In this document: positions 1 through 64,000 of the stretch, piece after piece
How the letters are laid out: the number at the start of each line of letters is the position of its first letter
Numbering within the stretch: position 1 is the first letter of the stretch
Assembly (NCBI GenBank): GCA_017938695.1
Contig: JAGBBA010000004.1
Location: 17,872 to 81,871 of the forward strand
Length of the DNA stretch: 64,000 bases
Source of the DNA: Clostridia bacterium
GTDB lineage: Bacteria; Bacillota; Clostridia; Christensenellales; Aristaeellaceae
Direction: 5' to 3'
The notes under the pieces: model-generated
The model's input: only the letters and a program-made list of their open reading frames with translations
The model's database searches: none
What the model was told of the DNA's origin: nothing
Made by a program: the position numbers and the translations under genes

Positions 1-705
1 GAACTTCATCACCACGTTGCCGGTAAAACCGTCGCACACCAGCACGTCGGCCTGATCGGCGGTGATGTCGCGGGCTTCCACGTTGCCGATGAAGTTGTAG
101 GGGGCCTTTTCCATCAGGGGGTAGGTTTCTTTGATCAGACCGTTGCCCTTTTCAGCCTCGGCACCGATGTTGATCAAGCCCACACGGGGATTTTCAATGC
201 CCATGACGCCCTTCATATAGGCGGTGCCCATCACGCCGAACTGCTGCAGGTATTCCGGCTTGCAGTCCACATTGGCACCGCAGTCGATCAGCAGGAAGTG
301 CCCCTTGCCGTTGGGCAAAAGGGGAGCCAGAGCAGGACGCTCCACGCCGGGGATGCGGCCCAGACGGAACATGCCGCCAGCCAGCACGGCACCGGTGGAA
401 CCGGCGGACACAAAGCCGTCCACCTGCTTGTCCTTCAATTGCAGCATGCCGATAACGGTGGCGGAGTTCTTCTTGCTGCGAACGCCCATCACGGGGCTTT
501 CGTGGTTGGTGATCACCTCAGGGGCGTCCACCAGGGAGATGCGGCTGCGCACGTCGTCGCAATCCTTGAGCAGGGGTTCCACCTGCTGAAGATCGCCGGC
601 CAGCACAACCTCGATATTTTCATAACGGCGAAGGGCCTCGATGGCACCTTCTACGGGAGCCTGGGGCGCAAAATCGCCGCCCATGGCATCCACAAAAATA
701 CGCAT
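1..705 (-). CDS. plsX: Phosphate acyltransferase PlsX (3' end cut by window)
   Basis: PlsX converts acyl-ACP to acyl-phosphate for phosphatidic acid synthesis at the membrane face. The reverse strand encodes a protein starting MRIFVDAMGGDFAPQ, the classic PlsX N-terminus with the DAMGGD motif, followed by the VEGAIEAL and SGNTGA-like (here SAGSTGAVLAGG) segments. About 235 residues are present; the family is about 330, so the C-terminal third lies outside the window. The start at 705 has a strong AAGGAGG ribosome site a few bases upstream. It follows the HIT gene in the same direction with a 72-base gap holding its own promoter. In relatives plsX is followed by fabD, acpP or rnc, which would be off the left edge. 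Confidence 0.93.
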   Translation of the reverse strand, partial: MRIFVDAMGGDFAPQAPVEGAIEALRRYENIEVVLAGDLQQVEPLLKDCDDVRSRISLVDAPEVITNHESPVMGVRSKKNSATVIGMLQLKDKQVDGFVSAGSTGAVLAGGMFRLGRIPGVERPALAPLLPNGKGHFLLIDCGANVDCKPEYLQQFGVMGTAYMKGVMGIENPRVGLINIGAEAEKGNGLIKETYPLMEKAPYNFIGNVEARDITADQADVLVCDGFTGNVVMKF

Positions 706-740
706 AAACATTCCTCCTTGTCAAAACAAAGAACCATTTT

Positions 741-769
741 ATTCTATCAAATTTCATGGAAGAATGCAA
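741..769 (-). promoter_or_regulatory. Predicted sigma-A promoter of plsX
   Basis: On the minus strand TTGCAT (764-769) and TAGAAT (741-746) are separated by exactly 17 bases, about 35 bases before the plsX start. No FapR-type palindrome was recognised around it. Confidence 0.5.
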
Positions 770-777
770 GTATTGTC

Positions 778-1230
778 CTAAAGCAGCTTGTCCAGCTCAG
801 CGCAAAGCATGGCGCGCATTTCGGCCAGGGTTTCGTCATCGGGCAGGAAGGCGGCGTTGTACATTTCAGCGGCGTCCAGCTTCCACACGGGGCCGGGGGA
901 GGGAGTGTCCCCTGCGCGGCGGGGGAAGATGTGCCAGTGCATGTGTACACCCTGGCCCTGGCCCAGCAGCTCGTAGTTCAGCTTGTCGGGCTTGAAGGCG
1001 TTCCACACGGCCTCAGCTACGGCGGCCATTTCCATCAGGAACTGGCTGCGGAAGCCGGGCTCCAGCTGGTGCAGCTCGGTGGCGTGCTCCTTGCAGATGA
1101 ACACCGTGTAGCCGGGGAAGCGTTGGTAATCCCCCAGCACCACATAGCCGGTTTCGGTTTCACGGACGAAATAGCGGTTCTTGCCCTCTTTGGTCAGGGC
1201 GATCCGGGCGCAGACGCCGCAGTGATCCAT
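778..1230 (-). CDS. HIT-family nucleotide hydrolase/transferase
   Basis: A 150-residue protein of the histidine triad superfamily. The active-site triad H96-x-H98-x-H100 sits in HMHWHIFPRR, typical of HIT hydrolases (Ap4A or nucleoside-phosphoramidate type), and the N-terminus has C4 and C7 (CGVC), a metal-site pattern common in bacterial HIT proteins. The fold strand YVVLGDYQRFPGYTVFICKEH matches the domain's usual beta region. It starts one base after the stop of the M48 protease gene, so the two are surely cotranscribed. The substrate cannot be told from sequence. Cytoplasmic; no signal peptide. Confidence 0.88.
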   Translation of the reverse strand: MDHCGVCARIALTKEGKNRYFVRETETGYVVLGDYQRFPGYTVFICKEHATELHQLEPGFRSQFLMEMAAVAEAVWNAFKPDKLNYELLGQGQGVHMHWHIFPRRAGDTPSPGPVWKLDAAEMYNAAFLPDDETLAEMRAMLCAELDKLL

Positions 1231-1231
1231 T

Positions 1232-2464
1232 TTACATCAGCTCCTTGATGGCCTTTTCCACGGCGGCGATGCGCTGGCTCAGCGGGGGATGGCTGTACTC
1301 CAGCACCACCAGCAGCTTGGAGGGTGCCAGGTGGGAGAAATTGTCCCGGCTCAGCTTCTTCAGACCGCTGATCAGCGCAGGGCCGTAGCCTTCCTTGACG
1401 GCCTGACGGTCGGCGCGGTATTCGGCAAAGCGGCTGTATGCGCTCATGAGCATGCCGGTGAGGGGCTGCACCAGGGCCAGGGCGGCGGAGCCCAGCAGAA
1501 TGAAGGCGAAGCCGTAGTTCACCCCGGCAAAGCCGAAGGCCTGGTGCAGGGCGGGTTCACGCACCACCAGCCAGGCCAGCACGGCCATGATGAGCAGGTT
1601 GCCCAGGTTCATCACCTGCTGCTTGGGCACGTCCTTGTGCAGGCCGTGGCCCAGCTCGTGGGCGAAGATGGCGCAGATTTCGTCAGCCGTCATGCTGGCG
1701 ATCAGGTTGTCATACAGCACAATGGTCTTCATGGCACCGAAGCCCGTGAAGTACGCGTTGGACTTGGTGGTGCGGCGGGAGGCATCCATCACTTCGATGG
1801 CCTTGACCTTGTAGCCGTGGCTGGTGAGCAGCGCGGTGAGCTTGTCGCGCAGTTCGCCTTCTTCGAGAGGGGTGAACTTGTTGCCCATGCGGCTGATGAT
1901 GGGGTACAAAAAGGAGATCAGCAGCGTGATGCCAAACACAACCGCAGCGAACAAGAGGATCATCCCGTCGCCCATGGCCTGGTGCAGCGCGGCCAGGATG
2001 CTCATCAGCACGATGGAGAGCAGGGCTTCGATGAGAAAGCCGCGGATCTGGTCCATCACGAAGGTTTTGATGGTGGAGCGGTTGAAGCCGTACTTCTGCT
2101 CGATGATCATGGTATCCACATAGCCGGTGGCGGCACCGCAGAGGGTCTCCACCAAAGCCTGGAACACCAGCACGGCGATGAGCTGCACATAGATGTTCTG
2201 GGGGAACAGCCCGGCCACGGCGGCATGGGCGTTGCAAAGCAAAAGCACCATGGTGACTGCCCAGCTGATCAGCGTGGCGATGATCTGCAGGCGGCACTTT
2301 TCCGCGCTGTAGTTTTTCCAGCGGGCGTAGGTTTCGGCGTCGTAGATGTCCTTCACATTATCCGGGGTGGGGTTGTTGGCGGAGCGGTACTGCACCGCAT
2401 GAAGCAGCAGCTGGTAGCCGCTGACCAGGGTAACGATCACAAGGATCAACAATCTCCAATCCAT
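1232..2464 (-). CDS. M48-family membrane zinc metalloprotease (Ste24/CAAX protease-like)
   Basis: A 410-residue integral membrane protein with about six hydrophobic segments (residues 3-20, 62-85, 93-120 and three more, two of them after the active site). The zinc motif HELGH is at residues 269-273 (FAHELGHGLHKD) and the third ligand is probably in the later SRFAEYRADRQA segment (E-x3-D pattern). This arrangement is the Ste24 endopeptidase class rather than HtpX, because of the long N-terminal region and the FNRSTIKTFVMDQ segment. In bacteria without prenylated CAAX proteins the role is probably membrane protein quality control or peptide processing (inference). First gene of a minus-strand unit with the HIT gene. 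Confidence 0.88.
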   Translation of the reverse strand: MDWRLLILVIVTLVSGYQLLLHAVQYRSANNPTPDNVKDIYDAETYARWKNYSAEKCRLQIIATLISWAVTMVLLLCNAHAAVAGLFPQNIYVQLIAVLVFQALVETLCGAATGYVDTMIIEQKYGFNRSTIKTFVMDQIRGFLIEALLSIVLMSILAALHQAMGDGMILLFAAVVFGITLLISFLYPIISRMGNKFTPLEEGELRDKLTALLTSHGYKVKAIEVMDASRRTTKSNAYFTGFGAMKTIVLYDNLIASMTADEICAIFAHELGHGLHKDVPKQQVMNLGNLLIMAVLAWLVVREPALHQAFGFAGVNYGFAFILLGSAALALVQPLTGMLMSAYSRFAEYRADRQAVKEGYGPALISGLKKLSRDNFSHLAPSKLLVVLEYSHPPLSQRIAAVEKAIKELM

Positions 2465-2494
2465 TTGACGGACCTCCTATTGTAGTCTATGCCC

Positions 2495-2523
2495 AGCATA
2501 GCACAGCCTGGTTATGTGTTCAA
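2495..2523 (-). promoter_or_regulatory. Predicted promoter of the M48 protease-HIT unit
   Basis: TTGAAC (2518-2523) and TATGCT (2495-2500) on the minus strand, 17 bases apart, upstream of a TAGGAGG ribosome site. Confidence 0.5.
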
Positions 2524-2552
2524 GGCGGATTTTGCTTAAGCTGGGATAAAAA

Positions 2553-2584
2553 CAAAAAAAGAGCGATCCTTTTCAGAATCGCTC
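2553..2584 (-). terminator. Intrinsic terminator of the tRNA-Gln/tRNA-Glu unit
   Basis: On the minus strand GAGCGAT, a ten-base loop, ATCGCTC and then a run of seven T. It lies just downstream of tRNA-Glu. Confidence 0.85.
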
Positions 2585-2589
2585 ATGCG

Positions 2590-2662
2590 CACCTCCGACG
2601 GGATTCGAACCCGTGTTTCAGCCTTGAGAGGGCCGCGTCCTAGGCCTCTAGACAACGGAGGC
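2590..2662 (-). tRNA. tRNA-Glu (anticodon CTC)
   Basis: Cloverleaf readable on the minus strand: acceptor GCCTCCG/CGGAGGT, anticodon loop CTCTCAA between CGGCC and GGCTG, T-arm ACGGG-TTCGAAT-CCCGT. The anticodon CTC reads GAG. The 3' CCA is not encoded, and the first acceptor pair is G-U. Confidence 0.93.
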
Positions 2663-2669
2663 ATATGCG

Positions 2670-2740
2670 CTGGGGAACTAGGATTCGAACCTAGACAATA
2701 CGAGTCAGAGTCGCAGGTGCTGCCGTTACACCATTCCCCA
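2670..2740 (-). tRNA. tRNA-Gln (anticodon CTG)
   Basis: Minus-strand cloverleaf with acceptor TGGGGAA/TTCCCCA, anticodon loop CTCTGAC (CTG, reading CAG) and T-arm CTAGG-TTCGAAT-CCTAG. The U1-A72 first pair is a usual Gln identity feature. CCA is not encoded. It precedes tRNA-Glu by seven bases in one transcript. A second glutamine tRNA (TTG) is at 63859. Confidence 0.93.
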
Positions 2741-2774
2741 TCGGCATAGCGCAGTTTTCTTGACTGCGAGAGCT

Positions 2775-2803
2775 ATTATAGCAAAGATGCGGCGGCATGT
2801 CAA
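2775..2803 (-). promoter_or_regulatory. Consensus promoter for tRNA-Gln and tRNA-Glu
   Basis: Minus strand TTGACA (2798-2803), 17 bases, TATAAT (2775-2780): a perfect sigma-A promoter 34 bases before tRNA-Gln, as expected for stable RNA genes. Confidence 0.85.
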
Positions 2804-2858
2804 GCAATTTTCTCGAAAAAAAGTGATCTTTTTTTCAATTGGTCATTTTGCAACTCCT

Positions 2859-2955
2859 CCTGCAAATTCCTGCAAAGACAGGGCTGCGCCAGGGGGGCAA
2901 ATACACCATTTTGCAGGATGGAACACAACAACATTTTTGCATGTTTTCCTGCAAA
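2859..2955 (+). repeat. Cluster of four CCTGCAAA octamers upstream of a small-protein promoter
   Basis: CCTGCAAA occurs at 2859-2866, 2869-2876 and 2948-2955 and inverted at 2910-2917. The cluster fills the AT-rich 2804-2960 gap between the divergent tRNA promoter and the promoter at 2961; the gap holds no other recognisable feature. Confidence 0.5.
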
Positions 2956-2960
2956 AACAC

Positions 2961-2988
2961 TTGATTTCCAGTGAAAATCATGTATAAT
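2961..2988 (+). promoter_or_regulatory. Predicted promoter of the 46-residue membrane peptide
   Basis: TTGATT (2961-2966), 16 bases, TATAAT (2983-2988). The transcript would have a leader of about 55 bases before the start codon at 3053. Confidence 0.6.
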
Positions 2989-3052
2989 AAAGCTGCAAAC
3001 AATCAATGTGCAAGCGAATATGCAAATCATGCGCTTGCCGGGAGGAATATAT

Positions 3053-3193
3053 ATGCTGTACATCAGTCTGATCGCCTTCGGTTGCCTGGTAGCCTGGATG
3101 GTGCGTGAACAGAACCGCGAGACCCGTCAGCGCATGGAAATGGACGACTTTTACCGCGCAGAATATCAGTGCCGCTTTCTGAGCACCAACTGA
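3053..3193 (+). CDS. Small single-pass membrane protein, 46 aa, function unknown
   Basis: Starts MLYISLIAFGCLVAWMVREQ. Residues 2-16 form one transmembrane helix; the remaining 30 residues are charged, hydrophilic and probably cytoplasmic. I chose the ATG at 3053 over an upstream in-frame one at 3008 because GGGAGGAAT lies at the right distance before it and the upstream extension has no ribosome site. It has its own promoter and a strong terminator directly after its stop, so it is a real single-gene transcript. No family recognised; single-helix peptides of this size often regulate membrane complexes, but that is only inference. Confidence 0.7.
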   Translation: MLYISLIAFGCLVAWMVREQNRETRQRMEMDDFYRAEYQCRFLSTN

Positions 3194-3203
3194 GCAAAAC
3201 ACA

Positions 3204-3239
3204 AAGCAGCCCCCGGAGCATTTCCGGGGGCTGCTTTTG
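3204..3239. terminator. Terminator between the small protein and murG
   Basis: GCAGCCCCCGGA, a short loop, TTCCGGGGGCTGC and TTTT. The A-rich 5' flank allows it to work for both converging transcripts. Confidence 0.85.
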
Positions 3240-3257
3240 CATTCATATATAATGTAG

Positions 3258-4322
3258 TTACTTCTGCACTTCCTCGATCATCTCCAGCACGCGCTGGGTG
3301 CCGTCGGCAGGGGGCGCGGCCTTCACGGCGGCGATGAGCTGTTCCCGGTCGGCCCAGGTCTGGTTCAGGGCGGCGGTGAGGCTGTCGGCGGTCATGTTCT
3401 CCTGCAGGAGCACGCGGCACAAGCCGCGCTTTTCCAGGCTGTGGGCGTTGAGGATCTGGTCGCCGCGGCTGGCTCCCTTGGGATAGGGCACCAGCAGCAG
3501 GGGCTTGCACAGGGCCTGGAACTCGCACAGGGCATTGGCACCGGCGCGGGAAAGCACCAGGTCGGCGCATGCCAGGGCGTCGGGCAGATCGGCGTCCAGG
3601 AATTCCACCTGGTTGTAGCCGGGGGTGCCGGTCAGGCTGTCGTCCAGGTTGCCCTTGCCGCAGATGTGGGCCACGTCGAACTTGTCCGTCAGCTGGGGCA
3701 GGGCTTCGCGGAGAGCCTTGTTCACTGCCTGGGCACCGGAGGAGCCGCCCATCATCATCAGAATGGGCTTGCTGCCGTCAAAATGCAGAAGGCTCAGGCC
3801 CTTGGCGCGGCTGCCGCGGAACAACTCGGGCCGCAGGGGCGTGCCGGTCATTTCGGCCTTGGCCCCCAGGGCAGCGGCGCATTCGGGGAAAGTGGTGGCG
3901 ATCTTCTTGGCGAAGGGCTTGCACAGCTTGTTGGCCAGGCCGGGGGTCAGGTCGCTTTCGTGGCACACCACGGGGATGCGGTTCAGCCACGCGCCGAAGA
4001 CCACCGGCACCGCCACGAAGCCGCCCTTGGAGAACACCACGTCGGGCTTGATCTTTCCCATCAGCGCGGCGGACTGGAACATGCCAGCCAGCACCTTGAA
4101 GGGGTCGGTAAAATTCTGCCAGGAAAAATAGCGGCGCAGCTTGCCGCTTTTCACAGCATGATAGGTCACCCCGGGCACGGAGCGGATCTTGTCCGCCTCC
4201 ATGCCTTTTTCGGTGCCGATGTAGTGGATCTCATACCCCTTTGCCTGCAGGTGGGGGATGAGGGACAGGTGCGGTGTGACATGGCCCAGCGTGCCGCCGC
4301 CGGTGAGGACGATCTTCTTCAT
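3258..4322 (-). CDS. murG: MurG-type UDP-GlcNAc:undecaprenyl-pyrophosphoryl-MurNAc-pentapeptide GlcNAc transferase
   Basis: A 354-residue GT28 glycosyltransferase. The N-terminal glycine-rich loop TGGGTLGHVTPHLSL, the VFSKGGFVAVPVVFGA segment, HESDLTPGLANK and the C-terminal donor site MMMGGSSGAQAVN and SRAGANALCEFQAL all match MurG and its close relatives. It adds GlcNAc to lipid I at the inner membrane face to form lipid II. Usual family length is 350-370. It stands alone here, between two terminator or promoter regions, instead of within the dcw cluster; some Clostridia carry such a second, separate MurG-like gene, so a paralogue with the same fold cannot be excluded. Divergent from the LacI-type regulator. 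Confidence 0.88.
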   Translation of the reverse strand: MKKIVLTGGGTLGHVTPHLSLIPHLQAKGYEIHYIGTEKGMEADKIRSVPGVTYHAVKSGKLRRYFSWQNFTDPFKVLAGMFQSAALMGKIKPDVVFSKGGFVAVPVVFGAWLNRIPVVCHESDLTPGLANKLCKPFAKKIATTFPECAAALGAKAEMTGTPLRPELFRGSRAKGLSLLHFDGSKPILMMMGGSSGAQAVNKALREALPQLTDKFDVAHICGKGNLDDSLTGTPGYNQVEFLDADLPDALACADLVLSRAGANALCEFQALCKPLLLVPYPKGASRGDQILNAHSLEKRGLCRVLLQENMTADSLTAALNQTWADREQLIAAVKAAPPADGTQRVLEMIEEVQK

Positions 4323-4440
4323 GGTGATCCCTTCCTTTGCTGTTTATGGTGTGCGGCGCAAAGGCCGTTTATGACTGATTGATGATGACAGTATAGCACA
4401 CAGGCGGCATTTGCGCTACTCCTTTTCATGCTTTGCCCGA

Positions 4441-4469
4441 TTGACAATCGCTGCGCTTGACCGTATAAT
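4441..4469 (+). promoter_or_regulatory. Consensus promoter of the LacI-type regulator operon
   Basis: TTGACA (4441-4446), 17 bases, TATAAT (4464-4469). The operator at 4481-4490 covers the start of transcription. Confidence 0.85.
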
Positions 4470-4480
4470 AGTCATGAGAG

Positions 4481-4490
4481 TAAACGTTTA
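4481..4490. promoter_or_regulatory. Palindromic LacI-family operator
   Basis: TAAACGTTTA is a perfect palindrome with the central CG step that LacI/GalR proteins intercalate. It lies 11 bases after the -10 box, so binding would block initiation: autoregulation of the gene at 4518 and the two glycosidases behind it. I found no second copy of this palindrome when reading the other promoters. Confidence 0.7.
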
Positions 4491-4517
4491 ATCACCATAC
4501 GAAAGGGGACGGCCCGA

Positions 4518-5504
4518 ATGGTAACCATCAAAATGGTGGCGGAGCGCTGCGGCCTGTCCATAGCGGCGGTGTCGCGGGCGCTGAACAACCGCTCCGGCAT
4601 CAGTGCGGAGCGGGCGGAATACGTGCGCCAGGTGGCCCGGGAAATGGGCTACCAGCCCAACGAGGCGGCCCGCCTGCTGAAAACCAAATGCAGCAACAAC
4701 ATCGGCATTCTCTACCACAATCTGCTGACCCACGAGTTCTTCTCCGAGGTGCTGGAGGGCATCCAGCTGGAGGCGGCGGAGAACGGTTATGAGATCACCT
4801 TTTTGCAGAACAGCGGGGGTCTGACCTATTTTGAGCACTGCCAGCGTCGCCAGTGCGCCGGGGTGATCCTGGTGCAGGGCCCCTTCAATCATGACAGCGT
4901 GCAGCCCATGAAGGACAGCGGCATGCCCCTGGTGTTCATTGAGGACATGCACCCCGGCTACACCGTGGTGCGCAACGATAACGTGCAGGCCATGGAGGAC
5001 ATGGTGCGCTATCTGCATGGCATGGGCCACCGGCGCATCGCGCTGATCTGCGGCGATCCCTGCCAGGTGACAGACCAGCGCATCGAGGGCTTCCGCCGGG
5101 GCTGCCAGGCCTGCGGCATCGAGATCCCTCAGGGGTATCTGCAGGCGGCCAACTACCGCGGCGTGGAGTCCTCGGCAGAGGCGGTGAAGCGGCTGCTGGC
5201 CTTGCCGGAACGGCCTACCTGCATTATTTTCCCGGATGATATCTGCTTCCTGGGCGGCAGGGACGAACTGACCCACCACGGCCTTCGTGTGCCGGAGGAT
5301 GTGAGCTGCGCAGGCTTCGGCGGCATCCGCGTGGTGAAATTGATGCGCCCCCGGCTGACCACCTACGACCAGGATGCCTCCGGTATCGGCCGAACCGCCG
5401 CCAGGGAGATCATCAAGGCCATCGAAAACCCCAAGCGGTACAAGCCCCACGCTGCCCTGGTGGAGGGCCATATTGAGCCCGGCGACACCGTGCGGCCGCT
5501 GTAA
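4518..5504 (+). CDS. LacI/GalR-family transcriptional regulator
   Basis: A 328-residue repressor. Residues 2-56 are the helix-turn-helix and hinge (VTIKMVAERCGLSIAAVSRALNN, then YQPNEAARLLKT), and the rest is a periplasmic-binding-protein-like sensor domain (NNIGILYHNL, GVILVQGPF, RRIALICGDP, DPQ-type end AAREIIKAIEN). It sits 38 bases upstream of a GH29 fucosidase and a GH31 alpha-xylosidase in the same direction, so it most likely controls them in response to a fucose- or xylose-containing saccharide. The final residues match the usual end of the effector domain. Ligand unknown. Confidence 0.9.
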   Translation: MVTIKMVAERCGLSIAAVSRALNNRSGISAERAEYVRQVAREMGYQPNEAARLLKTKCSNNIGILYHNLLTHEFFSEVLEGIQLEAAENGYEITFLQNSGGLTYFEHCQRRQCAGVILVQGPFNHDSVQPMKDSGMPLVFIEDMHPGYTVVRNDNVQAMEDMVRYLHGMGHRRIALICGDPCQVTDQRIEGFRRGCQACGIEIPQGYLQAANYRGVESSAEAVKRLLALPERPTCIIFPDDICFLGGRDELTHHGLRVPEDVSCAGFGGIRVVKLMRPRLTTYDQDASGIGRTAAREIIKAIENPKRYKPHAALVEGHIEPGDTVRPL

Positions 5505-5542
5505 AACGTATCCGATGCTTCTAATAAAGAAGGAGAATTGAT

Positions 5543-7009
5543 ATGGATCGTAAGCTTTACCTGGAGCAGATCGAGAAGGTCATCTGCGAGGGCGTGTACA
5601 AGGCGGACTGGGATTCCCTGGCCCAGCGGCCCGTGCCTGCCTGGTACAGGGAAAAACGCCTGGGCATCTTCCTGCACTGGGGCCCCTTCTCCGTGCCTGC
5701 ATATCACGACTGGTATGGCCGGTGCATGTACATCGAGGGCAGCCCGGAGTATGAGCACCACCTGAAGCACTGGGGTGCCCACAAGGACTTTGGCTACAAG
5801 GATTTCATCCCCATGCTGACCATGGAGAAGTTCGATCCCCAGGCGTGGATCAAGGCCTTTACCGAGGCCGGGGCGGATTACATCGTCCCCGTGGCGGAGC
5901 ACCACGACGGCTTTCAGATGTACAAGTCGGAGCTGTCCCATTGGAACGCCGCTGAAATGGGCCCCCACCGGGATGTGCTGGGCGACCTTTTGCGTGAAGC
6001 GGAGCGCGCCGGCATGACCGTGGGCGCATCCACCCACCGGGTGGAGCACTGGTGGTTCATGCATCCCGGCAAGAAGTTCGACAGCGATATTCCCCAGGAC
6101 GTGCCGAGGGATCACCTCTACTGGCCCTCCATGCCCGACCCGGAAAACCAGCACGACATCCATTCCCCCGACGGCCCGGACGAGGAATACATGACCGACT
6201 GGCTGCTGCGCTGCTGCGAGATCGTGGACAGGTATCATCCCCGCATCGTGTATTTCGACTGGTGGATCCAGCACGAGAGCGTGAAGCCCTGGCTGAAGAA
6301 ATTCGCTGCTTACTACTATAACCGCAGCGAGGCATGGGGCGGCGGCATCATCAACTACAAGCACGATGCCTTCCCCTTCGGCATCGCCGCTCCTGACGTG
6401 GAGCGCGGCCAGTTCTCCGAGGTGAAGCCCTTCCTGTGGCAGAGCGATACCTCGGTGATGCGCAACAGCTGGTGCCATTCCGCCAACCCCGTTTACAAGG
6501 AGCCCATTGAGATCATCTGGGATCTGGTGGACGTGGTGTGCAAAAATGGCCGCCTGCTGTTGAACTTCGGCCCCCTGCCTGACGGCACCCTGGGGGAGGA
6601 AGACCTGCACATCCTGCAGGAAATGGCCAAGTGGATGAAGGTCAACGGCGAGGCTATCCACGGCACGGGCATCTGGCGCACAGCCTTCGAAGGCCCCACC
6701 GCCGTGGAGGAAGGCCAGTTTGCCGATGGCAAGAGCCGCGAGTTTACCAGCGAGGACTTCCGCTTTACCTGCCGGGGCGGCAATATCTACGCCACGGCCA
6801 TGCGCTGCCCGGAAAACGGCCTTTTGCACATCAAGAGCCTGCGCGAGGCTGACGCCAGCCACAAGCCCCTGTGGGCAGGCGTGATTCTCCGGGTGGAGGT
6901 GCTGGGCCTGGGCGAAGTAAAGTGGAGCCGCAACGAGGAAGCCCTGACGGTCGACCTGGGTGATTACCGCAGCGATATGCCTGTGGTTGTGAAGATTATT
7001 ACCGACTAA
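5543..7009 (+). CDS. GH29 alpha-L-fucosidase
   Basis: A 488-residue cytoplasmic retaining fucosidase. GH29 signatures: WYREKRLGIFLHWGPFSVPAYHDWYGRCMY near residues 34-62, then DYIVPVAEHHDGFQMY with the HHDGF substrate loop, and YFDWW with the expected nucleophile D239. The C-terminal third has the LLNFGPLPDGTL segment seen in GH29 before the beta-sandwich. The acid/base residue is variable in this family and I cannot assign it. No signal peptide, so it acts on imported oligosaccharides. Together with the next gene it would strip fucose and xylose side chains, as found on xyloglucan fragments or plant glycans (inference). Confidence 0.92.
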   Translation: MDRKLYLEQIEKVICEGVYKADWDSLAQRPVPAWYREKRLGIFLHWGPFSVPAYHDWYGRCMYIEGSPEYEHHLKHWGAHKDFGYKDFIPMLTMEKFDPQAWIKAFTEAGADYIVPVAEHHDGFQMYKSELSHWNAAEMGPHRDVLGDLLREAERAGMTVGASTHRVEHWWFMHPGKKFDSDIPQDVPRDHLYWPSMPDPENQHDIHSPDGPDEEYMTDWLLRCCEIVDRYHPRIVYFDWWIQHESVKPWLKKFAAYYYNRSEAWGGGIINYKHDAFPFGIAAPDVERGQFSEVKPFLWQSDTSVMRNSWCHSANPVYKEPIEIIWDLVDVVCKNGRLLLNFGPLPDGTLGEEDLHILQEMAKWMKVNGEAIHGTGIWRTAFEGPTAVEEGQFADGKSREFTSEDFRFTCRGGNIYATAMRCPENGLLHIKSLREADASHKPLWAGVILRVEVLGLGEVKWSRNEEALTVDLGDYRSDMPVVVKIITD

Positions 7010-7029
7010 CGATATAAGGAGAGAAGATC

Positions 7030-9273
7030 ATGCGTTTCAACAATGGTTACTGGATGACCAAGCAGGAATTCGTGATGAGCTATGCGACCCAGTGCGTGCG
7101 CACCACCAAGACGGACAAGGCCCTGCAGGTGATCTCCGCCTGCCGCCCTGTGCGCCACCGCGGCGATGTGCTGGACGGCGGCACCCTGACGGTGACCTTC
7201 ACCGCCCCCCGCAAGAACGTGATCCGCGTAAAGGTGACCCACTTTGCCGGTGCCAAGGTGAAGGAGCCCCGCTTTGAAACCTATGAGGAAGAAGTCCAGC
7301 CCGTGATCGAAGAGGGCGAGGGCTATGTGTCCTTCACCAGCGGCGAGCTGACTGCCCGCGTGCTGAAGGCCGAGGGTGCCTGGCAAGTGGATTACATGGC
7401 TGGCGACCGGGTGCTGACCTCCTCCGGCTTCCGCGGCATGGGCCGTGCCCTGAAGAAGGAAGAAGGCCCCTGCAGCCTGCTGCCCCACGGCAAGAGCTAC
7501 ATGGTGGAATCCCTCATGCTGGACGTGGGCGAGACCGTCTACGGCCTGGGCGAACGCTTCGGTGCCTATGTGAAGAACGGTCAAACCGTGGATATGTGGA
7601 ACGCCGACGGCGGCACCGCCTCCGAGCTGGCGTACAAGAACATCCCCTTCTACATGACCAACCGCGGCTACGGCGTGCTGGTGGAGGATACCTCCGACGT
7701 GAGCTTTGAAGTGGCCAGCGAAAAGGTGGAGCGCGTGCAGTTCTCCCACGAGGGCGAAACCATGGTGTATGACATCATCTATGGCGAGACCCCCAAGGGC
7801 ACCCTGGACCTGTACACCGCCCTGACTGGCCGTCCCGCGCTGCTGCCTGCCTGGAGCTTCGGCCTGTGGCTGTCCACCTCCTTCACCACCAACTATGACG
7901 AGGCCACCACCTCTTCCTTCATCGACGGCATGGCGGAGCGCGACATCCCCCTGAGCGTGTTCCACTTCGACTGCTACTGGATGAAGGGCTTCAACTGGTG
8001 CGACTTCGAGTGGGACCCCGATACCTTCCCGGATCCGGTGGGCATGCTCAAGCGTTATCATGACCGCGGCCTGCGTCTGTGCTGCTGGATCAACCCCTAC
8101 ATCGGTCAGGCCAGCCCCCTGTTCCAGGAGGGCATGGACAACGGCTATCTGCTGAAGAAGACCAACGGCGACGTGTGGCAGACCGACATGTGGCAGGCCG
8201 GCATGGGCATCCTGGATGTGACCAACCCTGCCGCCCGCGACTGGTACTGCACCTACCTGCGCAAGCTGCTGGAAATGGGCATCGACTGCTTCAAGACCGA
8301 CTTCGGCGAGCGTATCCCCGTGCGTGATATCGCCTATTTCGATGGCTCCGACGCCCTGCACATGCACAACTACTACACCTTCCTGTACAACAAGATGGTG
8401 TTCGACCTGCTCAAGGAAGTCCGCGGCGAGGGCGAGGCCATCTTGTTTGCCCGCAGTGCCACCGCCGGCGGCCAGCAGTTCCCCGTGCACTGGGGCGGCG
8501 ACAACTCCGCCAGCTATGTGTCCATGGCGGAGACCCTCCGCGCCGGTCTGAGCATGAGCCATTCCGGCTTCGGCTACTGGAGCCACGATATCTCCGGCTT
8601 CGAATCCACCGCTCCTGCCGATGTGTACAAGCGTTGGTGCCAGTTCGGCATCCTCAGCAGCCACAGCCGTCTGCACGGCTCCACCAGCTACCGCGTGCCG
8701 TGGCTGTTCGATGAGGAGAGCAACGACGTGGTGCGCAAGTTTGTGAAGCTCAAGTGCCGCCTGATGCCCTACCTGTACGGTGCGGCGGTGGAGGCTCACG
8801 AGCACGGCACCCCCATGATGCGCCCCATGATGCTGGAATTCCCCGAAGACCCTGCCTGCGACATGCTGGACCGCCAGTACATGATGGGCGAAAGCCTGCT
8901 GGTGGCTCCCATCTTCCGCAAGGACGGCCAGGTGCAGTACTACCTGCCCGACGGCCTGTGGACCTGCCTGCTCTCCGATGACAAGGTGGAGGGCGGCCAC
9001 TGGCAGACCGAGATCCACGACTTTATGTCCCTGCCGCTGATGGTGCGCCCCGGCACCGTGCTGCCCATGGGCAAGTGCGACAGCCGTCCCGACTACGACT
9101 ACCTGGACGGCCTGGAGCTGCACATCTTCCAGCTGGAGGACGGCGAGAGCCGCGTGGTGACCATCCCCGACCTGAACGGCAAGGTGGCCGCCACCTTCAC
9201 CGTGACCATGAAGGACGGCCAGGCCCAGGTGGAAACCGACAGCACCAAGCCTTACACCGTTGTTATGCACTAA
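7030..9273 (+). CDS. yicI: GH31 alpha-xylosidase (YicI-like)
   Basis: A 747-residue GH31 enzyme. The nucleophile is D424 in CFKTDFGERIP, and the acid/base D491 in PVHWGGDNSASY, the context found in Escherichia coli YicI. Also YicI-like are the N-terminal beta domain (YGLGERFGAYVKNGQTVDMWNADGG), FHFDCYWMKGFNWCDFEWD and the length. It hydrolyses terminal alpha-1,6 xylosides such as isoprimeverose. No signal peptide. It follows GH29 after 20 bases with its own ribosome site and is closed by a terminator, so the operon is regulator-GH29-GH31. Confidence 0.92.
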   Translation: MRFNNGYWMTKQEFVMSYATQCVRTTKTDKALQVISACRPVRHRGDVLDGGTLTVTFTAPRKNVIRVKVTHFAGAKVKEPRFETYEEEVQPVIEEGEGYVSFTSGELTARVLKAEGAWQVDYMAGDRVLTSSGFRGMGRALKKEEGPCSLLPHGKSYMVESLMLDVGETVYGLGERFGAYVKNGQTVDMWNADGGTASELAYKNIPFYMTNRGYGVLVEDTSDVSFEVASEKVERVQFSHEGETMVYDIIYGETPKGTLDLYTALTGRPALLPAWSFGLWLSTSFTTNYDEATTSSFIDGMAERDIPLSVFHFDCYWMKGFNWCDFEWDPDTFPDPVGMLKRYHDRGLRLCCWINPYIGQASPLFQEGMDNGYLLKKTNGDVWQTDMWQAGMGILDVTNPAARDWYCTYLRKLLEMGIDCFKTDFGERIPVRDIAYFDGSDALHMHNYYTFLYNKMVFDLLKEVRGEGEAILFARSATAGGQQFPVHWGGDNSASYVSMAETLRAGLSMSHSGFGYWSHDISGFESTAPADVYKRWCQFGILSSHSRLHGSTSYRVPWLFDEESNDVVRKFVKLKCRLMPYLYGAAVEAHEHGTPMMRPMMLEFPEDPACDMLDRQYMMGESLLVAPIFRKDGQVQYYLPDGLWTCLLSDDKVEGGHWQTEIHDFMSLPLMVRPGTVLPMGKCDSRPDYDYLDGLELHIFQLEDGESRVVTIPDLNGKVAATFTVTMKDGQAQVETDSTKPYTVVMH

Positions 9274-9288
9274 GCTCAAAGCATTTTT

Positions 9289-9324
9289 CATCCCCGGAGA
9301 GAGAGAAAGCTCTCCGGGGATTTC
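9289..9324 (+). terminator. Terminator of the GH29-GH31 operon
   Basis: ATCCCCGGAGAG and CTCTCCGGGGAT form an 11-12 bp stem, followed by a short T-rich stretch (TTTCC). The T-run is weak, but the stem is very stable. Confidence 0.65.
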
Positions 9325-9335
9325 CTGTGTTCCCC

Positions 9336-9364
9336 TTGACCAAATGTTCCCCTAAATTTATAAT
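9336..9364 (+). promoter_or_regulatory. Promoter of the mrfA-mrfB operon
   Basis: TTGACC (9336-9341), 17 bases, TATAAT (9359-9364). The transcription start would be about 9371, leaving a leader of roughly 20 bases. Confidence 0.75.
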
Positions 9365-9393
9365 GGTATCCATACGGAAGGCAGGTGCAGAGC

Positions 9394-11660
<2,267 letters not shown>

Positions 11661-11664
<4 letters not shown>

Positions 11665-12797
11665 ACTTGCGGGACAAGCTCAAGGCCGTGGGCGGCGCGC
11701 CCAAGCCTGCGGCGGCCAGGCAGTTCACCGACTGCTGGCAGCGCACGGAAGAACGCGAGGCAGAGGACTTCCCCCACGCATTCGATGTGCAGCGGCAGAC
11801 GGTGATGCTCATGCAGGGGGAGGACATGCCGGAGGATTTCGATATCCGCCGGGTGCTCTTTCTGGACACGGAGACCACGGGCTTCATGGGAGCAGGCACG
11901 GTGGCGTTCCTTATCGGCATCGGCTGGCTGGATGAAGACGGCTTCACCGTGCGGCAGTACCTGATGCGCGACTACCCCGAGGAAAAGTTCCAGCTGGAGC
12001 GGCTGAAGGAAGACCTGGGCCGCTTTGATGTGATCTGCACCTTCAACGGGCGCAGCTTCGACGTACCGCTTTTGCGCGACCGCTTTCTGATGAACCGCAT
12101 GCATGCAGACTGCCTGGACAAGCCTCACATCGACCTGTTGCACATCGCCCGGCGCGTATGGAAGCTGCGGCTGAAAAAGTGCAACCTGGGCCACCTGGAG
12201 GAAGCGGTGCTGGGCATCGCCCGAGAGGGGGATATCCCCGGTGCAGAGGTGCCCCAGCGGTATTTCAGCTACCTGAAAACCGGTCAGTTCGACCTGCTGC
12301 GGGATGTGATCACCCACAACGCCCAGGACATTGCCAGCCTGTGCGTTCTGCTGGGCCGCATGGCCCACATGTACGAGCATCCGGAGGATAACCTGCCCAG
12401 CGAGGATGTTTATTCCATGGGTGTGGCGCTGGAGCGCATGAAACATCCGGAAGAGGCACGAAAATGTTATCGTCTGGCGTTGAATGGTTGTATGCGCACC
12501 CAGGGGCAGCTGAAGCTGGCGGTGAACTACCGCCGCACCGGCGACAGGGCCCAGGCCAAGGAGATCTGGCAGGCCATGGTCATCAGGCACGAGGGCGGCG
12601 TGACGCCCTATATCGAGCTGGCCAAGCACTACGAGCATGTGGAGAAGGACATTCCCTCCGCCCTGGAAATGACCCGCCGCGCCCTGATGCTGCTGGCGGA
12701 GCCAACTTTGTTTGATGATCAAGCTGTACAAGAAACGCGAAATGCGGTACAATACCGTTATGACCGCCTGAAAAACAGGCTGGCCAAGAAGGAGTAG
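11661..12797 (+). CDS. mrfB: Exonuclease MrfB (YprB-like, RNase H fold) with C-terminal TPR
   Basis: A 378-residue protein. Its DEDD exonuclease core starts with LFLDTETTGFMGAGTVAFLIG (D69 and E71), continues with FDVICTFNGRSFDVPLLRDR and ends with the HNAQDIASL aspartate; residues from about 255 on form a tetratricopeptide-like region (MGVALERMKHPEEARKCYRLAL). This is the YprB/MrfB layout. It is the nuclease partner of the MrfA helicase in mitomycin-type adduct repair. The start codon overlaps the mrfA stop (ATGA), which implies translational coupling and equal expression. Confidence 0.88.
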
Positions 12798-12807
12798 TGA
12801 TTACGTT

Positions 12808-13605
12808 ATGGGTTTTATCGCCACATGGAAGGCCCAGCAGGCCTATAAGCTCCACGGCAAGGGCGACATTGAGGGTGCGCGCAAGCTGTACGAGGAGGCC
12901 ATTGCCAAGGGGCTGGATAACCCCCGCTTCATGCTGAGCTACGCTATTCTGCTCATCCGCAGCGGCGAATACCAGAAGGCCAAGGATCATCTGGTGAAGA
13001 TCCAGAAGATGCCGGGCCTCACCGCTGACCAGAAGGTGCAGCTGTTTATTGACTACGCTGCCTGCTGCTTCAAGCTGGGCGATCTGGACCGGGGCGTGGA
13101 TCTGCTGGAGAAGCAGTACCGCCGCCAGGCCACCGGCACCCTCTACGAGACCCTGGGCTACCTCTATGTGGAGAAGTACGAGCCTGCCCGCAAGCCCGTG
13201 GCCGCTCCCGCTCCCGAAGTGGCGGAGGGTGAAGAGGCTCCCGTGGTGAAGACCCAGGCCGAGCTGGACGCCGAGTGGGAAGAGGGCAAGGAAAAGGCCC
13301 TGGCTTTCCTGAAGGAAGGCGTCGATTACGACGAGGACGACGCCATCGTGCTGGATAATCTGGCCCAGTTCTATTATCGCGTGCTGGGCGATAAGGAAGA
13401 GGCGAAGAAGTGGTTCGACAAGGCCATTGAGATCAAGGAAGGCCAGATCGACACCCTGTGGTTCCTCAGCCGCTACGACCTGGACAACGGCGACACCGCC
13501 GCCGCCCTGGCCAAGCTGGAAAAGAGCCTGGAGGGCCGCTTCTCGGTGCTGAATTATCACACCAAGGACGAGGTCCAGGCGGAAATCGACCGGCTGAAGA
13601 AATAA
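12808..13605 (+). CDS. TPR-repeat protein of unknown function
   Basis: A 265-residue soluble protein made of tetratricopeptide-like helix pairs: AYKLHGKGDIEGARKLYEEAIAKG, ILLIRSGEYQKAKDHLVKIQ, CCFKLGDLDRGVDLLEKQY, a proline/alanine/glutamate linker at about 130-150 and a second block LAQFYYRVLGDKEEAKKWFDKAIEIK. No catalytic motif. It starts 10 bases after mrfB, so it belongs to the same transcript and may scaffold the repair proteins or simply be carried along. Codon use is the same as its neighbours. Confidence 0.8.
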   Translation: MGFIATWKAQQAYKLHGKGDIEGARKLYEEAIAKGLDNPRFMLSYAILLIRSGEYQKAKDHLVKIQKMPGLTADQKVQLFIDYAACCFKLGDLDRGVDLLEKQYRRQATGTLYETLGYLYVEKYEPARKPVAAPAPEVAEGEEAPVVKTQAELDAEWEEGKEKALAFLKEGVDYDEDDAIVLDNLAQFYYRVLGDKEEAKKWFDKAIEIKEGQIDTLWFLSRYDLDNGDTAAALAKLEKSLEGRFSVLNYHTKDEVQAEIDRLKK

Positions 13606-13619
13606 AATTTCATAAAAGC

Positions 13620-13645
13620 TGAAACCAATTGACCCGTCATGCGTG
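13620..13645 (+). promoter_or_regulatory. ECF-type promoter upstream of an ECF sigma gene
   Basis: TGAAAC (13620-13625), 16 bases, CGTG (13642-13645). This is the Bacillus sigma-W/sigma-X class architecture. It lies 36 bases upstream of the sigma factor gene, which is where an autoregulatory promoter belongs. Confidence 0.7.
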
Positions 13646-13680
13646 TATATTCATGAAAAGGCAATGAGGGAGGGCGCGGC

Positions 13681-14202
13681 ATGGACGACAATGCGCTGAT
13701 GGCGCGCCTGGCAGCAGGGGACACCGAAGCCCTGGAGGAGCTGATCGCCCGTCACCGGGCAGCAGCGATGCACCAGGCCGAGGCCATGCTGGGCGACCAC
13801 GCCCTGGCCGAAGACATGGTGCAGGAGGCTTTCGCCCGGGTGTACCTGCTGCGCCACCGCTACAAGCCCGAATTTGCCTTTACTACTTACCTGGCAGCCA
13901 TGGTGCGGAACTTATGCATCGACCAAATGCGCCGGCAAAAGGTGCGGCAGAAGGCAGCCGAAGTGTTGCTGCCAGGCGAGGCAGACTCCGCCGAGGCCAT
14001 GTTCCTGGCCCGGGAGAGCCGCATGCAGCTGTGGAATGAGCTGCGCAGCCTGGACGAAGGCGACCGGGCACTGCTCACCGGCTATGCACTGGAAGGGCTG
14101 AGCTATCAGGCCCTGGCCCGCAAGCTGCACATGACATTGCCCCAGGTGAAAATGCGGCTGCACCGCATCCGCAAGCGACTGCGCAAGGAGCGTGACGAGT
14201 GA
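13681..14202 (+). CDS. ECF-family RNA polymerase sigma factor
   Basis: 173 residues with only region 2 (residues 7-80: RHRAAAMHQAEAMLGDHALAEDMVQEAFARVYLLRHRY) and region 4 (about 118-170: LDEGDRALLTGYALEGLSYQALARKLHMTLPQVKMRLHRIRKRL), as expected for an extracytoplasmic function sigma. A ribosome site GAGGGAGGG precedes the ATG. The gene has an ECF-type promoter of its own and overlaps a small membrane-protein gene that sits in the usual anti-sigma position; lepB follows. A cell-envelope stress role is plausible. Confidence 0.9.
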   Translation: MDDNALMARLAAGDTEALEELIARHRAAAMHQAEAMLGDHALAEDMVQEAFARVYLLRHRYKPEFAFTTYLAAMVRNLCIDQMRRQKVRQKAAEVLLPGEADSAEAMFLARESRMQLWNELRSLDEGDRALLTGYALEGLSYQALARKLHMTLPQVKMRLHRIRKRLRKERDE

Positions 14203-14381
14203 TGATGAAGGACTACACCCGCAGTGTGATCCGCCGGGCCGACGAACTGCATCGCCTGGACATGGCGGCTGACGCACTGCCTGCCTGTGCCCCCTTTGAT
14301 TTCCGGGCAGGGTGGGCGGCTGTCCTGGCCGCGCTGATGCTGATGATCCCCACCATCAGCGCGGCGCAGATACTGATTTGA
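14202..14381 (+). CDS. Small membrane protein in the anti-sigma position, 59 aa
   Basis: Begins MMKDYTRSVIRRADELHRLD, has a charged N-terminal half and a transmembrane helix at about residues 37-55 (GWAAVLAALMLMIPTISAAQ). Its ATG overlaps the sigma stop codon (TGATG), so it is translationally coupled to the ECF sigma. No zinc-binding HxxxCxxC motif as in classical anti-sigma factors, but position, size and topology fit a minimal membrane anti-sigma. That role is inference; no homologue recognised. Confidence 0.62.
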   Translation: MMKDYTRSVIRRADELHRLDMAADALPACAPFDFRAGWAAVLAALMLMIPTISAAQILI

Positions 14382-14397
14382 ACGGAGGCAAACAGCA

Positions 14398-15006
14398 ATG
14401 AGTGAAGCAGAAACCATGACCCGGCAGGAAAACCAGCAGTGCGAGGAAGCACCCAAGAAGAAGGGGCTTTTCCGCAAGAAGGAAAAGGTTAAGAAAACGC
14501 CTGCCCAGGAGCTTCGTGAATGGGTGGTGACCTTGCTGGCGGCGATCCTGATCGCCCTGGTGGTGCGCCAGTTCCTCTTTGAGCCCGTCCGGGTGGACGG
14601 TTCCTCCATGGATGCCACGCTGAAGGACAAGGAAATTATGTTCGTCACCAAGCCTGAGTACATCAGCGGCGATCCCCAGCGGTTCGACGTGGTGATCTGC
14701 CACTACCCCGACCGGGGCAACACCAATTTCGTCAAGCGCGTGGTGGGCCTCCCCGGCGACACGGTGGCGGTGATGGACGGCTACCTGTATGTGAACGGCG
14801 AAAAGTATGAGGAGCCCTATATCACCCACCGGCCCAATTATACCCTGGCCCCCTACACCGTGCCTGAAGGCACCTATTTCGTCCTGGGCGACAACCGCGC
14901 CAACTCCAACGACAGCCACCTGATCGGCCCCATCACCCGCGATATGATCGTGGGCCATGTGCGCAGCGTGATCTTCCCCTTCGACGCGTGGAGAAATATT
15001 GAATAA
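14398..15006 (+). CDS. lepB: Signal peptidase I
   Basis: A 202-residue type I signal peptidase that cuts Sec and Tat signal peptides on the outer membrane face. The charged cytoplasmic N-terminus (residues 1-37, lysine-rich) is followed by one transmembrane helix (about 40-58). The catalytic serine is S70 in VDGSSMDATL and the general-base lysine K113 in FVKRVVGLPGD; box E GDNRANSNDSHLIGPI is present. Single-helix, short form typical of Gram-positive bacteria. It starts 16 bases after the small membrane gene, giving a sigma-small protein-lepB operon closed by a terminator. Confidence 0.95.
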   Translation: MSEAETMTRQENQQCEEAPKKKGLFRKKEKVKKTPAQELREWVVTLLAAILIALVVRQFLFEPVRVDGSSMDATLKDKEIMFVTKPEYISGDPQRFDVVICHYPDRGNTNFVKRVVGLPGDTVAVMDGYLYVNGEKYEEPYITHRPNYTLAPYTVPEGTYFVLGDNRANSNDSHLIGPITRDMIVGHVRSVIFPFDAWRNIE

Positions 15007-15007
15007 T

Positions 15008-15053
15008 AAAAGAACGGCCGCTGACAAGTGCGTCGGCGGCCGTTCTTTTTTTT
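15008..15053. terminator. Bidirectional terminator between lepB and mfd
   Basis: AAAAGAACGGCCGC and GCGGCCGTTCTTTTTTT pair around a 14-base loop. A and T runs on both sides let it serve both converging genes. Confidence 0.88.
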
Positions 15054-15054
15054 A

Positions 15055-18000
15055 TTATTCAGCTGTCTGCGCTTCCTTCAATTCATCCAGCTTGGCGTTG
15101 AGCTTCTTCAGCACGGTCACGCCCTCGCGGAGCATGTCGCGCTCTTCCAGGCGCATGTCCTTGAGAAGCAACGCCGTGGGGTGCGTGGCGGAGAGGGACA
15201 GCCGCTTGTCCACACCCATGGCCTGCAGGAGAAGCATGGGGTCGGGGGCACAGCGGTCGCTGAGCTTCATCATCAACTGGCCCTTGCGGTAGAGCACCTG
15301 GCTCACGCCAATGCGGTTGGCCAGGGCGCGGAGCTGGGCAATGTCCAGCAGGGCGTCCACCACGGCAGGGGTCTCGCCGAAGCGGTCCAGCAGCTCGTCG
15401 GTGATATCCTCCCGGTCGTCCTCGGTGGCCAGGGCGGCGATGCGCTTGTACATTTCCATGCGCTGCCGCTCGTCCCGGACGTAATCGCTGGGCAGATAGG
15501 CGTCCACCTTCAGATCCACACGGGTTTCCAGCTCGCTGGGGTTCATGGAGCCGCCCTGGACCTCGTGTAGGGTCTCCTCGATCAGCTTGCAGTACATGTC
15601 GTAGCCCACGGTGGCCAGATGACCGTGCTGCTCGGGGCCGAGAATATTGCCTGCGCCGCGGATCTCCAGATCGCGCATGGCGATGCGGAAGCCTGCGCCG
15701 AACTCGGTGAACTCGCGGATGGCGGACAGCCGCTGCTCGGCGGTTTCGGAGAGCATCTTGTCCGGGCGGACGGTGAAGTAGGCGTAGGCCTGGCGGTTGC
15801 TGCGGCCCACGCGGCCCCGCAGCTGGTACAGCTGGCTCAGGCCGAAGCGGTCGGCGTCGAACACGAACAGCGTGTTGGCGGTGGGTACGTCCAGGCCGCT
15901 TTCGATGATGGTGGTGCACAGCAGCACGTCATAGCTGCCGGCGTAGAAGTCCATCATCACGTCCTCCAGGCCGTGCTCCTTCATCTGGCCGTGGGCCACG
16001 CCGATGCGAGCCTCCGGCACCAGGGCGCGCAGACGGTTGTAGAACTGCTCGATGGAGTTGACCCGGTTGTAGAGGAAGTACACCTGGCCGCCGCGGCTTA
16101 GCTCACGCAGGATGGCGTCGCGCACCAGGGCGTCGGAGTACTCCACCACATGGGTTTGCACGGGCATGCGCTCCTCCGGCGGGGTTTCCAGCACGGACAT
16201 ATCGCGGATGCCCACCATGCTCATGTGCAGCGTGCGGGGGATGGGCGTGGCGGACAGGGTGAGCACGTCCACCTGGCTCTTCATATTTTTGATGATCTCC
16301 TTGTGCCCCACGCCGAAACGCTGCTCCTCGTCCACGATGAGCAGGCCCAGGTTCTTGAACTGCACATCCTTGGCCAGAAGGCGGTGGGTGCCCACCAGGA
16401 TGTCGATGCTGCCTTCCTTCAGCCGGGCGAGCACGTCCTTGCTTTCCTTGGCGGTGCGGAAGCGGCTGAGCACATCGCAGCTTACCGGGAAACCGTTGAA
16501 ACGCTTGATCACGGTGTTGTAGTGCTGCTGGGCCAGGATGGTGGTGGGGGCCAGGATGGCCACCTGCTTGCCGTCCATCACGGCCTTGAAGGCGGCGCGG
16601 AGGCTGACCTCCGTTTTGCCGTAGCCCACATCGCCGCAGAGCAGACGATCCATGTTCCGGCTGGATTCCATGTCCCGGGTGATCTCCCGGACGGACTGCT
16701 CCTGGTCGGGGGTGAGCTCGTAGGGGAACTGATCCTCGAACTGCCGCTGCCAGGGGGTGTCCGGGCCGAAGGCGTAGCCCTGGTTCTGGCTGCGTTTGGC
16801 GTAGAGGGCCACCAGGTCGAAGGCCAGCTTTTTCAGGCCTTCCTTCACCTTGGACTTCTGCTTCTGCCAGTCGCCGCCGCCCAGCTTATTCAGCTTGGGG
16901 GGCTGGTTGGGGTTGCCGATGTACCGCTGCACGCGCTCCAGCTGCTCAATGGGCACGTAGAGCTTGTCGTTGCCCTGGTACTGAATCAGCAGGTAATCCC
17001 GGTAAGTGCCCTCGCTTTGCAGGTGGATGGTGCCCTGGTAGATGCCCACGCCGTGATCCTCATGCACCACGTAGTCGCCCACCTTCAGGTCGGTGAAGGC
17101 GGCGATGCGCTCGCCGGAGTTCTTGCGGGCCTTGGCTTTGCGGTAGCCTGCGCCATAGATGTCGGTGTCGGACACCACCACCAGCCTGGCTTCCGGCCAG
17201 ATGAAGCCGTGACCCAGGGTGACGGGCAGCACCAGCACTTCGCCCAGGATCAGGTTGTGGGCATCCTCCACAAAGGTGGCGGGGCAGCCCAGCTCGGTGA
17301 GGGCCTGGGTAAGGCGTTTGCCGCGGGCCACGCCGCCGGACAGCAGCGCAATGGCATAGCCCTGCTGCCGCCAGGCCTGGCAGTCGGCGGCCAGCAGCTT
17401 CACCTGGGACTGATACCCGGCTACGCCCTTGCAGCCCAGGTCGATGACCTTTTCGGTCTTCACGCCGCCCATACCCCGGAGGAATTCCGAGAAGGTGGCC
17501 AGGGGATATTTCGTCAGGTCGTGCAGAAGCGTTTCCCAGTCCAGAAGCAGCTTTTCCTGCTGCTTCACGGCCTCGCCGCGATCCATGGCGGCCTGCAGGT
17601 CTTCGCTGAAGCCGCGCAGGCGTTCCTCGGTGCGGTCGCGGAGCTGGTCGGGCTGGGCAAGCAGCACCACATCCGGCTGGAACCAGTCCAGCAGGGTGTG
17701 CACTTCATCGGTCAGCACGGGCAGCCAGGCGCGGATGCGGCGGAAAGGCAAACCCTGCTCCACCAGGTCGGCGTCGGACAGCAGCTGGGCGGTACGGCGT
17801 TCGATCTCCGCGTTCCGGGCGGCAGAGGCAGCCTTCTCCCGGGCCTTGGGGGCGATTTTCTCATCAAAGAAGGAGGGCAGCTCGTCGTCGTCCTCCGGCA
17901 GGGGCGGCAGGTCGGCAAAGAGCAGGGACTCGGCGGCCTTGTCCGGGTCGGCCCCCTGGACGGCGTCGCGCATGCGCCGGGCGGCGGCAGCCCAGGTGTT

Positions 18001-18690
18001 TTCGGGCAGCAGCACCTCGGTGGCAGGGGGCATTACGGCTACCTTGACGCGCTCCAAACTGCGCTGGCTGATGCAGTCAAAAGAGCGGATGGAGTCGATC
18101 TCGTCGTCGAAAAATTCGATGCGCAGGCTCTGGCTGCCGGACGGGGGATAGCAGTCCAGGATGGAGCCGCGCAGGGCGCACTGGCCCTTGCCTTCCACCA
18201 TGTTCACACGCTCGTAGCCCATGCTGGTCAGGCGGCGGATGAGCTCATCCGGGGCGATGCGGTCGGCCACCATCAGGCGGATGGTGGCGGCGCGGAAGGG
18301 ATCGGCCGGGCCCATGCGCTGCATGAGAGCATCAGCGGAGGTGCACAGCAGGCGCGTTTCGCCGCCGGTGATGCGGGCCAGGGTTTCCAGCCGCCGCCAG
18401 GCACTTTCGTGGCTGGAGGCACCGCGGGTCAGGTCGATCTCGCCACCGGGAAGGCACGCCGCCTGGGCCCCCAGAAGCTGCTGGGCATCATCGGCGGCAC
18501 GGGTGGCCTTCAGATCGTTGGCGGTAATAAGCAGCACACGCTTGCCTGTATCAGCGGCGATCTTAGACGCGACAAAAGCGGCCTGTCCCTCGGGAAGGCC
18601 GGTGACTGCGGTGGGCGTGGCTGCCTGTAAATAATCAATCAGCTGCTTGAGCGCGGCGGAGGCGGCTCCGCCAAGGAGAGCTTGGGACAT
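15055..18690 (-). CDS. mfd: Transcription-repair coupling factor Mfd
   Basis: A 1211-residue ATPase that releases RNA polymerase stalled at lesions and recruits UvrA. Order: N-terminal UvrB-like module, the RNA polymerase-interacting domain (VGDYVVHEDHGVGIYQG and QYQGNDKLYVPIEQL), then the RecG-like translocase (Walker A GDVGYGKTE with K about 692, DEEQRFGVGHKE, SATPIPRTLHMS, QLRGRVGRS) and the C-terminal TRCF domain. I place the start at 18690 (MSQALLGGAAS): it has a GGAGG ribosome site at normal distance, while the open frame upstream to 18846 runs through the intergenic repeat and is not Mfd-like. No promoter seen, so it is likely read through from pth. Confidence 0.96.
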   Translation of the reverse strand: MSQALLGGAASAALKQLIDYLQAATPTAVTGLPEGQAAFVASKIAADTGKRVLLITANDLKATRAADDAQQLLGAQAACLPGGEIDLTRGASSHESAWRRLETLARITGGETRLLCTSADALMQRMGPADPFRAATIRLMVADRIAPDELIRRLTSMGYERVNMVEGKGQCALRGSILDCYPPSGSQSLRIEFFDDEIDSIRSFDCISQRSLERVKVAVMPPATEVLLPENTWAAAARRMRDAVQGADPDKAAESLLFADLPPLPEDDDELPSFFDEKIAPKAREKAASAARNAEIERRTAQLLSDADLVEQGLPFRRIRAWLPVLTDEVHTLLDWFQPDVVLLAQPDQLRDRTEERLRGFSEDLQAAMDRGEAVKQQEKLLLDWETLLHDLTKYPLATFSEFLRGMGGVKTEKVIDLGCKGVAGYQSQVKLLAADCQAWRQQGYAIALLSGGVARGKRLTQALTELGCPATFVEDAHNLILGEVLVLPVTLGHGFIWPEARLVVVSDTDIYGAGYRKAKARKNSGERIAAFTDLKVGDYVVHEDHGVGIYQGTIHLQSEGTYRDYLLIQYQGNDKLYVPIEQLERVQRYIGNPNQPPKLNKLGGGDWQKQKSKVKEGLKKLAFDLVALYAKRSQNQGYAFGPDTPWQRQFEDQFPYELTPDQEQSVREITRDMESSRNMDRLLCGDVGYGKTEVSLRAAFKAVMDGKQVAILAPTTILAQQHYNTVIKRFNGFPVSCDVLSRFRTAKESKDVLARLKEGSIDILVGTHRLLAKDVQFKNLGLLIVDEEQRFGVGHKEIIKNMKSQVDVLTLSATPIPRTLHMSMVGIRDMSVLETPPEERMPVQTHVVEYSDALVRDAILRELSRGGQVYFLYNRVNSIEQFYNRLRALVPEARIGVAHGQMKEHGLEDVMMDFYAGSYDVLLCTTIIESGLDVPTANTLFVFDADRFGLSQLYQLRGRVGRSNRQAYAYFTVRPDKMLSETAEQRLSAIREFTEFGAGFRIAMRDLEIRGAGNILGPEQHGHLATVGYDMYCKLIEETLHEVQGGSMNPSELETRVDLKVDAYLPSDYVRDERQRMEMYKRIAALATEDDREDITDELLDRFGETPAVVDALLDIAQLRALANRIGVSQVLYRKGQLMMKLSDRCAPDPMLLLQAMGVDKRLSLSATHPTALLLKDMRLEERDMLREGVTVLKKLNAKLDELKEAQTAE

Positions 18691-18987
18691 GAAAACCTCC
18701 GGATAAATTCGGAATTCGGAATGCGGAATTCGGAATGCGGAAATAAATGCGGGCCGGGCGAGCGGCAGAACCACTCCTTCCTTCAGCCGCAAGCGGCTGC
18801 CACCTCCCTCGGGGAGGGAGGCTTTTGGCGGCGCAAAGCCAAACAATACCTGCGTCGCGGCGCGCCTGTTGCGCGCCGGGCCCCCTGCTCGGAGATCGCC
18901 CGGTAACGCTCTTCCCGCATGGGTTTCGAAAGGGTCGAAGACCCTTCGTAGGGGAGTGCAGAGGGGACAAAGTCCCCTCTGCCCCCG
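18691..18987 (-). repeat. Modular intergenic repeat, copy A (pth-mfd)
   Basis: Read on the minus strand from the pth stop: hairpin AGAGGGG/CCCCTCT (18959-18981), hairpin AAGGGTC/GACCCTT (18930-18946), a core near 18851-18900 ending GCGCGCCGCGACGCAGG, an inverted-repeat unit with GAGGGAGG and CAGCCGC/GCGGCTG (18784-18826), then tandem GGAATTC/GGAATGC-type units (18708-18742) that end at the mfd ribosome site. No gene seen in the interval. Confidence 0.75.
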
Positions 18988-19566
18988 TTACTTCCCGTTG
19001 TAGCTTTGCATGGCGTGGTCGATGCCGGACTTGAGCCAGTCTTCGACGCAGTCGGCGGCGGCGGTGAAGGCGGACTGCATGGCGTCCAGTTCTTCGCGGG
19101 TCTGGTAGTGGGAGAGGACCCAGTTGGCCAGGTCCCAGCCTTCGGGCTTGGCACCCACGCCTACGCGGATCCGGGGGAAGGTTTGGGCGGGAACGTGCTG
19201 CATGATGGAACGCATGCCGTTATGGGTGCCTGCGCTGCCGGTTTTACGGACGCGCAGCTTGCCCAGGGGCAGGTCGATATCATCATAGATGACCAGCAGG
19301 TGATCCAGGGGAGCCTTGTACCACTGGAGCAGCTCGCCCACGCACTGGCCGGAGAGGTTCATGAAGGTCTGGGGCTGGCAGAGCACGACACGCTTGCCGT
19401 CCAGGTTGATTTCGGCCAGCATGCCGGAGCACTTTTTGCGGTTGAGGGGTGCATTCCAGCGGCGGGCGAGGATATCGGTGGTGTCAAAACCGGCGTTGTG
19501 CCGGGTGTGGGCGTACTGGGCACCGGGATTGCCCAGGCCCACGATGATCCAGGTTTCCTTTTCCAT
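18988..19566 (-). CDS. pth: Peptidyl-tRNA hydrolase
   Basis: 192 residues. It frees tRNA from peptides dropped by the ribosome. Signatures: IIVGLGNPGAQYAHTRHNAGF with the catalytic His in the TRHNAGF motif, QPQTFMNLSGQCV, and LLVIYDDIDLPLGKLRVRKTGSAGTHNGMRSI. The start at 19566 (MEKETWIIVGLG) follows TTTTGGAGATTGAT; an extension to 19620 has no ribosome site. Usual family length. It precedes mfd on the same strand, the conserved pth-mfd order of Bacillota, but here with a 297-base repeat element in between. Confidence 0.95.
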   Translation of the reverse strand: MEKETWIIVGLGNPGAQYAHTRHNAGFDTTDILARRWNAPLNRKKCSGMLAEINLDGKRVVLCQPQTFMNLSGQCVGELLQWYKAPLDHLLVIYDDIDLPLGKLRVRKTGSAGTHNGMRSIMQHVPAQTFPRIRVGVGAKPEGWDLANWVLSHYQTREELDAMQSAFTAAADCVEDWLKSGIDHAMQSYNGK

Positions 19567-19641
19567 ATCAATCTCCAAAACACGTTTTCGCGGAGAGGCA
19601 AAAAGGACACCCCTCCGCAAAAGTAGTATGCGCTTTTGTAT

Positions 19642-20463
19642 TTAGGCCATCAGCCAATCGGCAGGTTTGAGGGTAGCCACGGGCTGGTCGTCGTCGGAGA
19701 TGTCCAGCACCATCAGGCTCTTGTAGTCGGTGATGCGTTTCTTCTCGGGGGAGGCGGTTTCCATCACGAAGGCCATGCCCACCACCTCGATGTTGAACTC
19801 GTGCATCAGCTCCACCATGCCCTTGGCGGTGCCGCCAGCTTTGAGGAAATCGTCCACGATCAGGGTGCGCTGGCCTTCCTTCACGGCGCGGCGGGAAAGG
19901 GACATGGTTTCGATGTGCCCGGTGGAACCGGACACATAGTTGATGTTCACCGCGCTGCCCTCGTACACCTTGGAGGAGCGGCGGGCGATCACCAGCGGCA
20001 CGCCCAGGGCGTTGGCGGTGCACATGGCTACCGGGATGCCCTTGGTTTCCATGGTGAGGACGAAATCCGGCGCGGCGGCGTAGTATTCCGTGGCGATGAT
20101 CTCGCCCATGCGGCGCACGGCCTCGGGGGCGGAGAGAATATCAGAAGAATACAGGAAGCCGCCGGGCAGCACCCGGCTGGTGCCGGAAAGCTGCTGGCAC
20201 AGTTCGGCGATGTAGGCCTGTGCATCAGCCTTGCTGGCAACGGTGCGGTAGCGCACACCGCCGGCAGCACCGGTCACGGTTTCCAGTTCGCCCAGGCCGA
20301 ACTGCTTCACCACGTCGCGGAGGATGTCGATATCCTCGCTCATGGTGGACTTGGCGGCACCGAACAGCTCGCAGAAGTAAGACAGGGTAAAGATGCGGTT
20401 GGGCGCATCGGCAAGGATCTTCATCATGGCGCTCATGCGCTCATTACGGCGGATCTTTTCCAA
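19642..20463 (-). CDS. purR: Purine operon repressor PurR (Bacillus type)
   Basis: 273 residues: an N-terminal winged helix (FTLSYFCELFGAAKSTMSEDIDIL, residues 25-50) fused to a phosphoribosyltransferase-like effector domain with the PRPP loop RTLIVDDFLKAGGTAKGM. PRPP binding inhibits DNA binding, so purine genes are repressed when PRPP is low. The start is a TTG at 20461-20463, placed 9 bases after GGAG; the next ATG would delete part of the conserved N-terminus. A candidate PurBox lies upstream, suggesting autoregulation. Confidence 0.93.
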   Translation of the reverse strand: MEKIRRNERMSAMMKILADAPNRIFTLSYFCELFGAAKSTMSEDIDILRDVVKQFGLGELETVTGAAGGVRYRTVASKADAQAYIAELCQQLSGTSRVLPGGFLYSSDILSAPEAVRRMGEIIATEYYAAAPDFVLTMETKGIPVAMCTANALGVPLVIARRSSKVYEGSAVNINYVSGSTGHIETMSLSRRAVKEGQRTLIVDDFLKAGGTAKGMVELMHEFNIEVVGMAFVMETASPEKKRITDYKSLMVLDISDDDQPVATLKPADWLMA

Positions 20464-20492
20464 AGAAGGTCGCTCCTTTCATAATCCCGCCC

Positions 20493-20498
20493 ATTATA
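20493..20498 (-). promoter_or_regulatory. -10 element of the purR promoter
   Basis: TATAAT on the minus strand, 30 bases before the TTG start. The matching -35 position (TTCCAT) is poor, and the PurBox palindrome lies about 20 bases further upstream. Confidence 0.5.
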
Positions 20499-20530
20499 GC
20501 ACAAACCTGCGAATGATGGAAGATATTTTT

Positions 20531-20550
20531 TGCACGAACGTTCGGATTTT
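20531..20550 (-). promoter_or_regulatory. Candidate PurR-binding PurBox
   Basis: Minus strand AAATCCGAACGTTCGTGC. This fits the Bacillus PurBox consensus AWWWCCGAACWWT at 12 of 13 positions, and the centre CGAACGTTCG (20535-20544) makes two overlapping inverted half-boxes. It is placed just upstream of the purR promoter. Confidence 0.6.
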
Positions 20551-20560
20551 TTGTGTTTTT

Positions 20561-21316
20561 TTATGAGGGGATGCCCTCCTGCAGGGCCAGCAGGATCATT
20601 TGCTGCAGCTGCTGGCACTGGCTGGGCCAGCGGGCGGCGCAGTGGCGGGCCAGGGCTTCATCTGCCAGGATGAACAATAGCGTCAGGCTGGGCTGGGCTG
20701 CGTCGTCGGCAAGGGTCAGCAGCCACTCGCCGTTGCCGGCAGGGGTGATCATGGCGGTATCCTCGGATGCAGGCAGGGGCAGCGCGGGGTCAAAGCTGTC
20801 CGACAGGGTGAGGGTCACGGTGTTGTACACAGTCTGCGCGGCACTGTGCCAGCGCTTTTCCAGAAAGGTGAACGAGTTGCCGGGGGGCAGCGTCAGCAGG
20901 ATATCCATCAGGGTGGAAGCACCCTCCAGCAGGCGCAGGCGCAGGCACAGCCGCCCGTCCTGCAGGGTGAAGGACTCCGCCGGGGCCAGCTGCTCCAGGC
21001 GGAAGCGTTCGCGCCACTGGGGAGCCTGGCGGTTGATCAGCTGGCGGCGGCTCACCGGGATGCGCTGGGCAAAGACCTCGATGGCATACTCGCCCTCGCG
21101 GGTCAGGATCAACAGATCACCCAGGGGATGGGCTTGTCGGGAAAGCTGCCCCTGTTCCTGCATGTCGCTGAGGCTCAGCTGCATGGTGAAATAGTTCATC
21201 AGGTCCATTTCCACCAGGAATTGTAGTAGCTGCATGGCGGTGCAGGGCCCCAGCTGGGACAGCGCATACAGGATGATCAGCTTGTTTTCGGATTCAGGGA
21301 TATACTTGCGTTCCAT
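20561..21316 (-). CDS. DUF4364-family protein
   Basis: 251 residues, starting MERKYIPESENKLIILYALSQLGPCTAMQLLQFL. The first 75 residues look like a winged helix (helix pair, then LSDMQEQGQLSRQAHPLGDLLILTREGEYAI, a wing-like hairpin), followed by a beta-rich C-terminal domain of unknown role. This N-terminal pattern is characteristic of DUF4364, widespread in Clostridia and of unknown function. I start at 21316; the open frame above it crosses the hairpin of the upstream gene. GGAGG is 12 bases before the ATG, a little far. Confidence 0.78.
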   Translation of the reverse strand: MERKYIPESENKLIILYALSQLGPCTAMQLLQFLVEMDLMNYFTMQLSLSDMQEQGQLSRQAHPLGDLLILTREGEYAIEVFAQRIPVSRRQLINRQAPQWRERFRLEQLAPAESFTLQDGRLCLRLRLLEGASTLMDILLTLPPGNSFTFLEKRWHSAAQTVYNTVTLTLSDSFDPALPLPASEDTAMITPAGNGEWLLTLADDAAQPSLTLLFILADEALARHCAARWPSQCQQLQQMILLALQEGIPS

Positions 21317-21340
21317 GAAAGCTTGAAACCTCCGGAAAAG

Positions 21341-21364
21341 GAAAGCCTCCCAGCGATGGGAGGC
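21341..21364 (-). terminator. Terminator after the HPr-like gene
   Basis: Minus strand AGCCTCCC, ATCGC loop, GGGAGGCT followed by TTCCTTTT. The interrupted T-run suggests partial read-through into the DUF4364 gene, which has no promoter of its own that I could see. Confidence 0.6.
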
Positions 21365-21439
21365 TGAATATGCAATAAGAATGGGCACAACAAAATCAGC
21401 CGTCAGGCTGACGGGAAATGGGCGCGGAACGAAAGTGCC

Positions 21440-21667
21440 TTACGCCAGGAAGGACTGGATGTCGTTCATCAGGTCGTCGCACTCGTCGCAGTAAACTTCC
21501 AAGGTGATGGGCTTGGACAGATCCAGGGAGAAAATGCCCAGGATGGACTTGGCATCCACCACGTGACGGCCGGCGCGCAGGTCCATGTCGTAGGGATAGC
21601 GGTTGACGGTGTTGACGAAGGTCTTGACGTTCTCGGCGAGGCTCAGCTTAATATTGATGGACTTCAT
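21440..21667 (-). CDS. HPr-like protein lacking the active-site histidine
   Basis: 75 residues with the HPr fold pattern, including the KSILGIFSLDL segment around the regulatory serine (Ser46 region of HPr) and the C-terminal helix DDLMNDIQSFL. The GIHARPA active-site loop of HPr is replaced by SLAENVKT, so phosphotransfer to sugar permeases through His15 is impossible. It resembles Crh of Bacillus, which keeps only the regulatory serine, but is more divergent. Likely a regulatory carbon-signal protein (inference). It has a good promoter and a TAAGGAGG ribosome site. Confidence 0.78.
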   Translation of the reverse strand: MKSINIKLSLAENVKTFVNTVNRYPYDMDLRAGRHVVDAKSILGIFSLDLSKPITLEVYCDECDDLMNDIQSFLA

Positions 21668-21705
21668 TGTTCATCATTCCTCCTTAATCACAACTCTACC
21701 CTTCT

Positions 21706-21734
21706 ATTATAAGGGAAACGCTGGGAAAAAGCAA
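21706..21734 (-). promoter_or_regulatory. Promoter of the HPr-like gene
   Basis: Minus strand TTGCTT (21729-21734), 17 bases, TATAAT (21706-21711). Confidence 0.7.
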
Positions 21735-21835
21735 GCGTTATGAAAAAATATATTTCCATGAAAGCACGGAAAATCAAGGGGTTGGGGCGTTGGACAGGGG
21801 CAGATGTTCCGTGGGTGCACAGCCCCTGTTCGGGG

Positions 21836-21865
21836 TTGAAAAGAATGGGAAAAGCGTGGTATACT
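21836..21865 (+). promoter_or_regulatory. Promoter of the recD2 operon
   Basis: TTGAAA (21836-21841), 18 bases, TATACT (21860-21865), ending 34 bases before the recD2 start. Confidence 0.6.
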
Positions 21866-21899
21866 AATAAGAACTGCGAAAATGACGGGAGGTGAGCTG

Positions 21900-24137
21900 A
21901 TGGAGCAGGTGGAAGCCAGCGTGCTGGGCACGATCTACCGCAACGAGGAGAACGGCTACTCCGTCTTGATGGCCCGCATGGGCCGCAGCGAGATCACCAT
22001 CGTGGGCGTGCTGCCGGAGCTCACCGCCGGCGAGCAGGGCATCTTCACCGGCGAATGGGTGGAGCATCCCCAGTACGGCCGCCAGCTGAAGTGCACCGGC
22101 TGCCAGCTGCAAAAGCCCACCACCCTGCTGGGCATCGAGCGTTACCTGGGTTCGGGGCTGATCCACGGCGTGGGCCCCAGCACGGCCAAGCTCATCGTCC
22201 GCCAGTTCGGCGAGGAGACCCTCACTGTGCTTTCTGAGCATCCCGAGCGTTTGCAGGAAGTGCCCAAGATGGGCAAGAAGCGGTGGATCCAAATCGCCGA
22301 AAGCTTCCGCGAGCAGCAGCAGGCCCGGGAGGCCATGATCTTCCTGCAGTCCTACGGCATACCGGCCAGCCTGTCCGTGAAGATCAGCCGCCTCTACGGC
22401 GAGCGCACCCCGGACGTGATCCGCGCCAATCCCTACCGCCTGTGCGAAGACCTGGACGGCGTGGGCTTCCTCACGGCGGACCGCATCGGCACCGCCCTGG
22501 GCATCGCGCCGGACAGTGAGCACCGCATCCAGAGCGCGATCAAATATATATTAAAAGAAGTTTCCATCAGCATGGGGCATGTGTATCTGCCCCGGCGCGA
22601 ATTGATCCAGCGGGCGGCAGGACTGCTCCATGTGGACGAAACCATGTGCCACCGGCAGATCCAGCAGATGCAGCTGCAGCGGGATATCGTGATCCAGGGC
22701 GGCGACGGCGAGGAAGAACGGGTGTACCTGCCCGTGTTCGACTCCGCTGAGCGCGAGGTGGCCCAGCGGCTGTGCGAACTGATGGCCTCCCTGGCCCCCA
22801 TGAAGACCGGCAACCGCGTCCACAAGGACATTGACAAGTTTGAAAAGACGCGCAATATCCGCTTTTCCGAGCGGCAGCGCGAGGCCATCGTCAGCGCGCT
22901 GGAGCAGGGCGTGCTGGTGATCACCGGCGGCCCCGGCACCGGCAAGACGACCATCATCAACTGCATCATCAGCCTGCTCTCCCAGGAGGCGGAGGTGGTG
23001 CTGTGCGCCCCCACGGGCCGCGCTGCCAAGCGCATGACCGAGGCCACCGGCTTCGAGAGCAAAACCATCCACCGCCTGCTGGAATACGGCGGCGACGATA
23101 CCTCCTTTGCCCGCAACCAGGATAACCCCATCGAGGGCGACTGCATCATCGTGGACGAAACCTCCATGGTGGATCTGATGCTGATGCGTTCCCTCCTGCG
23201 GGCCATTGAGCCCGGCACACGCCTCCTGCTGGTGGGCGACGCCGACCAGCTGCCCAGCGTGGGCGCAGGCAATGTGCTGGGGGATATCCTGGAAAGCGGC
23301 GCGGTGCCTCATGTGCGCCTGACGGATATCTTCCGCCAGGGCGAAACCAGCCGCATCGTGGTGAACGCCCACCGCATCAACCAGGGACAGATGCCCCTTC
23401 TGAACGAAAAAGGCACGGATTTCTTTTTCGAGCGCAAGGAGGGATTTCTGCCTGCGGCCCAGACCATCGTGCAGCTGGTGACCACCCGGCTGCCCAAATT
23501 CCTGGGCTATTCGGAAAAGGAACGCGTGGAGCAGGCGGTGCGCAACATTCAGGTGCTGGCCCCCGCCAAGAAGGGCGAGTGCGGCGTGGGCGCGCTGAAC
23601 AACATGCTGCAGGCTGCGCTGAATCCCCCTGCGCCCCACCGGCCCAGCCTGCACTACGGCGAGACCATCTTCCGCCTGGGCGACAAGGTGATGCAGACCA
23701 AGAACGATTACCAGATCGAGTGGCGCAAGGAAACCTACGCAGGCTGGGAGGACGGCACCGGCGTCTTCAACGGCGACGTGGGGTTCATCACCGAGGTGGA
23801 CGAGGAGGAACACAGCCTGACCGTGCTCTTTGACGAGGAGCGCGAGGTGGTGTACCAGTCTGGCCAATTGGAAAACCTGGACCTGGCCTACTGCCTCTCG
23901 GTGCACAAAAGCCAGGGCAGTGAGTTCCCGGTGGTGGTGATGCCCGTGGCTGGCGGCCCGCCCATGCTGTTGACCCGCAACCTGTTCTACACCGCCCTGA
24001 CCCGTGCCCGGTCGCTGGTGGTGCTGGTGGGCCGGGAGGACGTGGTGCGGCAGATGGTGGAAAACGACCACATCCTGAAGCGTTACACCACCCTGACGGA
24101 CCGGCTGTCCGCCATGGCGGTGCTGGTGCCGCGATGA
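21900..24137 (+). CDS. recD2: RecD2 DNA helicase
   Basis: A 745-residue SF1B 5'-3' helicase that acts without RecBC. The N-terminal OB-like and helix-hairpin-helix region (EQVEASVLGTIYRNEENGYSV, YLGSGLIHGVGPSTAKLIV) is diagnostic for RecD2. Walker A GGPGTGKTT has K349, followed by VDETSMVDL, LLVGDADQLPSVGAGNVL and the C-terminal YCLSVHKSQGSEFPVVV, YTALTRARSLV. I start at the ATG at 21900, served by GGGAGGTGAG; an ATG at 21882 lies in front of that site. First gene of an operon with comF and a PIG-L gene. Confidence 0.94.
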   Translation: MEQVEASVLGTIYRNEENGYSVLMARMGRSEITIVGVLPELTAGEQGIFTGEWVEHPQYGRQLKCTGCQLQKPTTLLGIERYLGSGLIHGVGPSTAKLIVRQFGEETLTVLSEHPERLQEVPKMGKKRWIQIAESFREQQQAREAMIFLQSYGIPASLSVKISRLYGERTPDVIRANPYRLCEDLDGVGFLTADRIGTALGIAPDSEHRIQSAIKYILKEVSISMGHVYLPRRELIQRAAGLLHVDETMCHRQIQQMQLQRDIVIQGGDGEEERVYLPVFDSAEREVAQRLCELMASLAPMKTGNRVHKDIDKFEKTRNIRFSERQREAIVSALEQGVLVITGGPGTGKTTIINCIISLLSQEAEVVLCAPTGRAAKRMTEATGFESKTIHRLLEYGGDDTSFARNQDNPIEGDCIIVDETSMVDLMLMRSLLRAIEPGTRLLLVGDADQLPSVGAGNVLGDILESGAVPHVRLTDIFRQGETSRIVVNAHRINQGQMPLLNEKGTDFFFERKEGFLPAAQTIVQLVTTRLPKFLGYSEKERVEQAVRNIQVLAPAKKGECGVGALNNMLQAALNPPAPHRPSLHYGETIFRLGDKVMQTKNDYQIEWRKETYAGWEDGTGVFNGDVGFITEVDEEEHSLTVLFDEEREVVYQSGQLENLDLAYCLSVHKSQGSEFPVVVMPVAGGPPMLLTRNLFYTALTRARSLVVLVGREDVVRQMVENDHILKRYTTLTDRLSAMAVLVPR

Positions 24138-24766
24138 ACGTGAAGAACATCTGGAAGATCCTTTTCCCGGAGCGTGTGGTGTGCGTGGCCTGCGGACGGC
24201 CCAGCCGGGGTGAGCTGATCTGCGAGCAGTGCCAGGATGAGCTGGACGCCCTCCGCCTGGACGGCACAGTGGAGCATGCCTCCTACCGATACGATGGCGC
24301 GGCGAAGAAGCTAATCCACCGCCTGAAATTCGATAATGTGACTGCTGCGGCCACCGTGCTGGCCCGGGCCGTGGCCTTGGATGCGCTGAAGCTGCACATC
24401 GCCCCGGATACGGTGGTCACCTGGGTCACCATGCCGGAAAAGCGCAGGAAGGAGCGCGGCATCGACCATGGGCAGGTGCTGGCCAGGGCGGTGGCCCTGC
24501 GGCTGGGGCTGGAATGCAGGCGGCTGCTCATCCGCAGCCAGGAGAACCCCTTCCGCACCCAGCGGGGCTCCAGCAAGGCGCGACGGCTGCGCAACCTGCA
24601 AGGCATGTTCGCTGCCGAAGAAAACCTGCCACGGTATATCCTGCTGGTGGATGACGTGCTCACCACCGGCGCAACAACGGAAACCTGCGCTGCATGCCTC
24701 CGGGCAGGCGGCGCGCATGTGAGTGTTCTCACGGCTGCCAAGGTCGTGAAAAACCTGGAGGGATGA
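24134..24766 (+). CDS. comF: ComF-family phosphoribosyltransferase-like protein
   Basis: 210 residues. An N-terminal zinc ribbon (CVACGRPSRGELICEQCQDEL) precedes a PRTase-type domain with YRYDGAAKKLIHRLKFDN, MPEKRRKERGIDHGQVLA, NPFRTQRGSSKARRLRN and the PRPP loop ILLVDDVLTTGATTETCA. This is the complete ComFC layout, needed for late steps of DNA uptake in competent bacteria; it is also common in bacteria not known to be competent. It overlaps recD2 by 4 bases (ATGA), which ties it to DNA processing. Confidence 0.9.
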   Translation: MNVKNIWKILFPERVVCVACGRPSRGELICEQCQDELDALRLDGTVEHASYRYDGAAKKLIHRLKFDNVTAAATVLARAVALDALKLHIAPDTVVTWVTMPEKRRKERGIDHGQVLARAVALRLGLECRRLLIRSQENPFRTQRGSSKARRLRNLQGMFAAEENLPRYILLVDDVLTTGATTETCAACLRAGGAHVSVLTAAKVVKNLEG

Positions 24767-24769
24767 ACC

Positions 24770-25996
24770 ATGAAGATTGGAAAGCTGCTGCTGTTGGTGC
24801 TGGCGATAGTGTGCCTGTGCTCCGCTGCCGGGGCCGAGGGCATCTGGACCGCCACCGACCTGACCCCTGCCACCGAGGATATGCCCCTGGCGGAGGACAT
24901 CACCCAGGAGGTGCTGCTCAACGGCGCGATGGACTTTGCCCATCTGAACAAGATGCGCGATAACAACTACCGCTCCATCTGGGAAAGCTACCAGTACAGC
25001 GTGGAGCACGAGCTGCTCATCACTCCGCCCGAGGGCAAGGCGGTGGGCGGCATCACCATCAAGTGGCGCTCCTACAACACCATGAAGACGCTGATCCAGG
25101 TGCGCAACGATAAGGGCGAGTGGGAGACCATCGCCAAGGGCGGCGATGAATTCCTGGCCCAGTATATCCCCATGCCGCCTACCACCACGGAGTTCCGCAT
25201 CACCGGCGAGAACCCGGCGGCCCGGCTGCAGATCTGCGAGATCATCGTGATGACCCCCGGCCGTCTGCCCCAGGATTTCCAGCTCTGGAAGGAGCCCCCG
25301 GAGAAGGCGGACATGATGCAGCTGGTATCCCACCCGGATGACGAGCTGCTTTGGTTCGGCGGCCTTTTGCCCACCTATGCAGGCGAATTGAAAAAGGACG
25401 TGGTGGTGGTCTGCGCGGCGTTCCGCAATTATCACCGCCGCCTGGAAATGCTGGACGGCCTGTGGACCGCTGGCGTGAAGTATCACCCCATCTTTATCGG
25501 GTTGGAGGATTACATCAGCAGCAACATGTTTGAGGTGATCGACAACTGGGGCCGCCAGCGCGCCACCGCCAAGGTGGTGACCATGTACCGCAAGTACCAG
25601 CCCGATGTGGTGGTTTTGCAGGACATCAAGGGCGAATACGGCCACGGCGTGCACCGCGCTTTCACCAACATCTGCCAGCATGCGGTGGAATCCGCCGCCA
25701 ATCCCAACTACGAGCTGCAGGAAGTGCTGCGCTACGGCGTGTGGGAAGTGCCCAAGGTGTACATCCACCTGTACGAGGAAAACCAGATCAAGATGGACTG
25801 GAAGAAGCCCCTTTCCGCTTTCGGCGGCAAAACGGGCCTGGAGGTGGCCACCGAGGCCTTCCGCAAGCATGTGACCCAGCAGGGCCGCTGGGACGTGTGG
25901 GACGGCGGCGACTGGGACAACAGCCTTTTCGGCCTGTGGCACACCACCGTGGGCCCGGACGTCAAGGGCGGCGACATGTTTGAGCATATCGACTGA
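24770..25996 (+). CDS. Exported PIG-L family deacetylase with discoidin-like domain
   Basis: 408 residues. Residues 1-22 are a Sec signal peptide (KLLLLVLAIVCLCSAAGAE). Residues about 50-165 look like a discoidin/F5-8 type beta-sandwich (YRSIWESYQYSVEHELLITPPEGKAV, GGITIKWRS, LQICEIIVMTPG), and the PIG-L/LmbE fold follows with the metal motif HPDDE at 188-192 and the later EYGHGVHRAF histidines. Such enzymes remove N-acetyl groups from GlcNAc derivatives. Domain order and export suggest a cell-wall or extracellular glycan substrate. It starts three bases after comF, so it is in the same operon although unrelated in function. Confidence 0.84.
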   Translation: MKIGKLLLLVLAIVCLCSAAGAEGIWTATDLTPATEDMPLAEDITQEVLLNGAMDFAHLNKMRDNNYRSIWESYQYSVEHELLITPPEGKAVGGITIKWRSYNTMKTLIQVRNDKGEWETIAKGGDEFLAQYIPMPPTTTEFRITGENPAARLQICEIIVMTPGRLPQDFQLWKEPPEKADMMQLVSHPDDELLWFGGLLPTYAGELKKDVVVVCAAFRNYHRRLEMLDGLWTAGVKYHPIFIGLEDYISSNMFEVIDNWGRQRATAKVVTMYRKYQPDVVVLQDIKGEYGHGVHRAFTNICQHAVESAANPNYELQEVLRYGVWEVPKVYIHLYEENQIKMDWKKPLSAFGGKTGLEVATEAFRKHVTQQGRWDVWDGGDWDNSLFGLWHTTVGPDVKGGDMFEHID

Positions 25997-26035
25997 CCCG
26001 CCGGGCAAGCCTGATACAAAAAAGGAGCATGACCC

Positions 26036-26551
26036 ATGATCGAAGGGACGCTGGTGCGGCTGCGCGCCTTTGAACGCAGCGATGTGGATGCCAACCACGC
26101 TTTTGTCAACGATGTGGAGACCCTGCGGGGCATGATCAGCGGCATTCCGTTTCCTGCCTCCATGGAGGATGAATACCGCTGGCTGGAGCAGCAGTCCAGC
26201 TATTCCCGGGGCGAGTACCAGTTTGCGGTGGAGGATTTTCAGGGTGACCTGGTGGGCCGCTGCGGCGTGATCCGCCTGGACTGGAAAAACCGCCTGGCGG
26301 AGCTGGCCATCATGATCGGCACGCCCTACCGGGGCCGGGGCTACGGCAGGGAAGCCATGCAGCTGTTGTGCGACTTCTGCTTTAACGAAATGAACCTGCA
26401 CAAGCTGAAGGTGACGGTGTTCGCCTTCAACACGGCGGCCATCCGCTGCTACGAGCGCAACGGCTTTGTGCAGGAAGGCCTGCTGAAGGGCGAGATCTTC
26501 CGGGAGGGGAAATACCAGGACGTGGTGATCCTTTCCCGGGTGCAGGAATGA
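26036..26551 (+). CDS. GNAT acetyltransferase, RimJ/RimL type
   Basis: 171 residues with the GNAT fold: LVRLRAFERSDVDANHAFVND at the start, the acetyl-CoA loop IGTPYRGRGYGREAMQLL (R/Q-x-x-G-x-G/A), then FNEMNLHKLKVTVFAFNTAAIRCYERNGFVQEGLLKGEIF. The Rim-type pattern suggests N-terminal or small-molecule amine acetylation; substrate unknown. Good AAAGGAG ribosome site. Confidence 0.88.
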   Translation: MIEGTLVRLRAFERSDVDANHAFVNDVETLRGMISGIPFPASMEDEYRWLEQQSSYSRGEYQFAVEDFQGDLVGRCGVIRLDWKNRLAELAIMIGTPYRGRGYGREAMQLLCDFCFNEMNLHKLKVTVFAFNTAAIRCYERNGFVQEGLLKGEIFREGKYQDVVILSRVQE

Positions 26552-26598
26552 TTTTCCAGGTTTCGCTGGTTTATTGCTGTTTTTTTCACATACTGCCG

Positions 26599-26627
26599 TT
26601 GACAGATGCGCTTTGCGGCGGTATGAT
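26599..26627 (+). promoter_or_regulatory. Promoter of aspartokinase
   Basis: TTGACA (26599-26604), 17 bases, TATGAT (26622-26627). The leader is only about 37 bases, too short for a lysine riboswitch. Confidence 0.75.
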
Positions 26628-26670
26628 GGACTCTGTTATCGTTGGATGACTGGGATGGAGGAAAGTCAAG

Positions 26671-27987
26671 TTGAATAAGATCGTAACGAAGTTCGGCGGC
26701 AGTTCCCTGGCTGATGCAGGCCAGTTTGCAAAGGTTCGCGGCATCCTGGAATTGGAGCCCGGCCGTCAGTATGTGGTGCCTTCTGCCCCCGGCAAACGCT
26801 ATAAGGAAGACGACAAGGTGACCGACCTGCTCTACCGCTGCCACAAGCAGGCTGCGGCAGGCGAGGACTATCAGCCCACCTTTGCCCGCATTGTGGACCG
26901 CTATATGTCCATCGCCCGCGAACTGGGCCTGAAGGTGGACATCATGGCTGCCCTGAATGAAGTGAACGAGCACATTGGCCAGGGTGCCAATGCGGATTAC
27001 TGCGCCAGCCGCGGCGAATACCTCAACGGTATGCTGCTGGCGGACTACCTGGGCTGGCGGTTCCTGGACTCCGCCACCGCTGTGTTCTTTGACGAGCACG
27101 GCAACCTGGACAGCGAAAAGACCCAGCAGGTCATGTCCGGCATCCTGGCGGACGGCGTGCCCACCGTGGTGCCCGGCTTCTACGGCTGCGGTGCTGACGG
27201 CCAGGTGAAAACCTTCTCCCGCGGCGGCAGCGACATCACCGGTGCCATTGTGGCCCGTGCGGTGAATGCCGATATGTACGAAAACTGGACCGACGTGTCC
27301 GGCTTCCTGATGGCCGATCCCCGCATTGTGGATAATCCCCGGGAGATCTCGTCCATCACCTACAAGGAGCTGCGCGAGCTGAGCTACATGGGTGCTTCCG
27401 TCTTCCATGAGGACGCCATGTTCCCCGTGCACAAGGCTGGCATCCCTACCAATATCCGCAACACCAACAAGCCCTATCACCCCGGCACACTCATCAGCCT
27501 GAACGCCCCGGTGGAAACCGCGGTGCCCACCATCACCGGCATTTTCGGCCACAAGGGTTACAGCGTTATCTCCGTGGAAAAGGCCATGATGAACGCCGAG
27601 CTGGGCTTTGGCCGCAAGGTGCTGCAGGTGTTGGAAGATGAGGGCATCTCCTTCGAGCATCTGCCCACCGGCATCGACACCATGTGCGTTGTGGTGAACG
27701 GCGAAGCCCTGGCCCCCAAGCGCGAGGCGGTGCTCAGCCGCATCGTTGAGCTGGTGGAGCCCGATACCATCACCGTGCACGACAACATGTCCATCATCGC
27801 CACGGTTGGCCGCGGCATGGTGCACAACTGCGGTACCGCTGCCCGCCTGTTCTCCGCCATGAGCCGTGCCCGCATCAACGTGCGCATGATCGACCAGGGC
27901 TCCAGCGAGCTGTCCATCATCGTGGGTGTGGACGACGCGGACTTCGAGGCCACCATCAAGGCCATCTACAATGAATTTGTGGGATGA
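26671..27987 (+). CDS. Aspartate kinase
   Basis: A 438-residue monofunctional aspartokinase, first step of lysine, threonine, methionine and diaminopimelate synthesis. KFGGSSLADAGQF is the catalytic N-terminal motif; FSRGGSDITGAIVARAV and NWTDVSGFLMADPRIV complete the active site. Two C-terminal ACT domains (TGIFGHKGYSVISVEKA and TVGRGMVHNCGTAARLF) imply feedback control by an end-product amino acid. The start is TTG at 26671, after GGAGGAAAG. Monocistronic: own promoter, terminator behind. The GKRYKEDDKVTDLL insert is typical of the clostridial form. Confidence 0.93.
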   Translation: MNKIVTKFGGSSLADAGQFAKVRGILELEPGRQYVVPSAPGKRYKEDDKVTDLLYRCHKQAAAGEDYQPTFARIVDRYMSIARELGLKVDIMAALNEVNEHIGQGANADYCASRGEYLNGMLLADYLGWRFLDSATAVFFDEHGNLDSEKTQQVMSGILADGVPTVVPGFYGCGADGQVKTFSRGGSDITGAIVARAVNADMYENWTDVSGFLMADPRIVDNPREISSITYKELRELSYMGASVFHEDAMFPVHKAGIPTNIRNTNKPYHPGTLISLNAPVETAVPTITGIFGHKGYSVISVEKAMMNAELGFGRKVLQVLEDEGISFEHLPTGIDTMCVVVNGEALAPKREAVLSRIVELVEPDTITVHDNMSIIATVGRGMVHNCGTAARLFSAMSRARINVRMIDQGSSELSIIVGVDDADFEATIKAIYNEFVG

Positions 27988-28003
27988 TTTCATAACCAAT
28001 TCT

Positions 28004-28031
28004 ATGGAGCGTTGAATAACGCTCCATTTTG
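28004..28031 (+). terminator. Terminator of aspartokinase
   Basis: ATGGAGCGTT, GAAT loop, AACGCTCCAT, then TTTG. The T-run is short. Confidence 0.7.
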
Positions 28032-28051
28032 TGCGAAAGAGGGTATTTCCT

Positions 28052-28810
28052 ATGGAGATCACCTGGCAGATGTATCTCATTGTGTGTCCGCTGGCCTTTC
28101 TGGCTGGCTTTGTGGACAGCGTGGCCGGCGGCGGTGGACTGATCAGCCTGCCTGCTTATTACCTGGCCGGTCTGCCGCCGGTGCTGGCGGCAGGCACCAA
28201 CAAGCTGTCCGCCTGCCTGGGCACGATGACCTCCTCGGCGCGGTTCATCCGCAGCAAAAAGGTGGACTGGTGGGTGGCGGTGCTGGCGGCGGTGGCGGCC
28301 ATCCCCGGCAGCTGGCTGGGCACCACCATCCTGCAGCACATCCCCGAGCAGACCATCCGTATCATGATGATCGCCGCCATCCCCCTGGTGGCCCTGGTGG
28401 TTTTGCGCAAGCGCGACAGCATGGAAAAGCAGCGCGTGCCGGATCGCCTCTTCCGCCCCGTCAGCGCGGCCATCGGCTTTGTGGTGGGCTTTTACGACGG
28501 CCTGGTGGGCCCCGGCACGGGCACGTTTCTGATCCTTCTGTTCACCATGCTCCTGGGCGTGGAGGCGGTGATGGCCAGCGGCACGGCCAAGCTGGTGAAC
28601 CTCTCCAGCAATGTGGCCAGCCTGCTCACCCTGCTGGCCTCCGGCAATGTGCTGATCGGCCTGGGCATCCCTGTGGCAGCATTTGCCATGGCTGGCAACT
28701 ACCTGGGGGCCAGCATGACCATCAAAAAAGGCACCGGGTTCATCCGGGGCATGCTGATGGTGGTGCTGGTGCTGCTGCTTGCCAAGATGGTAGTGGATGT
28801 GGTATCATAA
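28052..28810 (+). CDS. TSUP (TauE/SafE) family membrane permease
   Basis: 252 residues with about eight hydrophobic segments. The conserved first motif FVDSVAGGGGLISLPAYYLAGLPPVLAAGTNKLSACLGT and its internal repeat FYDGLVGPGTGTFLILLFTMLLG...ASGTAKLVNLSSN are the hallmarks of TSUP transporters, which export or import sulfite, sulfonates or other organosulfur anions. The ATG at 28052 is preceded by AGAGGG; an in-frame GTG at 28031 lies inside the terminator. Substrate unknown. Confidence 0.88.
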   Translation: MEITWQMYLIVCPLAFLAGFVDSVAGGGGLISLPAYYLAGLPPVLAAGTNKLSACLGTMTSSARFIRSKKVDWWVAVLAAVAAIPGSWLGTTILQHIPEQTIRIMMIAAIPLVALVVLRKRDSMEKQRVPDRLFRPVSAAIGFVVGFYDGLVGPGTGTFLILLFTMLLGVEAVMASGTAKLVNLSSNVASLLTLLASGNVLIGLGIPVAAFAMAGNYLGASMTIKKGTGFIRGMLMVVLVLLLAKMVVDVVS

Positions 28811-28840
28811 TAAGTCAAGAAGAGGAAGGAGGCTGCCCTG

Positions 28841-29236
28841 ATGATGGAGCAGACCCGGCAGGAGATTTCCCTGCGAGTACCCGGTGAAATGGCCTACGCA
28901 CTGGTGATCCGCACCGCTTTGGGCGGCGTGGCCATCCTCAAGGACCTGAATGTGGATCAGATGGACGACCTGCGCACTGCCGCCGACGAGGCCTGCGACT
29001 GCCTGCTGCATCAGGGCCGCCCGGTAACGGCGATCCAGGTGCATGTGAAGGACGGCGAGGGCCAGCTGACTGTGAGCCTGGAAGCCGAATTCACCGGCTG
29101 CCGGGAAGGCGACTGCGCCGACCAGACCGCTGTATCGAAGGCGGTGCTGGAGACCCTCGTTCCCCAGGTGGAGCTGACGGCTGCCTCTTGCGGCTGCATT
29201 CAGCGCATCGACCTGACCATGCCTAAGGCGGTATAA
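28841..29236 (+). CDS. RsbW/SpoIIAB-like anti-sigma protein, probably without kinase activity
   Basis: 131 residues resembling the HATPase anti-sigma fold: EISLRVPGEMAYALVIRTALGGVA, then QMDDLRTAADEACDCLLHQG, which aligns with the IKLAVSEACTNAVQHA N-box helix of RsbW. The magnesium-binding asparagine of that helix is replaced (DEACDC), and the ATP-lid glycines (D-x-G and GGLGL boxes) are absent, so ATP-dependent phosphorylation of an anti-anti-sigma looks lost. It starts 30 bases after the TSUP gene and ends 10 bases before a SigB-like sigma gene, the conserved rsbW-sigB arrangement. Confidence 0.72.
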   Translation: MMEQTRQEISLRVPGEMAYALVIRTALGGVAILKDLNVDQMDDLRTAADEACDCLLHQGRPVTAIQVHVKDGEGQLTVSLEAEFTGCREGDCADQTAVSKAVLETLVPQVELTAASCGCIQRIDLTMPKAV

Positions 29237-29246
29237 GGAGGCAGTC

Positions 29247-29999
29247 ATGAACGACATGTCCCTGGTGCCGCTGCTGGAAAGCTATGCGCGCACCCCTTCC
29301 CCCGGCCTGATGGAGCAGCTGGTGGAGGGCTACCTGCCCCTGAGTCACGCCATTGCCCGGCGTTTTATGGGTCACGGCGTGGAGCTGGACGATCTGCAGC
29401 AGGTGGCCGCCATGGCCCTGATGAAGGCCATTGAACGCTTCGAACCGGAGCGGGGGCTGAAATTCACCACCTTTGCCGCACCCACCATCACCGGTGAAGT
29501 GCGCAATTACATCCGCGACAAGGGCTCTGCCATGCGCATGAGCCGTGACGTCCGCTCCCAGCTGTACCGCATGCAGCAGGTGCAGGACCGCCTCACCCAG
29601 CAATTGCAGCGCGAGCCTTCCCTGCGCGAGGTGGCCGACGCCATGAACGTCACCTACGACGAGCTGCTCTCCTGGCTGGATCAGCGCGAAATGATGGATG
29701 TATCCTCTTTGAACGAAACCATTTCGGATGATGACGAGCGGGATCTGGAAGCCCGCCTGGGCGTGACCGATGCAGGCTACGAGCAGGTGGAGCAGCGGGA
29801 ATGGCTGAAGTGGGTCTTCAGCCAGGTCACGCCGGATGAGCGGCGGCTGCTGGAATTGCGGTTCATCCACCGCATGGGCCAGCGCGAGACCGCCCGGTTG
29901 ATGAACGTGAGCCAGATGCAGGTATCCCGGCTGGAGCGGCGTGTGCTGGCCCGGCTGCGGGAAAATGCCGAGGACTGGCGTTCCTCCCAGGGATCCTGA
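29247..29999 (+). CDS. SigB/SigF/SigG-group (group 3) sigma factor
   Basis: 250 residues with regions 2, 3 and 4: LDDLQQVAAMALMKAIERFEPERGLKFTTFAAPTITGEVRNYIRDK (region 2), REPSLREVADAMNVTYDELLSWL (region 3) and QVTPDERRLLELRFIHRMGQRETARLMNVSQMQVSRLERRVLARL (region 4). The sequence is nearest to general-stress SigB; it lacks the N-terminal tail of sporulation SigG. Preceded by an RsbW-like gene, so its activity is probably held by protein-protein binding. No separate promoter was recognised. In many Clostridia sigma genes of this group lie next to the sepF cluster, as here. Confidence 0.86.
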   Translation: MNDMSLVPLLESYARTPSPGLMEQLVEGYLPLSHAIARRFMGHGVELDDLQQVAAMALMKAIERFEPERGLKFTTFAAPTITGEVRNYIRDKGSAMRMSRDVRSQLYRMQQVQDRLTQQLQREPSLREVADAMNVTYDELLSWLDQREMMDVSSLNETISDDDERDLEARLGVTDAGYEQVEQREWLKWVFSQVTPDERRLLELRFIHRMGQRETARLMNVSQMQVSRLERRVLARLRENAEDWRSSQGS

Positions 30000-30022
30000 T
30001 CGACGTGAAAGGAGCACCCCCC

Positions 30023-31243
30023 ATGTATCAAATGACACCGCCACAGCCGCCCAAGCCGCCGAAAAAGAAGCTGAACCTGTTTCAGCTTCTGCTGCTGGCT
30101 GCGGCCTTTGGCTTCTGCGGTTGGTATCTGTATACGGCGCTGGTGCCTGCTGCGGCCACCTCCGCGGTGATCACCGCCGGCACGCTTTCCGCCCGTTACG
30201 AGGGCGACTGCCTCATCGTCCGCAACGAGACCCCCTACGATGCTGAGGGTGTGACCTCGGTGGACTACAAGGCGGAAGAGGGCGGCGTGGTGCAGCGCGG
30301 CTATGAGATCTGCTATGTGTATTCCTCCGGCTTCTCCAATAAGGAGATGACCACCCTGCGGGACTACCGCGACCAGATCCGCGATTACCAGATGCAGCTG
30401 ATCAAGGCTGAAACCACCTACGACGCCAAAATGGCCCGCGTGGAGAGCGACGTGCTGACCCGTGCCAAGGAAGTGCGCGAGATGATCGCCGGTGCCCGGG
30501 GCAACCTGGGCAACCAGGAAAAGCTGCTGGACGCCGCCATCGACGCCCGTCAGCAGTACCTGAAGCAAAAGTATTCTTCCGATCAGCGGCTCAGCCGCCT
30601 GTACGACGACGAGCTGTCCCAGATGCAGCGCATCGACTCCTGGACGAAGCCCTACGCTGCCACGGCGGAATCCATCGTCAGCTTTTATTCCGATGGCTAT
30701 GAGTACGGCCTGACCACCGCCAATTACGACACCTTCACCCCGGTGGAGGTTCGTGCCATGTACAACGGCCAGAAGCCGGAGAAGTCCACCATCCAGAAGG
30801 GCAAAACTACCATCTACCGCACCATCAAGGACGGCCAGTGGAACGTGCTCTTCCTGGTGAAGGACACCACCTGGAACCCTATTGAAGGCCAGACCTACGA
30901 GCTGCAGATGGAACGCTTTGAGAACACCACCGTGAACGCCACCGTGGAGTCCTTCACCCGTTCCGGCGGCGAGCTGCTGGTGCGCCTCAGCGTGCGCGAC
31001 TCCGTGCAGCCGGTGCTCTACATGCGCACCTGCCAGGCCGTGCTGGGCGACTACATGTCCCAGCTGTGCGTGCCTGCCCGTGCCATCATCCGCCAGGACG
31101 ACACCGACGGCGTGGTGGTGATGGACGGCGCGAACCAGTCCTTCATCCCCGTGAACATCATCTTCCGCAACGGCGACGACGTCTACATCTCCGCCATCCA
31201 GCAGGGCCTCCTCTTCGAAGGCCAGACCGTGATGCTGTTCTGA
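30023..31243 (+). CDS. HlyD-like membrane-anchored protein of the division cluster
   Basis: 406 residues. A proline-rich cytoplasmic N-terminus (MYQMTPPQPPKPPKKK), one transmembrane helix (about 24-42), then a beta-barrel/lipoyl-like region split by an alpha-helical hairpin (about 105-195), as in HlyD-family adaptor proteins, ending VNIIFRNGDDVYISAIQQGLLFEGQTVML. No transporter is adjacent; instead it precedes yggS-sepF-yggT, an arrangement common in Clostridia, so it may act in envelope assembly at the septum (inference). The ATG at 30023 follows AAAGGAG by 8 bases; a GTG at 30005 precedes that site. Confidence 0.75.
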   Translation: MYQMTPPQPPKPPKKKLNLFQLLLLAAAFGFCGWYLYTALVPAAATSAVITAGTLSARYEGDCLIVRNETPYDAEGVTSVDYKAEEGGVVQRGYEICYVYSSGFSNKEMTTLRDYRDQIRDYQMQLIKAETTYDAKMARVESDVLTRAKEVREMIAGARGNLGNQEKLLDAAIDARQQYLKQKYSSDQRLSRLYDDELSQMQRIDSWTKPYAATAESIVSFYSDGYEYGLTTANYDTFTPVEVRAMYNGQKPEKSTIQKGKTTIYRTIKDGQWNVLFLVKDTTWNPIEGQTYELQMERFENTTVNATVESFTRSGGELLVRLSVRDSVQPVLYMRTCQAVLGDYMSQLCVPARAIIRQDDTDGVVVMDGANQSFIPVNIIFRNGDDVYISAIQQGLLFEGQTVMLF

Positions 31244-31516
31244 CCAGGGCTCTGCCCTGGACCCGCTTAAGGGCTTTCAGCCCTTAAGAATCCCTTTCGG
31301 GGATGGCGTTGCGGGGTGATCTCCGAGCCGGGGTCACGCCGCGCAACGGGCGCGCCGCGACGCAGGGGCAAGCGGCTGACGGAGGGATTGCCTGCTGCAT
31401 TCCCCATCATGTTGGTTTTATCAAGTGTCAGGGCGAACTGCGTTCGCCCGCCTCACACTTAATTCCGCATTCCGCATTCCAAATTCATCATTCATAATTC
31501 CCTTCCGGAGGTGCTT
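31244..31516 (+). repeat. Modular intergenic repeat, copy B (HlyD-like-yggS)
   Basis: Starts at the stop codon: hairpin CCAGGGC-TCT-GCCCTGG (31244-31260), hairpin CTTAAGGGCT/AGCCCTTAAG (31266-31288), core from GGGGATGGC at 31299 to about 31370 with GGGGTCACG and GCGCCGCGACGCAGG, a diverged stretch, then ATTCCGCATTCCGCATTCC (31462-31480) leading to the CTTCCGGAGG ribosome site of yggS. No gene seen. Confidence 0.75.
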
Positions 31517-32203
31517 ATGGAGTTTGTCGATCTTTCTCAGCGCGTGGAAACCGTCCGCGCGAATCTGGCATCCGCTTCCGGGGGAAAGTATCCTGTGCCC
31601 AAGCTGATCGCCGTCACCAAGACCCACCCCGTGGAGGCCATCCTGCCCCTGCAAAAACTGGGTATTGTGGATGTGGGGGAGAACAGAACACAAGAAATTG
31701 TGGAAAAAAGAGAATTTTTGAAAGAAAATTTCCAAATTCACCTCATTGGACGGTTGCAAAGTAACAAAGTTAAATATATAATAGAGGATGTATGTTTGAT
31801 TCATTCGCTGGACAGGATGTCCTTGGCTGAGGAGATCAACCGCCAGGCCCAGATGCACGAAAAAGTGATGCCGGTGCTGGTGCAGGTTTCCCCCGCAGGC
31901 GAGGAGCAAAAGGGCGGCATGCCGCCGGAAGCTGTGCTCCCGTTCCTGCGGGAAGCGGCAAAAATGCCCGGTCTGCAAATTCGCGGACTGATGGCCGTCA
32001 TGCCGCTCTCTCACGACGAGCAGTATCTGTCCGGCTTGTTCGCCGATATGCGTATCCTGTTCGAACGCCTCCGCAGCGAGGCCGTGCAGGGTGTGGCCAT
32101 GGAGGAGCTCTCCATGGGCATGTCCGGCGATTACCTGCTGGCCGCCCGGCATGGGGCGACCATGGTTCGTGTGGGCAGTGCGATTTTCGGCCCCCGCGCC
32201 TGA
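31517..32203 (+). CDS. yggS: YggS-family pyridoxal-phosphate homeostasis protein
   Basis: 228 residues, single-domain PLP-binding protein of the alanine-racemase-like barrel (YlmE/YggS/PLPBP). PLP lysine in KLIAVTKTHPVEAI, then DVGENRTQEIVEKREFL, IHLIGRLQSNKVKYII, VLVQVSPAGEEQKGGM, LRGLMAVMPL-type strand and the C-terminal LSMGMSGDYLLAARHGATMVRVGSAIFG. It buffers free PLP and affects amino acid balance. The ATG at 31517 is chosen over a GTG at 31511 that overlaps the ribosome site GGAGG. Conserved first gene of the ylmE-sepF cluster. Confidence 0.93.
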   Translation: MEFVDLSQRVETVRANLASASGGKYPVPKLIAVTKTHPVEAILPLQKLGIVDVGENRTQEIVEKREFLKENFQIHLIGRLQSNKVKYIIEDVCLIHSLDRMSLAEEINRQAQMHEKVMPVLVQVSPAGEEQKGGMPPEAVLPFLREAAKMPGLQIRGLMAVMPLSHDEQYLSGLFADMRILFERLRSEAVQGVAMEELSMGMSGDYLLAARHGATMVRVGSAIFGPRA

Positions 32204-32233
32204 TGCAGGCACCAATTGTTGGGAGGAAATTTC

Positions 32234-33364
32234 ATGGCATTCAAGGATTGGACCCAGTCGATGTGGGACAAGATCAAGGCGCGCAGCCCCTTTGCCCAGG
32301 ATGATATCGAGTCAAACCTGGCCAACGGCGGCATGAGCGGCTATAAGCCCAACACCGCCAAGCACCGCGCCATGCGCGAGACCCAGCAGCAGACCGTGAT
32401 GAACGAGATGCAGATGGATCCCGGCATGACCGGCATGAACTGGGAACAGCCCCAGCCCATGGATCAGGCCACGGCCTTCGGCGGCTTTACCGGCATGATG
32501 CCCCCCCAGGGCACCGGCTACCAGGCCACCGGTTATCAGCAGCAGGCCACCGGCTACCAGGCTACGGGGTATCAGCAAGCAACGGGTTATCAGCCCACGG
32601 GCTATCAGCAGCCTATGAACGGCTATACCAATATGCAGCAGCCCATGGGCTATCAGCCCAGTGGCAACACCATGCCCTATCAGGGTATGGGCTGGCAGGA
32701 GCAGCAGCCCCAGCAGCCTTATATGGAGCCCGTGATGAACGGCTACGAGGCGGCTCAGCAGCCCCAGTCCTTCGGCTTTGGCAACACGGTGCCCTTCCCC
32801 CCCGTGGGGCAGAACACCCAGTACCAGCCCTTCCAGCCTCAGCCCCAGCAGCCCGTGCAGCAGCCGGATAACATCAGCTACATGCCCGGCAACTTCGTGG
32901 GTGACGACGGCAAGGCCTATGCCCACTGCGAGCGCGTGGCCGTGATCTCCAACGTGAGCATGTGCTACCGCATTATCGAATTCATGCGCAATAACGAGTC
33001 TGTGATTGTCTCCACCGAGCAGATCACCGACGAGGCCGAGAACCAGCGCTGCCTGGACCTGCTCTACGGTGCAGCCTTCGCCATGAAGTGCTCCTTCACC
33101 CGTGTGGCGGCCCGCAGCATCTACCTGGTGGCTCCTTCCACCGTGATGGTGGTGCCCTATGAGGCCGTGCGCCGCATGAGCGACCAGGATATCAACAGCC
33201 GCTGGCCCGAGCAGGAGCGCGAGCCCCAGCGCGACCGCTTCTCCCGCAGCGAAAGCCGCTACGGCAGCCGTAACCAGGGCTACACCTTCGGCGGCCGCCG
33301 GGAATATGCTGCTCAGGATGACTATGCCAACTATGGCGGCTACAACGCCGTAGGCTACCGTTAA
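32234..33364 (+). CDS. sepF: Cell division protein SepF with long low-complexity linker
   Basis: 376 residues, about twice the usual SepF length of 150-220. The N-terminus (MAFKDWTQSMWDKIK) is the expected membrane-binding amphipathic helix; residues about 92-145 are imperfect QATGYQ/QPTGYQ repeats, followed to about 220 by more Q/P/G/M-rich sequence. The SepF domain is at about 230-310 (AHCERVAVISNVSMCYRIIEFMRNNESVIVSTEQITDEAENQRCLDLLYGAAFAMKCSFTRVAARSIYLVAPSTVMV). The tail is rich in R, S, G and Y. SepF tethers and bundles FtsZ at the septum. ATG at 32234 after GGGAGGAAATTTC. Confidence 0.92.
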   Translation: MAFKDWTQSMWDKIKARSPFAQDDIESNLANGGMSGYKPNTAKHRAMRETQQQTVMNEMQMDPGMTGMNWEQPQPMDQATAFGGFTGMMPPQGTGYQATGYQQQATGYQATGYQQATGYQPTGYQQPMNGYTNMQQPMGYQPSGNTMPYQGMGWQEQQPQQPYMEPVMNGYEAAQQPQSFGFGNTVPFPPVGQNTQYQPFQPQPQQPVQQPDNISYMPGNFVGDDGKAYAHCERVAVISNVSMCYRIIEFMRNNESVIVSTEQITDEAENQRCLDLLYGAAFAMKCSFTRVAARSIYLVAPSTVMVVPYEAVRRMSDQDINSRWPEQEREPQRDRFSRSESRYGSRNQGYTFGGRREYAAQDDYANYGGYNAVGYR

Positions 33365-33381
33365 ACAGGAGGTAATTGACA

Positions 33382-33633
33382 ATGGGTATTATTACTGGTC
33401 TGATCGACCTGGTTCTGCTTCTGTTCCAGCTGGCTCTGATCGCCTATGTGATCATCGCCTGGCTCAAGCCCGCCGCCAACCGCTGGACCGAGCTGCTCAA
33501 CAGCGTGCTGGAGCCCATCCTGGCCCCCGTGCGCAAGATCCTGGTGCAGAAGCTGCCCAGCAAGTATCAGAACTTTGACTGGTCGCCCGTGGCGGTTTTC
33601 CTGATCGTCGCCATCATCCGCATCATTCTGTAA
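33382..33633 (+). CDS. yggT: YggT-family membrane protein
   Basis: 83 residues, two transmembrane helices (about 7-25 and 62-80) linked by PAANRWTELLNSVLEPILAPVRKIL, the conserved YggT/YlmG motif region. Role unsettled, linked to division and osmotic tolerance. The ATG at 33382 lies 8 bases after AGGAGGT. Between sepF and ylmH as in most Bacillota. Confidence 0.9.
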   Translation: MGIITGLIDLVLLLFQLALIAYVIIAWLKPAANRWTELLNSVLEPILAPVRKILVQKLPSKYQNFDWSPVAVFLIVAIIRIIL

Positions 33634-34382
33634 TGCGGCAGGACGCCCAGGAACAGCTTGCCCTGCGCCTGCGCCAGGCGGCGGAGCGGGCTGACAAATT
33701 AGCAAGACCCATCACCGCGCGGTTCCTCACAGGGGCCGAGCGGTCTTTGGCTATTCATGAAGCCCGTAAAGCTGGCGTCAGCGTGTCCTTCGACGGCGGC
33801 TGGCCCGAGGCGGAGCGCGTGCAGGCCTGCTTTCATCCTGATGATGAAGAACCGGTGTTCACCGGCGTGTGGATGGAGGCCAGGTGGAACGCCAAGTTTG
33901 TTTCCGTTGACCACCGCGCCCTGCTGGGCAGCCTGATGGCCCTGGGCATGGACCGTGCCTTCTTTGGGGATATCATCGCCCAGGAGGACCGGGCGTACCT
34001 CTACGTTCTGCCGGAAATGGCCATGCGCCTGCCCATGGAATGGAACCAGGCCGGCCGGGCCACCCTGACGGTGACGGAGCTGGATGCACCCCCGGCCATT
34101 GAGCCTCCCAAGGGCGCGCTGCTCCACGATACGGTGGCATCCCTCCGGCTGGACAGTGTGCTGGCCAGCGGCATGAAGCTTTCACGCTCCCGGGCGGCGG
34201 AGATCATCCGCCAGGGCAGCGTGATGGTGGAGCACATGCCCGAGGAACGGGTGGACCGCCTGCTGGAAGCAGGACAGTTGATTTCTGTGCGCGGCTTTGG
34301 CCGGGTGTGTCTGAAAGAGGTGGGCAGCCCCACCCGCAAGGACCGCCTGCCTGTCACGCTGGAAGTATTTTCGAAAGCATAG
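33633..34382 (+). CDS. ylmH: YlmH-like RNA-binding protein with S4 domain
   Basis: 249 residues: an N-terminal YlmH domain (RPITARFLTGAERSLAIHEARKAGVSVSFDGGWPEAERVQACF and HRALLGSLMALGMDRAFFGDI) and a C-terminal S4 RNA-binding domain (ASLRLDSVLASGMKLSRSRAAEIIRQGSVMVEH). YlmH-type proteins act in ribosome rescue of stalled large subunits. The start overlaps the yggT stop by one base (TAATG). Confidence 0.92.
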   Translation: MRQDAQEQLALRLRQAAERADKLARPITARFLTGAERSLAIHEARKAGVSVSFDGGWPEAERVQACFHPDDEEPVFTGVWMEARWNAKFVSVDHRALLGSLMALGMDRAFFGDIIAQEDRAYLYVLPEMAMRLPMEWNQAGRATLTVTELDAPPAIEPPKGALLHDTVASLRLDSVLASGMKLSRSRAAEIIRQGSVMVEHMPEERVDRLLEAGQLISVRGFGRVCLKEVGSPTRKDRLPVTLEVFSKA

Positions 34383-34421
34383 CACTCGCCGGATGGCGCG
34401 AATAGAAAGGAGCAATTCACC

Positions 34422-34922
34422 ATGCAGATCACCATCGAGATGATCGAGACCAAGGAATTTAAGACCAAGCCCCGTGGATACGACCCTCAGGAGGTGGACG
34501 AGTTCCTGGACGCCATCTGCGACGAAATGGCCCGCCAGATGGATGAGATCGCCGCCCTCCAGCAGCAGCTGGCCGCCGCTAAGGCTGCCCGCCCCGTGGT
34601 GGAAGCACCCACCCAGCAGCTGAAGCCCATCGCCCCCGTGGCTCCCAAGGCTGTGCCCGATGCCGACTTCCGCGAGATTCTGGAAATGGCCCAGAAGGTC
34701 AAGTCCGAAACCATCGCCGCTGCCGAAGCCAAGGCTGAGGAGATCCTGGCCAAGGCCAAGGAAGAAGCCGCTGCCAAGCTGGACAACCTGGACGTGGAGA
34801 AGGAAACCCTCACCAAGCAGGTTGCCGCGCTGAAGGAAGCTGCCGCCGATTATCGCGCCAAGTTCGAAAGCCTGCTGCAGGCTCAGCAGGAAGCCATCGA
34901 AAAGGCCAGCGATCTGTTCTAA
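34422..34922 (+). CDS. divIVA: DivIVA-domain protein
   Basis: 166 residues. The N-terminal DivIVA lipid-binding/coil start reads MIETKEFKTKPRGYDPQEVDEFLDAICDEMARQMDEIAALQQQL; residues about 85-166 are a long coiled coil rich in K, E and A. It marks negatively curved membrane at poles and septa. Last gene of the yggS-divIVA cluster, followed by a strong terminator. Shorter than Actinobacterial homologues, normal for Clostridia. Confidence 0.9.
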   Translation: MQITIEMIETKEFKTKPRGYDPQEVDEFLDAICDEMARQMDEIAALQQQLAAAKAARPVVEAPTQQLKPIAPVAPKAVPDADFREILEMAQKVKSETIAAAEAKAEEILAKAKEEAAAKLDNLDVEKETLTKQVAALKEAAADYRAKFESLLQAQQEAIEKASDLF

Positions 34923-34932
34923 TTCCATCAAT

Positions 34933-34974
34933 CATGTCGGGAGACGGTCTTTTGGGGCTGTCTCCCGTTTTTTG
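34933..34974 (+). terminator. Terminator after divIVA
   Basis: CGGGAGAC, a 13-base loop, GTCTCCCG and TTTTTT. Confidence 0.88.
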
Positions 34975-34975
34975 C

Positions 34976-35145
34976 ACCAGAGGGGGTGTCACCCCCTCTG
35001 GACTCCCCGGCCAAAGGGGCTCTGCCCCTTTGGAAACCCTGCCAAAGGGCCTTCGGCCCTCTGGACTCCCGCTCGGGGATGGCCGCGGTACGCCTGCCAA
35101 GGAGGGGTCACGGCGCATAACGGATGCGCCGCGACGCGGGGGATG
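34976..35145 (+). repeat. Modular intergenic repeat, copy C (divIVA-helicase)
   Basis: Three hairpins in a row: CCAGAGGGGG/CCCCCTCTGG at about 34977-35001, CAAAGGGGC/GCCCCTTTG (35012-35032) and AAAGGGCC/GGCCCT (35043-35062). They are separated by GGACTCC-like spacers and followed by the core GGGGATGGC (35075) ... GGGGTCACGGCGC ... GCGCCGCGACGCGGG (to about 35141). Ends about 15 bases before the helicase ribosome site. Confidence 0.75.
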
Positions 35146-35169
35146 CATCAACGAAGGAGGTGAGTCGGC

Positions 35170-37464
35170 ATGGAGAGCATTCGTATGGCGGTGCGTACGC
35201 TGGTGGAGTTTACCCTCCATGGCGACGATATCCTGCGTTTGGGTGGGTCGTTGAAGGACATGCAGGACGGCATGCTGGGGCACAAGGCGCGGCAAGCCCT
35301 GCTGGGGGACGGCTGGCAGAGCGAGGTGCCGCTGTCCATTCGCATTCCTGTGGAGGAAGAGGACGCGGAGCTGCACATCACCGGGCGCATGGATGCCTTT
35401 TGCGACGGGGATGTGCCGGTGATCGAGGAGATCAAGCTGTGGCAGAGCAAAGAGCCGCCCTTGGTGCCCTATGCGGCTCACGAGGCCCAAGCGGTGTGCT
35501 ACGGGCATATGCTTTGCCAGGAGCAGGGCGTTGGTCAGGTGATGATCCGGGTGGCGTATGTGGACCGCAAGGGCAACGTGCACGGGCAGTTCGACACCCT
35601 GCTGACGGCGGCGGAGTGCCGGGAGAGGTTCTACGGCCTGCTGCTGCCTTACATCCGCCGGATGCGGCTCTTGCGCGGACACAGACGGGCGCGGAATGCC
35701 TCGCTGGCCGCGCTGAACTTCCCCTACGACAGCTACCGCGCCGGGCAGCGGGACATGGCGGTGCAGGTGTACACGGCCATCCGCCTGCAGTGTCGGCTTT
35801 TTGCCAGCATGCCCACCGGCACGGGAAAAAGTGTGGCGGCCCTGTTTCCGGCATTGAAGGCTCTGGGCGAGGGGCTTACCGGGCAGGTGTATTACCTCAC
35901 CGCCCGCACCACCCAGCGGCAGGGCGCGCTGGAGGCTGTGGCCCGGATGCACCGCCAGCCCCTGCACCTGTGGACGCTCACTCTGGATGCCAAGGATAAG
36001 CAATGCCCGGAAAAAACGGTGTGCCACCCGGACTTCTGCCCCCGGGCGAAGGGGCATTTCCTGCGGGACAGTGCGGCCATCGAGGAAATGATGCAGCAGG
36101 ACGACTGGTCGCCCGAAGCCATCCGGCAGATGGCGGACAAGCACAACCTCTGCCCCTTTGAGTTCAGCCTGTCCCTGGCGGAGATCGCCGACCTGACCGT
36201 TTGCGACTACAACTACGCCCTTGATCCGGCGGTGCACATCCAGCGCATTTTTGACCGCACCGCCAACGTAACCCTGCTTATCGACGAGGCCCACAACCTT
36301 CTGCACCGCGTGCGCGACATGCTCTCCGGCTCCATCGAGGGAGGGCGCATCCGCAAGCTGCGCACGGTGGTGGGCAAGGCGGCGGGCCGCAAGCACCGGC
36401 TGTACAAGGCCATGACGGAGATGCTCAAGGCCCTGGACGACCTGCCCGTGGATGAAGAGGCCGACGAGGGTCGTCTGCTGTCCCTGCCCCAGAGCGTTGA
36501 TAACGCTGCCGCTGACCTGGCGGATGCCTTTATGGCGGCGGCCAATGAGTCCTTCCCCTGGGACGAGGCTGGCGAGAGGGTGGGGGATACCCTGCTGGCC
36601 CTTTTGAGCTTCCTGCGGGCGCGGCGGCGCGACAGCAGCGAGTACGCCTTCCTGTGGCAGGGCCGCAAGACGCGCACGGTGCATGCTTTTGCGCTGGAGG
36701 TGGGCGCGTACTTCCGGGAGGTGACGGCACCGCTTTCCGGCGTGGTGTGCTTCTCGGCCACCATGGATCCCCTGGAGGACATGCGCCGTCTGCTGGGTGG
36801 CGAGGAGGACGACGCCTGCTTTGCCATGCCCTCACCCTTCCCCAAAGAAAACCTGCTGATCCTGCAGGCGAATGTGAATACCCGTTACCAGCACCGGGAG
36901 GCGGCCTGCGGACAGATCGCATCTGCCATCCGCCGCCTGTGGGAAAGCAAGCCCGGGCGGTACATGGCGTTCTTCCCCAGCTTTGCCTTCATGAACAAGG
37001 CGGCGGAGGAGCTGGACATCCCCTGCCAGGTGCAGCGCAGCGGCATGACGGAGGAGGAACGCCGGGCATTCCTGGCCCCCTATCACCCCGGCGGCGAGCC
37101 TGCCCTGTCCCTGTGCGTGCTGGGCGGCATCTTCGCTGAGGGCATCGACCTGCCCGGCGATGCCCTGGACGGCGTGGTGATCGTGGGCGTGGGGCTGCCC
37201 CAGGTGAATCTGTTCCAGGAAACGCTCCGGGATTATTACGAGGAAACCTTGCAAAGCGGCTTCCTCTATGCCTACATGATCCCCGGCATGCAGAAGGTGG
37301 CCCAGGCCGTGGGCCGTGTCATCCGCACGGAAAATGACCGGGGCGTGGCCATCCTGCTGGACGACCGCTACCGCCAGGGGGCTTACCGCCGCCTGATGCC
37401 TGCCCACTGGCAGGTGCAGACGGAGGCCAACCTGCCGGATTTCTGGCGGGGGATTGACAAATAA
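35170..37464 (+). CDS. DinG/XPD-type helicase with N-terminal PD-(D/E)XK nuclease domain
   Basis: 764 residues. Residues 1-180 form a RecB-like nuclease domain: D75 in TGRMDAF and E87-x-K89 in VIEEIKLW. The helicase follows: Walker A MPTGTGKS (K220), four cysteines C279, C285, C290 and C328 spaced as the XPD/DinG iron-sulfur cluster, DEAH (372-375), SAT at FSATMDP and the C-terminal QAVGRVIRTENDRGVAI motif. This Rad3-family nuclease-helicase is found in Clostridia and resembles DinG acting on damaged or structured DNA, but the exact substrate is unknown. ATG at 35170 after GAAGGAGGTGAG. It starts behind repeat copy C. Confidence 0.87.
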   Translation: MESIRMAVRTLVEFTLHGDDILRLGGSLKDMQDGMLGHKARQALLGDGWQSEVPLSIRIPVEEEDAELHITGRMDAFCDGDVPVIEEIKLWQSKEPPLVPYAAHEAQAVCYGHMLCQEQGVGQVMIRVAYVDRKGNVHGQFDTLLTAAECRERFYGLLLPYIRRMRLLRGHRRARNASLAALNFPYDSYRAGQRDMAVQVYTAIRLQCRLFASMPTGTGKSVAALFPALKALGEGLTGQVYYLTARTTQRQGALEAVARMHRQPLHLWTLTLDAKDKQCPEKTVCHPDFCPRAKGHFLRDSAAIEEMMQQDDWSPEAIRQMADKHNLCPFEFSLSLAEIADLTVCDYNYALDPAVHIQRIFDRTANVTLLIDEAHNLLHRVRDMLSGSIEGGRIRKLRTVVGKAAGRKHRLYKAMTEMLKALDDLPVDEEADEGRLLSLPQSVDNAAADLADAFMAAANESFPWDEAGERVGDTLLALLSFLRARRRDSSEYAFLWQGRKTRTVHAFALEVGAYFREVTAPLSGVVCFSATMDPLEDMRRLLGGEEDDACFAMPSPFPKENLLILQANVNTRYQHREAACGQIASAIRRLWESKPGRYMAFFPSFAFMNKAAEELDIPCQVQRSGMTEEERRAFLAPYHPGGEPALSLCVLGGIFAEGIDLPGDALDGVVIVGVGLPQVNLFQETLRDYYEETLQSGFLYAYMIPGMQKVAQAVGRVIRTENDRGVAILLDDRYRQGAYRRLMPAHWQVQTEANLPDFWRGIDK

Positions 37465-37481
37465 GGCTGATTGGATACAAT
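37454..37481 (+). promoter_or_regulatory. Promoter overlapping the helicase stop codon
   Basis: TTGACA (37454-37459), 16 bases, TACAAT (37476-37481). It drives the E2-like gene with a leader of about 70 bases in which I see no clear structure. Confidence 0.6.
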
Positions 37482-37556
37482 GAAAACGTGGCTTTTTCGA
37501 CATTTTTCATTTTGCGATCATATCTGCCACAAATCATCGGCAAAGGTGGTACATTT

Positions 37557-38474
37557 ATGTTTGGACGCAGACCCGACGGACGGCGGATCACCAGCATTGA
37601 TCCCATTGTCCGCATCACCCCATACCTGATGCCCATGCGCTGCGATGCCCAGGTGTTTCTGCAGCACAAGGTGGATTACGAAATGCTGGCCCGCTACATC
37701 GCCAAGCAGAGTGCCAAGGGCGAAAAGGTGACCTTCATGCAGATCATCGTGGCGGCGTTCGTGCGCGCGGTGAGCCAGCACCCGGAGATCAACCGCTACA
37801 TCATGAACAAGCAGTTCTACTCCCGCAACAACTGCACCGTGTCCTTCACTATGCTGAAGGACCCCCAAAATGCCGAGGGCGGCGAGACCGCGGTGAAGCT
37901 CCGCTTTGACCCCACCGATACCCTCTACGACGTGCGCGACCGCATGAACAAGGCCATCGAGGCCAACCGCGGCGTGGATAACCAGAACTTCCTGGATAGC
38001 CTGGTGCGCGTGCTGCATGCGGTGCCCGGCCTGCCCACCGTGATCGTCGGCCTGGTGCGCCTGCTGGACCGCTACGGCCTGTGTCCCGGTGCGCTGCTGG
38101 ACGAGCTGCCCTTCCACACCAGCATGTACATTACCAACAACGCCTCCATCGGCCTGCACCATGTGAACCACCACATTTACAACTTTGGTTCCACGAGCCT
38201 CTTCTTCGGCATGGGCTCGGTGGAGCGCACCATGGTGATGGAGGACGGCCAGCCCCGCATGAAGCGTTGGCTGCCCATCGGCATTACGGCGGACGAGCGC
38301 GTGTGCTCCGGTGCGCACTATGCTGGCTTCTTCGCCACCATGAACCGCTGCCTGAACAACCCCGAGCTGCTGGAAGTTCCCCCGGAGAGCGTGCGCTACG
38401 ACGAGAAGATGGAATACCACGAGCCCAAGGTGAATGCTGACAAGCCCGTGGAAGAAAAGACTGTTTCTGCGTAA
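37557..38474 (+). CDS. Orphan 2-oxoacid dehydrogenase E2-like acyltransferase domain
   Basis: 305 residues with the chloramphenicol-acetyltransferase/E2 catalytic fold: VTFMQIIVAAFVRAVSQHPEINRYIMN, then a central ALLDELPFHTSMYITNNASIGLHHVNHHIYNFGSTSLFFGMG and the C-terminal GITADERVCSGAHYAGFF. No lipoyl domain, no E1 or E3 genes nearby. The catalytic DHRVIDG motif of true E2 reads DERVCSG (246-252), so the histidine and the aspartate are both changed. It is therefore either a non-catalytic homologue or uses H254. Start at 37557 after AAAGGTGG. Some Clostridia have such single-domain proteins with unknown role. Confidence 0.72.
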   Translation: MFGRRPDGRRITSIDPIVRITPYLMPMRCDAQVFLQHKVDYEMLARYIAKQSAKGEKVTFMQIIVAAFVRAVSQHPEINRYIMNKQFYSRNNCTVSFTMLKDPQNAEGGETAVKLRFDPTDTLYDVRDRMNKAIEANRGVDNQNFLDSLVRVLHAVPGLPTVIVGLVRLLDRYGLCPGALLDELPFHTSMYITNNASIGLHHVNHHIYNFGSTSLFFGMGSVERTMVMEDGQPRMKRWLPIGITADERVCSGAHYAGFFATMNRCLNNPELLEVPPESVRYDEKMEYHEPKVNADKPVEEKTVSA

Positions 38475-38481
38475 ATTTTCT

Positions 38482-38512
38482 GCCCATATCTTTGCGGATA
38501 TGGGCATTTTTG
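38482..38512 (+). terminator. Terminator after the E2-like gene
   Basis: GCCCATATC, six-base loop, GATATGGGC and ATTTTTGT. Confidence 0.85.
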
Positions 38513-38563
38513 TGTAACGAAACTGATTCTCCGGTGTCTAAATAAGTGAAAGGGGGTGAGCTG

Positions 38564-39055
38564 GTGAACGATTTCGAGCAGAGCTACCGGGAGTACGAGC
38601 GCATGGTACACGCTTTTCTCCTGCGGCTGTGCGGCAACGAAAGCCTGGCGGAAGAACTGACGCAGGAAACCTTCTATCAGGCACTGAAGCACTGGAAGGA
38701 ATTCCGGGGCGAGAGCAACGTTTCCACATGGCTGTGTACCATCGGCAAGCGGCTGTATCTGAACTGCCTGCGCCGCCAGCCCACACTGCCCCTGGAGGAA
38801 GCCCCGGAGCCCCGCACGCCGGACATTGCAGAGGCCATTGCCGACAGCGACCGCATGATGGACGCCCACCGCCTTTTACACCGGCTGCCGGAGCCCTTCC
38901 GGGAGGTGTTCACCCTGCGCACCTTTGGCGAACTGAGCCATGGGCAAATCGCCAGCCTGTTCGGCAAAAGCGAAAGCTGGGCCAGGGTGACCTATTACCG
39001 GGCGAGGCAGATGCTGAGCCACATGGCCAAGGAGGAATGGAACGATGAAGGATAA
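38564..39055 (+). CDS. ECF-family sigma factor (second in window)
   Basis: 163 residues with region 2 (YERMVHAFLLRLCGNESLAEELTQETFYQALKHW) and region 4 (LHRLPEPFREVFTLRTFGELSHGQIASLFGKSESWARVTYYRARQML), separated by a short acidic linker. The start is a GTG at 38564, because AAAGGGGGTGAG lies just before it; a GTG at 38546 precedes the site. It overlaps its anti-sigma gene by 11 bases. Unlike the sigma at 13681 I see no ECF-type promoter upstream. Confidence 0.88.
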   Translation: MNDFEQSYREYERMVHAFLLRLCGNESLAEELTQETFYQALKHWKEFRGESNVSTWLCTIGKRLYLNCLRRQPTLPLEEAPEPRTPDIAEAIADSDRMMDAHRLLHRLPEPFREVFTLRTFGELSHGQIASLFGKSESWARVTYYRARQMLSHMAKEEWNDEG

Positions 39056-39878
39056 ATGCTCAATTGCCCGGGACCTGATGCCCCTGGTGATCGACGGCGC
39101 GTGCAGCGAGGAAAGCAACAAGTTTGTGAAGGAGCATGTGGCGGAATGTCCGCCCTGCGCGGAAATCTGGGGCGAAATGAAAACCGAGCTGCCACGCATG
39201 GCCGCCGAAAAGGAAAAGGCTGAATTGGAAAAGGCCGCCAAGGCCATGAAGAAGAAGCGGAGGAAGCGGGTGTGGCTTACCTCGCTCATCGCTGTGGTAA
39301 CGAGTATCGTTCTGCTTTGGGGTGGACGATGGTTGTATCATGATCTGACGTTGTATTCCCGAGTCCCCATGGACAAGGACGAGTATACTGTGCAGTTGTA
39401 TAGAATGTCCGACGGCACGGGACTGGTCGTCTACGACCTGACGCGGGATGACGCCCAATGCGGAATAGGCATGGGCAGCGGAGGCGGCGTGATCAATCTG
39501 CGGCTGGAGGAACCGGTGATCCAGCGGGGTAGTGAGAGGCTTGAGAAACTATATGGCGGTTATCGTACAGCTGAGCTTGGTGGCTGGAATGAGCAGGGGT
39601 GGATGAACGTTAGCGACAGAGAAAAGGTGTCCTGGGATGTGGAGGGTCGGGAGAACTATCTGATACAGGAACCCATTCAGCAAATCTGGGTGGACTACGG
39701 GGATGGCCAGGAACTGATCTACACCCACGGCGATGAAGTCCCCACCTGCTCACCGGAGATGGAAGCTTACCTGGACTACCTGCATAATCCGCCGGGCATC
39801 GGCAAGGGCAAGTATGGCATGGAATACGACTACGACAAGCTGGCCGAACTCCGCGCCTTGGTTCCTGAGTGGCACTAA
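39045..39878 (+). CDS. Membrane anti-sigma factor with zinc-finger (HC2-like) domain
   Basis: 277 residues. The N-terminal anti-sigma domain CSIARDLMPLVIDGACSEESNKFVKEHVAECPPC carries the H-x3-C-x2-C motif and the preceding cysteine. A lysine-rich coil and a transmembrane helix (about 78-98, VWLTSLIAVVTSIVLLWGGRW) follow, then about 175 extracellular residues without a recognised fold. Typical partner that holds the ECF sigma at the membrane and senses an envelope signal. The gene overlaps the sigma gene by 11 bases. GC content drops somewhat in the extracellular part. Confidence 0.87.
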   Translation: MKDKCSIARDLMPLVIDGACSEESNKFVKEHVAECPPCAEIWGEMKTELPRMAAEKEKAELEKAAKAMKKKRRKRVWLTSLIAVVTSIVLLWGGRWLYHDLTLYSRVPMDKDEYTVQLYRMSDGTGLVVYDLTRDDAQCGIGMGSGGGVINLRLEEPVIQRGSERLEKLYGGYRTAELGGWNEQGWMNVSDREKVSWDVEGRENYLIQEPIQQIWVDYGDGQELIYTHGDEVPTCSPEMEAYLDYLHNPPGIGKGKYGMEYDYDKLAELRALVPEWH

Positions 39879-39888
39879 GGAGGAATCC

Positions 39889-39947
39889 GCCTCCGTTCTG
39901 TCGAATACGGGAAGGAAACCCGTAGCATGGCAGAACGGAGGCTTTTT
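39889..39947 (+). terminator. Long hairpin with T-run whose 3' arm carries the tyrA ribosome site
   Basis: GCCTCCGTTCTG and CAGAACGGAGGC pair over 12 bp, with an inner ACGGG/CCCGT stem, followed by TTTTT. It looks like an intrinsic terminator for the sigma/anti-sigma operon, but the only ribosome site for tyrA (GGAGG, 39937-39941) is inside the descending arm, so the fold would also hide it. Confidence 0.7.
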
Positions 39948-39950
39948 GAT

Positions 39951-40784
39951 ATGAATATCGGTGTTGTGGGCCTGGGCCTTATCGGCGGCTCCCTGGCCAA
40001 AACCATCAAACTCCATACCGAGCACAAGGTCATCGGCTGTGATATCGACCTGCAAACGGTGCTGCAGGCCCAGCTGATGGATGCGCTCGACGAGGAAATG
40101 GACAAGTTTAACCTGCCCCAGTGCGATATGGTGCTGGTAGCCCTGTACCCGGCGGCGATCGTCCAGTGGGTGCAGGAGCACGCAGGGCAGATCAAGCCCG
40201 GCGCGCTGGTGATCGACTGCGGCGGCGTGAAGCAGGAAATCTGCCGCCAGCTGGTGCCCCTGGCCAAAGAAAACGGCTGGCATTTCATCGGCGGCCATCC
40301 CATGGCAGGCCGGGAATTCTCCGGCTTCAAGTATGCCAAGGACGACCTGTTCGACAACGCCAGCATGATCCTCACCCCCATGGGCGACGAGGAGCCGGAG
40401 CTGCTCCAGCACGCCCGGGACTTCTTTATGGACCTGGGCTTCCGCCGGGTGCAGTTCACCACGCCTCAGACCCACGATGAGATGATCGCCTACACCAGCC
40501 AGCTGGCCCACATTGTGTCCAGTGCGTATGTGAAAACGCCCCGCGCCGGCAACCACAGGGGCTTCTCTGCCGGTTCCTTTGCGGATATGACCCGCGTGGC
40601 CCGGCTCAACGAGCAGATGTGGACGGAGCTGTTCTTCGACAACCGCGAGGCCCTGCTGCCCGAGGTGGAGGGCCTGGTGGAACGCCTGGCCGAGTACCGC
40701 GACGCCCTGCGCGACGGCGACGAGCAGCGCATGATGCAGCTGTTGCGCGATGGCCGGGAGATCAAGGAAAGGCTGGAAAACTGA
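39951..40784 (+). CDS. tyrA: Prephenate dehydrogenase
   Basis: 277 residues. The NAD-binding Rossmann motif is at the very start (NIGVVGLGLIGGSLAKTIK), followed by VLVALYPAAIVQWV, CGGVKQEIC, HFIGGHPMAGREFSGFKYAKDDLF with the catalytic GGHPMAG, and QLAHIVSSAYV. It oxidises prephenate to 4-hydroxyphenylpyruvate for tyrosine synthesis. No ACT or chorismate mutase domain, so feedback control must act elsewhere. The start at 39951 is fixed by GGAGG 9 bases before. It overlaps the DUF523 gene by one base. Confidence 0.93.
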   Translation: MNIGVVGLGLIGGSLAKTIKLHTEHKVIGCDIDLQTVLQAQLMDALDEEMDKFNLPQCDMVLVALYPAAIVQWVQEHAGQIKPGALVIDCGGVKQEICRQLVPLAKENGWHFIGGHPMAGREFSGFKYAKDDLFDNASMILTPMGDEEPELLQHARDFFMDLGFRRVQFTTPQTHDEMIAYTSQLAHIVSSAYVKTPRAGNHRGFSAGSFADMTRVARLNEQMWTELFFDNREALLPEVEGLVERLAEYRDALRDGDEQRMMQLLRDGREIKERLEN

Positions 40785-41200
40785 TGCGTATCGTTGTATC
40801 GGCCTGCCTGCTGGGCGAAAACTGCAAGTACAGCGGCGGCAACAACCTGAACCAAGCCGTGGTGGACTTCGTCCGCGGGCATGAGGTGATCCCCGTCTGC
40901 CCCGAACGCCGCTGCGGCATGCCTGCACCCCGTCCCCGGGTGGAGATCCTGCACGGCCGCCTGATAGATGAGTTTGGCAAAGACGTGGATGCGCTCTACC
41001 GCCGCGGCGTGGCAGACACCATCGCCGACCTGGGGGATAAGCCCATTGATCTGGCGATCCTCCAGCCCCGCAGCCCCACTTGCGGCGTGCATGAGGTGTA
41101 CGACGGCACCTTCTCCGGCAGAAGAGTGCCGGGGCAGGGGGCACTGGCGGAGGCGTTGGGGAAAATGGGTGTTGCGCTGAAGGAGCAGGATGAACTGTAA
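40784..41200 (+). CDS. DUF523-family protein
   Basis: 138 residues, starting MRIVVSACLLGENCKYSGGNNLNQAVV, then VIPVCPERRCGMPAPRPRVEIL and AILQPRSPTCGVHEVYDGTFSGRRVPGQGALAEAL. The conserved cysteines (CLLG-x2-C, CPE-x3-G, SPTCG) are the DUF523 signature and suggest a metal or iron-sulfur site; function unknown, with suggestions of a role in thiol or tRNA modification in the literature of related families. Translationally coupled to tyrA (TGATG). Confidence 0.88.
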   Translation: MRIVVSACLLGENCKYSGGNNLNQAVVDFVRGHEVIPVCPERRCGMPAPRPRVEILHGRLIDEFGKDVDALYRRGVADTIADLGDKPIDLAILQPRSPTCGVHEVYDGTFSGRRVPGQGALAEALGKMGVALKEQDEL

Positions 41201-41226
41201 ATCCAACACGAAAGGAAGTTGTCGCA

Positions 41227-42594
41227 GTGACACGTATGAGCAACAAAACAAGGACGATCCTGGAATGGATTTTGATGCTGGGCGGATGGTTCTTTTTTGA
41301 GTGGCAGTATGTAGAAGTGCTGGAAGTGACAAACCGCTATCTGCTAAAAGATCATTTTCCAATGATTTGGAGCATCATGGCTATTGTGGAAATCATCCTA
41401 AGCCAATCATGGAAGCGTAAAGGTAACTGGATTCTTTACGCAGGTTTTGCCTTGGTTGTAGTGCGCTGCATGTTTACGCCCGAAGAATCTCAAAATGTAT
41501 GTTTTAAGGTAGTAACGAACTCAATTTGGGCGATGGGCGTATGTTACCATCTTGGCAGTGCATTGAGTAAGAAAAACCTGATACGATTTATCAAGGTCTT
41601 AATTGCCGGTTGGACGATCCAGCAAACCATTGCATCAGTGGCAGGTATATACTGTACACTGTATGATAAAACGATTTTAAATATGGCGGGCCATAAGTTG
41701 ATATGGTTCGATGGTAGACTGAGTTTACTTACTTTCTGTACAATTGCTGCTTCTAATCTGGTAGTTTCCTTTTTTGCTGCTATGTTAGGGGTCAGTATGA
41801 CAAAAAATATATTTGCCCGTATATTGTACATTGTTTCGATGCTAATTATGTTTGTTGCAATCGCGCTTACGAGTACAAGAACAGCATTTATTTCAATCGG
41901 TGCTGGATTAGGAATGTTCTTTATTGGATGGCTGATGAGAAAAGTCGGTCATAAAGAAGGAAATGGACAATATAGATTACGCAGACTGATTATTAGGGGA
42001 AGCGTAATAGCAGGTGCGCTGGCCATTGTTGTTGTTATATGCATAGTGATGATGCAAGGTGGCACCCTGTTCAATGAAGGGAAATCGACGGTTATGGATA
42101 GTGAAGGCGTTCCTGTTTTGAAACGAAGCTTCTCACTTACAAGTAATTTGTTAAGTGGACGTGAAGCAATTTGGGAATGCGGAATAAAAATGCTTCAGGA
42201 CAATCCGCGGTATTTACTGTACGGTGCATCCTTTGGTGATCATATGATCAAAGAAGCCAATTCCTATTACGTCCTTGGAAATGATGTTCCGTTTATCCAT
42301 TTCCATAATATCTATTTGCAGGCGTTGGTTGAGTGCGGAATTGGCGGCCTATTGCTTTTGCTTGGATTTATCATCTATTTTGCGAAAGCGGCAATATCTC
42401 TTTACGCGAATAAACAGTGGAGCGCGTGGAAATGCATGTTGCCGATTATCCCGGCTGTTGCTTTCCTGGCAGACATGGTTGAGTGTATGGCTTTGCTGCA
42501 GTACAATCATGTGGTCCTCCCCTTCATGATGCTGTTCATGGGCGTAACGATCCGTGTTGCGGCAGAACAGCAGGAGTTTGCTGAAATCATTTGA
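41227..42594 (+). CDS. O-antigen ligase/Wzy-like membrane protein, AT-rich
   Basis: 455 residues with about eleven transmembrane helices and a large loop carrying the Wzy_C/WaaL signature HFHNIYLQALVECGIGGLLLLLGF (about residues 357-380) and the earlier arginine motif LTSTRTAFISIGAG. Such proteins polymerise or ligate lipid-linked saccharides at the outer membrane face. No other polysaccharide genes are adjacent. Its base and codon use is clearly more AT-rich than every neighbour (many AAA, ATT, TTA codons), and it sits directly upstream of a tRNA-Leu, so horizontal acquisition is likely. The GTG at 41227 is preceded by GAAAGGAAG; an ATG at 41236 would be too far. Confidence 0.82.
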   Translation: MTRMSNKTRTILEWILMLGGWFFFEWQYVEVLEVTNRYLLKDHFPMIWSIMAIVEIILSQSWKRKGNWILYAGFALVVVRCMFTPEESQNVCFKVVTNSIWAMGVCYHLGSALSKKNLIRFIKVLIAGWTIQQTIASVAGIYCTLYDKTILNMAGHKLIWFDGRLSLLTFCTIAASNLVVSFFAAMLGVSMTKNIFARILYIVSMLIMFVAIALTSTRTAFISIGAGLGMFFIGWLMRKVGHKEGNGQYRLRRLIIRGSVIAGALAIVVVICIVMMQGGTLFNEGKSTVMDSEGVPVLKRSFSLTSNLLSGREAIWECGIKMLQDNPRYLLYGASFGDHMIKEANSYYVLGNDVPFIHFHNIYLQALVECGIGGLLLLLGFIIYFAKAAISLYANKQWSAWKCMLPIIPAVAFLADMVECMALLQYNHVVLPFMMLFMGVTIRVAAEQQEFAEII

Positions 42595-42609
42595 AAGGAA
42601 ATGCCTCAG

Positions 42610-42639
42610 GGTCGGTGAGAGAATCGCCGGCCCTTTTTG
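42610..42639 (+). terminator. Terminator after the Wzy-like gene
   Basis: GGGTCGGTGA/TCGCCGGCCC stem with two G-U pairs, then TTTTT. Confidence 0.75.
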
Positions 42640-42668
42640 TTGACTTCCCTCTCATTGCGCGGTATAAT
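42640..42668 (+). promoter_or_regulatory. Promoter of tRNA-Leu
   Basis: TTGACT (42640-42645), 17 bases, TATAAT (42663-42668), ending 11 bases before the tRNA. The -35 box overlaps the T-run of the preceding terminator. Confidence 0.8.
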
Positions 42669-42679
42669 ATTCCTTACTT

Positions 42680-42761
42680 GCTGATGTGGTGGAATGGCAG
42701 ACACCGGGGACTTAAAATCCCCTGCTCACAAGGCGTGCGGGTTCGAGTCCCGCCATCAGCA
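42680..42761 (+). tRNA. tRNA-Leu (anticodon TAA)
   Basis: Class II tRNA with long variable arm: acceptor GCTGATG/CATCAGC, anticodon loop CTTAAAA between GGGGA and TCCCC, T-arm GCGGG-TTCGAGT-CCCGC. The anticodon TAA reads UUA. CCA is not encoded (discriminator A, then CTC). Confidence 0.95.
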
Positions 42762-42769
42762 CTCCAGCA

Positions 42770-42812
42770 AAGCCTTGCAATACAACGGATGCAAGGCTCT
42801 TTTATTTTATGC
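42770..42812 (+). terminator. Terminator of tRNA-Leu
   Basis: AAGCCTTGCA and TGCAAGGCTC around an 11-base loop, then TTTTATTTT. Confidence 0.85.
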
Positions 42813-42952
42813 AGTACACACTTTAGTACCCGTTTGGGATTTAGAATTAGTATAAGTATTTATGTGTAAACAAAAGCACTCCATATGTACACAGAAGTAT
42901 GCATATGAAAAGGTGAATCGTTCAAAAATACAGATGCGTAGGTCCAGATTCA

Positions 42953-42965
42953 GCCATCAGCACTC
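42953..42965 (+). repeat. Direct repeat of the tRNA-Leu 3' end
   Basis: GCCATCAGCACTC repeats the tRNA-Leu tail at 42752-42764, exactly 201 bases downstream. The 42813-42952 stretch between them is AT-rich, holds no convincing gene, and looks foreign compared with the rest of the window. The 42966-43090 stretch holds one terminator and nothing else I recognise. Confidence 0.6.
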
Positions 42966-42967
42966 TG

Positions 42968-43000
42968 ACGCATGCACGATGAAAAGTGCAGGCGTTTTTT
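42968..43000 (+). terminator. Second terminator behind the tRNA tail copy
   Basis: ACGC-A-TGCAC, an eight-base loop, GTGCA-G-GCGT, then TTTTTT. It follows the duplicated tRNA tail just as the first terminator follows tRNA-Leu. Confidence 0.7.
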
Positions 43001-43094
43001 GTTGTTGCGAAAAATATTTTTCGTCAATGGCCGCTTTTGATAAGCTTTTGATTCTTTGTGGGCAAACGGGGACGGATGCACCGTTTGCCGTCGA

Positions 43095-43125
43095 TTGACA
43101 CATCGGAAAAGGGCCATTATAATGG
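43095..43125 (+). promoter_or_regulatory. Promoter of the rhamnogalacturonan operon with palindrome at the -10 box
   Basis: TTGACA (43095-43100), 17 bases, TATAAT (43118-43123). The -10 box lies inside CCATTATAATGG (43114-43125), a perfect 12-base palindrome that could be an operator, but no regulator gene is adjacent. Confidence 0.7.
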
Positions 43126-43163
43126 GCTCAAAGAAATGAGACAAGAGGGAGGCGGCAGCGCAA

Positions 43164-46100
43164 ATGCTGTATCCTCATGATGATCAGCCCATGGGGGCGG
43201 ACACATTCCGGCAGCCGGGCAGCGCGTTTCGCGGTGCACCGTTTTGGGCGTGGAATTGCCAATTGACCACAGAGGAACTCCTGTGGCAGATCGAGCAGCT
43301 GAAGCTGATGGGCTTCGGCGGCTTTCATATGCATGTGCGCACGGGCATGGATACGCCGTACCTCAGCGATGACTATATGGCTCTGATCAGCTCCTGCGTG
43401 GAAAAGGCCCGGCAGGAGGGCATGCTGGCCTACCTCTACGATGAGGACCGCTGGCCCTCGGGGGCGGCGGGCGGCCTGGTGACCAAGGGGCCGGAGCACC
43501 GCATGCAGTATCTGGTGCTGACCTGGGAGCCGCAAAGCGAGGGGACGCCCCTGGCGGCCTATGACATCGTGCTGAATGATGACGGCACGCTGGCCTCTTA
43601 TACCATGCTGGAGGGGGAGCCCAAAGGCTTTGCGCTGTACGCCCATGTGCACATCATGGCGGATCATCCCTGGCATAACAACCAGGGCTATCTGAATGTG
43701 CTGGATCCGGCCAGCGTGCAGGCGTTTATCGAAACTACCCATGAACGGTATGCCCAGGTGGTGGGGGAGGACTTTGGCGGGTTGATCCCTTCCATTTTCA
43801 CGGACGAGCCTCACTTCCACCGCAAGGGCAACATGAACTTTGCCCGGGATACCAAGCCGCTGATCCTGCCCTGGACGAAGGATCTGCCGGATACCTTCCG
43901 CCAGGCCTGCGGGCTTGACCTGGTGGCTGGCCTGCCTGAGCTTCTGTGGGAACTGCCGGGTGGCAAGGTGTCGCCCCTGAGGTATCATTATCATGACCAT
44001 GTGACGGAGCGGTTTGCCCAGGCATTCAGCGACCAGTGCGGCCAGTGGTGCCAGCAGCATGGGCTGATGCTCACTGGCCACATGGATGAAGAGGCCACCC
44101 TGGAAAGCCAGACCCGGGCCCTGGGTGAAGCCATGCGCAACTACCGCTGCTTTCAGCTGCCGGGCATGGATCTTCTATGCGACCGCCGGGAGTTCACCAC
44201 GGCCAAGCAGGCGCAGTCTGCGGTGCGGCAGTACGGTCGGGAGGGCGTGCTGTCCGAATTGTACGGTGTGACCAACTGGGACTTTGACTTCCGCGGTCAG
44301 AAGCTGCAGGGCGACTGGCAGGCGGCACTGGGGGTCACGCTCCGGGTGCCCCACCTGAGCTGGGTGTCCATGAACGGCCACGCCAAGCGCGACTATCCCG
44401 GCACGTTCAACTATCAGGCACCTTGGTACAAGGAGTACAGGCTGCTGGAAGACCACTACGCCCGCATCAACACTGCCATGACCAGGGGTAAGCCCCGGTG
44501 CCGGGTGGGCGTGGTGCACCCCATTGAAAGCTACTGGCTGCACTGGGGCTCCCAGGAGCACACGGCGGCCATCCGCCAGCAGATAGAGGAACGCTTCCTG
44601 GGGCTGACCCGGTGGCTGCTCCACGGCATGATCGACTTCGATTTCTTGTGCGAGTCCCTGCTGCCGGAGCAGGTGGGGGAGATCACCGATGCATCCTTCC
44701 CGGTGGGGGAGATGCGCTACGACGTGGTGATCGCCCCCGGGCTGGAAACCATCCGCGCCACCACGCTGGATATGCTGTGCCGCTTCATTGCAAAGGGCGG
44801 CCGGGTGATGGTGCTGGGCGACGTGCCTGCGCTGGTGGACGCCCTGCCCTCCGATGAACCCGGGCGGATCCTGGCAGGCTGCCAGCGGTGCGAATTTGAC
44901 CGGGTGGCTGTGCTGAACGTGCTGCAGGATATCCGGGAGGTGGAGATCCGCAGCCAGACCGGCGGCATGGCGGAAGGGTTATTGTATCAGATGCGGCAGG
45001 AGGGCGATGCGCGCTGGCTGCTTTTGTGCCACGGCGACAAGCCTGCCAACCCGGATATCCCCAACGGGCAGGAGCTGCGCATACGGCTCAGGGGCCTGTG
45101 GAAGCTGACGGTTTACGACACGCTGACGGGGGAGATCGCCCCTGCGGCGGCTGTGCAGCATGACGGCTGGACGGAGCTGCGGCGGATGTTCTACGATCAC
45201 GATTCGCTGCTGTTGCACATGGAGCCCGGCACGGCTGACGGACAGAACGGACAGCCGAAGGAGAGCCGCACCCTGGCGGCGCGATTCCTGCGCCCGGTGC
45301 CCTACGCGCTGGCGGAGCCCAACTGCCTGCTGCTGGACATGCCCGAATACGCCCTGGATGGCGAACCCTACCGCCCGGCGGAGGAGATCCTGCGCATCAT
45401 GGAGGCCCTCTACGCCAGGCTGGACTGGGGCGTGTGCAACAACCGTGTGGCCCAGCCCTGGGCGGAGCAGGATCTTTCCACGCCTCATGTGCTTCGGCTG
45501 CGGTATACCTTCTTCAGCCGCAGGCGGCTGACGGGCTGCCGCCTGGCCCTGGAAAACGCCGCGGCCAGCGTGGTGACCCTCAACGGCCAGGAGGCCGGGG
45601 CGGTGCAGGGCTGGTATGTGGACAAGTGCATCGGCTGCCGCGATCTGCCGGAGATCCAGCCGGGGGAGAACGTGCTGGAGATCACCGTGCCCTTCGGCAA
45701 AAAAACGCCGGTGGAGAGCTGCTATCTGCTGGGCAGCTTCCGGGTGGATGTGACTGGCACGGTCTGCACCCTGGATGCGCTGCCGGAAACCCTCGCCTTC
45801 GGGGATATTACCCGGCAGGGGCTGCCCTTCTACGGCGGCAATGTGACCTACCGCGTGGAGGCGGAGCTGTCCCCGGGCACCTATGAATTGGACGTGACCT
45901 GCTATCGTGGGCATCTGCTGCGCCTGGCGGTGGATGGCAAGGACTGCGGCGCGCTGGCCTTCTCGCCCTACCGGCTGCGGTTTGAGGTGGAGAAAGCGGG
46001 CTGCCACTGCCTGGAACTGACTTGCTTTGGCTGCCGGATCAACACCCTCGGCCAGTTGCATCAGGCCAACAAGCAGGAATTCTGGTGGGGGCCGGACTCC

Positions 46101-46202
46101 TGGCGCAGCCGGGACGCCGCCTGGACATACGAGTATGCGCCCTGGCCCCAGGGCGTGATGAAATCCCCTGAATTATTCCGGATCGAAAGGGAGGAACAAT
46201 GA
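43164..46202 (+). CDS. GH106-like alpha-L-rhamnosidase
   Basis: 1012 residues. The opening FRGAPFWAWNCQLTTEELLWQIEQLKLMGFGGFHMHVRTGM and the LAYLYDEDRWPSGAAGG segment are typical of GH106-type and related large rhamnosidase-like hydrolases; the later HPIESYWLHWG, GGRVMVLGDVPALVD and a C-terminal beta-sandwich (LTGCRLALENAAASVVTLNGQEAG, galactose-binding-like) complete the architecture. It would release L-rhamnose from rhamnogalacturonan-I fragments. No signal peptide, so cytoplasmic. Overlaps the PL11 gene by 4 bases. The family call rests on N-terminal pattern and context, since I cannot align the catalytic glutamates. Confidence 0.78.
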   Translation: MLYPHDDQPMGADTFRQPGSAFRGAPFWAWNCQLTTEELLWQIEQLKLMGFGGFHMHVRTGMDTPYLSDDYMALISSCVEKARQEGMLAYLYDEDRWPSGAAGGLVTKGPEHRMQYLVLTWEPQSEGTPLAAYDIVLNDDGTLASYTMLEGEPKGFALYAHVHIMADHPWHNNQGYLNVLDPASVQAFIETTHERYAQVVGEDFGGLIPSIFTDEPHFHRKGNMNFARDTKPLILPWTKDLPDTFRQACGLDLVAGLPELLWELPGGKVSPLRYHYHDHVTERFAQAFSDQCGQWCQQHGLMLTGHMDEEATLESQTRALGEAMRNYRCFQLPGMDLLCDRREFTTAKQAQSAVRQYGREGVLSELYGVTNWDFDFRGQKLQGDWQAALGVTLRVPHLSWVSMNGHAKRDYPGTFNYQAPWYKEYRLLEDHYARINTAMTRGKPRCRVGVVHPIESYWLHWGSQEHTAAIRQQIEERFLGLTRWLLHGMIDFDFLCESLLPEQVGEITDASFPVGEMRYDVVIAPGLETIRATTLDMLCRFIAKGGRVMVLGDVPALVDALPSDEPGRILAGCQRCEFDRVAVLNVLQDIREVEIRSQTGGMAEGLLYQMRQEGDARWLLLCHGDKPANPDIPNGQELRIRLRGLWKLTVYDTLTGEIAPAAAVQHDGWTELRRMFYDHDSLLLHMEPGTADGQNGQPKESRTLAARFLRPVPYALAEPNCLLLDMPEYALDGEPYRPAEEILRIMEALYARLDWGVCNNRVAQPWAEQDLSTPHVLRLRYTFFSRRRLTGCRLALENAAASVVTLNGQEAGAVQGWYVDKCIGCRDLPEIQPGENVLEITVPFGKKTPVESCYLLGSFRVDVTGTVCTLDALPETLAFGDITRQGLPFYGGNVTYRVEAELSPGTYELDVTCYRGHLLRLAVDGKDCGALAFSPYRLRFEVEKAGCHCLELTCFGCRINTLGQLHQANKQEFWWGPDSWRSRDAAWTYEYAPWPQGVMKSPELFRIEREEQ

Positions 46203-48628
46203 TGGAGCTTCGATTGGTGAATGCTGACCGGCAGGGCCTGTGCCTTGCGTGGGACGCCGCAGATGGTGCGGCTGCATATGTGCTGCACTGGTCGGACAGG
46301 GAAACGGCCCTGGAAAACTACAAGCCGCTGCCTGCCTGCAACGGCCTGACCTGCCGCTTTGACCGCGTGCCCGACCGCCCCTATCGCCTGTATGTGAAGG
46401 CCGTGGACGCTGCGGAGCGTGTGCTGGCTCAGTCGGATGTGCTGGTAACGCCTGTATCGGTGATCCCTGCGCCCCAGCTGGAAACGCTGGATCGCGGTCT
46501 GGTGGCCGTGAAGACCCAGCAGGGCGTGTTCCTCTCCTGGCGGCTGTGGAGGCAGGAGGTGCAGGCCGCAAGCAAGGGCCGCATGATTGCCAATGATTTC
46601 ACCGTGTATCGCAACGGGCAGGAGATCGCCCGGGTGACGGACAGCACCAACTACCTGGACAAGGACGGCACCGGGCAGGACGCCTATGCTGTGGCTCCCT
46701 GCGGCGGCGAAAGCTGCGCCCCCGTGCAGGTGTGGGAGAAGGGCTACCTTGACCTGCCCCTGCGCAAGCCCGAAGGCGGCGTGACCCCGGCGGGCCAGGC
46801 CTTCGAATACACCGCCAACGATATGTCCGTGGGCGATGTGGATGGCGATGGCGTGTTTGAGTACATCGTCAAGTGGGACCCCACCAACAGCCAGGATGTG
46901 TCCATCAAGGGCTACACCGGGCGGTGCATCCTGGACTGCTACAAGCTGGACGGCACCCTTTTATGGCGGCTGGACATGGGCCCCAACATCCGCGCCGGTG
47001 CCCACTATACCCAGTTCATGGTCTACGATTTCGACGGCGACGGCAAGGCGGAAATGTCCGTGAAGACCGCGCCAGGCTCTTGCATGACCCGGTACAACGC
47101 TGACGGCAGCATCCTCAGCCAGCAGTATGTGACCATGCCTCAAAGCGACGTGGAGGCCGGTGTGACCCACCAGGATAACTACGTTTGCTCGGCAGAGGAC
47201 TACCGCCGTCATGTGGTGGAGATGTTCATGGGCTGGCATGAGCATCCTGAGGTGGTGCGCGGTCAGTGGCCCAAGACCCTGGAGGCCTGCTTCGGCATCG
47301 AGCAGCGGTACGCCTATCCGCTGAATCGGGCGGATGCGGAGGCCCTGGCGGATTATTTCATCAATGAGTTCGCGCCCTCCCGTTCGCCCAAGAACCACCT
47401 GGAGGCCTTCGAGGGCTTCATTTACGAGGGGCCGGAGTACCTGTCCATGTTCGCGGGCGACGGCAGCGAGATCGAAACGATCCCCTTCCCCTTCCCGCGC
47501 ATTGACGACGGCCTGATGTGGGGCGACTACGCCTGGAACCGCATCGAGCCCTGCAACCGCGTGGATCGCTTCCTGTCCGGCGTAGCGTACCTGGACGGCG
47601 TGCACCCCTCGCTGATCGTGTGCCGCGGCTACTACACCCGTACCTGCGTGGCGGCCTACGACCTGCGAGGTGGCAAGCATGAGCTGCGCTGGAGCATCGA
47701 CTCCGGCTTCCTGCCCATGCAGAATCCCTTCGTCATCACCCCCGGCGACGCCCAGGACGGCACCGATCCGGTGTACGGCATCCTGGCCCGGCAGGGCAAC
47801 CACAGCCTGTCCGCAGCCGATGTGGACGGCGACGGCTGCATGGAGATCATCTACGGCGCGGCCTGCATCGACCACGACGGCATGCTGAAGTACAGCTCCA
47901 TGGACCGCCTGCCCGACGGCCGCTTGGCCAAGCTGGGCCACGGCGACTCCATGCACGTGGCGGATATCGACCCGGACGTGCCGGGCATCGAGATCTTCAA
48001 CGTGTTCGAGGAAGGCCGCCATGCTCCCTACGGCTATGCCCTGCGCGATGCTGAGACCGGCGCAGTGCGCTTCGGCGAGTATTACGAGGGCGACCTGGGC
48101 CGCTGCATGATCGGCGACGTGCTGCCGGAGGTGCGCGGATTGCAGGTGTGGTCGAAGGGCATGTACGACTGCAAGGGCAACAAGTTGGATGCCCCCGAAC
48201 CTTCCACCAACGCGCGCATCTACTGGATGGGCGACCTGACCACCCAGGTGACGGATACCCCCGACTACCTCCACAGCCACAAAACGGGCCGCGTGTGCGA
48301 CCTGAAGCGCGGCGTGGTGCTGGAGCCGAAGGGCACCCTGACCAACAACGGCACCAAGGGCAATCCCTGCCTGATCGGCGACATCTTCGGCGATTTCCGC
48401 GAGGAGCTGCTCCTGCGCACCGAGGACAGCACCGCCATCCGCATCTACACCACCACGGACGTGACCTGCCACAAGCTGCCCACCATGCTGCACGATCCGC
48501 AGTACCGCTGCGGCATCGCCTGGCAGAACAACTGCTACAACCAGCCTGTGTATCCCTCGTTCTATTATGCGTCGGATATGGACTTCCGCCAGGTATACCC
48601 CTGGCTGCCTGCGAAGGAGGATGAATGA
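46199..48628 (+). CDS. PL11 rhamnogalacturonan lyase
   Basis: 809 residues. A short fibronectin-type segment (residues about 3-85) precedes the PL11 eight-bladed propeller with its repeated calcium-binding motifs: NDMSVGDVDGDGVFEYIVKWDP, QFMVYDFDGDGKAEMSVKTAPG, HSLSAADVDGDGCMEIIYGAACIDHDG, MHVADIDPDVPGIEIF. PL11 enzymes cleave the GalA-Rha backbone of rhamnogalacturonan-I by beta-elimination, as Bacillus YesW and YesX. There is no signal peptide, as in intracellular forms, so the substrates are probably imported oligomers. The start overlaps the preceding stop (ATGA). Confidence 0.93.
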   Translation: MMELRLVNADRQGLCLAWDAADGAAAYVLHWSDRETALENYKPLPACNGLTCRFDRVPDRPYRLYVKAVDAAERVLAQSDVLVTPVSVIPAPQLETLDRGLVAVKTQQGVFLSWRLWRQEVQAASKGRMIANDFTVYRNGQEIARVTDSTNYLDKDGTGQDAYAVAPCGGESCAPVQVWEKGYLDLPLRKPEGGVTPAGQAFEYTANDMSVGDVDGDGVFEYIVKWDPTNSQDVSIKGYTGRCILDCYKLDGTLLWRLDMGPNIRAGAHYTQFMVYDFDGDGKAEMSVKTAPGSCMTRYNADGSILSQQYVTMPQSDVEAGVTHQDNYVCSAEDYRRHVVEMFMGWHEHPEVVRGQWPKTLEACFGIEQRYAYPLNRADAEALADYFINEFAPSRSPKNHLEAFEGFIYEGPEYLSMFAGDGSEIETIPFPFPRIDDGLMWGDYAWNRIEPCNRVDRFLSGVAYLDGVHPSLIVCRGYYTRTCVAAYDLRGGKHELRWSIDSGFLPMQNPFVITPGDAQDGTDPVYGILARQGNHSLSAADVDGDGCMEIIYGAACIDHDGMLKYSSMDRLPDGRLAKLGHGDSMHVADIDPDVPGIEIFNVFEEGRHAPYGYALRDAETGAVRFGEYYEGDLGRCMIGDVLPEVRGLQVWSKGMYDCKGNKLDAPEPSTNARIYWMGDLTTQVTDTPDYLHSHKTGRVCDLKRGVVLEPKGTLTNNGTKGNPCLIGDIFGDFREELLLRTEDSTAIRIYTTTDVTCHKLPTMLHDPQYRCGIAWQNNCYNQPVYPSFYYASDMDFRQVYPWLPAKEDE

Positions 48629-48629
48629 T

Positions 48630-49454
48630 ATGTTTAGGCTCCCTGTGATCTACACCTGTTTCCCCGGCGGCAAGCACAAGGTGCTCACCATGAGCTATGA
48701 CGATGGCCGCCAGGAGGACTACCGCCTGGTGGAATTGTTCAACAAGCACGGCATCAAGGGTACCTTCAACCTGAACGCGGGCATCGACTGGGATCCCAAG
48801 CGCGTGCCCATGAGCGAGTACCGCACCCTGTACGAAGGCCATGAGGTGGCCTGTCACACCTACACCCACCCCACCATCGCCCGCTGCCCCCTGGAGCAGG
48901 TGGCCCAGCAGATCCTGGCCGACCGCCGGGGCCTGGAGGAACTCACCGGCAAGCCCGTGCGCGGCCTGGCTTACCCCAATGGCTCTTATTCCAAGGACAT
49001 TATTGATATGCTGCCTGCCCTGGGCATCAAGCATGCCCGCGTGGTGCCTACCACCGGCACCTTCGCCATGCCCGGGAATTTCCTGGAGTGGGCTGGCACC
49101 TGCCACCACAACGGCCAGCTGATGGAAAAGGGCAAGGCCTTTGCCGAGTTGTTCAAGACCCAGTACCTGTACATGATGTATGTCTGGGGCCACAGCTATG
49201 AGTTCACCGACCGGGACAACTGGCATGTGATGGAGGAGTTTTGCAAATTCATCGGCGGCCGGGATGATATCTGGTATGCCACGAACATTGAAATCGTAGA
49301 CTATATGGAGGATGCCGCCCGCTTGCAGTACACCGCGGCAGGGGACATGGTCTACAACCCCAATGCCCAGAGCGTGTGGATCCAGGTGGAAATCCCCGGC
49401 GAGGGCCGGAAGATCCACGAGATCCCCGGCGGCCAGTATGTGAAGCTGTTTTGA
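48630..49454 (+). CDS. NodB-type polysaccharide deacetylase
   Basis: 274 residues, CE4-like. Motif 1 TMSYDDGRQED (D24, D25) and motif 2 HTYTH (H76, H80) are the metal-binding residues; LAYPNGSYSKDI is motif 3, and VWGHSYEF resembles the late histidine motif. In this operon the likely substrate is an O-acetylated pectin oligosaccharide (rhamnogalacturonan-I carries acetyl groups), which must be removed before lyase or hydrolases act (inference). The ATG at 48630 lies 9 bases after AAGGAGG; an ATG at 48621 touches that site. No signal peptide. Last gene before a terminator. Confidence 0.85.
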   Translation: MFRLPVIYTCFPGGKHKVLTMSYDDGRQEDYRLVELFNKHGIKGTFNLNAGIDWDPKRVPMSEYRTLYEGHEVACHTYTHPTIARCPLEQVAQQILADRRGLEELTGKPVRGLAYPNGSYSKDIIDMLPALGIKHARVVPTTGTFAMPGNFLEWAGTCHHNGQLMEKGKAFAELFKTQYLYMMYVWGHSYEFTDRDNWHVMEEFCKFIGGRDDIWYATNIEIVDYMEDAARLQYTAAGDMVYNPNAQSVWIQVEIPGEGRKIHEIPGGQYVKLF

Positions 49455-49461
49455 CGGATGC

Positions 49462-49498
49462 GGCGGCAGCCCTGGAATACGGGGCTGCCGCTTTTCTG
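49462..49498 (+). terminator. Terminator of the GH106-PL11-deacetylase operon
   Basis: GCGGCAGCCC and GGGGCTGCCGC around an eight-base loop, then TTTTCTGTTT. Confidence 0.85.
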
Positions 49499-49555
49499 TT
49501 TCTGTGCAAAAATGGTGTACATCTTCCCAAAAACAACCTTTAATTTGATTTTCTA

Positions 49556-49584
49556 TTGTGCAAATTTCGTTTTCATTGTATGAT
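49556..49584 (+). promoter_or_regulatory. Probable promoter of the ABC importer operon
   Basis: TTGTGC (49556-49561), 17 bases, TATGAT (49579-49584). The AT-rich stretch 49505-49697 holds nothing else recognisable except the GGGGGAAG ribosome site. Confidence 0.45.
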
Positions 49585-49697
49585 GTGAATAAATCAAGAG
49601 CGGATTTCTTGACGGGTAAGTTCAATACCAAAATTGTTAAGAACGGTTTTCATCCGTATGGGGGAGAAAGCGGTTCAATACAAGGGGGAAGATATTC

Positions 49698-50654
49698 ATG
49701 AGTGAAAAAGCGGCAGCCAAAAAGGCGGTTTATGGTACCGGAAAGGAATACTGGCGCAGACTGGGCGCGGATATCGTGCGCGACCGGTGGCTGTACGTGC
49801 TGCTGATCCCCGGATTGATCTACTTTGTCATTTTCAAGTATCTGCCCATGTGGGGCATTGTGATCGCCTTTGAGAACTATGTGCCCTTCTCCGGCGTGAT
49901 GGGCAGCGAATGGGTGGGCCTGAAGTGGTTTGAGTACTTCTTTAAGTTCCCGGCCTGGACCCGCTACCTGAGCAACACGCTGATCCTCTCGTTCATGAAC
50001 CTGATCTTCTACTTCCCGGCGCCCATCCTGCTGGCGCTGCTGCTGAACGAGATGCGCTCCCTGCGGTACAAGAAGATCCTGCAAACCTTCCTGTATGTGC
50101 CGCACTTTATCTCCATCGTTATCGTGGTTTCCATTACGATGATCATGTTCGGCCCCTCCGGCATCGTCTACAAGGGTGTGGAAATGATGCTGGGCAAGCC
50201 CATCAACTTCCTGGGTTCCCCTGACACCTTCCGCTGGATGATCATCGGCCAGTCCATCTGGAAGGAAACCGGCTGGGGCACCATCATCTTCCTGGCAGCC
50301 CTGACCAACGTGGACACCCAGCTGTACGAAGCTGCCATGGTGGACGGCGCGGGCCGCCTGCGCCGCCTGTGGCACATCACGCTGCCGGCCATCCGTTCCA
50401 CCATTGTGCTGATGCTGATCCTGCGCATGGGTTCCATGCTGGACACCGGCTACGATCACCTGATCCTGATGGCCAACTCCCTCAACCGCAGCGCATCCCA
50501 AACCCTGGACGTGTTCGTGTATCAGCAGGGTCTGCAGCAGGGCCAGTACAGCTACGCCTCTGCTGTGGGTCTGATGAAATCTGTGGTCAGCGTCATCCTG
50601 GTCGTGGGCTCCAACAAGATCGCCCATGCGCTGGGTGAGCAGGGCCTGTATTAA
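49698..50654 (+). CDS. Sugar ABC transporter permease, LplB type
   Basis: 318 residues, six transmembrane helices. N-terminal YVLLIPGLIYFVIFKYLPMWGIVIAFENY is the LplB/YteP signature, and the cytoplasmic EAA loop is YEAAMVDGAGRLRRLWHITLPAIR. These permeases belong to the class that imports rhamnogalacturonan and other uronate oligosaccharides (YteP-YtcP-YtcQ in Bacillus) and use a shared MsmX-like ATPase, consistent with the absence of an ATPase gene here. Confidence 0.93.
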   Translation: MSEKAAAKKAVYGTGKEYWRRLGADIVRDRWLYVLLIPGLIYFVIFKYLPMWGIVIAFENYVPFSGVMGSEWVGLKWFEYFFKFPAWTRYLSNTLILSFMNLIFYFPAPILLALLLNEMRSLRYKKILQTFLYVPHFISIVIVVSITMIMFGPSGIVYKGVEMMLGKPINFLGSPDTFRWMIIGQSIWKETGWGTIIFLAALTNVDTQLYEAAMVDGAGRLRRLWHITLPAIRSTIVLMLILRMGSMLDTGYDHLILMANSLNRSASQTLDVFVYQQGLQQGQYSYASAVGLMKSVVSVILVVGSNKIAHALGEQGLY

Positions 50655-50667
50655 GGAGGAATGAGCA

Positions 50668-51609
50668 ATGGCACAGACGAATACGGCTTCCTCCAAGAAA
50701 ATGATTGTTTCCTCTGGCCCGGTGGGCCAGCACGCCACCGTCGGCAGCCGCGTCTTTGACGTACTGAACTATGTGATCCTGACCCTGGTGGCCTTCACCA
50801 CCATCGCCCCCTTCATCTACATCATCAGCGCATCCTTCGCCACGGAGTATGAATTGGCCATGCGCCCGCTGCTGATCATTCCTCACGAGATCTCCTTCGA
50901 CGCATACAAGTTCATTTTCTCTTCCAACAAGATCTTCACTGCGTTCAAGAACTCGATCTTCATCACCGTTGCCGGTACGGCCATCAACCTGTTCTTCACG
51001 GTGACCATGGCCTACGCCATTTCCAAGACCCGCCTGCGCGGCCGCAATGCCATCCTGAACATGGTCATCTTCTCCATGTTCTTCTCCGGCGGCATGATCC
51101 CCAGCTACATCGTAATCGCCAACATGCTGAACATGAAGAACTCCTTCCTGTCCGTGCTGTTGCCCGGTGCCATCAGTGCCTATAACATGATGATCGTGAA
51201 GAACTTCTTCCAGGGCATTCCCCAGGAGCTGGAAGAATCCGCGGCTATCGACGGCTGCACAGATGTGGGCATCCTGTGGAAGATCGTGCTGCCCCTGTCC
51301 CTGCCGGTGCTGGCCACCTTCGGTCTGTTCTACGCCGTGGGCCACTGGAACAGCTACTTCAGTGCCATGATCTACATGTCCGGTGCCCGCGACAAGTGGC
51401 CCCTGCAGGTGCTGCTGCGCGAGATCATCATTCTGTCCAACGCTTCCGCTGGCGACATGGCCAACATGGACCCCGAGTTCGTCCAGCCCCCCGAGCAGTC
51501 CGTCAAGATGGCTGTTATCGTCGTTTCCACCGTCCCGATCATGTGCGTCTACCCCTTCCTCCAGAAGTACTTCGTCAAGGGCGTCATGGTCGGTGCCCTG
51601 AAAGGGTGA
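50668..51609 (+). CDS. Sugar ABC transporter permease, LplC type
   Basis: 313 residues, six transmembrane helices (NYVILTLVAFTTIAPFIYIISASFA first). EAA loop ELEESAAIDGCTDVGILWKIVLPLSLPV. Partner of the LplB-type permease 13 bases upstream. Its C-terminus PFLQKYFVKGVMVGALKG is the usual family end, directly followed by repeat copy D, which separates it from the binding-protein gene. Confidence 0.93.
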   Translation: MAQTNTASSKKMIVSSGPVGQHATVGSRVFDVLNYVILTLVAFTTIAPFIYIISASFATEYELAMRPLLIIPHEISFDAYKFIFSSNKIFTAFKNSIFITVAGTAINLFFTVTMAYAISKTRLRGRNAILNMVIFSMFFSGGMIPSYIVIANMLNMKNSFLSVLLPGAISAYNMMIVKNFFQGIPQELEESAAIDGCTDVGILWKIVLPLSLPVLATFGLFYAVGHWNSYFSAMIYMSGARDKWPLQVLLREIIILSNASAGDMANMDPEFVQPPEQSVKMAVIVVSTVPIMCVYPFLQKYFVKGVMVGALKG

Positions 51610-52030
51610 CCCCAGAGGGGACGTTGTCCCCTCTGGACTCCCCAACCAAAGGGCCTTCGGCCCTCTGGACTCCCATTCGGGGATGGCGTGTGGTACGCAT
51701 CTAAGCTGGGGTCACGGCGCATAACGGATGCGCCGCGACGCGGGTAAAGAAGCAACGCTGGACCAGCGATGTCGTGGCCAAGCGTCGCGCCGCGCCCTCT
51801 GCGCGGCGGGACCCATACAGGTATCCAACCAAGCCACTGTACCCTGAAAGGGATTCTTAAGGGTGAGCGATGTTCGCGCCGCCAGTGGCGGAAGCAGCGA
51901 GCTGAGCGAATCAACCGAAACGAGCAATCGAGCGATAGCGAGAGTGCGACGATTGAGGTTGCGGATCAAGGGCCCTTAAGCGGGATTCCCAAGGGCAGAG
52001 CCCTTGGGCTCCGCGCTCTCTCCAATGTGT
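51610..52030 (+). repeat. Modular intergenic repeat, copy D (permease-binding protein), with inverted second core
   Basis: Begins at the stop: hairpin AGAGGGG/CCCCTCT (51614-51634), hairpin AAAGGGCC/GGCCCT, core GGGGATGGC (51679) ... GGGGTCACGGCGC ... GCGCCGCGACGCGGG (to about 51744). A second core in reverse orientation spans about 51781-51870 (GCGTCGCGCCGCGCC read on plus). A unique stretch and the hairpin AAGGGC-AGA-GCCCTT (51991-52005) follow. No gene seen in these 420 bases. Confidence 0.72.
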
Positions 52031-52036
52031 AATCAG

Positions 52037-52054
52037 CACTGCTGGTAAGCAGTG
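52037..52054 (+). promoter_or_regulatory. Leader hairpin of the binding-protein gene
   Basis: CACTGCT-GGTA-AGCAGTG, 7 bp stem, 12 bases before the AAAGGAGG ribosome site. Could protect the 5' end of a processed binding-protein mRNA. Confidence 0.5.
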
Positions 52055-52083
52055 ATGATCGATAAGAAAAGGAGGAAACATCC

Positions 52084-53574
52084 ATGAAGAAACTGGTCTC
52101 CCTGTTCCTGGCTCTGGTCATGATGCTCTCTGTGATGAGCTTCGCCTCTGCCGAAGAACCCTTCACCATCACCGTTCTGCTCCCCGACATGTACGCTACT
52201 GTTGACTTCCAGAGCGAAGACAACCCCGTGCTGAAGGCCATCGAAGAGGTTGCTGGTGTGAAGCTGGATATCACCTGGGCTGCTAACTCCACCTATGGCG
52301 ATACCATCAACACCACCCTGGCCGACAAGGAAATGCCCATGCTGATGGTTCTGACCGACGCTCGCGGCAACAACACCATCAACTCCGCCCGCGCTGGCGC
52401 GTTCTGGGATCTGACCGATTTCGTGAAAGATGCTGAGAACTATCCCAACCTGGCTGGCGATGCTTCCATCTACAACAACATCTCCATCGACGGCCGCATC
52501 TACGGCATCTACCGTACCCGTGCGTATCCCCGCGCTGGTATCTACTATCGTAGCGACATCGCTGCTCAGGCTGGCATCACCAAGGTGCCCGAGACCCTGG
52601 ACGAGCTGACCGCTCTGGCCGAGGCCCTGGCTAAGGTGAGCGACGACACCTACGCCCTGAACATGTGCTCCTACACCGCTGGCACCATCAACATCATCAC
52701 CGTTGCTCACGGTGCTCCCAACAACTGGGGCATCAACGAGGAAGGCAAGATCTACCCCGCTCACGAGCATCCTGCCTACCTGGAAGGCCTGAACTGGCTG
52801 CGTAACCTGTATCAGATCGGCGGTATCGACCCCAACTTCGCTACCATCGACTCCACCCAGTGGGACAACATCGAGCGTACCGGCAAGGCCTTCATGCGCT
52901 TTGACTGCCTGGACAACGCTTATCGTCAGCAGGAATGGTTCGAGAAGAATGCCGGTGCTACCGAGCAGATCTTCCAGATGGTTGGCCCTCTGGCCAAGGC
53001 TGACGGCACCATCTCCGTGTGGCCCCAGAACCCCGGCTTCTCCGGTGAAGTTGTTGTGACCAAGGCTGTGTCCGAAGCTGACCTGCCCAAGGTGATCAAG
53101 TTCCTGGATTGGGCCAACACCGCTGAAGGCCAGATGCTCCTGAACTGGGGCGTGGCTGACGTGACCTACTGGCTGGACGAGGAAGGCTATCGCCTGACTG
53201 CCCCCGCCTCCGGCGAGGATATGTCCCTGCAGGTGCAGACCATCCAGCACAGCCTGAACCAGCTGGGCATGAACATCGCCGGCGACCTGTGCATCCCGCT
53301 GCGCCAGAGCGACCTGCGTGCCCGCTATGCCGAGCTGAACGGCATCCTGGCTCCCTACGTTGTGGCTGACCCCTGCTATCCCTTCGTGTCTGAGACCAAC
53401 GTTGCTTTCGGTTCCCAGCTGACCACCATCATCACCGACGCTGCTGTGCAGTACATCGCCGGCATCATCGACGAGGCTCAGCTGAAGGCTGAATGGCAGC
53501 GCTGGAGCGACGAGGGCGGCGCCATCATCACCGAAGAGTACAACGCTGCTTATCAGGCTGCTCAGGCCAAGTAA
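52084..53574 (+). CDS. Sugar ABC transporter substrate-binding protein without lipobox
   Basis: 496 residues, LplA/YtcQ-type extracellular binding protein (TITVLLPDMYATVDFQSEDNPVLKAIEEVAGVKLD, YGIYRTRAYPRAGIYYRSDIAAQAGITKVPETLDEL). Residues 1-23 are a Sec signal peptide ending ASA (MKKLVSLFLALVMMLSVMSFASA), with no cysteine at the cleavage site, so it should not be lipid-anchored as such proteins usually are in monoderms. It binds the oligosaccharides handled by the two upstream permeases. Separated from them by 474 bases of repeat. Alanine- and glutamine-rich C-terminus; codon use very regular, suggesting high expression. Confidence 0.92.
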   Translation: MKKLVSLFLALVMMLSVMSFASAEEPFTITVLLPDMYATVDFQSEDNPVLKAIEEVAGVKLDITWAANSTYGDTINTTLADKEMPMLMVLTDARGNNTINSARAGAFWDLTDFVKDAENYPNLAGDASIYNNISIDGRIYGIYRTRAYPRAGIYYRSDIAAQAGITKVPETLDELTALAEALAKVSDDTYALNMCSYTAGTINIITVAHGAPNNWGINEEGKIYPAHEHPAYLEGLNWLRNLYQIGGIDPNFATIDSTQWDNIERTGKAFMRFDCLDNAYRQQEWFEKNAGATEQIFQMVGPLAKADGTISVWPQNPGFSGEVVVTKAVSEADLPKVIKFLDWANTAEGQMLLNWGVADVTYWLDEEGYRLTAPASGEDMSLQVQTIQHSLNQLGMNIAGDLCIPLRQSDLRARYAELNGILAPYVVADPCYPFVSETNVAFGSQLTTIITDAAVQYIAGIIDEAQLKAEWQRWSDEGGAIITEEYNAAYQAAQAK

Positions 53575-53591
53575 TTCCATGTAAACCCATT

Positions 53592-53617
53592 GGGACTGCC
53601 GCAAGGCAGTCCCTTTT
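53592..53617 (+). terminator. Terminator of the ABC importer operon
   Basis: GGGACTGCC-GCAA-GGCAGTCCC then TTTTT. Confidence 0.92.
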
Positions 53618-53654
53618 TATGTCACAAAAATGGCAGAGCCACTTTTGTAAGGAA

Positions 53655-53704
53655 TTGATTTTGCATGCAAAATCAACGACCCGCGAAGCCGGCAAAGCCG
53701 GCTT
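53655..53704. repeat. Perfect palindrome and hairpin between converging operons
   Basis: TTGATTTTGCATGCAAAATCAA (11 + 11) spans 53655-53676 as a perfect palindrome, and AAGCCGGC-AAA-GCCGGCTT spans 53686-53704. Neither has a T-run, and a proper terminator lies on each side. Confidence 0.6.
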
Positions 53705-53756
53705 ACACGATTTCAGTCCTGCGGACGGCTGGATGAGTCGCACCAGGAAACGGCAC

Positions 53757-53795
53757 ACAAAAATACCCTGCTGCACAGTCCATACAGCAGGGCAT
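53757..53795 (-). terminator. Terminator of the GH105-GH112 operon
   Basis: Minus strand GCCCTGCTG, a loop of about 11 bases, CAGCAGGGT and ATTTTTGTG. Confidence 0.82.
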
Positions 53796-53808
53796 CGTTG
53801 GTTTGGCG

Positions 53809-55941
53809 TTACAGCTTGATCATCTTGGTTTCCAGGGGAGCCAGGGTCAGGCATTGCGGGCCATCGGGGGTGGCGATGGTGGCGGTGATGGATTCTTCAG
53901 CGTTGTTGATGGCCACCAGGGTGCGGTCGGCAGGGTACCAGGCGGCTTCCACCAGGGCGTTGTCGGACAGGTAGTCGCCGGGCAGCTGGCAGCAGTGCAC
54001 CAGGATCTCCAGCAGCATGCGGGTGCTTTCCGGGCTGATGGAGAAGCTGCTCATGTACACGCCCTTGCCCTTGCCAAAACTGTGGATGGTCATCTGGGGC
54101 GCGCCGTTCTTTTCGCACAGCACGCGGGCGGTGCCGTCAGTGAGGTACAGGTGGGGGTTAGCGGCCAGGGCAGCTTCGTTCACGGTGAAGGGGGCAGCTT
54201 CGACTTCGTACTGCCAGCGGCCGTGGCACACGCGCTCGCCCAGGTCTTCGTCGATGCCCAGCACATGGGCCATGCGGAAGGTGCGGTCGCTGCCGCGGAC
54301 GGCGGAGGGTTCGCCCACGCCGATGAAGGTGCCGCCCTCGCCCACAAAGCGGGTCAGCTCGGCCACCAGCTCGGCGTCGTTCCAGGCGTCGCCGCCGGAC
54401 CAGGCATCGCCCATGCGGCCAGCGTTGATCACCACGTCCACGTCCTTCAATGCGCCGTGCTTCACATCGTCAAAGCTGATGAACTTCACATCCACCGGCA
54501 GGCCGGAAAGGGCCTCGTTGATGTGGATCAGGGCGTGCTTGTCGGTTTCGTGGAAGTGGCCGGACAGCGTCCAGGAGCGCAGGCTGCCCCAGGTGTGCAG
54601 CACCGCCACCCGACAGGGCAGCACATAGGGCTTGCCATTTTTGTGAAAGGACTTGATCTGCCGGAATTCATCGGACATGGCTTCGATGGTGTCGTTGAAC
54701 TCGGGGAAGGGCAGGGTCAGGTGCAGGTAGCCGCCCAGGCCGATGCGGTCCACCGGCTCGCGGAGCAGGGCGCGGCGGACGCTGCGCCAGTACAGCAGCG
54801 CATCCCGGGCAGGGTTGCCGCCCTCGGAGAAGGTGGGCGCGCCGCCCAGACCCACGGGGAACAGGTAGGGGTGGAAGCGCAGCTCGTGCACGGGCACCTT
54901 GGCGAAGGCGCACAGGCGGCATTCAAAGCCGGAGAACACGCACTTGATCAGCCCGTCAAAGCCGATGGACTGGAAACGCTTGCCGCAGGGCTCCATGCCC
55001 ACCCAGCTGTCGTCGTAGAACACATAGGCTTCCTTGCCGTGCTTGTGGATGATGTCCACCAGAGCCTTGGCTTTTTCCGCCACGAAGGCCTGGATGAAAT
55101 CCATGTAGTCCAGCTTGGCCTTGGTGGGGGGCATGTGGGTCACCTGATGCTTGCCGCCGTTCACAAAATCCTCGGCGGTGAGGGCGTAACCGTACTGCTT
55201 TTCGAATGCGTCCAGCGCGGCGGGGCTGACGGTGAAGTCGTAGCTGGCCCAGTCGGTGAACAGGTGGCGGTTGCGCAGCTCGTCGCCCCAGATCCACACA
55301 AAGTTGTAGAACAGGCTGGTGAGGCGGATCACGTTGGTCTGGGGATTTTCCACGCACCAGTCCTCCAGCCACTGCTGCAGGTATGCCCAGGTGGCAGGGT
55401 GGCGGGGGTCCAGCTGGCGCAGGTGCTCGCTGGTCCAGGAGTTGGTGGTGTGGTTGTACATGTTGATCTCTTCCCAGATGCGGTAGCACAGGAAGCCAGC
55501 CGTGTACTGGTGCCAGGGCTTGGCGGCATGCAGGGTGATCTGGCCGTCAGCATAAGTCCAGGCGTCGGGGGACACGGGCGCATTCTCCGTGCGGTCGTAA
55601 ACCTGCATGTAGCGCAGGGCATCGGGGGAGTCGTTCAGCACGAACTGCTCGGTGAAATAGCCGTCCATCAGCGGGATGACCGCGGTGGTGCCTTCAGCCG
55701 TCACGGCCTTGGAGCACAGGAAGGTCTGCTGCTGGGCGTCGGGATGCTCCTGGGCAAAGGCGTTGTGCTGGCGGATGATGCAGATGGTGGAATAAATGCG
55801 GTAGCCAGCCTCCACGATCTCGGGGGAGAGCTTGGTGCCGTCGCTGTCGCGGATCACATCTGCGCCCCACTTCTTGGCCAGCTCCAGGGTCAGGGACTCA
55901 TAGCCAGCTTCGCCGGGCAGGGTAAAATCAGCTCGTTTCAT
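53809..55941 (-). CDS. GH112 phosphorylase, probably galactosyl-beta-1,4-L-rhamnose phosphorylase
   Basis: 710 residues, full-length GH112. The start FTLPGEAGYESLTLELAKKWGADVIRDSDGTKLSPEIV, IPLMDGYFTEQF, the EINMYNHTTNSWT segment and YVFYDDSWVGMEPCG match galacto-N-biose/lacto-N-biose phosphorylase; D311 in DDSWVG is the expected general acid. GH112 members act on beta-1,3-galactosyl-HexNAc or on galactosyl-beta-1,4-rhamnose, giving galactose-1-phosphate. The pectin context (PL11, GH105, GH106-like) favours the rhamnose-specific type, since rhamnogalacturonan-I rhamnose carries beta-1,4-galactose. No signal peptide. Downstream of GH105 by nine bases. Confidence 0.9.
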   Translation of the reverse strand: MKRADFTLPGEAGYESLTLELAKKWGADVIRDSDGTKLSPEIVEAGYRIYSTICIIRQHNAFAQEHPDAQQQTFLCSKAVTAEGTTAVIPLMDGYFTEQFVLNDSPDALRYMQVYDRTENAPVSPDAWTYADGQITLHAAKPWHQYTAGFLCYRIWEEINMYNHTTNSWTSEHLRQLDPRHPATWAYLQQWLEDWCVENPQTNVIRLTSLFYNFVWIWGDELRNRHLFTDWASYDFTVSPAALDAFEKQYGYALTAEDFVNGGKHQVTHMPPTKAKLDYMDFIQAFVAEKAKALVDIIHKHGKEAYVFYDDSWVGMEPCGKRFQSIGFDGLIKCVFSGFECRLCAFAKVPVHELRFHPYLFPVGLGGAPTFSEGGNPARDALLYWRSVRRALLREPVDRIGLGGYLHLTLPFPEFNDTIEAMSDEFRQIKSFHKNGKPYVLPCRVAVLHTWGSLRSWTLSGHFHETDKHALIHINEALSGLPVDVKFISFDDVKHGALKDVDVVINAGRMGDAWSGGDAWNDAELVAELTRFVGEGGTFIGVGEPSAVRGSDRTFRMAHVLGIDEDLGERVCHGRWQYEVEAAPFTVNEAALAANPHLYLTDGTARVLCEKNGAPQMTIHSFGKGKGVYMSSFSISPESTRMLLEILVHCCQLPGDYLSDNALVEAAWYPADRTLVAINNAEESITATIATPDGPQCLTLAPLETKMIKL

Positions 55942-55950
55942 GGTGCCTCC

Positions 55951-57000
55951 TTACAGCGCGCCGTCGCCCTGGCAGCTCTGGCACTCCCACACGGCGGCGA
56001 GGAATGCCAATGCCAGGCCCTGGCCCCAGCCCTGGGTCCACTTGCGCGGAATATTGCGGTAGCCGTCGCGATCCTTCATCACGGCGGTGCCGCCGGACAC
56101 GTTCAGCACGCGGCCTTCGGGGCTGATGTTGGCCAGAATGCCCTCAACGGCCTTGTTGATATACTTGGTGTGCAGGGGATTGCCCTTGAGCACCATGGCG
56201 GCAGCGATGCCGGCGGAGGCAGAAACCTCCTCGTAGCTCTCCGGGTCGTCCAGGATGGTGCGCCACAGGCCGTTTTCGGTCTGCAACAGCTTCAGGGCGG
56301 CCAGCTGCTCGGCCAGGGAGCCGGAAATATCCATGTACTTGGGATAGAGGTAGCACTCCGGCAGCACGCGGCCAGCCTGGCTCATGGTATAGGCGGCCCA
56401 GGCGTTGGCGCGGCCCCAGTAGAAGCCGGACATGTGGCCCTTTTCAATATTGTTGTAGCCGTGGTACCACAGGCCGGTCTTCTGATCCTGCAAATATTCA
56501 ATGTGCCAGAAATACTGGTTCAGCGCATCGTTCACCAGTTCTTCATCCTTCCAGGCCACACCGGCGCGGAGCATGAAGAACGCAGCCATGAACAGGGTGT
56601 CGGCCCAGCACTGCTCGGGGAAGTCGTTCTTGGCAGACACAGTGTGCTGCAGAACGCTGTCGCCAAAGCGCAAGGCATGGTTGCGCAGGTAGTCGATCTT
56701 GCTTTCGGCGATCTTCTTGTATTTCTCGTCGCCGGTGACCTCGTGGAGGGTCAGCATGGCGTGGCCCATGGAGCAGGTGTTCACCGTCCAGTTGGGCAGG
56801 CCAAGCTCGATATATTCATCCACCCGGGCCTTGACCAGGTCCAGGTATTCCTGCTTGCCGGTGGCGCGATAGGCTTCGCAGATGCCGAAATAAGCCACAC
56901 CGCAGGGCCAGTCCCACACCATGTCCATGTTCATGGTCTGATGGACCACAGCATCTATTGCAGCCAGCACACGTTCCTGGTCGAAAACGATGTTTGCCAT
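55951..57000 (-). CDS. GH105 unsaturated rhamnogalacturonyl hydrolase (YteR/YesR-like)
   Basis: 349 residues, an alpha/alpha six-barrel. WDWPCGVAYFGICEAYRATG, FPEQCWADTLFMAAFFMLRAG, GFYWGRANAWAAYTMSQ and the end RNIPRKWTQGWGQGLALAFLAAVWE follow YteR. It hydrolyses the unsaturated uronate that PL11 leaves at the non-reducing end of rhamnogalacturonan fragments, so it acts straight after the lyase. Start at 57000 (MANIVFDQ) after AAGGAGGAACATTC; the frame runs upstream to 57090 through the promoter and is not coding. First gene of the minus-strand pair with GH112. Confidence 0.93.
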   Translation of the reverse strand: MANIVFDQERVLAAIDAVVHQTMNMDMVWDWPCGVAYFGICEAYRATGKQEYLDLVKARVDEYIELGLPNWTVNTCSMGHAMLTLHEVTGDEKYKKIAESKIDYLRNHALRFGDSVLQHTVSAKNDFPEQCWADTLFMAAFFMLRAGVAWKDEELVNDALNQYFWHIEYLQDQKTGLWYHGYNNIEKGHMSGFYWGRANAWAAYTMSQAGRVLPECYLYPKYMDISGSLAEQLAALKLLQTENGLWRTILDDPESYEEVSASAGIAAAMVLKGNPLHTKYINKAVEGILANISPEGRVLNVSGGTAVMKDRDGYRNIPRKWTQGWGQGLALAFLAAVWECQSCQGDGAL

Positions 57001-57054
57001 TGAATGTTCCTCCTTGGTATAGATTTGTGGCATATCAGTATCCTTTGTACCAAT

Positions 57055-57083
57055 ATTATACCAAAACGCCGGGGGCAATTCAA
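57055..57083 (-). promoter_or_regulatory. Promoter of the GH105-GH112 operon
   Basis: Minus strand TTGAAT (57078-57083), 17 bases, TATAAT (57055-57060). The -10 box lies in TTGGTATAATATTGGTACAA, in which a GGTA-type repeat occurs twice. Confidence 0.7.
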
Positions 57084-57143
57084 ATTTCACGGCCTTTCGG
57101 AGTGCACATTTCCGAGCAAATACTGTGTAATTCTGTCCAACTT

Positions 57144-57411
57144 AAAGGGCTGCCCGGTTTTTGGCCGTGCAGCCTGTTGCTTTGTAAGTGCTACGGGAGG
57201 TATCGGAGGGGCCGCAGCCCCTCTGATTTGGATCGTATCCGGTGGCTTTGCCGCCGGGGCGGGGCGTTTCCGGCTTTGCCGGAAACATTCCTTACGCGGA
57301 GGAACGACCGTGAGCGAAGCGAACAGTGACGGAGCGCAATCCTCAACCAAGCGGCTATGCCGCTTGGTTGATACGCAAAGGGCTGCCCGGTTTTTGGCCG
57401 CGCAGCCCTTT
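57144..57411. repeat. Hairpin array between the GH105 and serine hydrolase genes
   Basis: A near-identical unit of 31 bases starting AAAGGGCTGCCCGG occurs at 57144-57174 and 57377-57407 (one difference); the second forms a 10 bp hairpin AAAGGGCTGC/GCAGCCCTTT up to 57411. Between them are further hairpins: GGAGGGG/CCCCTC, GTTTCCGG-CTTTG-CCGGAAAC and AACCAAGCGGC-TAT-GCCGCTTGGTT (about 57343-57370). It lacks the GGGGTCACGGCGC core of copies A-D and F. No gene seen. Confidence 0.68.
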
Positions 57412-57421
57412 GAAAATGCGG

Positions 57422-58855
57422 TTATTTTCTTGCGAAAACCTCTTTGAACCAGGTCTGAGGACGGTCGGGGTTAGAGGTCTCCTGCATGTGGAAGGAGGTT
57501 CCTTCCGCCGCGGGGGTCAGGGTGAGGGTGGTTTCCTCCATGCCCTCTACCTCGAAGGTACGCAGCACCAGCGCGCCGTCCTTCACGCTCCAGCTCATCA
57601 GAACGGGGGCGGTGGTGGTCATGTCGCGGTAGGAGAGGCCGTCCACCAGGGGCGGCGCATCGTTACGGTAGTACACGCCGCGCAGTGCCTTGAGCTGGGT
57701 GCCGTTGCGCTCAACGGTCAGCGTGTCGCCCTCCAGGGAGAACGCCATGCGCATGCCGCCGTCTTCGTAGCGGCCCAGTACGTCGGGGCAGGGGCCATTG
57801 TCATCCTCCGGCAGGGCACGCTCGTCACGCAGGGTGAGGAGCCTGGCGGTCAGCTCGCCCATGGCGGCGGCATCCTCGGGGATGGGCCCGGGCTGGTAGG
57901 CGTTGAGCACATTGTTGTAGTACACCTGCATTTCGTTACCCATGTCGTGCACCAGGGCGGTCATGGCCAGCACGGTGTCGGTGCGGCGGTCCATGATGCA
58001 CAGTTGGCCGTACATGCCGTCGCCCCGGAAGCAGCCGTTGATGCACATCCACATCTGGTAGCCGTAGCCGGCGTTCCAGTCGCCATAGCCCAGCACATCG
58101 GGGGCCTGGTAGATCTGGGGCCGGGTGGCGGCGGCCACATAGTTGCGGGGGACGAGCTGCTCATCGCCCCACTTGCCGTCGTTCAGGATGCACACGCCCA
58201 GCTTGGCGATGACCTCCGGCGTCAAAGACAGGCCGAAGCCGCCGGTGCAGATGCCGTTGGGGTCGCGCAGCCAGCGGGTGCCGGTGATGCCCATGGGGTC
58301 GAAAAGCTTCTCCTGCAGGTAATCCTCCAGGTCGATGCCCTTCTTTTGCAGCGCGGCAGAGAGCATGTAAGTGGCAATGGTGTTGTAGCGGAACACTTCG
58401 CCGGGCATATCGGTGAAGGGCTGCTTGAGGAACGCTACGCGCATATCGGCCCAGCAGTTCTCGCCGGAGGGTTCCTCGGGCTGGCCGGTGGACATGCGCA
58501 AAAGGTGGCGCAGGGTGAGGCTTTCCAGCTCCTTGCCGGGGGTGACGCCGGAGGCAGCCAGCTCGTCGGCAAAAATGTCGATGACCCTTTCATCCAGGCT
58601 GATGCGGCCCTCGCCCTCGGTGATGCCCACGGCCATGGAGGTGAAAGTTTTCGACAGGGAGAACACGGTTTGCAATTGGTCGGGGCCGTAGGGGGCGTAG
58701 TAGCCCTCGCAGAGCACCTGGCCGTGGCGCACCAGCATAAAGCTGTGGATGGACAGCCCCTTTTGCTGATACTCGTCGATCATGGCGACGATGCGGCGGG
58801 GGTCAAGCCCTGCCTGGGCAGGGGTGCAGCGGGGGAGACGGATGGTATGGGGCAT
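57422..58855 (-). CDS. Beta-lactamase-fold serine hydrolase
   Basis: 477 residues. The catalytic S-x-x-K is S66-L-S-K69 (TVFSLSKTFTSMAVG), the tyrosine motif is probably FRYNTIATYM near residue 158, and GYGYQMWMC may supply the third motif. A C-terminal lipocalin-like beta region (from about 365) is typical of EstB or D-aminopeptidase relatives. No signal peptide, hence an intracellular esterase or amidase; in this neighbourhood deacylation of pectin-derived compounds is possible but unproven. Start at 58855 after AAGGAGG. Cotranscribed behind corA with an 11-base gap. Confidence 0.85.
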   Translation of the reverse strand: MPHTIRLPRCTPAQAGLDPRRIVAMIDEYQQKGLSIHSFMLVRHGQVLCEGYYAPYGPDQLQTVFSLSKTFTSMAVGITEGEGRISLDERVIDIFADELAASGVTPGKELESLTLRHLLRMSTGQPEEPSGENCWADMRVAFLKQPFTDMPGEVFRYNTIATYMLSAALQKKGIDLEDYLQEKLFDPMGITGTRWLRDPNGICTGGFGLSLTPEVIAKLGVCILNDGKWGDEQLVPRNYVAAATRPQIYQAPDVLGYGDWNAGYGYQMWMCINGCFRGDGMYGQLCIMDRRTDTVLAMTALVHDMGNEMQVYYNNVLNAYQPGPIPEDAAAMGELTARLLTLRDERALPEDDNGPCPDVLGRYEDGGMRMAFSLEGDTLTVERNGTQLKALRGVYYRNDAPPLVDGLSYRDMTTTAPVLMSWSVKDGALVLRTFEVEGMEETTLTLTPAAEGTSFHMQETSNPDRPQTWFKEVFARK

Positions 58856-58866
58856 GGTGCACCTCC

Positions 58867-59814
58867 TTATTTGAACATCTTCTTCTTTGCCATAAAGATG
58901 AAGGAAACGATCGCCAGCAGGATCGCAATGCCGATCACCAGCCAGAAGCCGTAGGGCGAGGTGGCGAAGGGGATGCCGCCCACGTTCATGCCCCACAGGG
59001 AGGCGATGATGGTGGGGATGGACAGCACTGCGGTCAGGCTGGTCAGCACCTTCATGGTGATGTTCAGGTTGTTGGAAATGATGGAGGCAAAGGTATCCAT
59101 GGTGCCGGTCATAATGTCGCGGTAGATGGCGCACATTTCAATGGCCTGCTTGTTCTCGATGATAACGTCTTCCAGCAGATCGGTATCCTCGGGGAACTGC
59201 TTGAGGATGTTGGTCTGGCGCATCAGGCGCTCCAGCACCATCTCGTTGCTCTTCAGGGAGGTGGAGAAGAACACCAGGGATTTTTCCAGCTTCATCATCT
59301 GCAGAAGCTCCTGGTTGCGGGAGGACTTCTCCAGCTTTTCCTGCACGTGCATGGAGGCCTTGTCGATCTGCTTCAGGTAGGCCAGGTAGCGGCTGGCGTT
59401 GCGGTGCAGAAGCTGCAGGATGAACCGCGTGCGCTTGTGGGTCCAGAAGCCGCGGATGCGCTCCTCGGTAAAATCGTTGATGATGGGCGTTTCGCGGGTG
59501 CAGACGGTGATAATGATCTCGTCTGCCAGCACGATGCCCAAAGGAATGGTAGAGTAAACATAGCCGCTGCCTTCGCTTTCCACATAGGGGATGTCCACCA
59601 CGATCAGCGTCTGGCCCCGGTCGGGGTCATGGTCGATACGGGCGGATTCCTCCTCGTCCAGCGCGGCGGCCAGGAAGGTGGGGTCTAGAGCGAAGCGGGC
59701 GTTAAGGCCGTCCACCTCTTCTTTGGTTGGATTCTGAAGATGCACCCAGCAGCCCTTTTCCAGGGTGGTGCACTCGGTCATATGATCGTCTACGGTTTTG
59801 AAGATCCTCTTCAT
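58867..59814 (-). CDS. corA: CorA-family divalent cation transporter
   Basis: 315 residues. The cytoplasmic funnel with long stalk helices occupies about residues 1-250, and two transmembrane helices end the protein; the pore motif GMN is at 275-277 (LWGMNVGGIPF). CorA proteins move magnesium, sometimes cobalt, nickel or zinc, as pentamers. FFSTSLKSNEMVLERLMR is a typical stalk segment. The gene is preceded by a leader of about 190 bases with short ORFs and stems, unlike other genes here, which points to regulation after initiation. Ribosome site AAAGGA 9 bases before the ATG. Confidence 0.92.
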   Translation of the reverse strand: MKRIFKTVDDHMTECTTLEKGCWVHLQNPTKEEVDGLNARFALDPTFLAAALDEEESARIDHDPDRGQTLIVVDIPYVESEGSGYVYSTIPLGIVLADEIIITVCTRETPIINDFTEERIRGFWTHKRTRFILQLLHRNASRYLAYLKQIDKASMHVQEKLEKSSRNQELLQMMKLEKSLVFFSTSLKSNEMVLERLMRQTNILKQFPEDTDLLEDVIIENKQAIEMCAIYRDIMTGTMDTFASIISNNLNITMKVLTSLTAVLSIPTIIASLWGMNVGGIPFATSPYGFWLVIGIAILLAIVSFIFMAKKKMFK

Positions 59815-60007
59815 GCTGATCAGTCCTTTCCGGCGGAATGGCCGGAAGCAGCGCGGAAATCAAACGCACGTTAAAGCGCGCGCACCTCAAAGGAGCGCTG
59901 TTCCCGGACGGTTGCGGTGTTACTACCAGGGTCGGTATCCATGGAATAAGCCAGCTCCTTTCATTGATTTCGGCCTGTGACCGATGCGGAAGGGCAAACT
60001 TCCTTAT
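59815..60007 (-). promoter_or_regulatory. Structured leader of corA (candidate magnesium-responsive element)
   Basis: On the minus strand: stem GGAAG/CTTCC, stem CGG/CCG, long-range stem AAAGGAGC (59954-59961) with GCTCCTTT (59889-59896), then TTCCGGC/GCCGGAA (about 59828-59847) directly before the corA ribosome site. It does not fit the M-box or the yybP-ykoY consensus. Upstream ORFs overlap the long stem. Confidence 0.6.
59871..59942 (-). CDS. Upstream ORF in the corA leader, 23 aa
   Basis: Starts MDTDPGSNTATV and ends at TAA (59871). A Shine-Dalgarno sequence AAAGGAG lies 12 bases before the ATG and is itself the left arm of the long stem; the right arm GCTCCTTT is inside the ORF (codons 16-18). 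The acidic/proline start resembles the MEPDPTP start of Salmonella MgtL, a magnesium-sensing leader peptide. Another ORF of 13 codons (MKGAGLFHGYRPW, 59923-59964) overlaps it but lacks a ribosome site. Confidence 0.45.
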   Translation of the reverse strand: MDTDPGSNTATVREQRSFEVRAL

Positions 60008-60012
60008 CTACC

Positions 60013-60041
60013 ATAATAGACACAGCGACAGAAAAAGTCAA
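60013..60041 (-). promoter_or_regulatory. Promoter of the corA-serine hydrolase operon
   Basis: Minus strand TTGACT (60036-60041), 17 bases, TATTAT (60013-60018). Transcription would start about 60006, at the beginning of the structured leader. The stretch 60042-60170 between this and the nrdD promoter is AT-rich and empty. Confidence 0.65.
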
Positions 60042-60177
60042 TGAACTTTTTCGAAAAAACATCGTAGCATTTTCGACAATTTTCGCCACAGGCTCGTCAA
60101 AAATTTTTTTATTGAGGCCACACAAGGGATTGCGCCACTTTCGGAACGAGTGACGCTGAAAATGACCGTTTTCTACA

Positions 60178-60206
60178 TTTACAACGGGGGTGAAACACAA
60201 TATAAT
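60178..60206 (+). promoter_or_regulatory. Promoter of nrdD
   Basis: TTTACA (60178-60183), 17 bases, TATAAT (60201-60206). Confidence 0.7.
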
Positions 60207-60223
60207 GGCAATTGCTCGGTAGG

Positions 60224-60271
60224 TACACCACAAGATGTGGTTTCCCCAGCTATGAACACACCACAAGCGGT
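60224..60271 (+). promoter_or_regulatory. Two tandem operator-like boxes (candidate NrdR sites)
   Basis: ACCACA-AGA-TGTGGT (60227-60241) is a perfect inverted repeat. A second box beginning ACCACAAG at 60260 (ACCACAAGCGGT) lies 33 bases downstream, about three helical turns. Both lie just after the start of transcription of nrdD. Paired boxes at about 31-33 base spacing are the known layout of NrdR operators. The remaining leader to 60384 contains a GAGGGAA/TTCCCTTTTC stem of unknown meaning. Confidence 0.5.
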
Positions 60272-60384
60272 AGAAAGTGCTATACCGTTTTTGAGGGAAA
60301 AGCCCACGGCGACAGCGGCGGTTCCCTTTTCTCATGCGCCGGTGAAAATGGCGCGTACAGCAGTACAACTCAGGAGGAGATTTC

Positions 60385-62706
60385 ATGGCGATCATCAACA
60401 TCCGTAAACGCGACGGCCGCATGGTAGAGTTTGACCAGGCCAAGATCGAGAATGCCATTCTGCGCGCCTTCCAGGCTTCTTCCAGTGCCAAGGGCCGCGA
60501 AACTGCCCAGGCCCTGGCCGAGCGCGTGGTGGCCGAGCTGGACAATAACGAGAACGTGTCTTCCACCCCCACGGTGGAGCAGGTGCAGGACACCGTTGAA
60601 CGGGTGCTGATCGAGAAGGGCTTTGTGCGCAGCGCGAAGGCCTACATTCTGTATCGCGCTGAGCGCAGCCGCGTGCGCGAAATGAACACCCGTCTGATGA
60701 AGACCTTCGAGGACATCACCTTCAAGGACGCCATCGACTCCGACATCAAGCGCGAGAACGCCAACATCAACGGCGATACCGCCATGGGCTCCATGCTCAA
60801 GTTCGGTTCCGAGGGTGCCAAGCAGTTCTACGATATGTATGTGCTGGATCCCCGTTTTGCCCAGGCGCACCGCGAGGGCGACATCCACATCCACGATCTG
60901 GACTTCTACACCCTGACCACCACCTGCTGCCAGATCCAGCTGTCCACCCTGTTCAAGGACGGCTTCTCCACCGGCCACGGCTATCTGCGCGAGCCCCAGG
61001 ACATCACCAGCTATGCCGCCCTGTGCTGCATCGCCATCCAGGCGAACCAGAACGACCAGCACGGCGGCCAGAGCGTGGTGGACTTCGACTACGGCATGGC
61101 TCCCGGCGTGAAGAAGACCTTCATCAAGCGTTACCGCATGAACATGTCCCGCGCCCTGGAGCTGCTGGTGGGCGATGAGCATGCTGAAGAGAACGCTGCC
61201 GAGATCATGAGCAAGCTGGCTGAGAGCGGCATGTCCCCCTCCCTGGAGCCCAGCGAGGAGCAGAACGCTGCCGTGCTGGCCCTGCTGATGGAAAAGATCA
61301 ACGACGAAGTGCAGGCCAAGCACATCATCGACTTTGCCCAGAAGCACGCTTGGAAGGAAACCGACAAGGCCACCTTCCAGGCCATGGAAGCCCTGGTGCA
61401 CAACCTGAATACCATGAACAGCCGCGCCGGTGCGCAGGTGCCCTTCTCCTCCATCAACTACGGCATGGATACCTCTCCCGAGGGCCGCATGGTGATGAAG
61501 AACCTGCTCCACGCCACCGAGGACGGTCTGGGCGGCGGCGAGACCCCCATCTTCCCCATCCAGATCTTCCGCGTGAAGGAAGGCATCAACTTCAACCCCG
61601 GCGAGCCTAACTACGACCTGTACCGCCTGGCCATCAAGACCAGCGCGAAGCGTCTGTTCCCCAACTTCTCCTTTGTGGACGCGCCTTACAACCTGCAGTA
61701 CTACAAGCCCGGCCATCCCGAGACCGAGATCGCCTACATGGGCTGCCGTACCCGCGTGATGGGCAACGTGTACGATCCCAAGCGCGAAGTGGCTCCCCGC
61801 CGCGGCAATCTGTCCTTCACCTCCATCAACCTGCCCCGTATCGCCATCAAGGCCAACGGCGACGTGCAGTGGTTCTTTGAGGAGCTGGAGCGCAAGATGC
61901 AGCTGGTGGCCGCTCAGCTGGACGAGCGCATGGCCATCATCAGCAAGAAGAAGGTCCGCAACTTCCCCTTCCTGATGGGCCAGGGCGTGTGGATCGACTC
62001 CGAGCGTCTGGACTGGAACGACACCGTGGAGGAAGTCCTCAAGCACGGCACGCTGACCATCGGCTTCATCGGCCTGGCCGAAGCCCTGGTGGCCCTGCGC
62101 GGCAAGCATCACGGCGAATGTGAAGAGAGCCAGAACCTGGGTCTGGAGATCATCGGTGCCATGCGTTCCTTCACCGATAAGCTCTCCCGTGAGCGCGGCC
62201 TGAACTACACCCTGATCGCCACCCCCGCCGAGGGCCTGTCCGGCCGTTTCATCCGCCTGGACAAGGAGAAGTTCGGCGTGATCCCCGGCGTGACCGAGCG
62301 CGACTACTACACCAACAGCTTCCATGTGCCGGTGTATCACGCCTGCTCCGCCTTCCATAAGCTGTCCATCGAGGCACCTTATCATGCCCTGACCAACGCT
62401 GGCCACATCTCCTATGTGGAAATGGACGGCGATCCCCTGCAGAACCTGGACGCCTTTGAGAAGATCGTCCGCTTCATGCATGACAAGGGCATCGGCTACG
62501 GCTCCATCAACCACCCTGTTGACCGCGACCCCGTCTGCGGCTACAACGGCATCATCGGCGACGAGTGCCCCTGCTGCCACCGCAAGGAAGACGGCCGTCC
62601 CTTCGAGCGTATCCGCCGCATCACCGGCTACCTCGTCGGCACCCTGGATCGCTTCAACAACGCCAAGCGCGCCGAAGAACACGACCGCGTGAAGCACGGG
62701 GTTTAA
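60385..62706 (+). CDS. nrdD: Anaerobic ribonucleoside-triphosphate reductase
   Basis: 773 residues, class III reductase that makes dNTPs without oxygen. The N-terminal ATP-cone (INIRKRDGRMVEFDQAKIENAILRAFQAS, residues 4-95) gives allosteric control. The core includes HDLDFYTLTTTCCQIQL and SYAALCCIAIQANQNDQHGGQS. The C-terminal zinc site uses cysteines near C718, C728 and C730/C731 (VCGYNG, ECPCCHRK), and the glycyl radical is G748 in RITGYLVG. Strong AGGAGG ribosome site. Candidate NrdR boxes upstream. The activase nrdG follows after a 298-base gap filled by repeat copy F. Confidence 0.96.
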   Translation: MAIINIRKRDGRMVEFDQAKIENAILRAFQASSSAKGRETAQALAERVVAELDNNENVSSTPTVEQVQDTVERVLIEKGFVRSAKAYILYRAERSRVREMNTRLMKTFEDITFKDAIDSDIKRENANINGDTAMGSMLKFGSEGAKQFYDMYVLDPRFAQAHREGDIHIHDLDFYTLTTTCCQIQLSTLFKDGFSTGHGYLREPQDITSYAALCCIAIQANQNDQHGGQSVVDFDYGMAPGVKKTFIKRYRMNMSRALELLVGDEHAEENAAEIMSKLAESGMSPSLEPSEEQNAAVLALLMEKINDEVQAKHIIDFAQKHAWKETDKATFQAMEALVHNLNTMNSRAGAQVPFSSINYGMDTSPEGRMVMKNLLHATEDGLGGGETPIFPIQIFRVKEGINFNPGEPNYDLYRLAIKTSAKRLFPNFSFVDAPYNLQYYKPGHPETEIAYMGCRTRVMGNVYDPKREVAPRRGNLSFTSINLPRIAIKANGDVQWFFEELERKMQLVAAQLDERMAIISKKKVRNFPFLMGQGVWIDSERLDWNDTVEEVLKHGTLTIGFIGLAEALVALRGKHHGECEESQNLGLEIIGAMRSFTDKLSRERGLNYTLIATPAEGLSGRFIRLDKEKFGVIPGVTERDYYTNSFHVPVYHACSAFHKLSIEAPYHALTNAGHISYVEMDGDPLQNLDAFEKIVRFMHDKGIGYGSINHPVDRDPVCGYNGIIGDECPCCHRKEDGRPFERIRRITGYLVGTLDRFNNAKRAEEHDRVKHGV

Positions 62707-62940
62707 GGGGACTATGTCCCCTTAAGATCCCCTGCCAGAGGAGGCTTTGCCTCCTCTGGACTCCACCACCAGGGCCGTTCGGCCCTGGACCCATTCGGGG
62801 ATGGCGTTTGGTACGCACATAAAATGGGGTCACGGCGCAAATACGGTTGCGCCGCGACGCGTGGAAAGTTGCTTGTTTGAGCAAACCTTCTTGGCTCCCC
62901 TTGGGGGGAGCTGGCCGCCGCAGCGGCCTGAGAGGGGTTG
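62707..62940 (+). repeat. Modular intergenic repeat, copy F (nrdD-nrdG)
   Basis: Starts on the nrdD stop: TAAGGGGAC-TAT-GTCCCCTTA, then CAGAGGAGGC/GCCTCCTCTG, then CCAGGGCC/GGCCCTGG, core GGGGATGGC (62797) ... GGGGTCACGGCGC ... GCGCCGCGACGCG (to about 62861). A further inverted-repeat unit follows, GGCTCCCC-TTGGGG-GGAGC with CCGC/GCGG (62892-62937), related to the unit at 18784-18826. No gene seen before nrdG. Confidence 0.75.
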
Positions 62941-63004
62941 CGGTACCTGTAATATCAATTCAGGCCACATTTCGGTGTGGCCTTTTCCTTTCCAGGAGGT
63001 TCGT

Positions 63005-63520
63005 ATGGACATTCGCATTGCTGGCACGGTCAACGATTCTATTGTGGATGGGCCGGGCTACCGGTATACCATCTTCACCCAGGGGTGCCCCCATCATTGC
63101 CCGGGGTGCCACAACCCGGAAACGCATCCCTTTGAGGGCGGCAAGGTGGTGGATACCCAGGTGATCATCGACCAGTTCCGGGAGAATCCGCTGCTGGACG
63201 GTATTACGCTGTCCGGGGGTGACCCCATCTGCCAGCCGGAAGCGTGCCTGGTGCTGGCCAAGGCGGCCCATGAGAGCCGGCTGAATGTGTGGGCGTACAC
63301 GGGCTACACCTGGGAGGCTCTGCTGAAGGAGAACGATCCGGCGCGGATGGCTTTGCTGCAGGAGATCGACGTGCTGGTGGATGGGCCGTTTGTGCTGGCG
63401 AAAAAGTCGCTGGAGCTGAAGTTTTGCGGCAGCCGGAATCAGCGGCTGATTGATGTGAAAAAAAGCTTTGCCGCAGGGGAGGCAGTATTGTGGCAGCCCC
63501 CGACCTGGGATGTGCTCTAA
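63005..63520 (+). CDS. nrdG: Anaerobic ribonucleotide reductase-activating protein (radical SAM)
   Basis: 171 residues. The radical SAM cluster motif is C28-x3-C32-x2-C35 in TQGCPHHCPGCHNPETH; LSGGDPICQPEACLVLAK is the SAM-binding GGE-like region and LVDGPFVLAKKSLELKFCGSRNQRLIDVKKS the typical NrdG tail. It installs the glycyl radical in NrdD. Start at 63005 after CAGGAGG; the frame upstream runs through the repeat and is not coding. Confidence 0.95.
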   Translation: MDIRIAGTVNDSIVDGPGYRYTIFTQGCPHHCPGCHNPETHPFEGGKVVDTQVIIDQFRENPLLDGITLSGGDPICQPEACLVLAKAAHESRLNVWAYTGYTWEALLKENDPARMALLQEIDVLVDGPFVLAKKSLELKFCGSRNQRLIDVKKSFAAGEAVLWQPPTWDVL

Positions 63521-63549
63521 AAATTTTCCTGGAAAAAGTGAAAAAGTGA

Positions 63550-63578
63550 TTGACAGGCGAGGGGTATTGTGCTATAAT
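63550..63578 (+). promoter_or_regulatory. Consensus promoter of the tRNA cluster
   Basis: TTGACA (63550-63555), 17 bases, TATAAT (63573-63578). The transcript leader is bounded by the inverted repeat ATGCCGCAA (63597-63605) and TTGCGGCAT (63646-63654), which ends at the first base of tRNA-Arg. Confidence 0.88.
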
Positions 63579-63654
63579 TCCTAATTGTCAGCGAGAATGC
63601 CGCAAGGCAAAATCAATGACGCCGATGCCCTTGGAGGTCCCTGATTTGCGGCAT

Positions 63655-63731
<77 letters not shown>

Positions 63732-63735
63732 TCAT

Positions 63736-63811
63736 GGTGGCTATAGTTCAGTGGTAGAGCGCCAGATTGTGGCTCTGGATGTCGTGGGTTCGAACCCCAC
63801 TAGTCACCCCA
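63736..63811 (+). tRNA. tRNA-His (anticodon GTG)
   Basis: Extra G-1 opposite C73, the histidine identity element, acceptor GTGGCTA/TAGTCAC, anticodon loop TTGTGGC between CCAGA and TCTGG, T-arm GTGGG-TTCGAAC-CCCAC. CCA encoded. Confidence 0.95.
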
Positions 63812-63858
63812 TTTTTCTTCTACGGTCTGCTGCGATCTGCGGTGGAGACAGCCTGCGT

Positions 63859-63930
63859 TGGGGTGTAGCCAAGTGGTAAGGCACGGGACTTTGACTCCCG
63901 CATTCGCAGGTTCGAGCCCTGCCACCCCAG
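63859..63930 (+). tRNA. tRNA-Gln (anticodon TTG)
   Basis: Acceptor TGGGGTG/CACCCCA, anticodon loop CTTTGAC between CGGGA and TCCCG, T-arm GCAGG-TTCGAGC-CCTGC. Reads CAA. CCA not encoded. Confidence 0.95.
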
Positions 63931-63937
63931 CATGTAT

Positions 63938-64000
63938 GACCCATTAGCTCAGTCGGCAGAGCACTTGACTTTTAATCAAGGTGTCTGGAGTTCGAATCTC
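63938..64000 (+). tRNA. tRNA-Lys (anticodon TTT), cut by window end
   Basis: Begins GACCCAT, D-arm AGCTCAGTCGGCAGAGC, anticodon loop CTTTTAA between CTTGA and TCAAG, T-arm starts TGGAG-TTCGAATCTC at the window end. Only the 3' acceptor strand is missing. Confidence 0.93.

Follow-up and report, generated by a model that had tools for sequence, protein, structure and literature searches.

How the expression of a CorA-type Mg2+ channel is controlled is the question raised by a locus of the window, a term that denotes here the whole 64,000-nt stretch of DNA that was analysed (contig JAGBBA010000004.1 of the Clostridia bacterium assembly GCA_017938695.1). The leader of this corA gene contains a small upstream open reading frame (uORF) that begins with acidic and proline codons and overlaps stems of the leader RNA. 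The reading argued for below is that the leader is probably a ribosome-mediated attenuator of corA, which would be switched on at low Mg2+ by means of a uORF beginning M-D-x-D-P.

The features of the locus are collected in Table 1. With the promoter at 60041-60013, the leader is around 190 nt long and includes the uORF. The original prediction, which was made from the window alone, had described a 23-codon uORF in this leader, a perfect 8-bp pairing of the uORF Shine-Dalgarno with codons 16-18 of the same uORF, a last hairpin at the corA ribosome site, a CorA-type gene downstream, and the lack of an M-box; all of these descriptions hold, and the two arms of the last hairpin (59841-59847 and 59828-59834) adjoin AAAGGA. 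Searching Rfam gave nothing for the window leader at the gathering score and, with E up to 10, only three sub-threshold, chance-like matches, with no M-box (RF00380) at either level, and an M-box or any other Rfam family was therefore rejected for this leader. A promoter of the same kind, TTGACN-(16-18)-TANNNT, begins 69-99 nt before the uORF in 33 of the 34 distinct leaders from the family (those whose CorA is at least 66% identical), and a uORF with a Shine-Dalgarno stands before corA in all 34, between promoter and gene as an attenuator would have it wherever the promoter is recognised (33/34). A transcription start past the uORF, which the original prediction had allowed for, is argued against by this placing of the promoter in the window and in those 33 leaders.

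Table 1. Features of the corA locus (positions are those of the window).
Feature	Position	Strand	Basis
Sigma-70-like promoter of the corA transcript, TTGACT-17-TATTAT	60013..60041	-	Sequence; like arrangement in 33/34 distinct family leaders
Small hairpin GGAAG...CTTCC close to where the transcript is predicted to begin	59988..60003	-	Seen by eye
Arm 1, AAAGGAGC, Shine-Dalgarno of the uORF	59954..59961	-	Relatives retain the pairing with arm 2, with covariation
Leader-peptide uORF, 23 codons, MDTDPGSNTATVREQRSFEVRAL	59871..59942	-	Counterpart in 34/34 distinct family leaders
uORF codons 2-7, D-T-D-P-G-S, conserved acidic/proline start	59922..59939	-	Leader comparison
uORF codon 7, nearly invariant AGT serine codon	59922-59924	-	Leader comparison
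Arm 2 in its pairing with arm 1, GCTCCTTT, uORF codons 16-18	59889..59896	-	Inverted repeat
Arm 2 in its pairing with arm 3, CCGGGAACAGCGC, within the uORF	59895..59907	-	13 nt, 85% complementary
Arm 3, GCGCTGCTTCCGG	59842..59854	-	2:3 pairing covaries in 19 relatives
Hairpin 3:4, TTCCGGC-loop-GCCGGAA, adjoining the corA Shine-Dalgarno	59828..59847	-	Inverted repeat; T-run after its counterpart in 19 aligned relatives
corA Shine-Dalgarno AAAGGA	59824..59829	-	Identical in all 10 leaders of alignment A2
corA, CorA-type Mg2+ channel gene, 315 aa	58867..59814	-	PF01544, E 4.4e-60

The surroundings of the leader may be described briefly. Hairpins shaped like the one at 59988-60003 (minus strand), with different sequences, are seen by eye in the leaders of several relatives. 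Just past the corA stop, a gene with a Beta-lactamase-family domain begins (PF00144; 57422-58855, minus strand), which would probably share the corA transcript, and Lacto-N-biose phosphorylase and GH88-type genes lie next to each other (53809-57090, minus strand). Between corA and a divergent gene (60385-62706, plus strand), which we take to resemble an anaerobic ribonucleotide reductase, the direct repeat CTTGTGGTGT is present in two copies (60258-60267 and 60225-60234, minus strand). An intrinsic terminator within the window leader was considered and rejected: the single weak site, GCGCGC...GTGCGT followed by TTTGATTT, is not above shuffle expectation.

The peptide start recurs in relatives. 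A search for corA gave matches in 95 of 300 family genomes, many of them weak paralogues, and 80 loci were taken from named contigs. A uORF with a Shine-Dalgarno and the start M-(0-3 residues)-[DE]x[DE]P is present in all 30 distinct leaders of loci L001-L036 (100 shuffles: mean 0.04, maximum 1). Among the 74 distant loci L037-L110, the same motif M-(0-3)-[DE]x[DE]P is found in 13 (shuffles: mean 0.07, maximum 1) and the broader M-(0-3)-[DE]x[DEG]P in 31, and the control open reading frames of L031-L110 show the narrow motif in 1 of 222 and the broad one in 2 of 222, these controls being reading frames of at least 150 codons taken mechanically from both strands and not verified genes. One further distant locus, L041, reads VDADPKRT and went uncounted, having failed the Shine-Dalgarno filter. 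In 43 of the 74 distant corA leaders neither form of the motif is present, which counts against the attenuator reading, and a uORF of the MDxDP type is also missing from L138 and from three loci of group g28 (L143-L145).

In the 34 family leaders, codon 4 is Asp and codon 5 is Pro without exception, the latter through all four Pro codons; codon 2 is Asp in 32 leaders and Glu in the remaining 2, Tyr stands at codon 6 in 28 and Ser at codon 7 in 30, and GTG, ATG and TTG all serve as start codons of the uORF. Averaged over codons 2-7, column identity is 0.93, 0.92 and 0.69 at codon positions 1, 2 and 3, and conservation declines past codon 7. The family uORFs were picked by a motif that fixes parts of codons 2, 4 and 5 (no leader was lost thereby), so that the free evidence consists of the occurrence of a uORF in every leader and of the third positions of codons 3, 5 and 6. 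On this comparison of leaders, the constraint is one on amino acids rather than on DNA, with third codon positions drifting, and the reading frame is kept in relatives at its acidic/proline start, as the original prediction required. Conserved acidic codons, often joined by proline, at the very start are what a peptide of the MgtL/MgtQ type has, and five CorA paralogue leaders of the genus g35 read MDPEPRP or MDPDPRP.

One codon behaves differently. The first serine at codons 6-12 is encoded by AGT in 57 of the 59 corA uORFs that have one (31/31 in the family, 26/28 in the distant loci), and AGT accounts for 13 of 709 serines in the corA genes of L001-L110 that belong to the family and for 203 of 1516 in the distant ones. 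This observation points to a codon-level rule for the serine, as an exception to conservation at the level of amino acids. Its near-invariance at the DNA level is also what would be expected if the conserved stretch were an RNA element, such as a riboswitch or a protein site, in which the reading frame is incidental. Such an element is highly improbable: conservation tracks codon positions, AGT is not fixed in position and, in the distant uORFs, has flanks of low conservation, and the window leader has no Rfam match at the gathering score.

Beyond the two stems of the original prediction, which contained neither a 2:3 arm nor an attenuator logic, a third pairing was found between 59842-59854 and 59895-59907. 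Since this 13-nt pairing (85% complementary) overlaps both of the other stems, the three stems 1:2, 2:3 and 3:4 are mutually exclusive, as in a classical attenuator; one of them overlaps the uORF and one is a hairpin of the terminator or ribosome-site kind. The 1:2 stem alone is weak evidence: of 1000 shuffled leaders, 221 contain a perfect 8-bp inverted repeat of one sequence or another. The exact partner of the uORF Shine-Dalgarno, GCTCCTTT, turns up in only 24 of 5000 shuffles when the region between the uORF start and corA is shuffled. The window leader as a whole folds better than its shuffles (z -2.61), 3 of 200 of which are equally good.

Comparison between leaders carries more. When arms were swapped among the 34 leaders, a leader's own arms paired better on average than swapped arms, both for 1:2 (-19.2 against -16.1 kcal/mol) and for 2:3 (-35.4 against -29.3 kcal/mol), and both means lay below all of 5000 permutations; the arm of the same leader ranks first among the possible partners in only 7 of 34 rows for 1:2 and 4 of 34 for 2:3, which counts against the pairings. 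In alignment A1, made of 19 leaders of the sister group, 1:2 is paired in 91.2% (slid controls at most 51%) with 5 doubly changed cells, 2:3 is paired in 88.3% (slid controls at most 57.9%) with 8 doubly changed cells, and the covariation score of either stem is reached by none of 500 shuffles. Relatedness is not fully controlled in the swap and covariation tests, the latter being made without a tree. Weaker measures discriminate less in A1: pairs changed on both sides are matched by 52 (1:2) and 76 (2:3) of 500 shuffles, further pair types are reached by 27 (1:2) and 247 (2:3), and on both of these measures the real structure is exceeded by one of the slid controls of 2:3. Alignment A2, made of 10 leaders of the window's wider group, aligns poorly outside L001-L006 and was therefore left out of the pair counts; RNAalifold gives it a weak consensus (-4.84 kcal/mol) in which the uORF Shine-Dalgarno is paired with another stretch, and this too counts against the scheme. 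The pairing of the uORF Shine-Dalgarno with the uORF interior, which the original prediction required relatives to keep, is retained in them with some compensatory change. With reading frame and pairing kept, and the promoter lying upstream of the uORF, the MgtL-like interpretation comes out supported by the checks made on it.

The third stem, 3:4, is paired in 98.2% of A1 and is nearly invariant, so it offers no covariation signal to read. It has the form CCTGCC...GGCAGG, or nearly so, and is followed by four to eight T a few bases from the corA start. In these 19 relatives it has the look, as judged from the letters, of an intrinsic terminator next to the start codon of corA; among the 34 family leaders, 23 have at least four T in the 12 nt before corA. 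In the window, the corresponding hairpin TTCCGGC/GCCGGAA extends two bases into the corA Shine-Dalgarno AAAGGA.

Predicted folding allows the consequences of ribosome position to be followed. For a transcript reaching only as far as the uORF stop, 27 of 29 leaders have a predicted probability of at least 0.60 that arm 1 pairs within the uORF, the exceptions being L024 (0.00) and L124 (0.26), and in the window the uORF Shine-Dalgarno is predicted to pair with the uORF interior at 1.00. When whole leaders are folded, arm 1 pairing falls to 0.06 or less in L006, L010, L013, L019, L024 and L129, which counts against the scheme. A ribosome placed at the uORF stop leaves the terminator arm predicted to pair with arm 3 at 0.84-1.00 in all 19 relatives, and a ribosome placed near codon 5 lowers this pairing below 0.6 in 13 of them; in the other 6 (L016, L017, L021, L022, L023 and L028), the predicted terminator stays at 0.87 or more despite the paused ribosome, again counting against the scheme. 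With no ribosome, the predicted terminator pairing is at least 0.84 in 14 of 19, 0.51 in L018, 0.27 in L026 and at most 0.04 in L019, L024 and L129. For the corA AGGA of the window, the predicted pairing is 0.30 in the free leader, 0.44 with a paused ribosome and 0.31 with a ribosome at the stop; being nearly constant, it predicts no clear ribosome-site switch for the window species. In L010, L012 and L013, a switch between the paused and the stop states is predicted.

What the ribosome might be reading is suggested by the genes that follow such uORFs, which encode Mg2+ transporters as they would for a peptide of the MgtL/MgtQ type: CorA in the loci above and MgtE in others. A DNA pattern for [MV]DxDPYS matches in 25 of 308 family genomes, once in each, and 24 of these matches lie upstream of corA; the remaining one (L115) has an in-frame stop and no corA adjacent. 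A scan of 391 genomes of the class for a Shine-Dalgarno followed by MDxDP gave at least 24 matches in 23 genomes, these counts being lower bounds because the pattern demands GGAGG. Sixteen of the matches are open short uORFs and 8 are the starts of longer reading frames. The targets of the 16 are corA in 10, mgtE in 2 (L156 and L160) and a gene with MgtE_N, CBS and PRC domains in 1 (L153); the other three (L161, L165 and L167) stand before reading frames to which no identity was assigned. Among the 30 best-scoring MgtE loci, which are not a random sample, the motif was found in 4; start codons in the MgtE loci were set mechanically, those of L185, L187 and L200 falling far into the locus, and the upstream stretches of L181 and L194 are short. 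An MgtE was not found in the window's own genome (87.5% complete). The pattern MDPEP/MEPEP gave 6 matches in 6 of 381 genomes, of which 3 are short reading frames and only one (L201, the same place as L189) precedes mgtE; as it requires GGAG and missed a g35 genome in the set, it carries little information on frequency.

The association extends to M-boxes. Rfam finds an M-box in 7 of the 74 distant corA loci, and 5 of these 7 (L037, L047, L051, L053 and L078) carry the uORF downstream of it; the same order, with the M-box first and the uORF after it, is seen before corA in L148-L151 and L170 and before mgtE in L156 and L160. Of the 10 class-scan corA loci, 5 have no M-box match. UORFs of the same type before mgtE, and M-box riboswitches upstream of several uORFs, strengthen the link to Mg2+. 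Two side observations belong here. In L156, a second frame with a Shine-Dalgarno, starting MESGSDS, lies between the M-box and the MDFDPLP uORF of mgtE. Membrane proteins of the CNNM/CorC type (L154:239-1567 and L163:1515-2828 by Pfam, L164 by likeness) themselves start MDADP or MDPDP, which is possibly the same signal inside a protein, or chance.

Two other explanations bear on these results. In one, the leader would still be an attenuator of corA, and the ribosome would sense general translation stress, a particular tRNA or decoding state (for example, of serine AGU), or the activity of EF-P or ABC-F. The AGT codon of 57 of 59 uORFs argues for this, as it is a codon-level constraint for which destabilisation by acidic residues and proline does not account. 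Against it, the uORF is associated with M-boxes and with Mg2+ transporters of two unrelated families, and a decoding of serine AGU in particular fits poorly with the mgtE uORFs, in which AGT is not general; a signal other than Mg2+ is accordingly unlikely. In the other explanation, the uORF would only bring ribosomes to the corA start, or withhold them from it, by coupling or standby, and the peptide would matter little. Such coupling is consistent with the four mgtE loci, where the uORF ends 14-15 nt ahead of the mgtE start. It is very unlikely for corA, since the peptide is conserved at residues 2-5 even though several third positions, and the codons past 7, vary, arms 2 and 3 covary, and a terminator-like hairpin lies between uORF and corA in the 19 aligned family leaders.

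Attenuation in response to Mg2+ remains the preferred reading, and its steps can be set out as follows. M-D-x-D-P belongs to a type of sequence known to slow or dislodge ribosomes when Mg2+ is low. A defining trait of MgtL/MgtQ-type leaders is that low Mg2+ slows or aborts translation of their uORF, an effect countered by bL31 or EttA. The conserved Met-Asp-x-Asp-Pro start, together with its overlap with a three-way RNA switch, suggests that the uORF probably reads Mg2+ through the ribosome; we infer that ribosomes translate the uORF, with Mg2+ as the signal, and that the response has the direction given here. At low Mg2+, ribosomes would be held at the first uORF codons, or would restart on them, and would mask arm 1; arm 2 would then pair with arm 3, 3:4 would be blocked and corA would be expressed. 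With ample Mg2+, the ribosome would run through the uORF and cover arm 2, so that 3:4 would form and corA would be off. If no ribosome were present, 1:2 would form and 3:4 would again be left to form. In many family members, where 3:4 is terminator-like and lies beside the corA start codon, the control would be one of transcription; in the close relatives of the window, where the 3:4 hairpin lies at the corA ribosome site, it might be one of translation or take another route, and the hairpin of the window could act by crowding the ribosome site, through mRNA stability or through Rho. Pure drop-off of ribosomes would let 1:2 re-form, so the sign of the response depends on the rate at which ribosomes reload. 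Uncertainty attaches to Mg2+ as the signal, to whether ribosomes pause or drop off, and to the output in the genus of the window.

As to the wider meaning, there is about an even chance that these leaders represent a Clostridia-wide class of ribosome-based Mg2+ sensors, of separate origin from mgtL, mgtQ and corL, in which an M-[DE]-x-[DG]-P peptide (with a required AGU serine before corA) would control corA or mgtE by means of intrinsic terminators or ribosome-site hairpins, stacked below M-boxes in several lineages. If this is true, two chemically different Mg2+ sensors would share a single mRNA in those lineages, and the reading of Mg2+ via the ribosome would have had more than one origin and would be common throughout a major Firmicutes group. 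The short codon-constrained start would, moreover, constitute a compact test of which translation step senses Mg2+.

Among known systems, in the trp and his attenuators ribosome position chooses between terminator and antiterminator. The ilvB leader attenuator, as outlined in PMC11109978, is alike in that the position of the ribosome sets terminator against antiterminator. The difference is that trp, his and ilvB read the supply of an amino acid through enriched regulatory codons, whereas inspection of the listed uORFs reveals neither a run nor an enrichment of codons for a regulated amino acid, a single AGU serine being conserved. The M-box (ykoK, RF00380) controls the same kinds of genes and lies upstream of the uORF in several loci; it differs in being an RNA aptamer rather than a translated sensor, and it is missing from the window at the gathering score. 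A conserved uORF with a conserved proline also lies below an M-box in Mycobacterium tuberculosis (Rv1805A; PMC12810186), but it is described there as specific to mycobacteria and of unclear role, its proline is at position 7 and an M-D-x-D-P start is not mentioned in the available part of that paper.

Several surveys are relevant to whether this type of leader has been described. The main texts of structured-RNA screens that list uORF candidates (PMC11109978 and PMC8632094) leave corA unmentioned, in the portions available, and the corresponding portion of a terminator-based screen mentions neither corA nor mgtE (PMC2965389). The "mgtE motif" riboswitch candidate is, according to the accessible text of PMC11109978, confined to Thioalkalivibrio, a different host group. 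No description of a class of M-D-x-D-P uORFs before corA or mgtE was found in the open-access PMC literature, including PMC4072509, within the parts of these texts that could be consulted. The literature cited here, as far as its available text goes, places Mg2+ control by ribosome-destabilising leader peptides in enterobacteria.

It is with these enterobacterial systems that the closest comparison can be made. The mgtL leader of mgtA in Salmonella and E. coli resembles the present uORFs in its acidic and proline-rich N-terminal start, with an EPDP motif (PMC11282234), and the CorA leaders of g35, which read MDPEPRP or MDPDPRP, resemble the enterobacterial MgtL start in particular (PMC11282234); this likeness comes without evidence of common descent. 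According to the passages cited, mgtL acts by Rho-dependent termination (PMC11552253 and PMC11282234), though E. coli may differ (PMC11552253); here, by contrast, many relatives have terminator-like hairpins and the targets are corA or mgtE. Enterobacterial corL is similarly a uORF in a corA leader, the translation of which opposes corA expression, but it has a UUG start, a single proline in its conserved start, an involvement of Rho and another peptide (PMC11552253, in the sections cited).

A close counterpart is Salmonella mgtQ-mgtB, for which the roles of the Asp2 and Glu5 codons and of stems 1:2/3:4 versus 2:3 have been shown by experiment (PMC8092293, in the part cited). Both systems have a short uORF with early Asp or Glu codons, three alternative stems and an Mg2+ transporter as the target; in mgtQ, 3:4 masks the mgtB ribosome site, and destabilised ribosomes favour 2:3, which turns the gene on (PMC8092293). 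By analogy, the attenuator logic proposed here would equal that of mgtQ-mgtB as presented there (PMC8092293). The differences are that mgtQ is an 8-codon frame lying between operon genes before mgtB, whereas the present uORF, with another peptide, lies in the 5' leader of corA or mgtE in Clostridia, and that many members of the family described here have a 3:4 resembling an intrinsic terminator. From mgtL, mgtQ and corL as a group, the present leaders differ in lineage and target genes, in their terminator-like hairpins and AGU codon, and in the tandem arrangement with the M-box.
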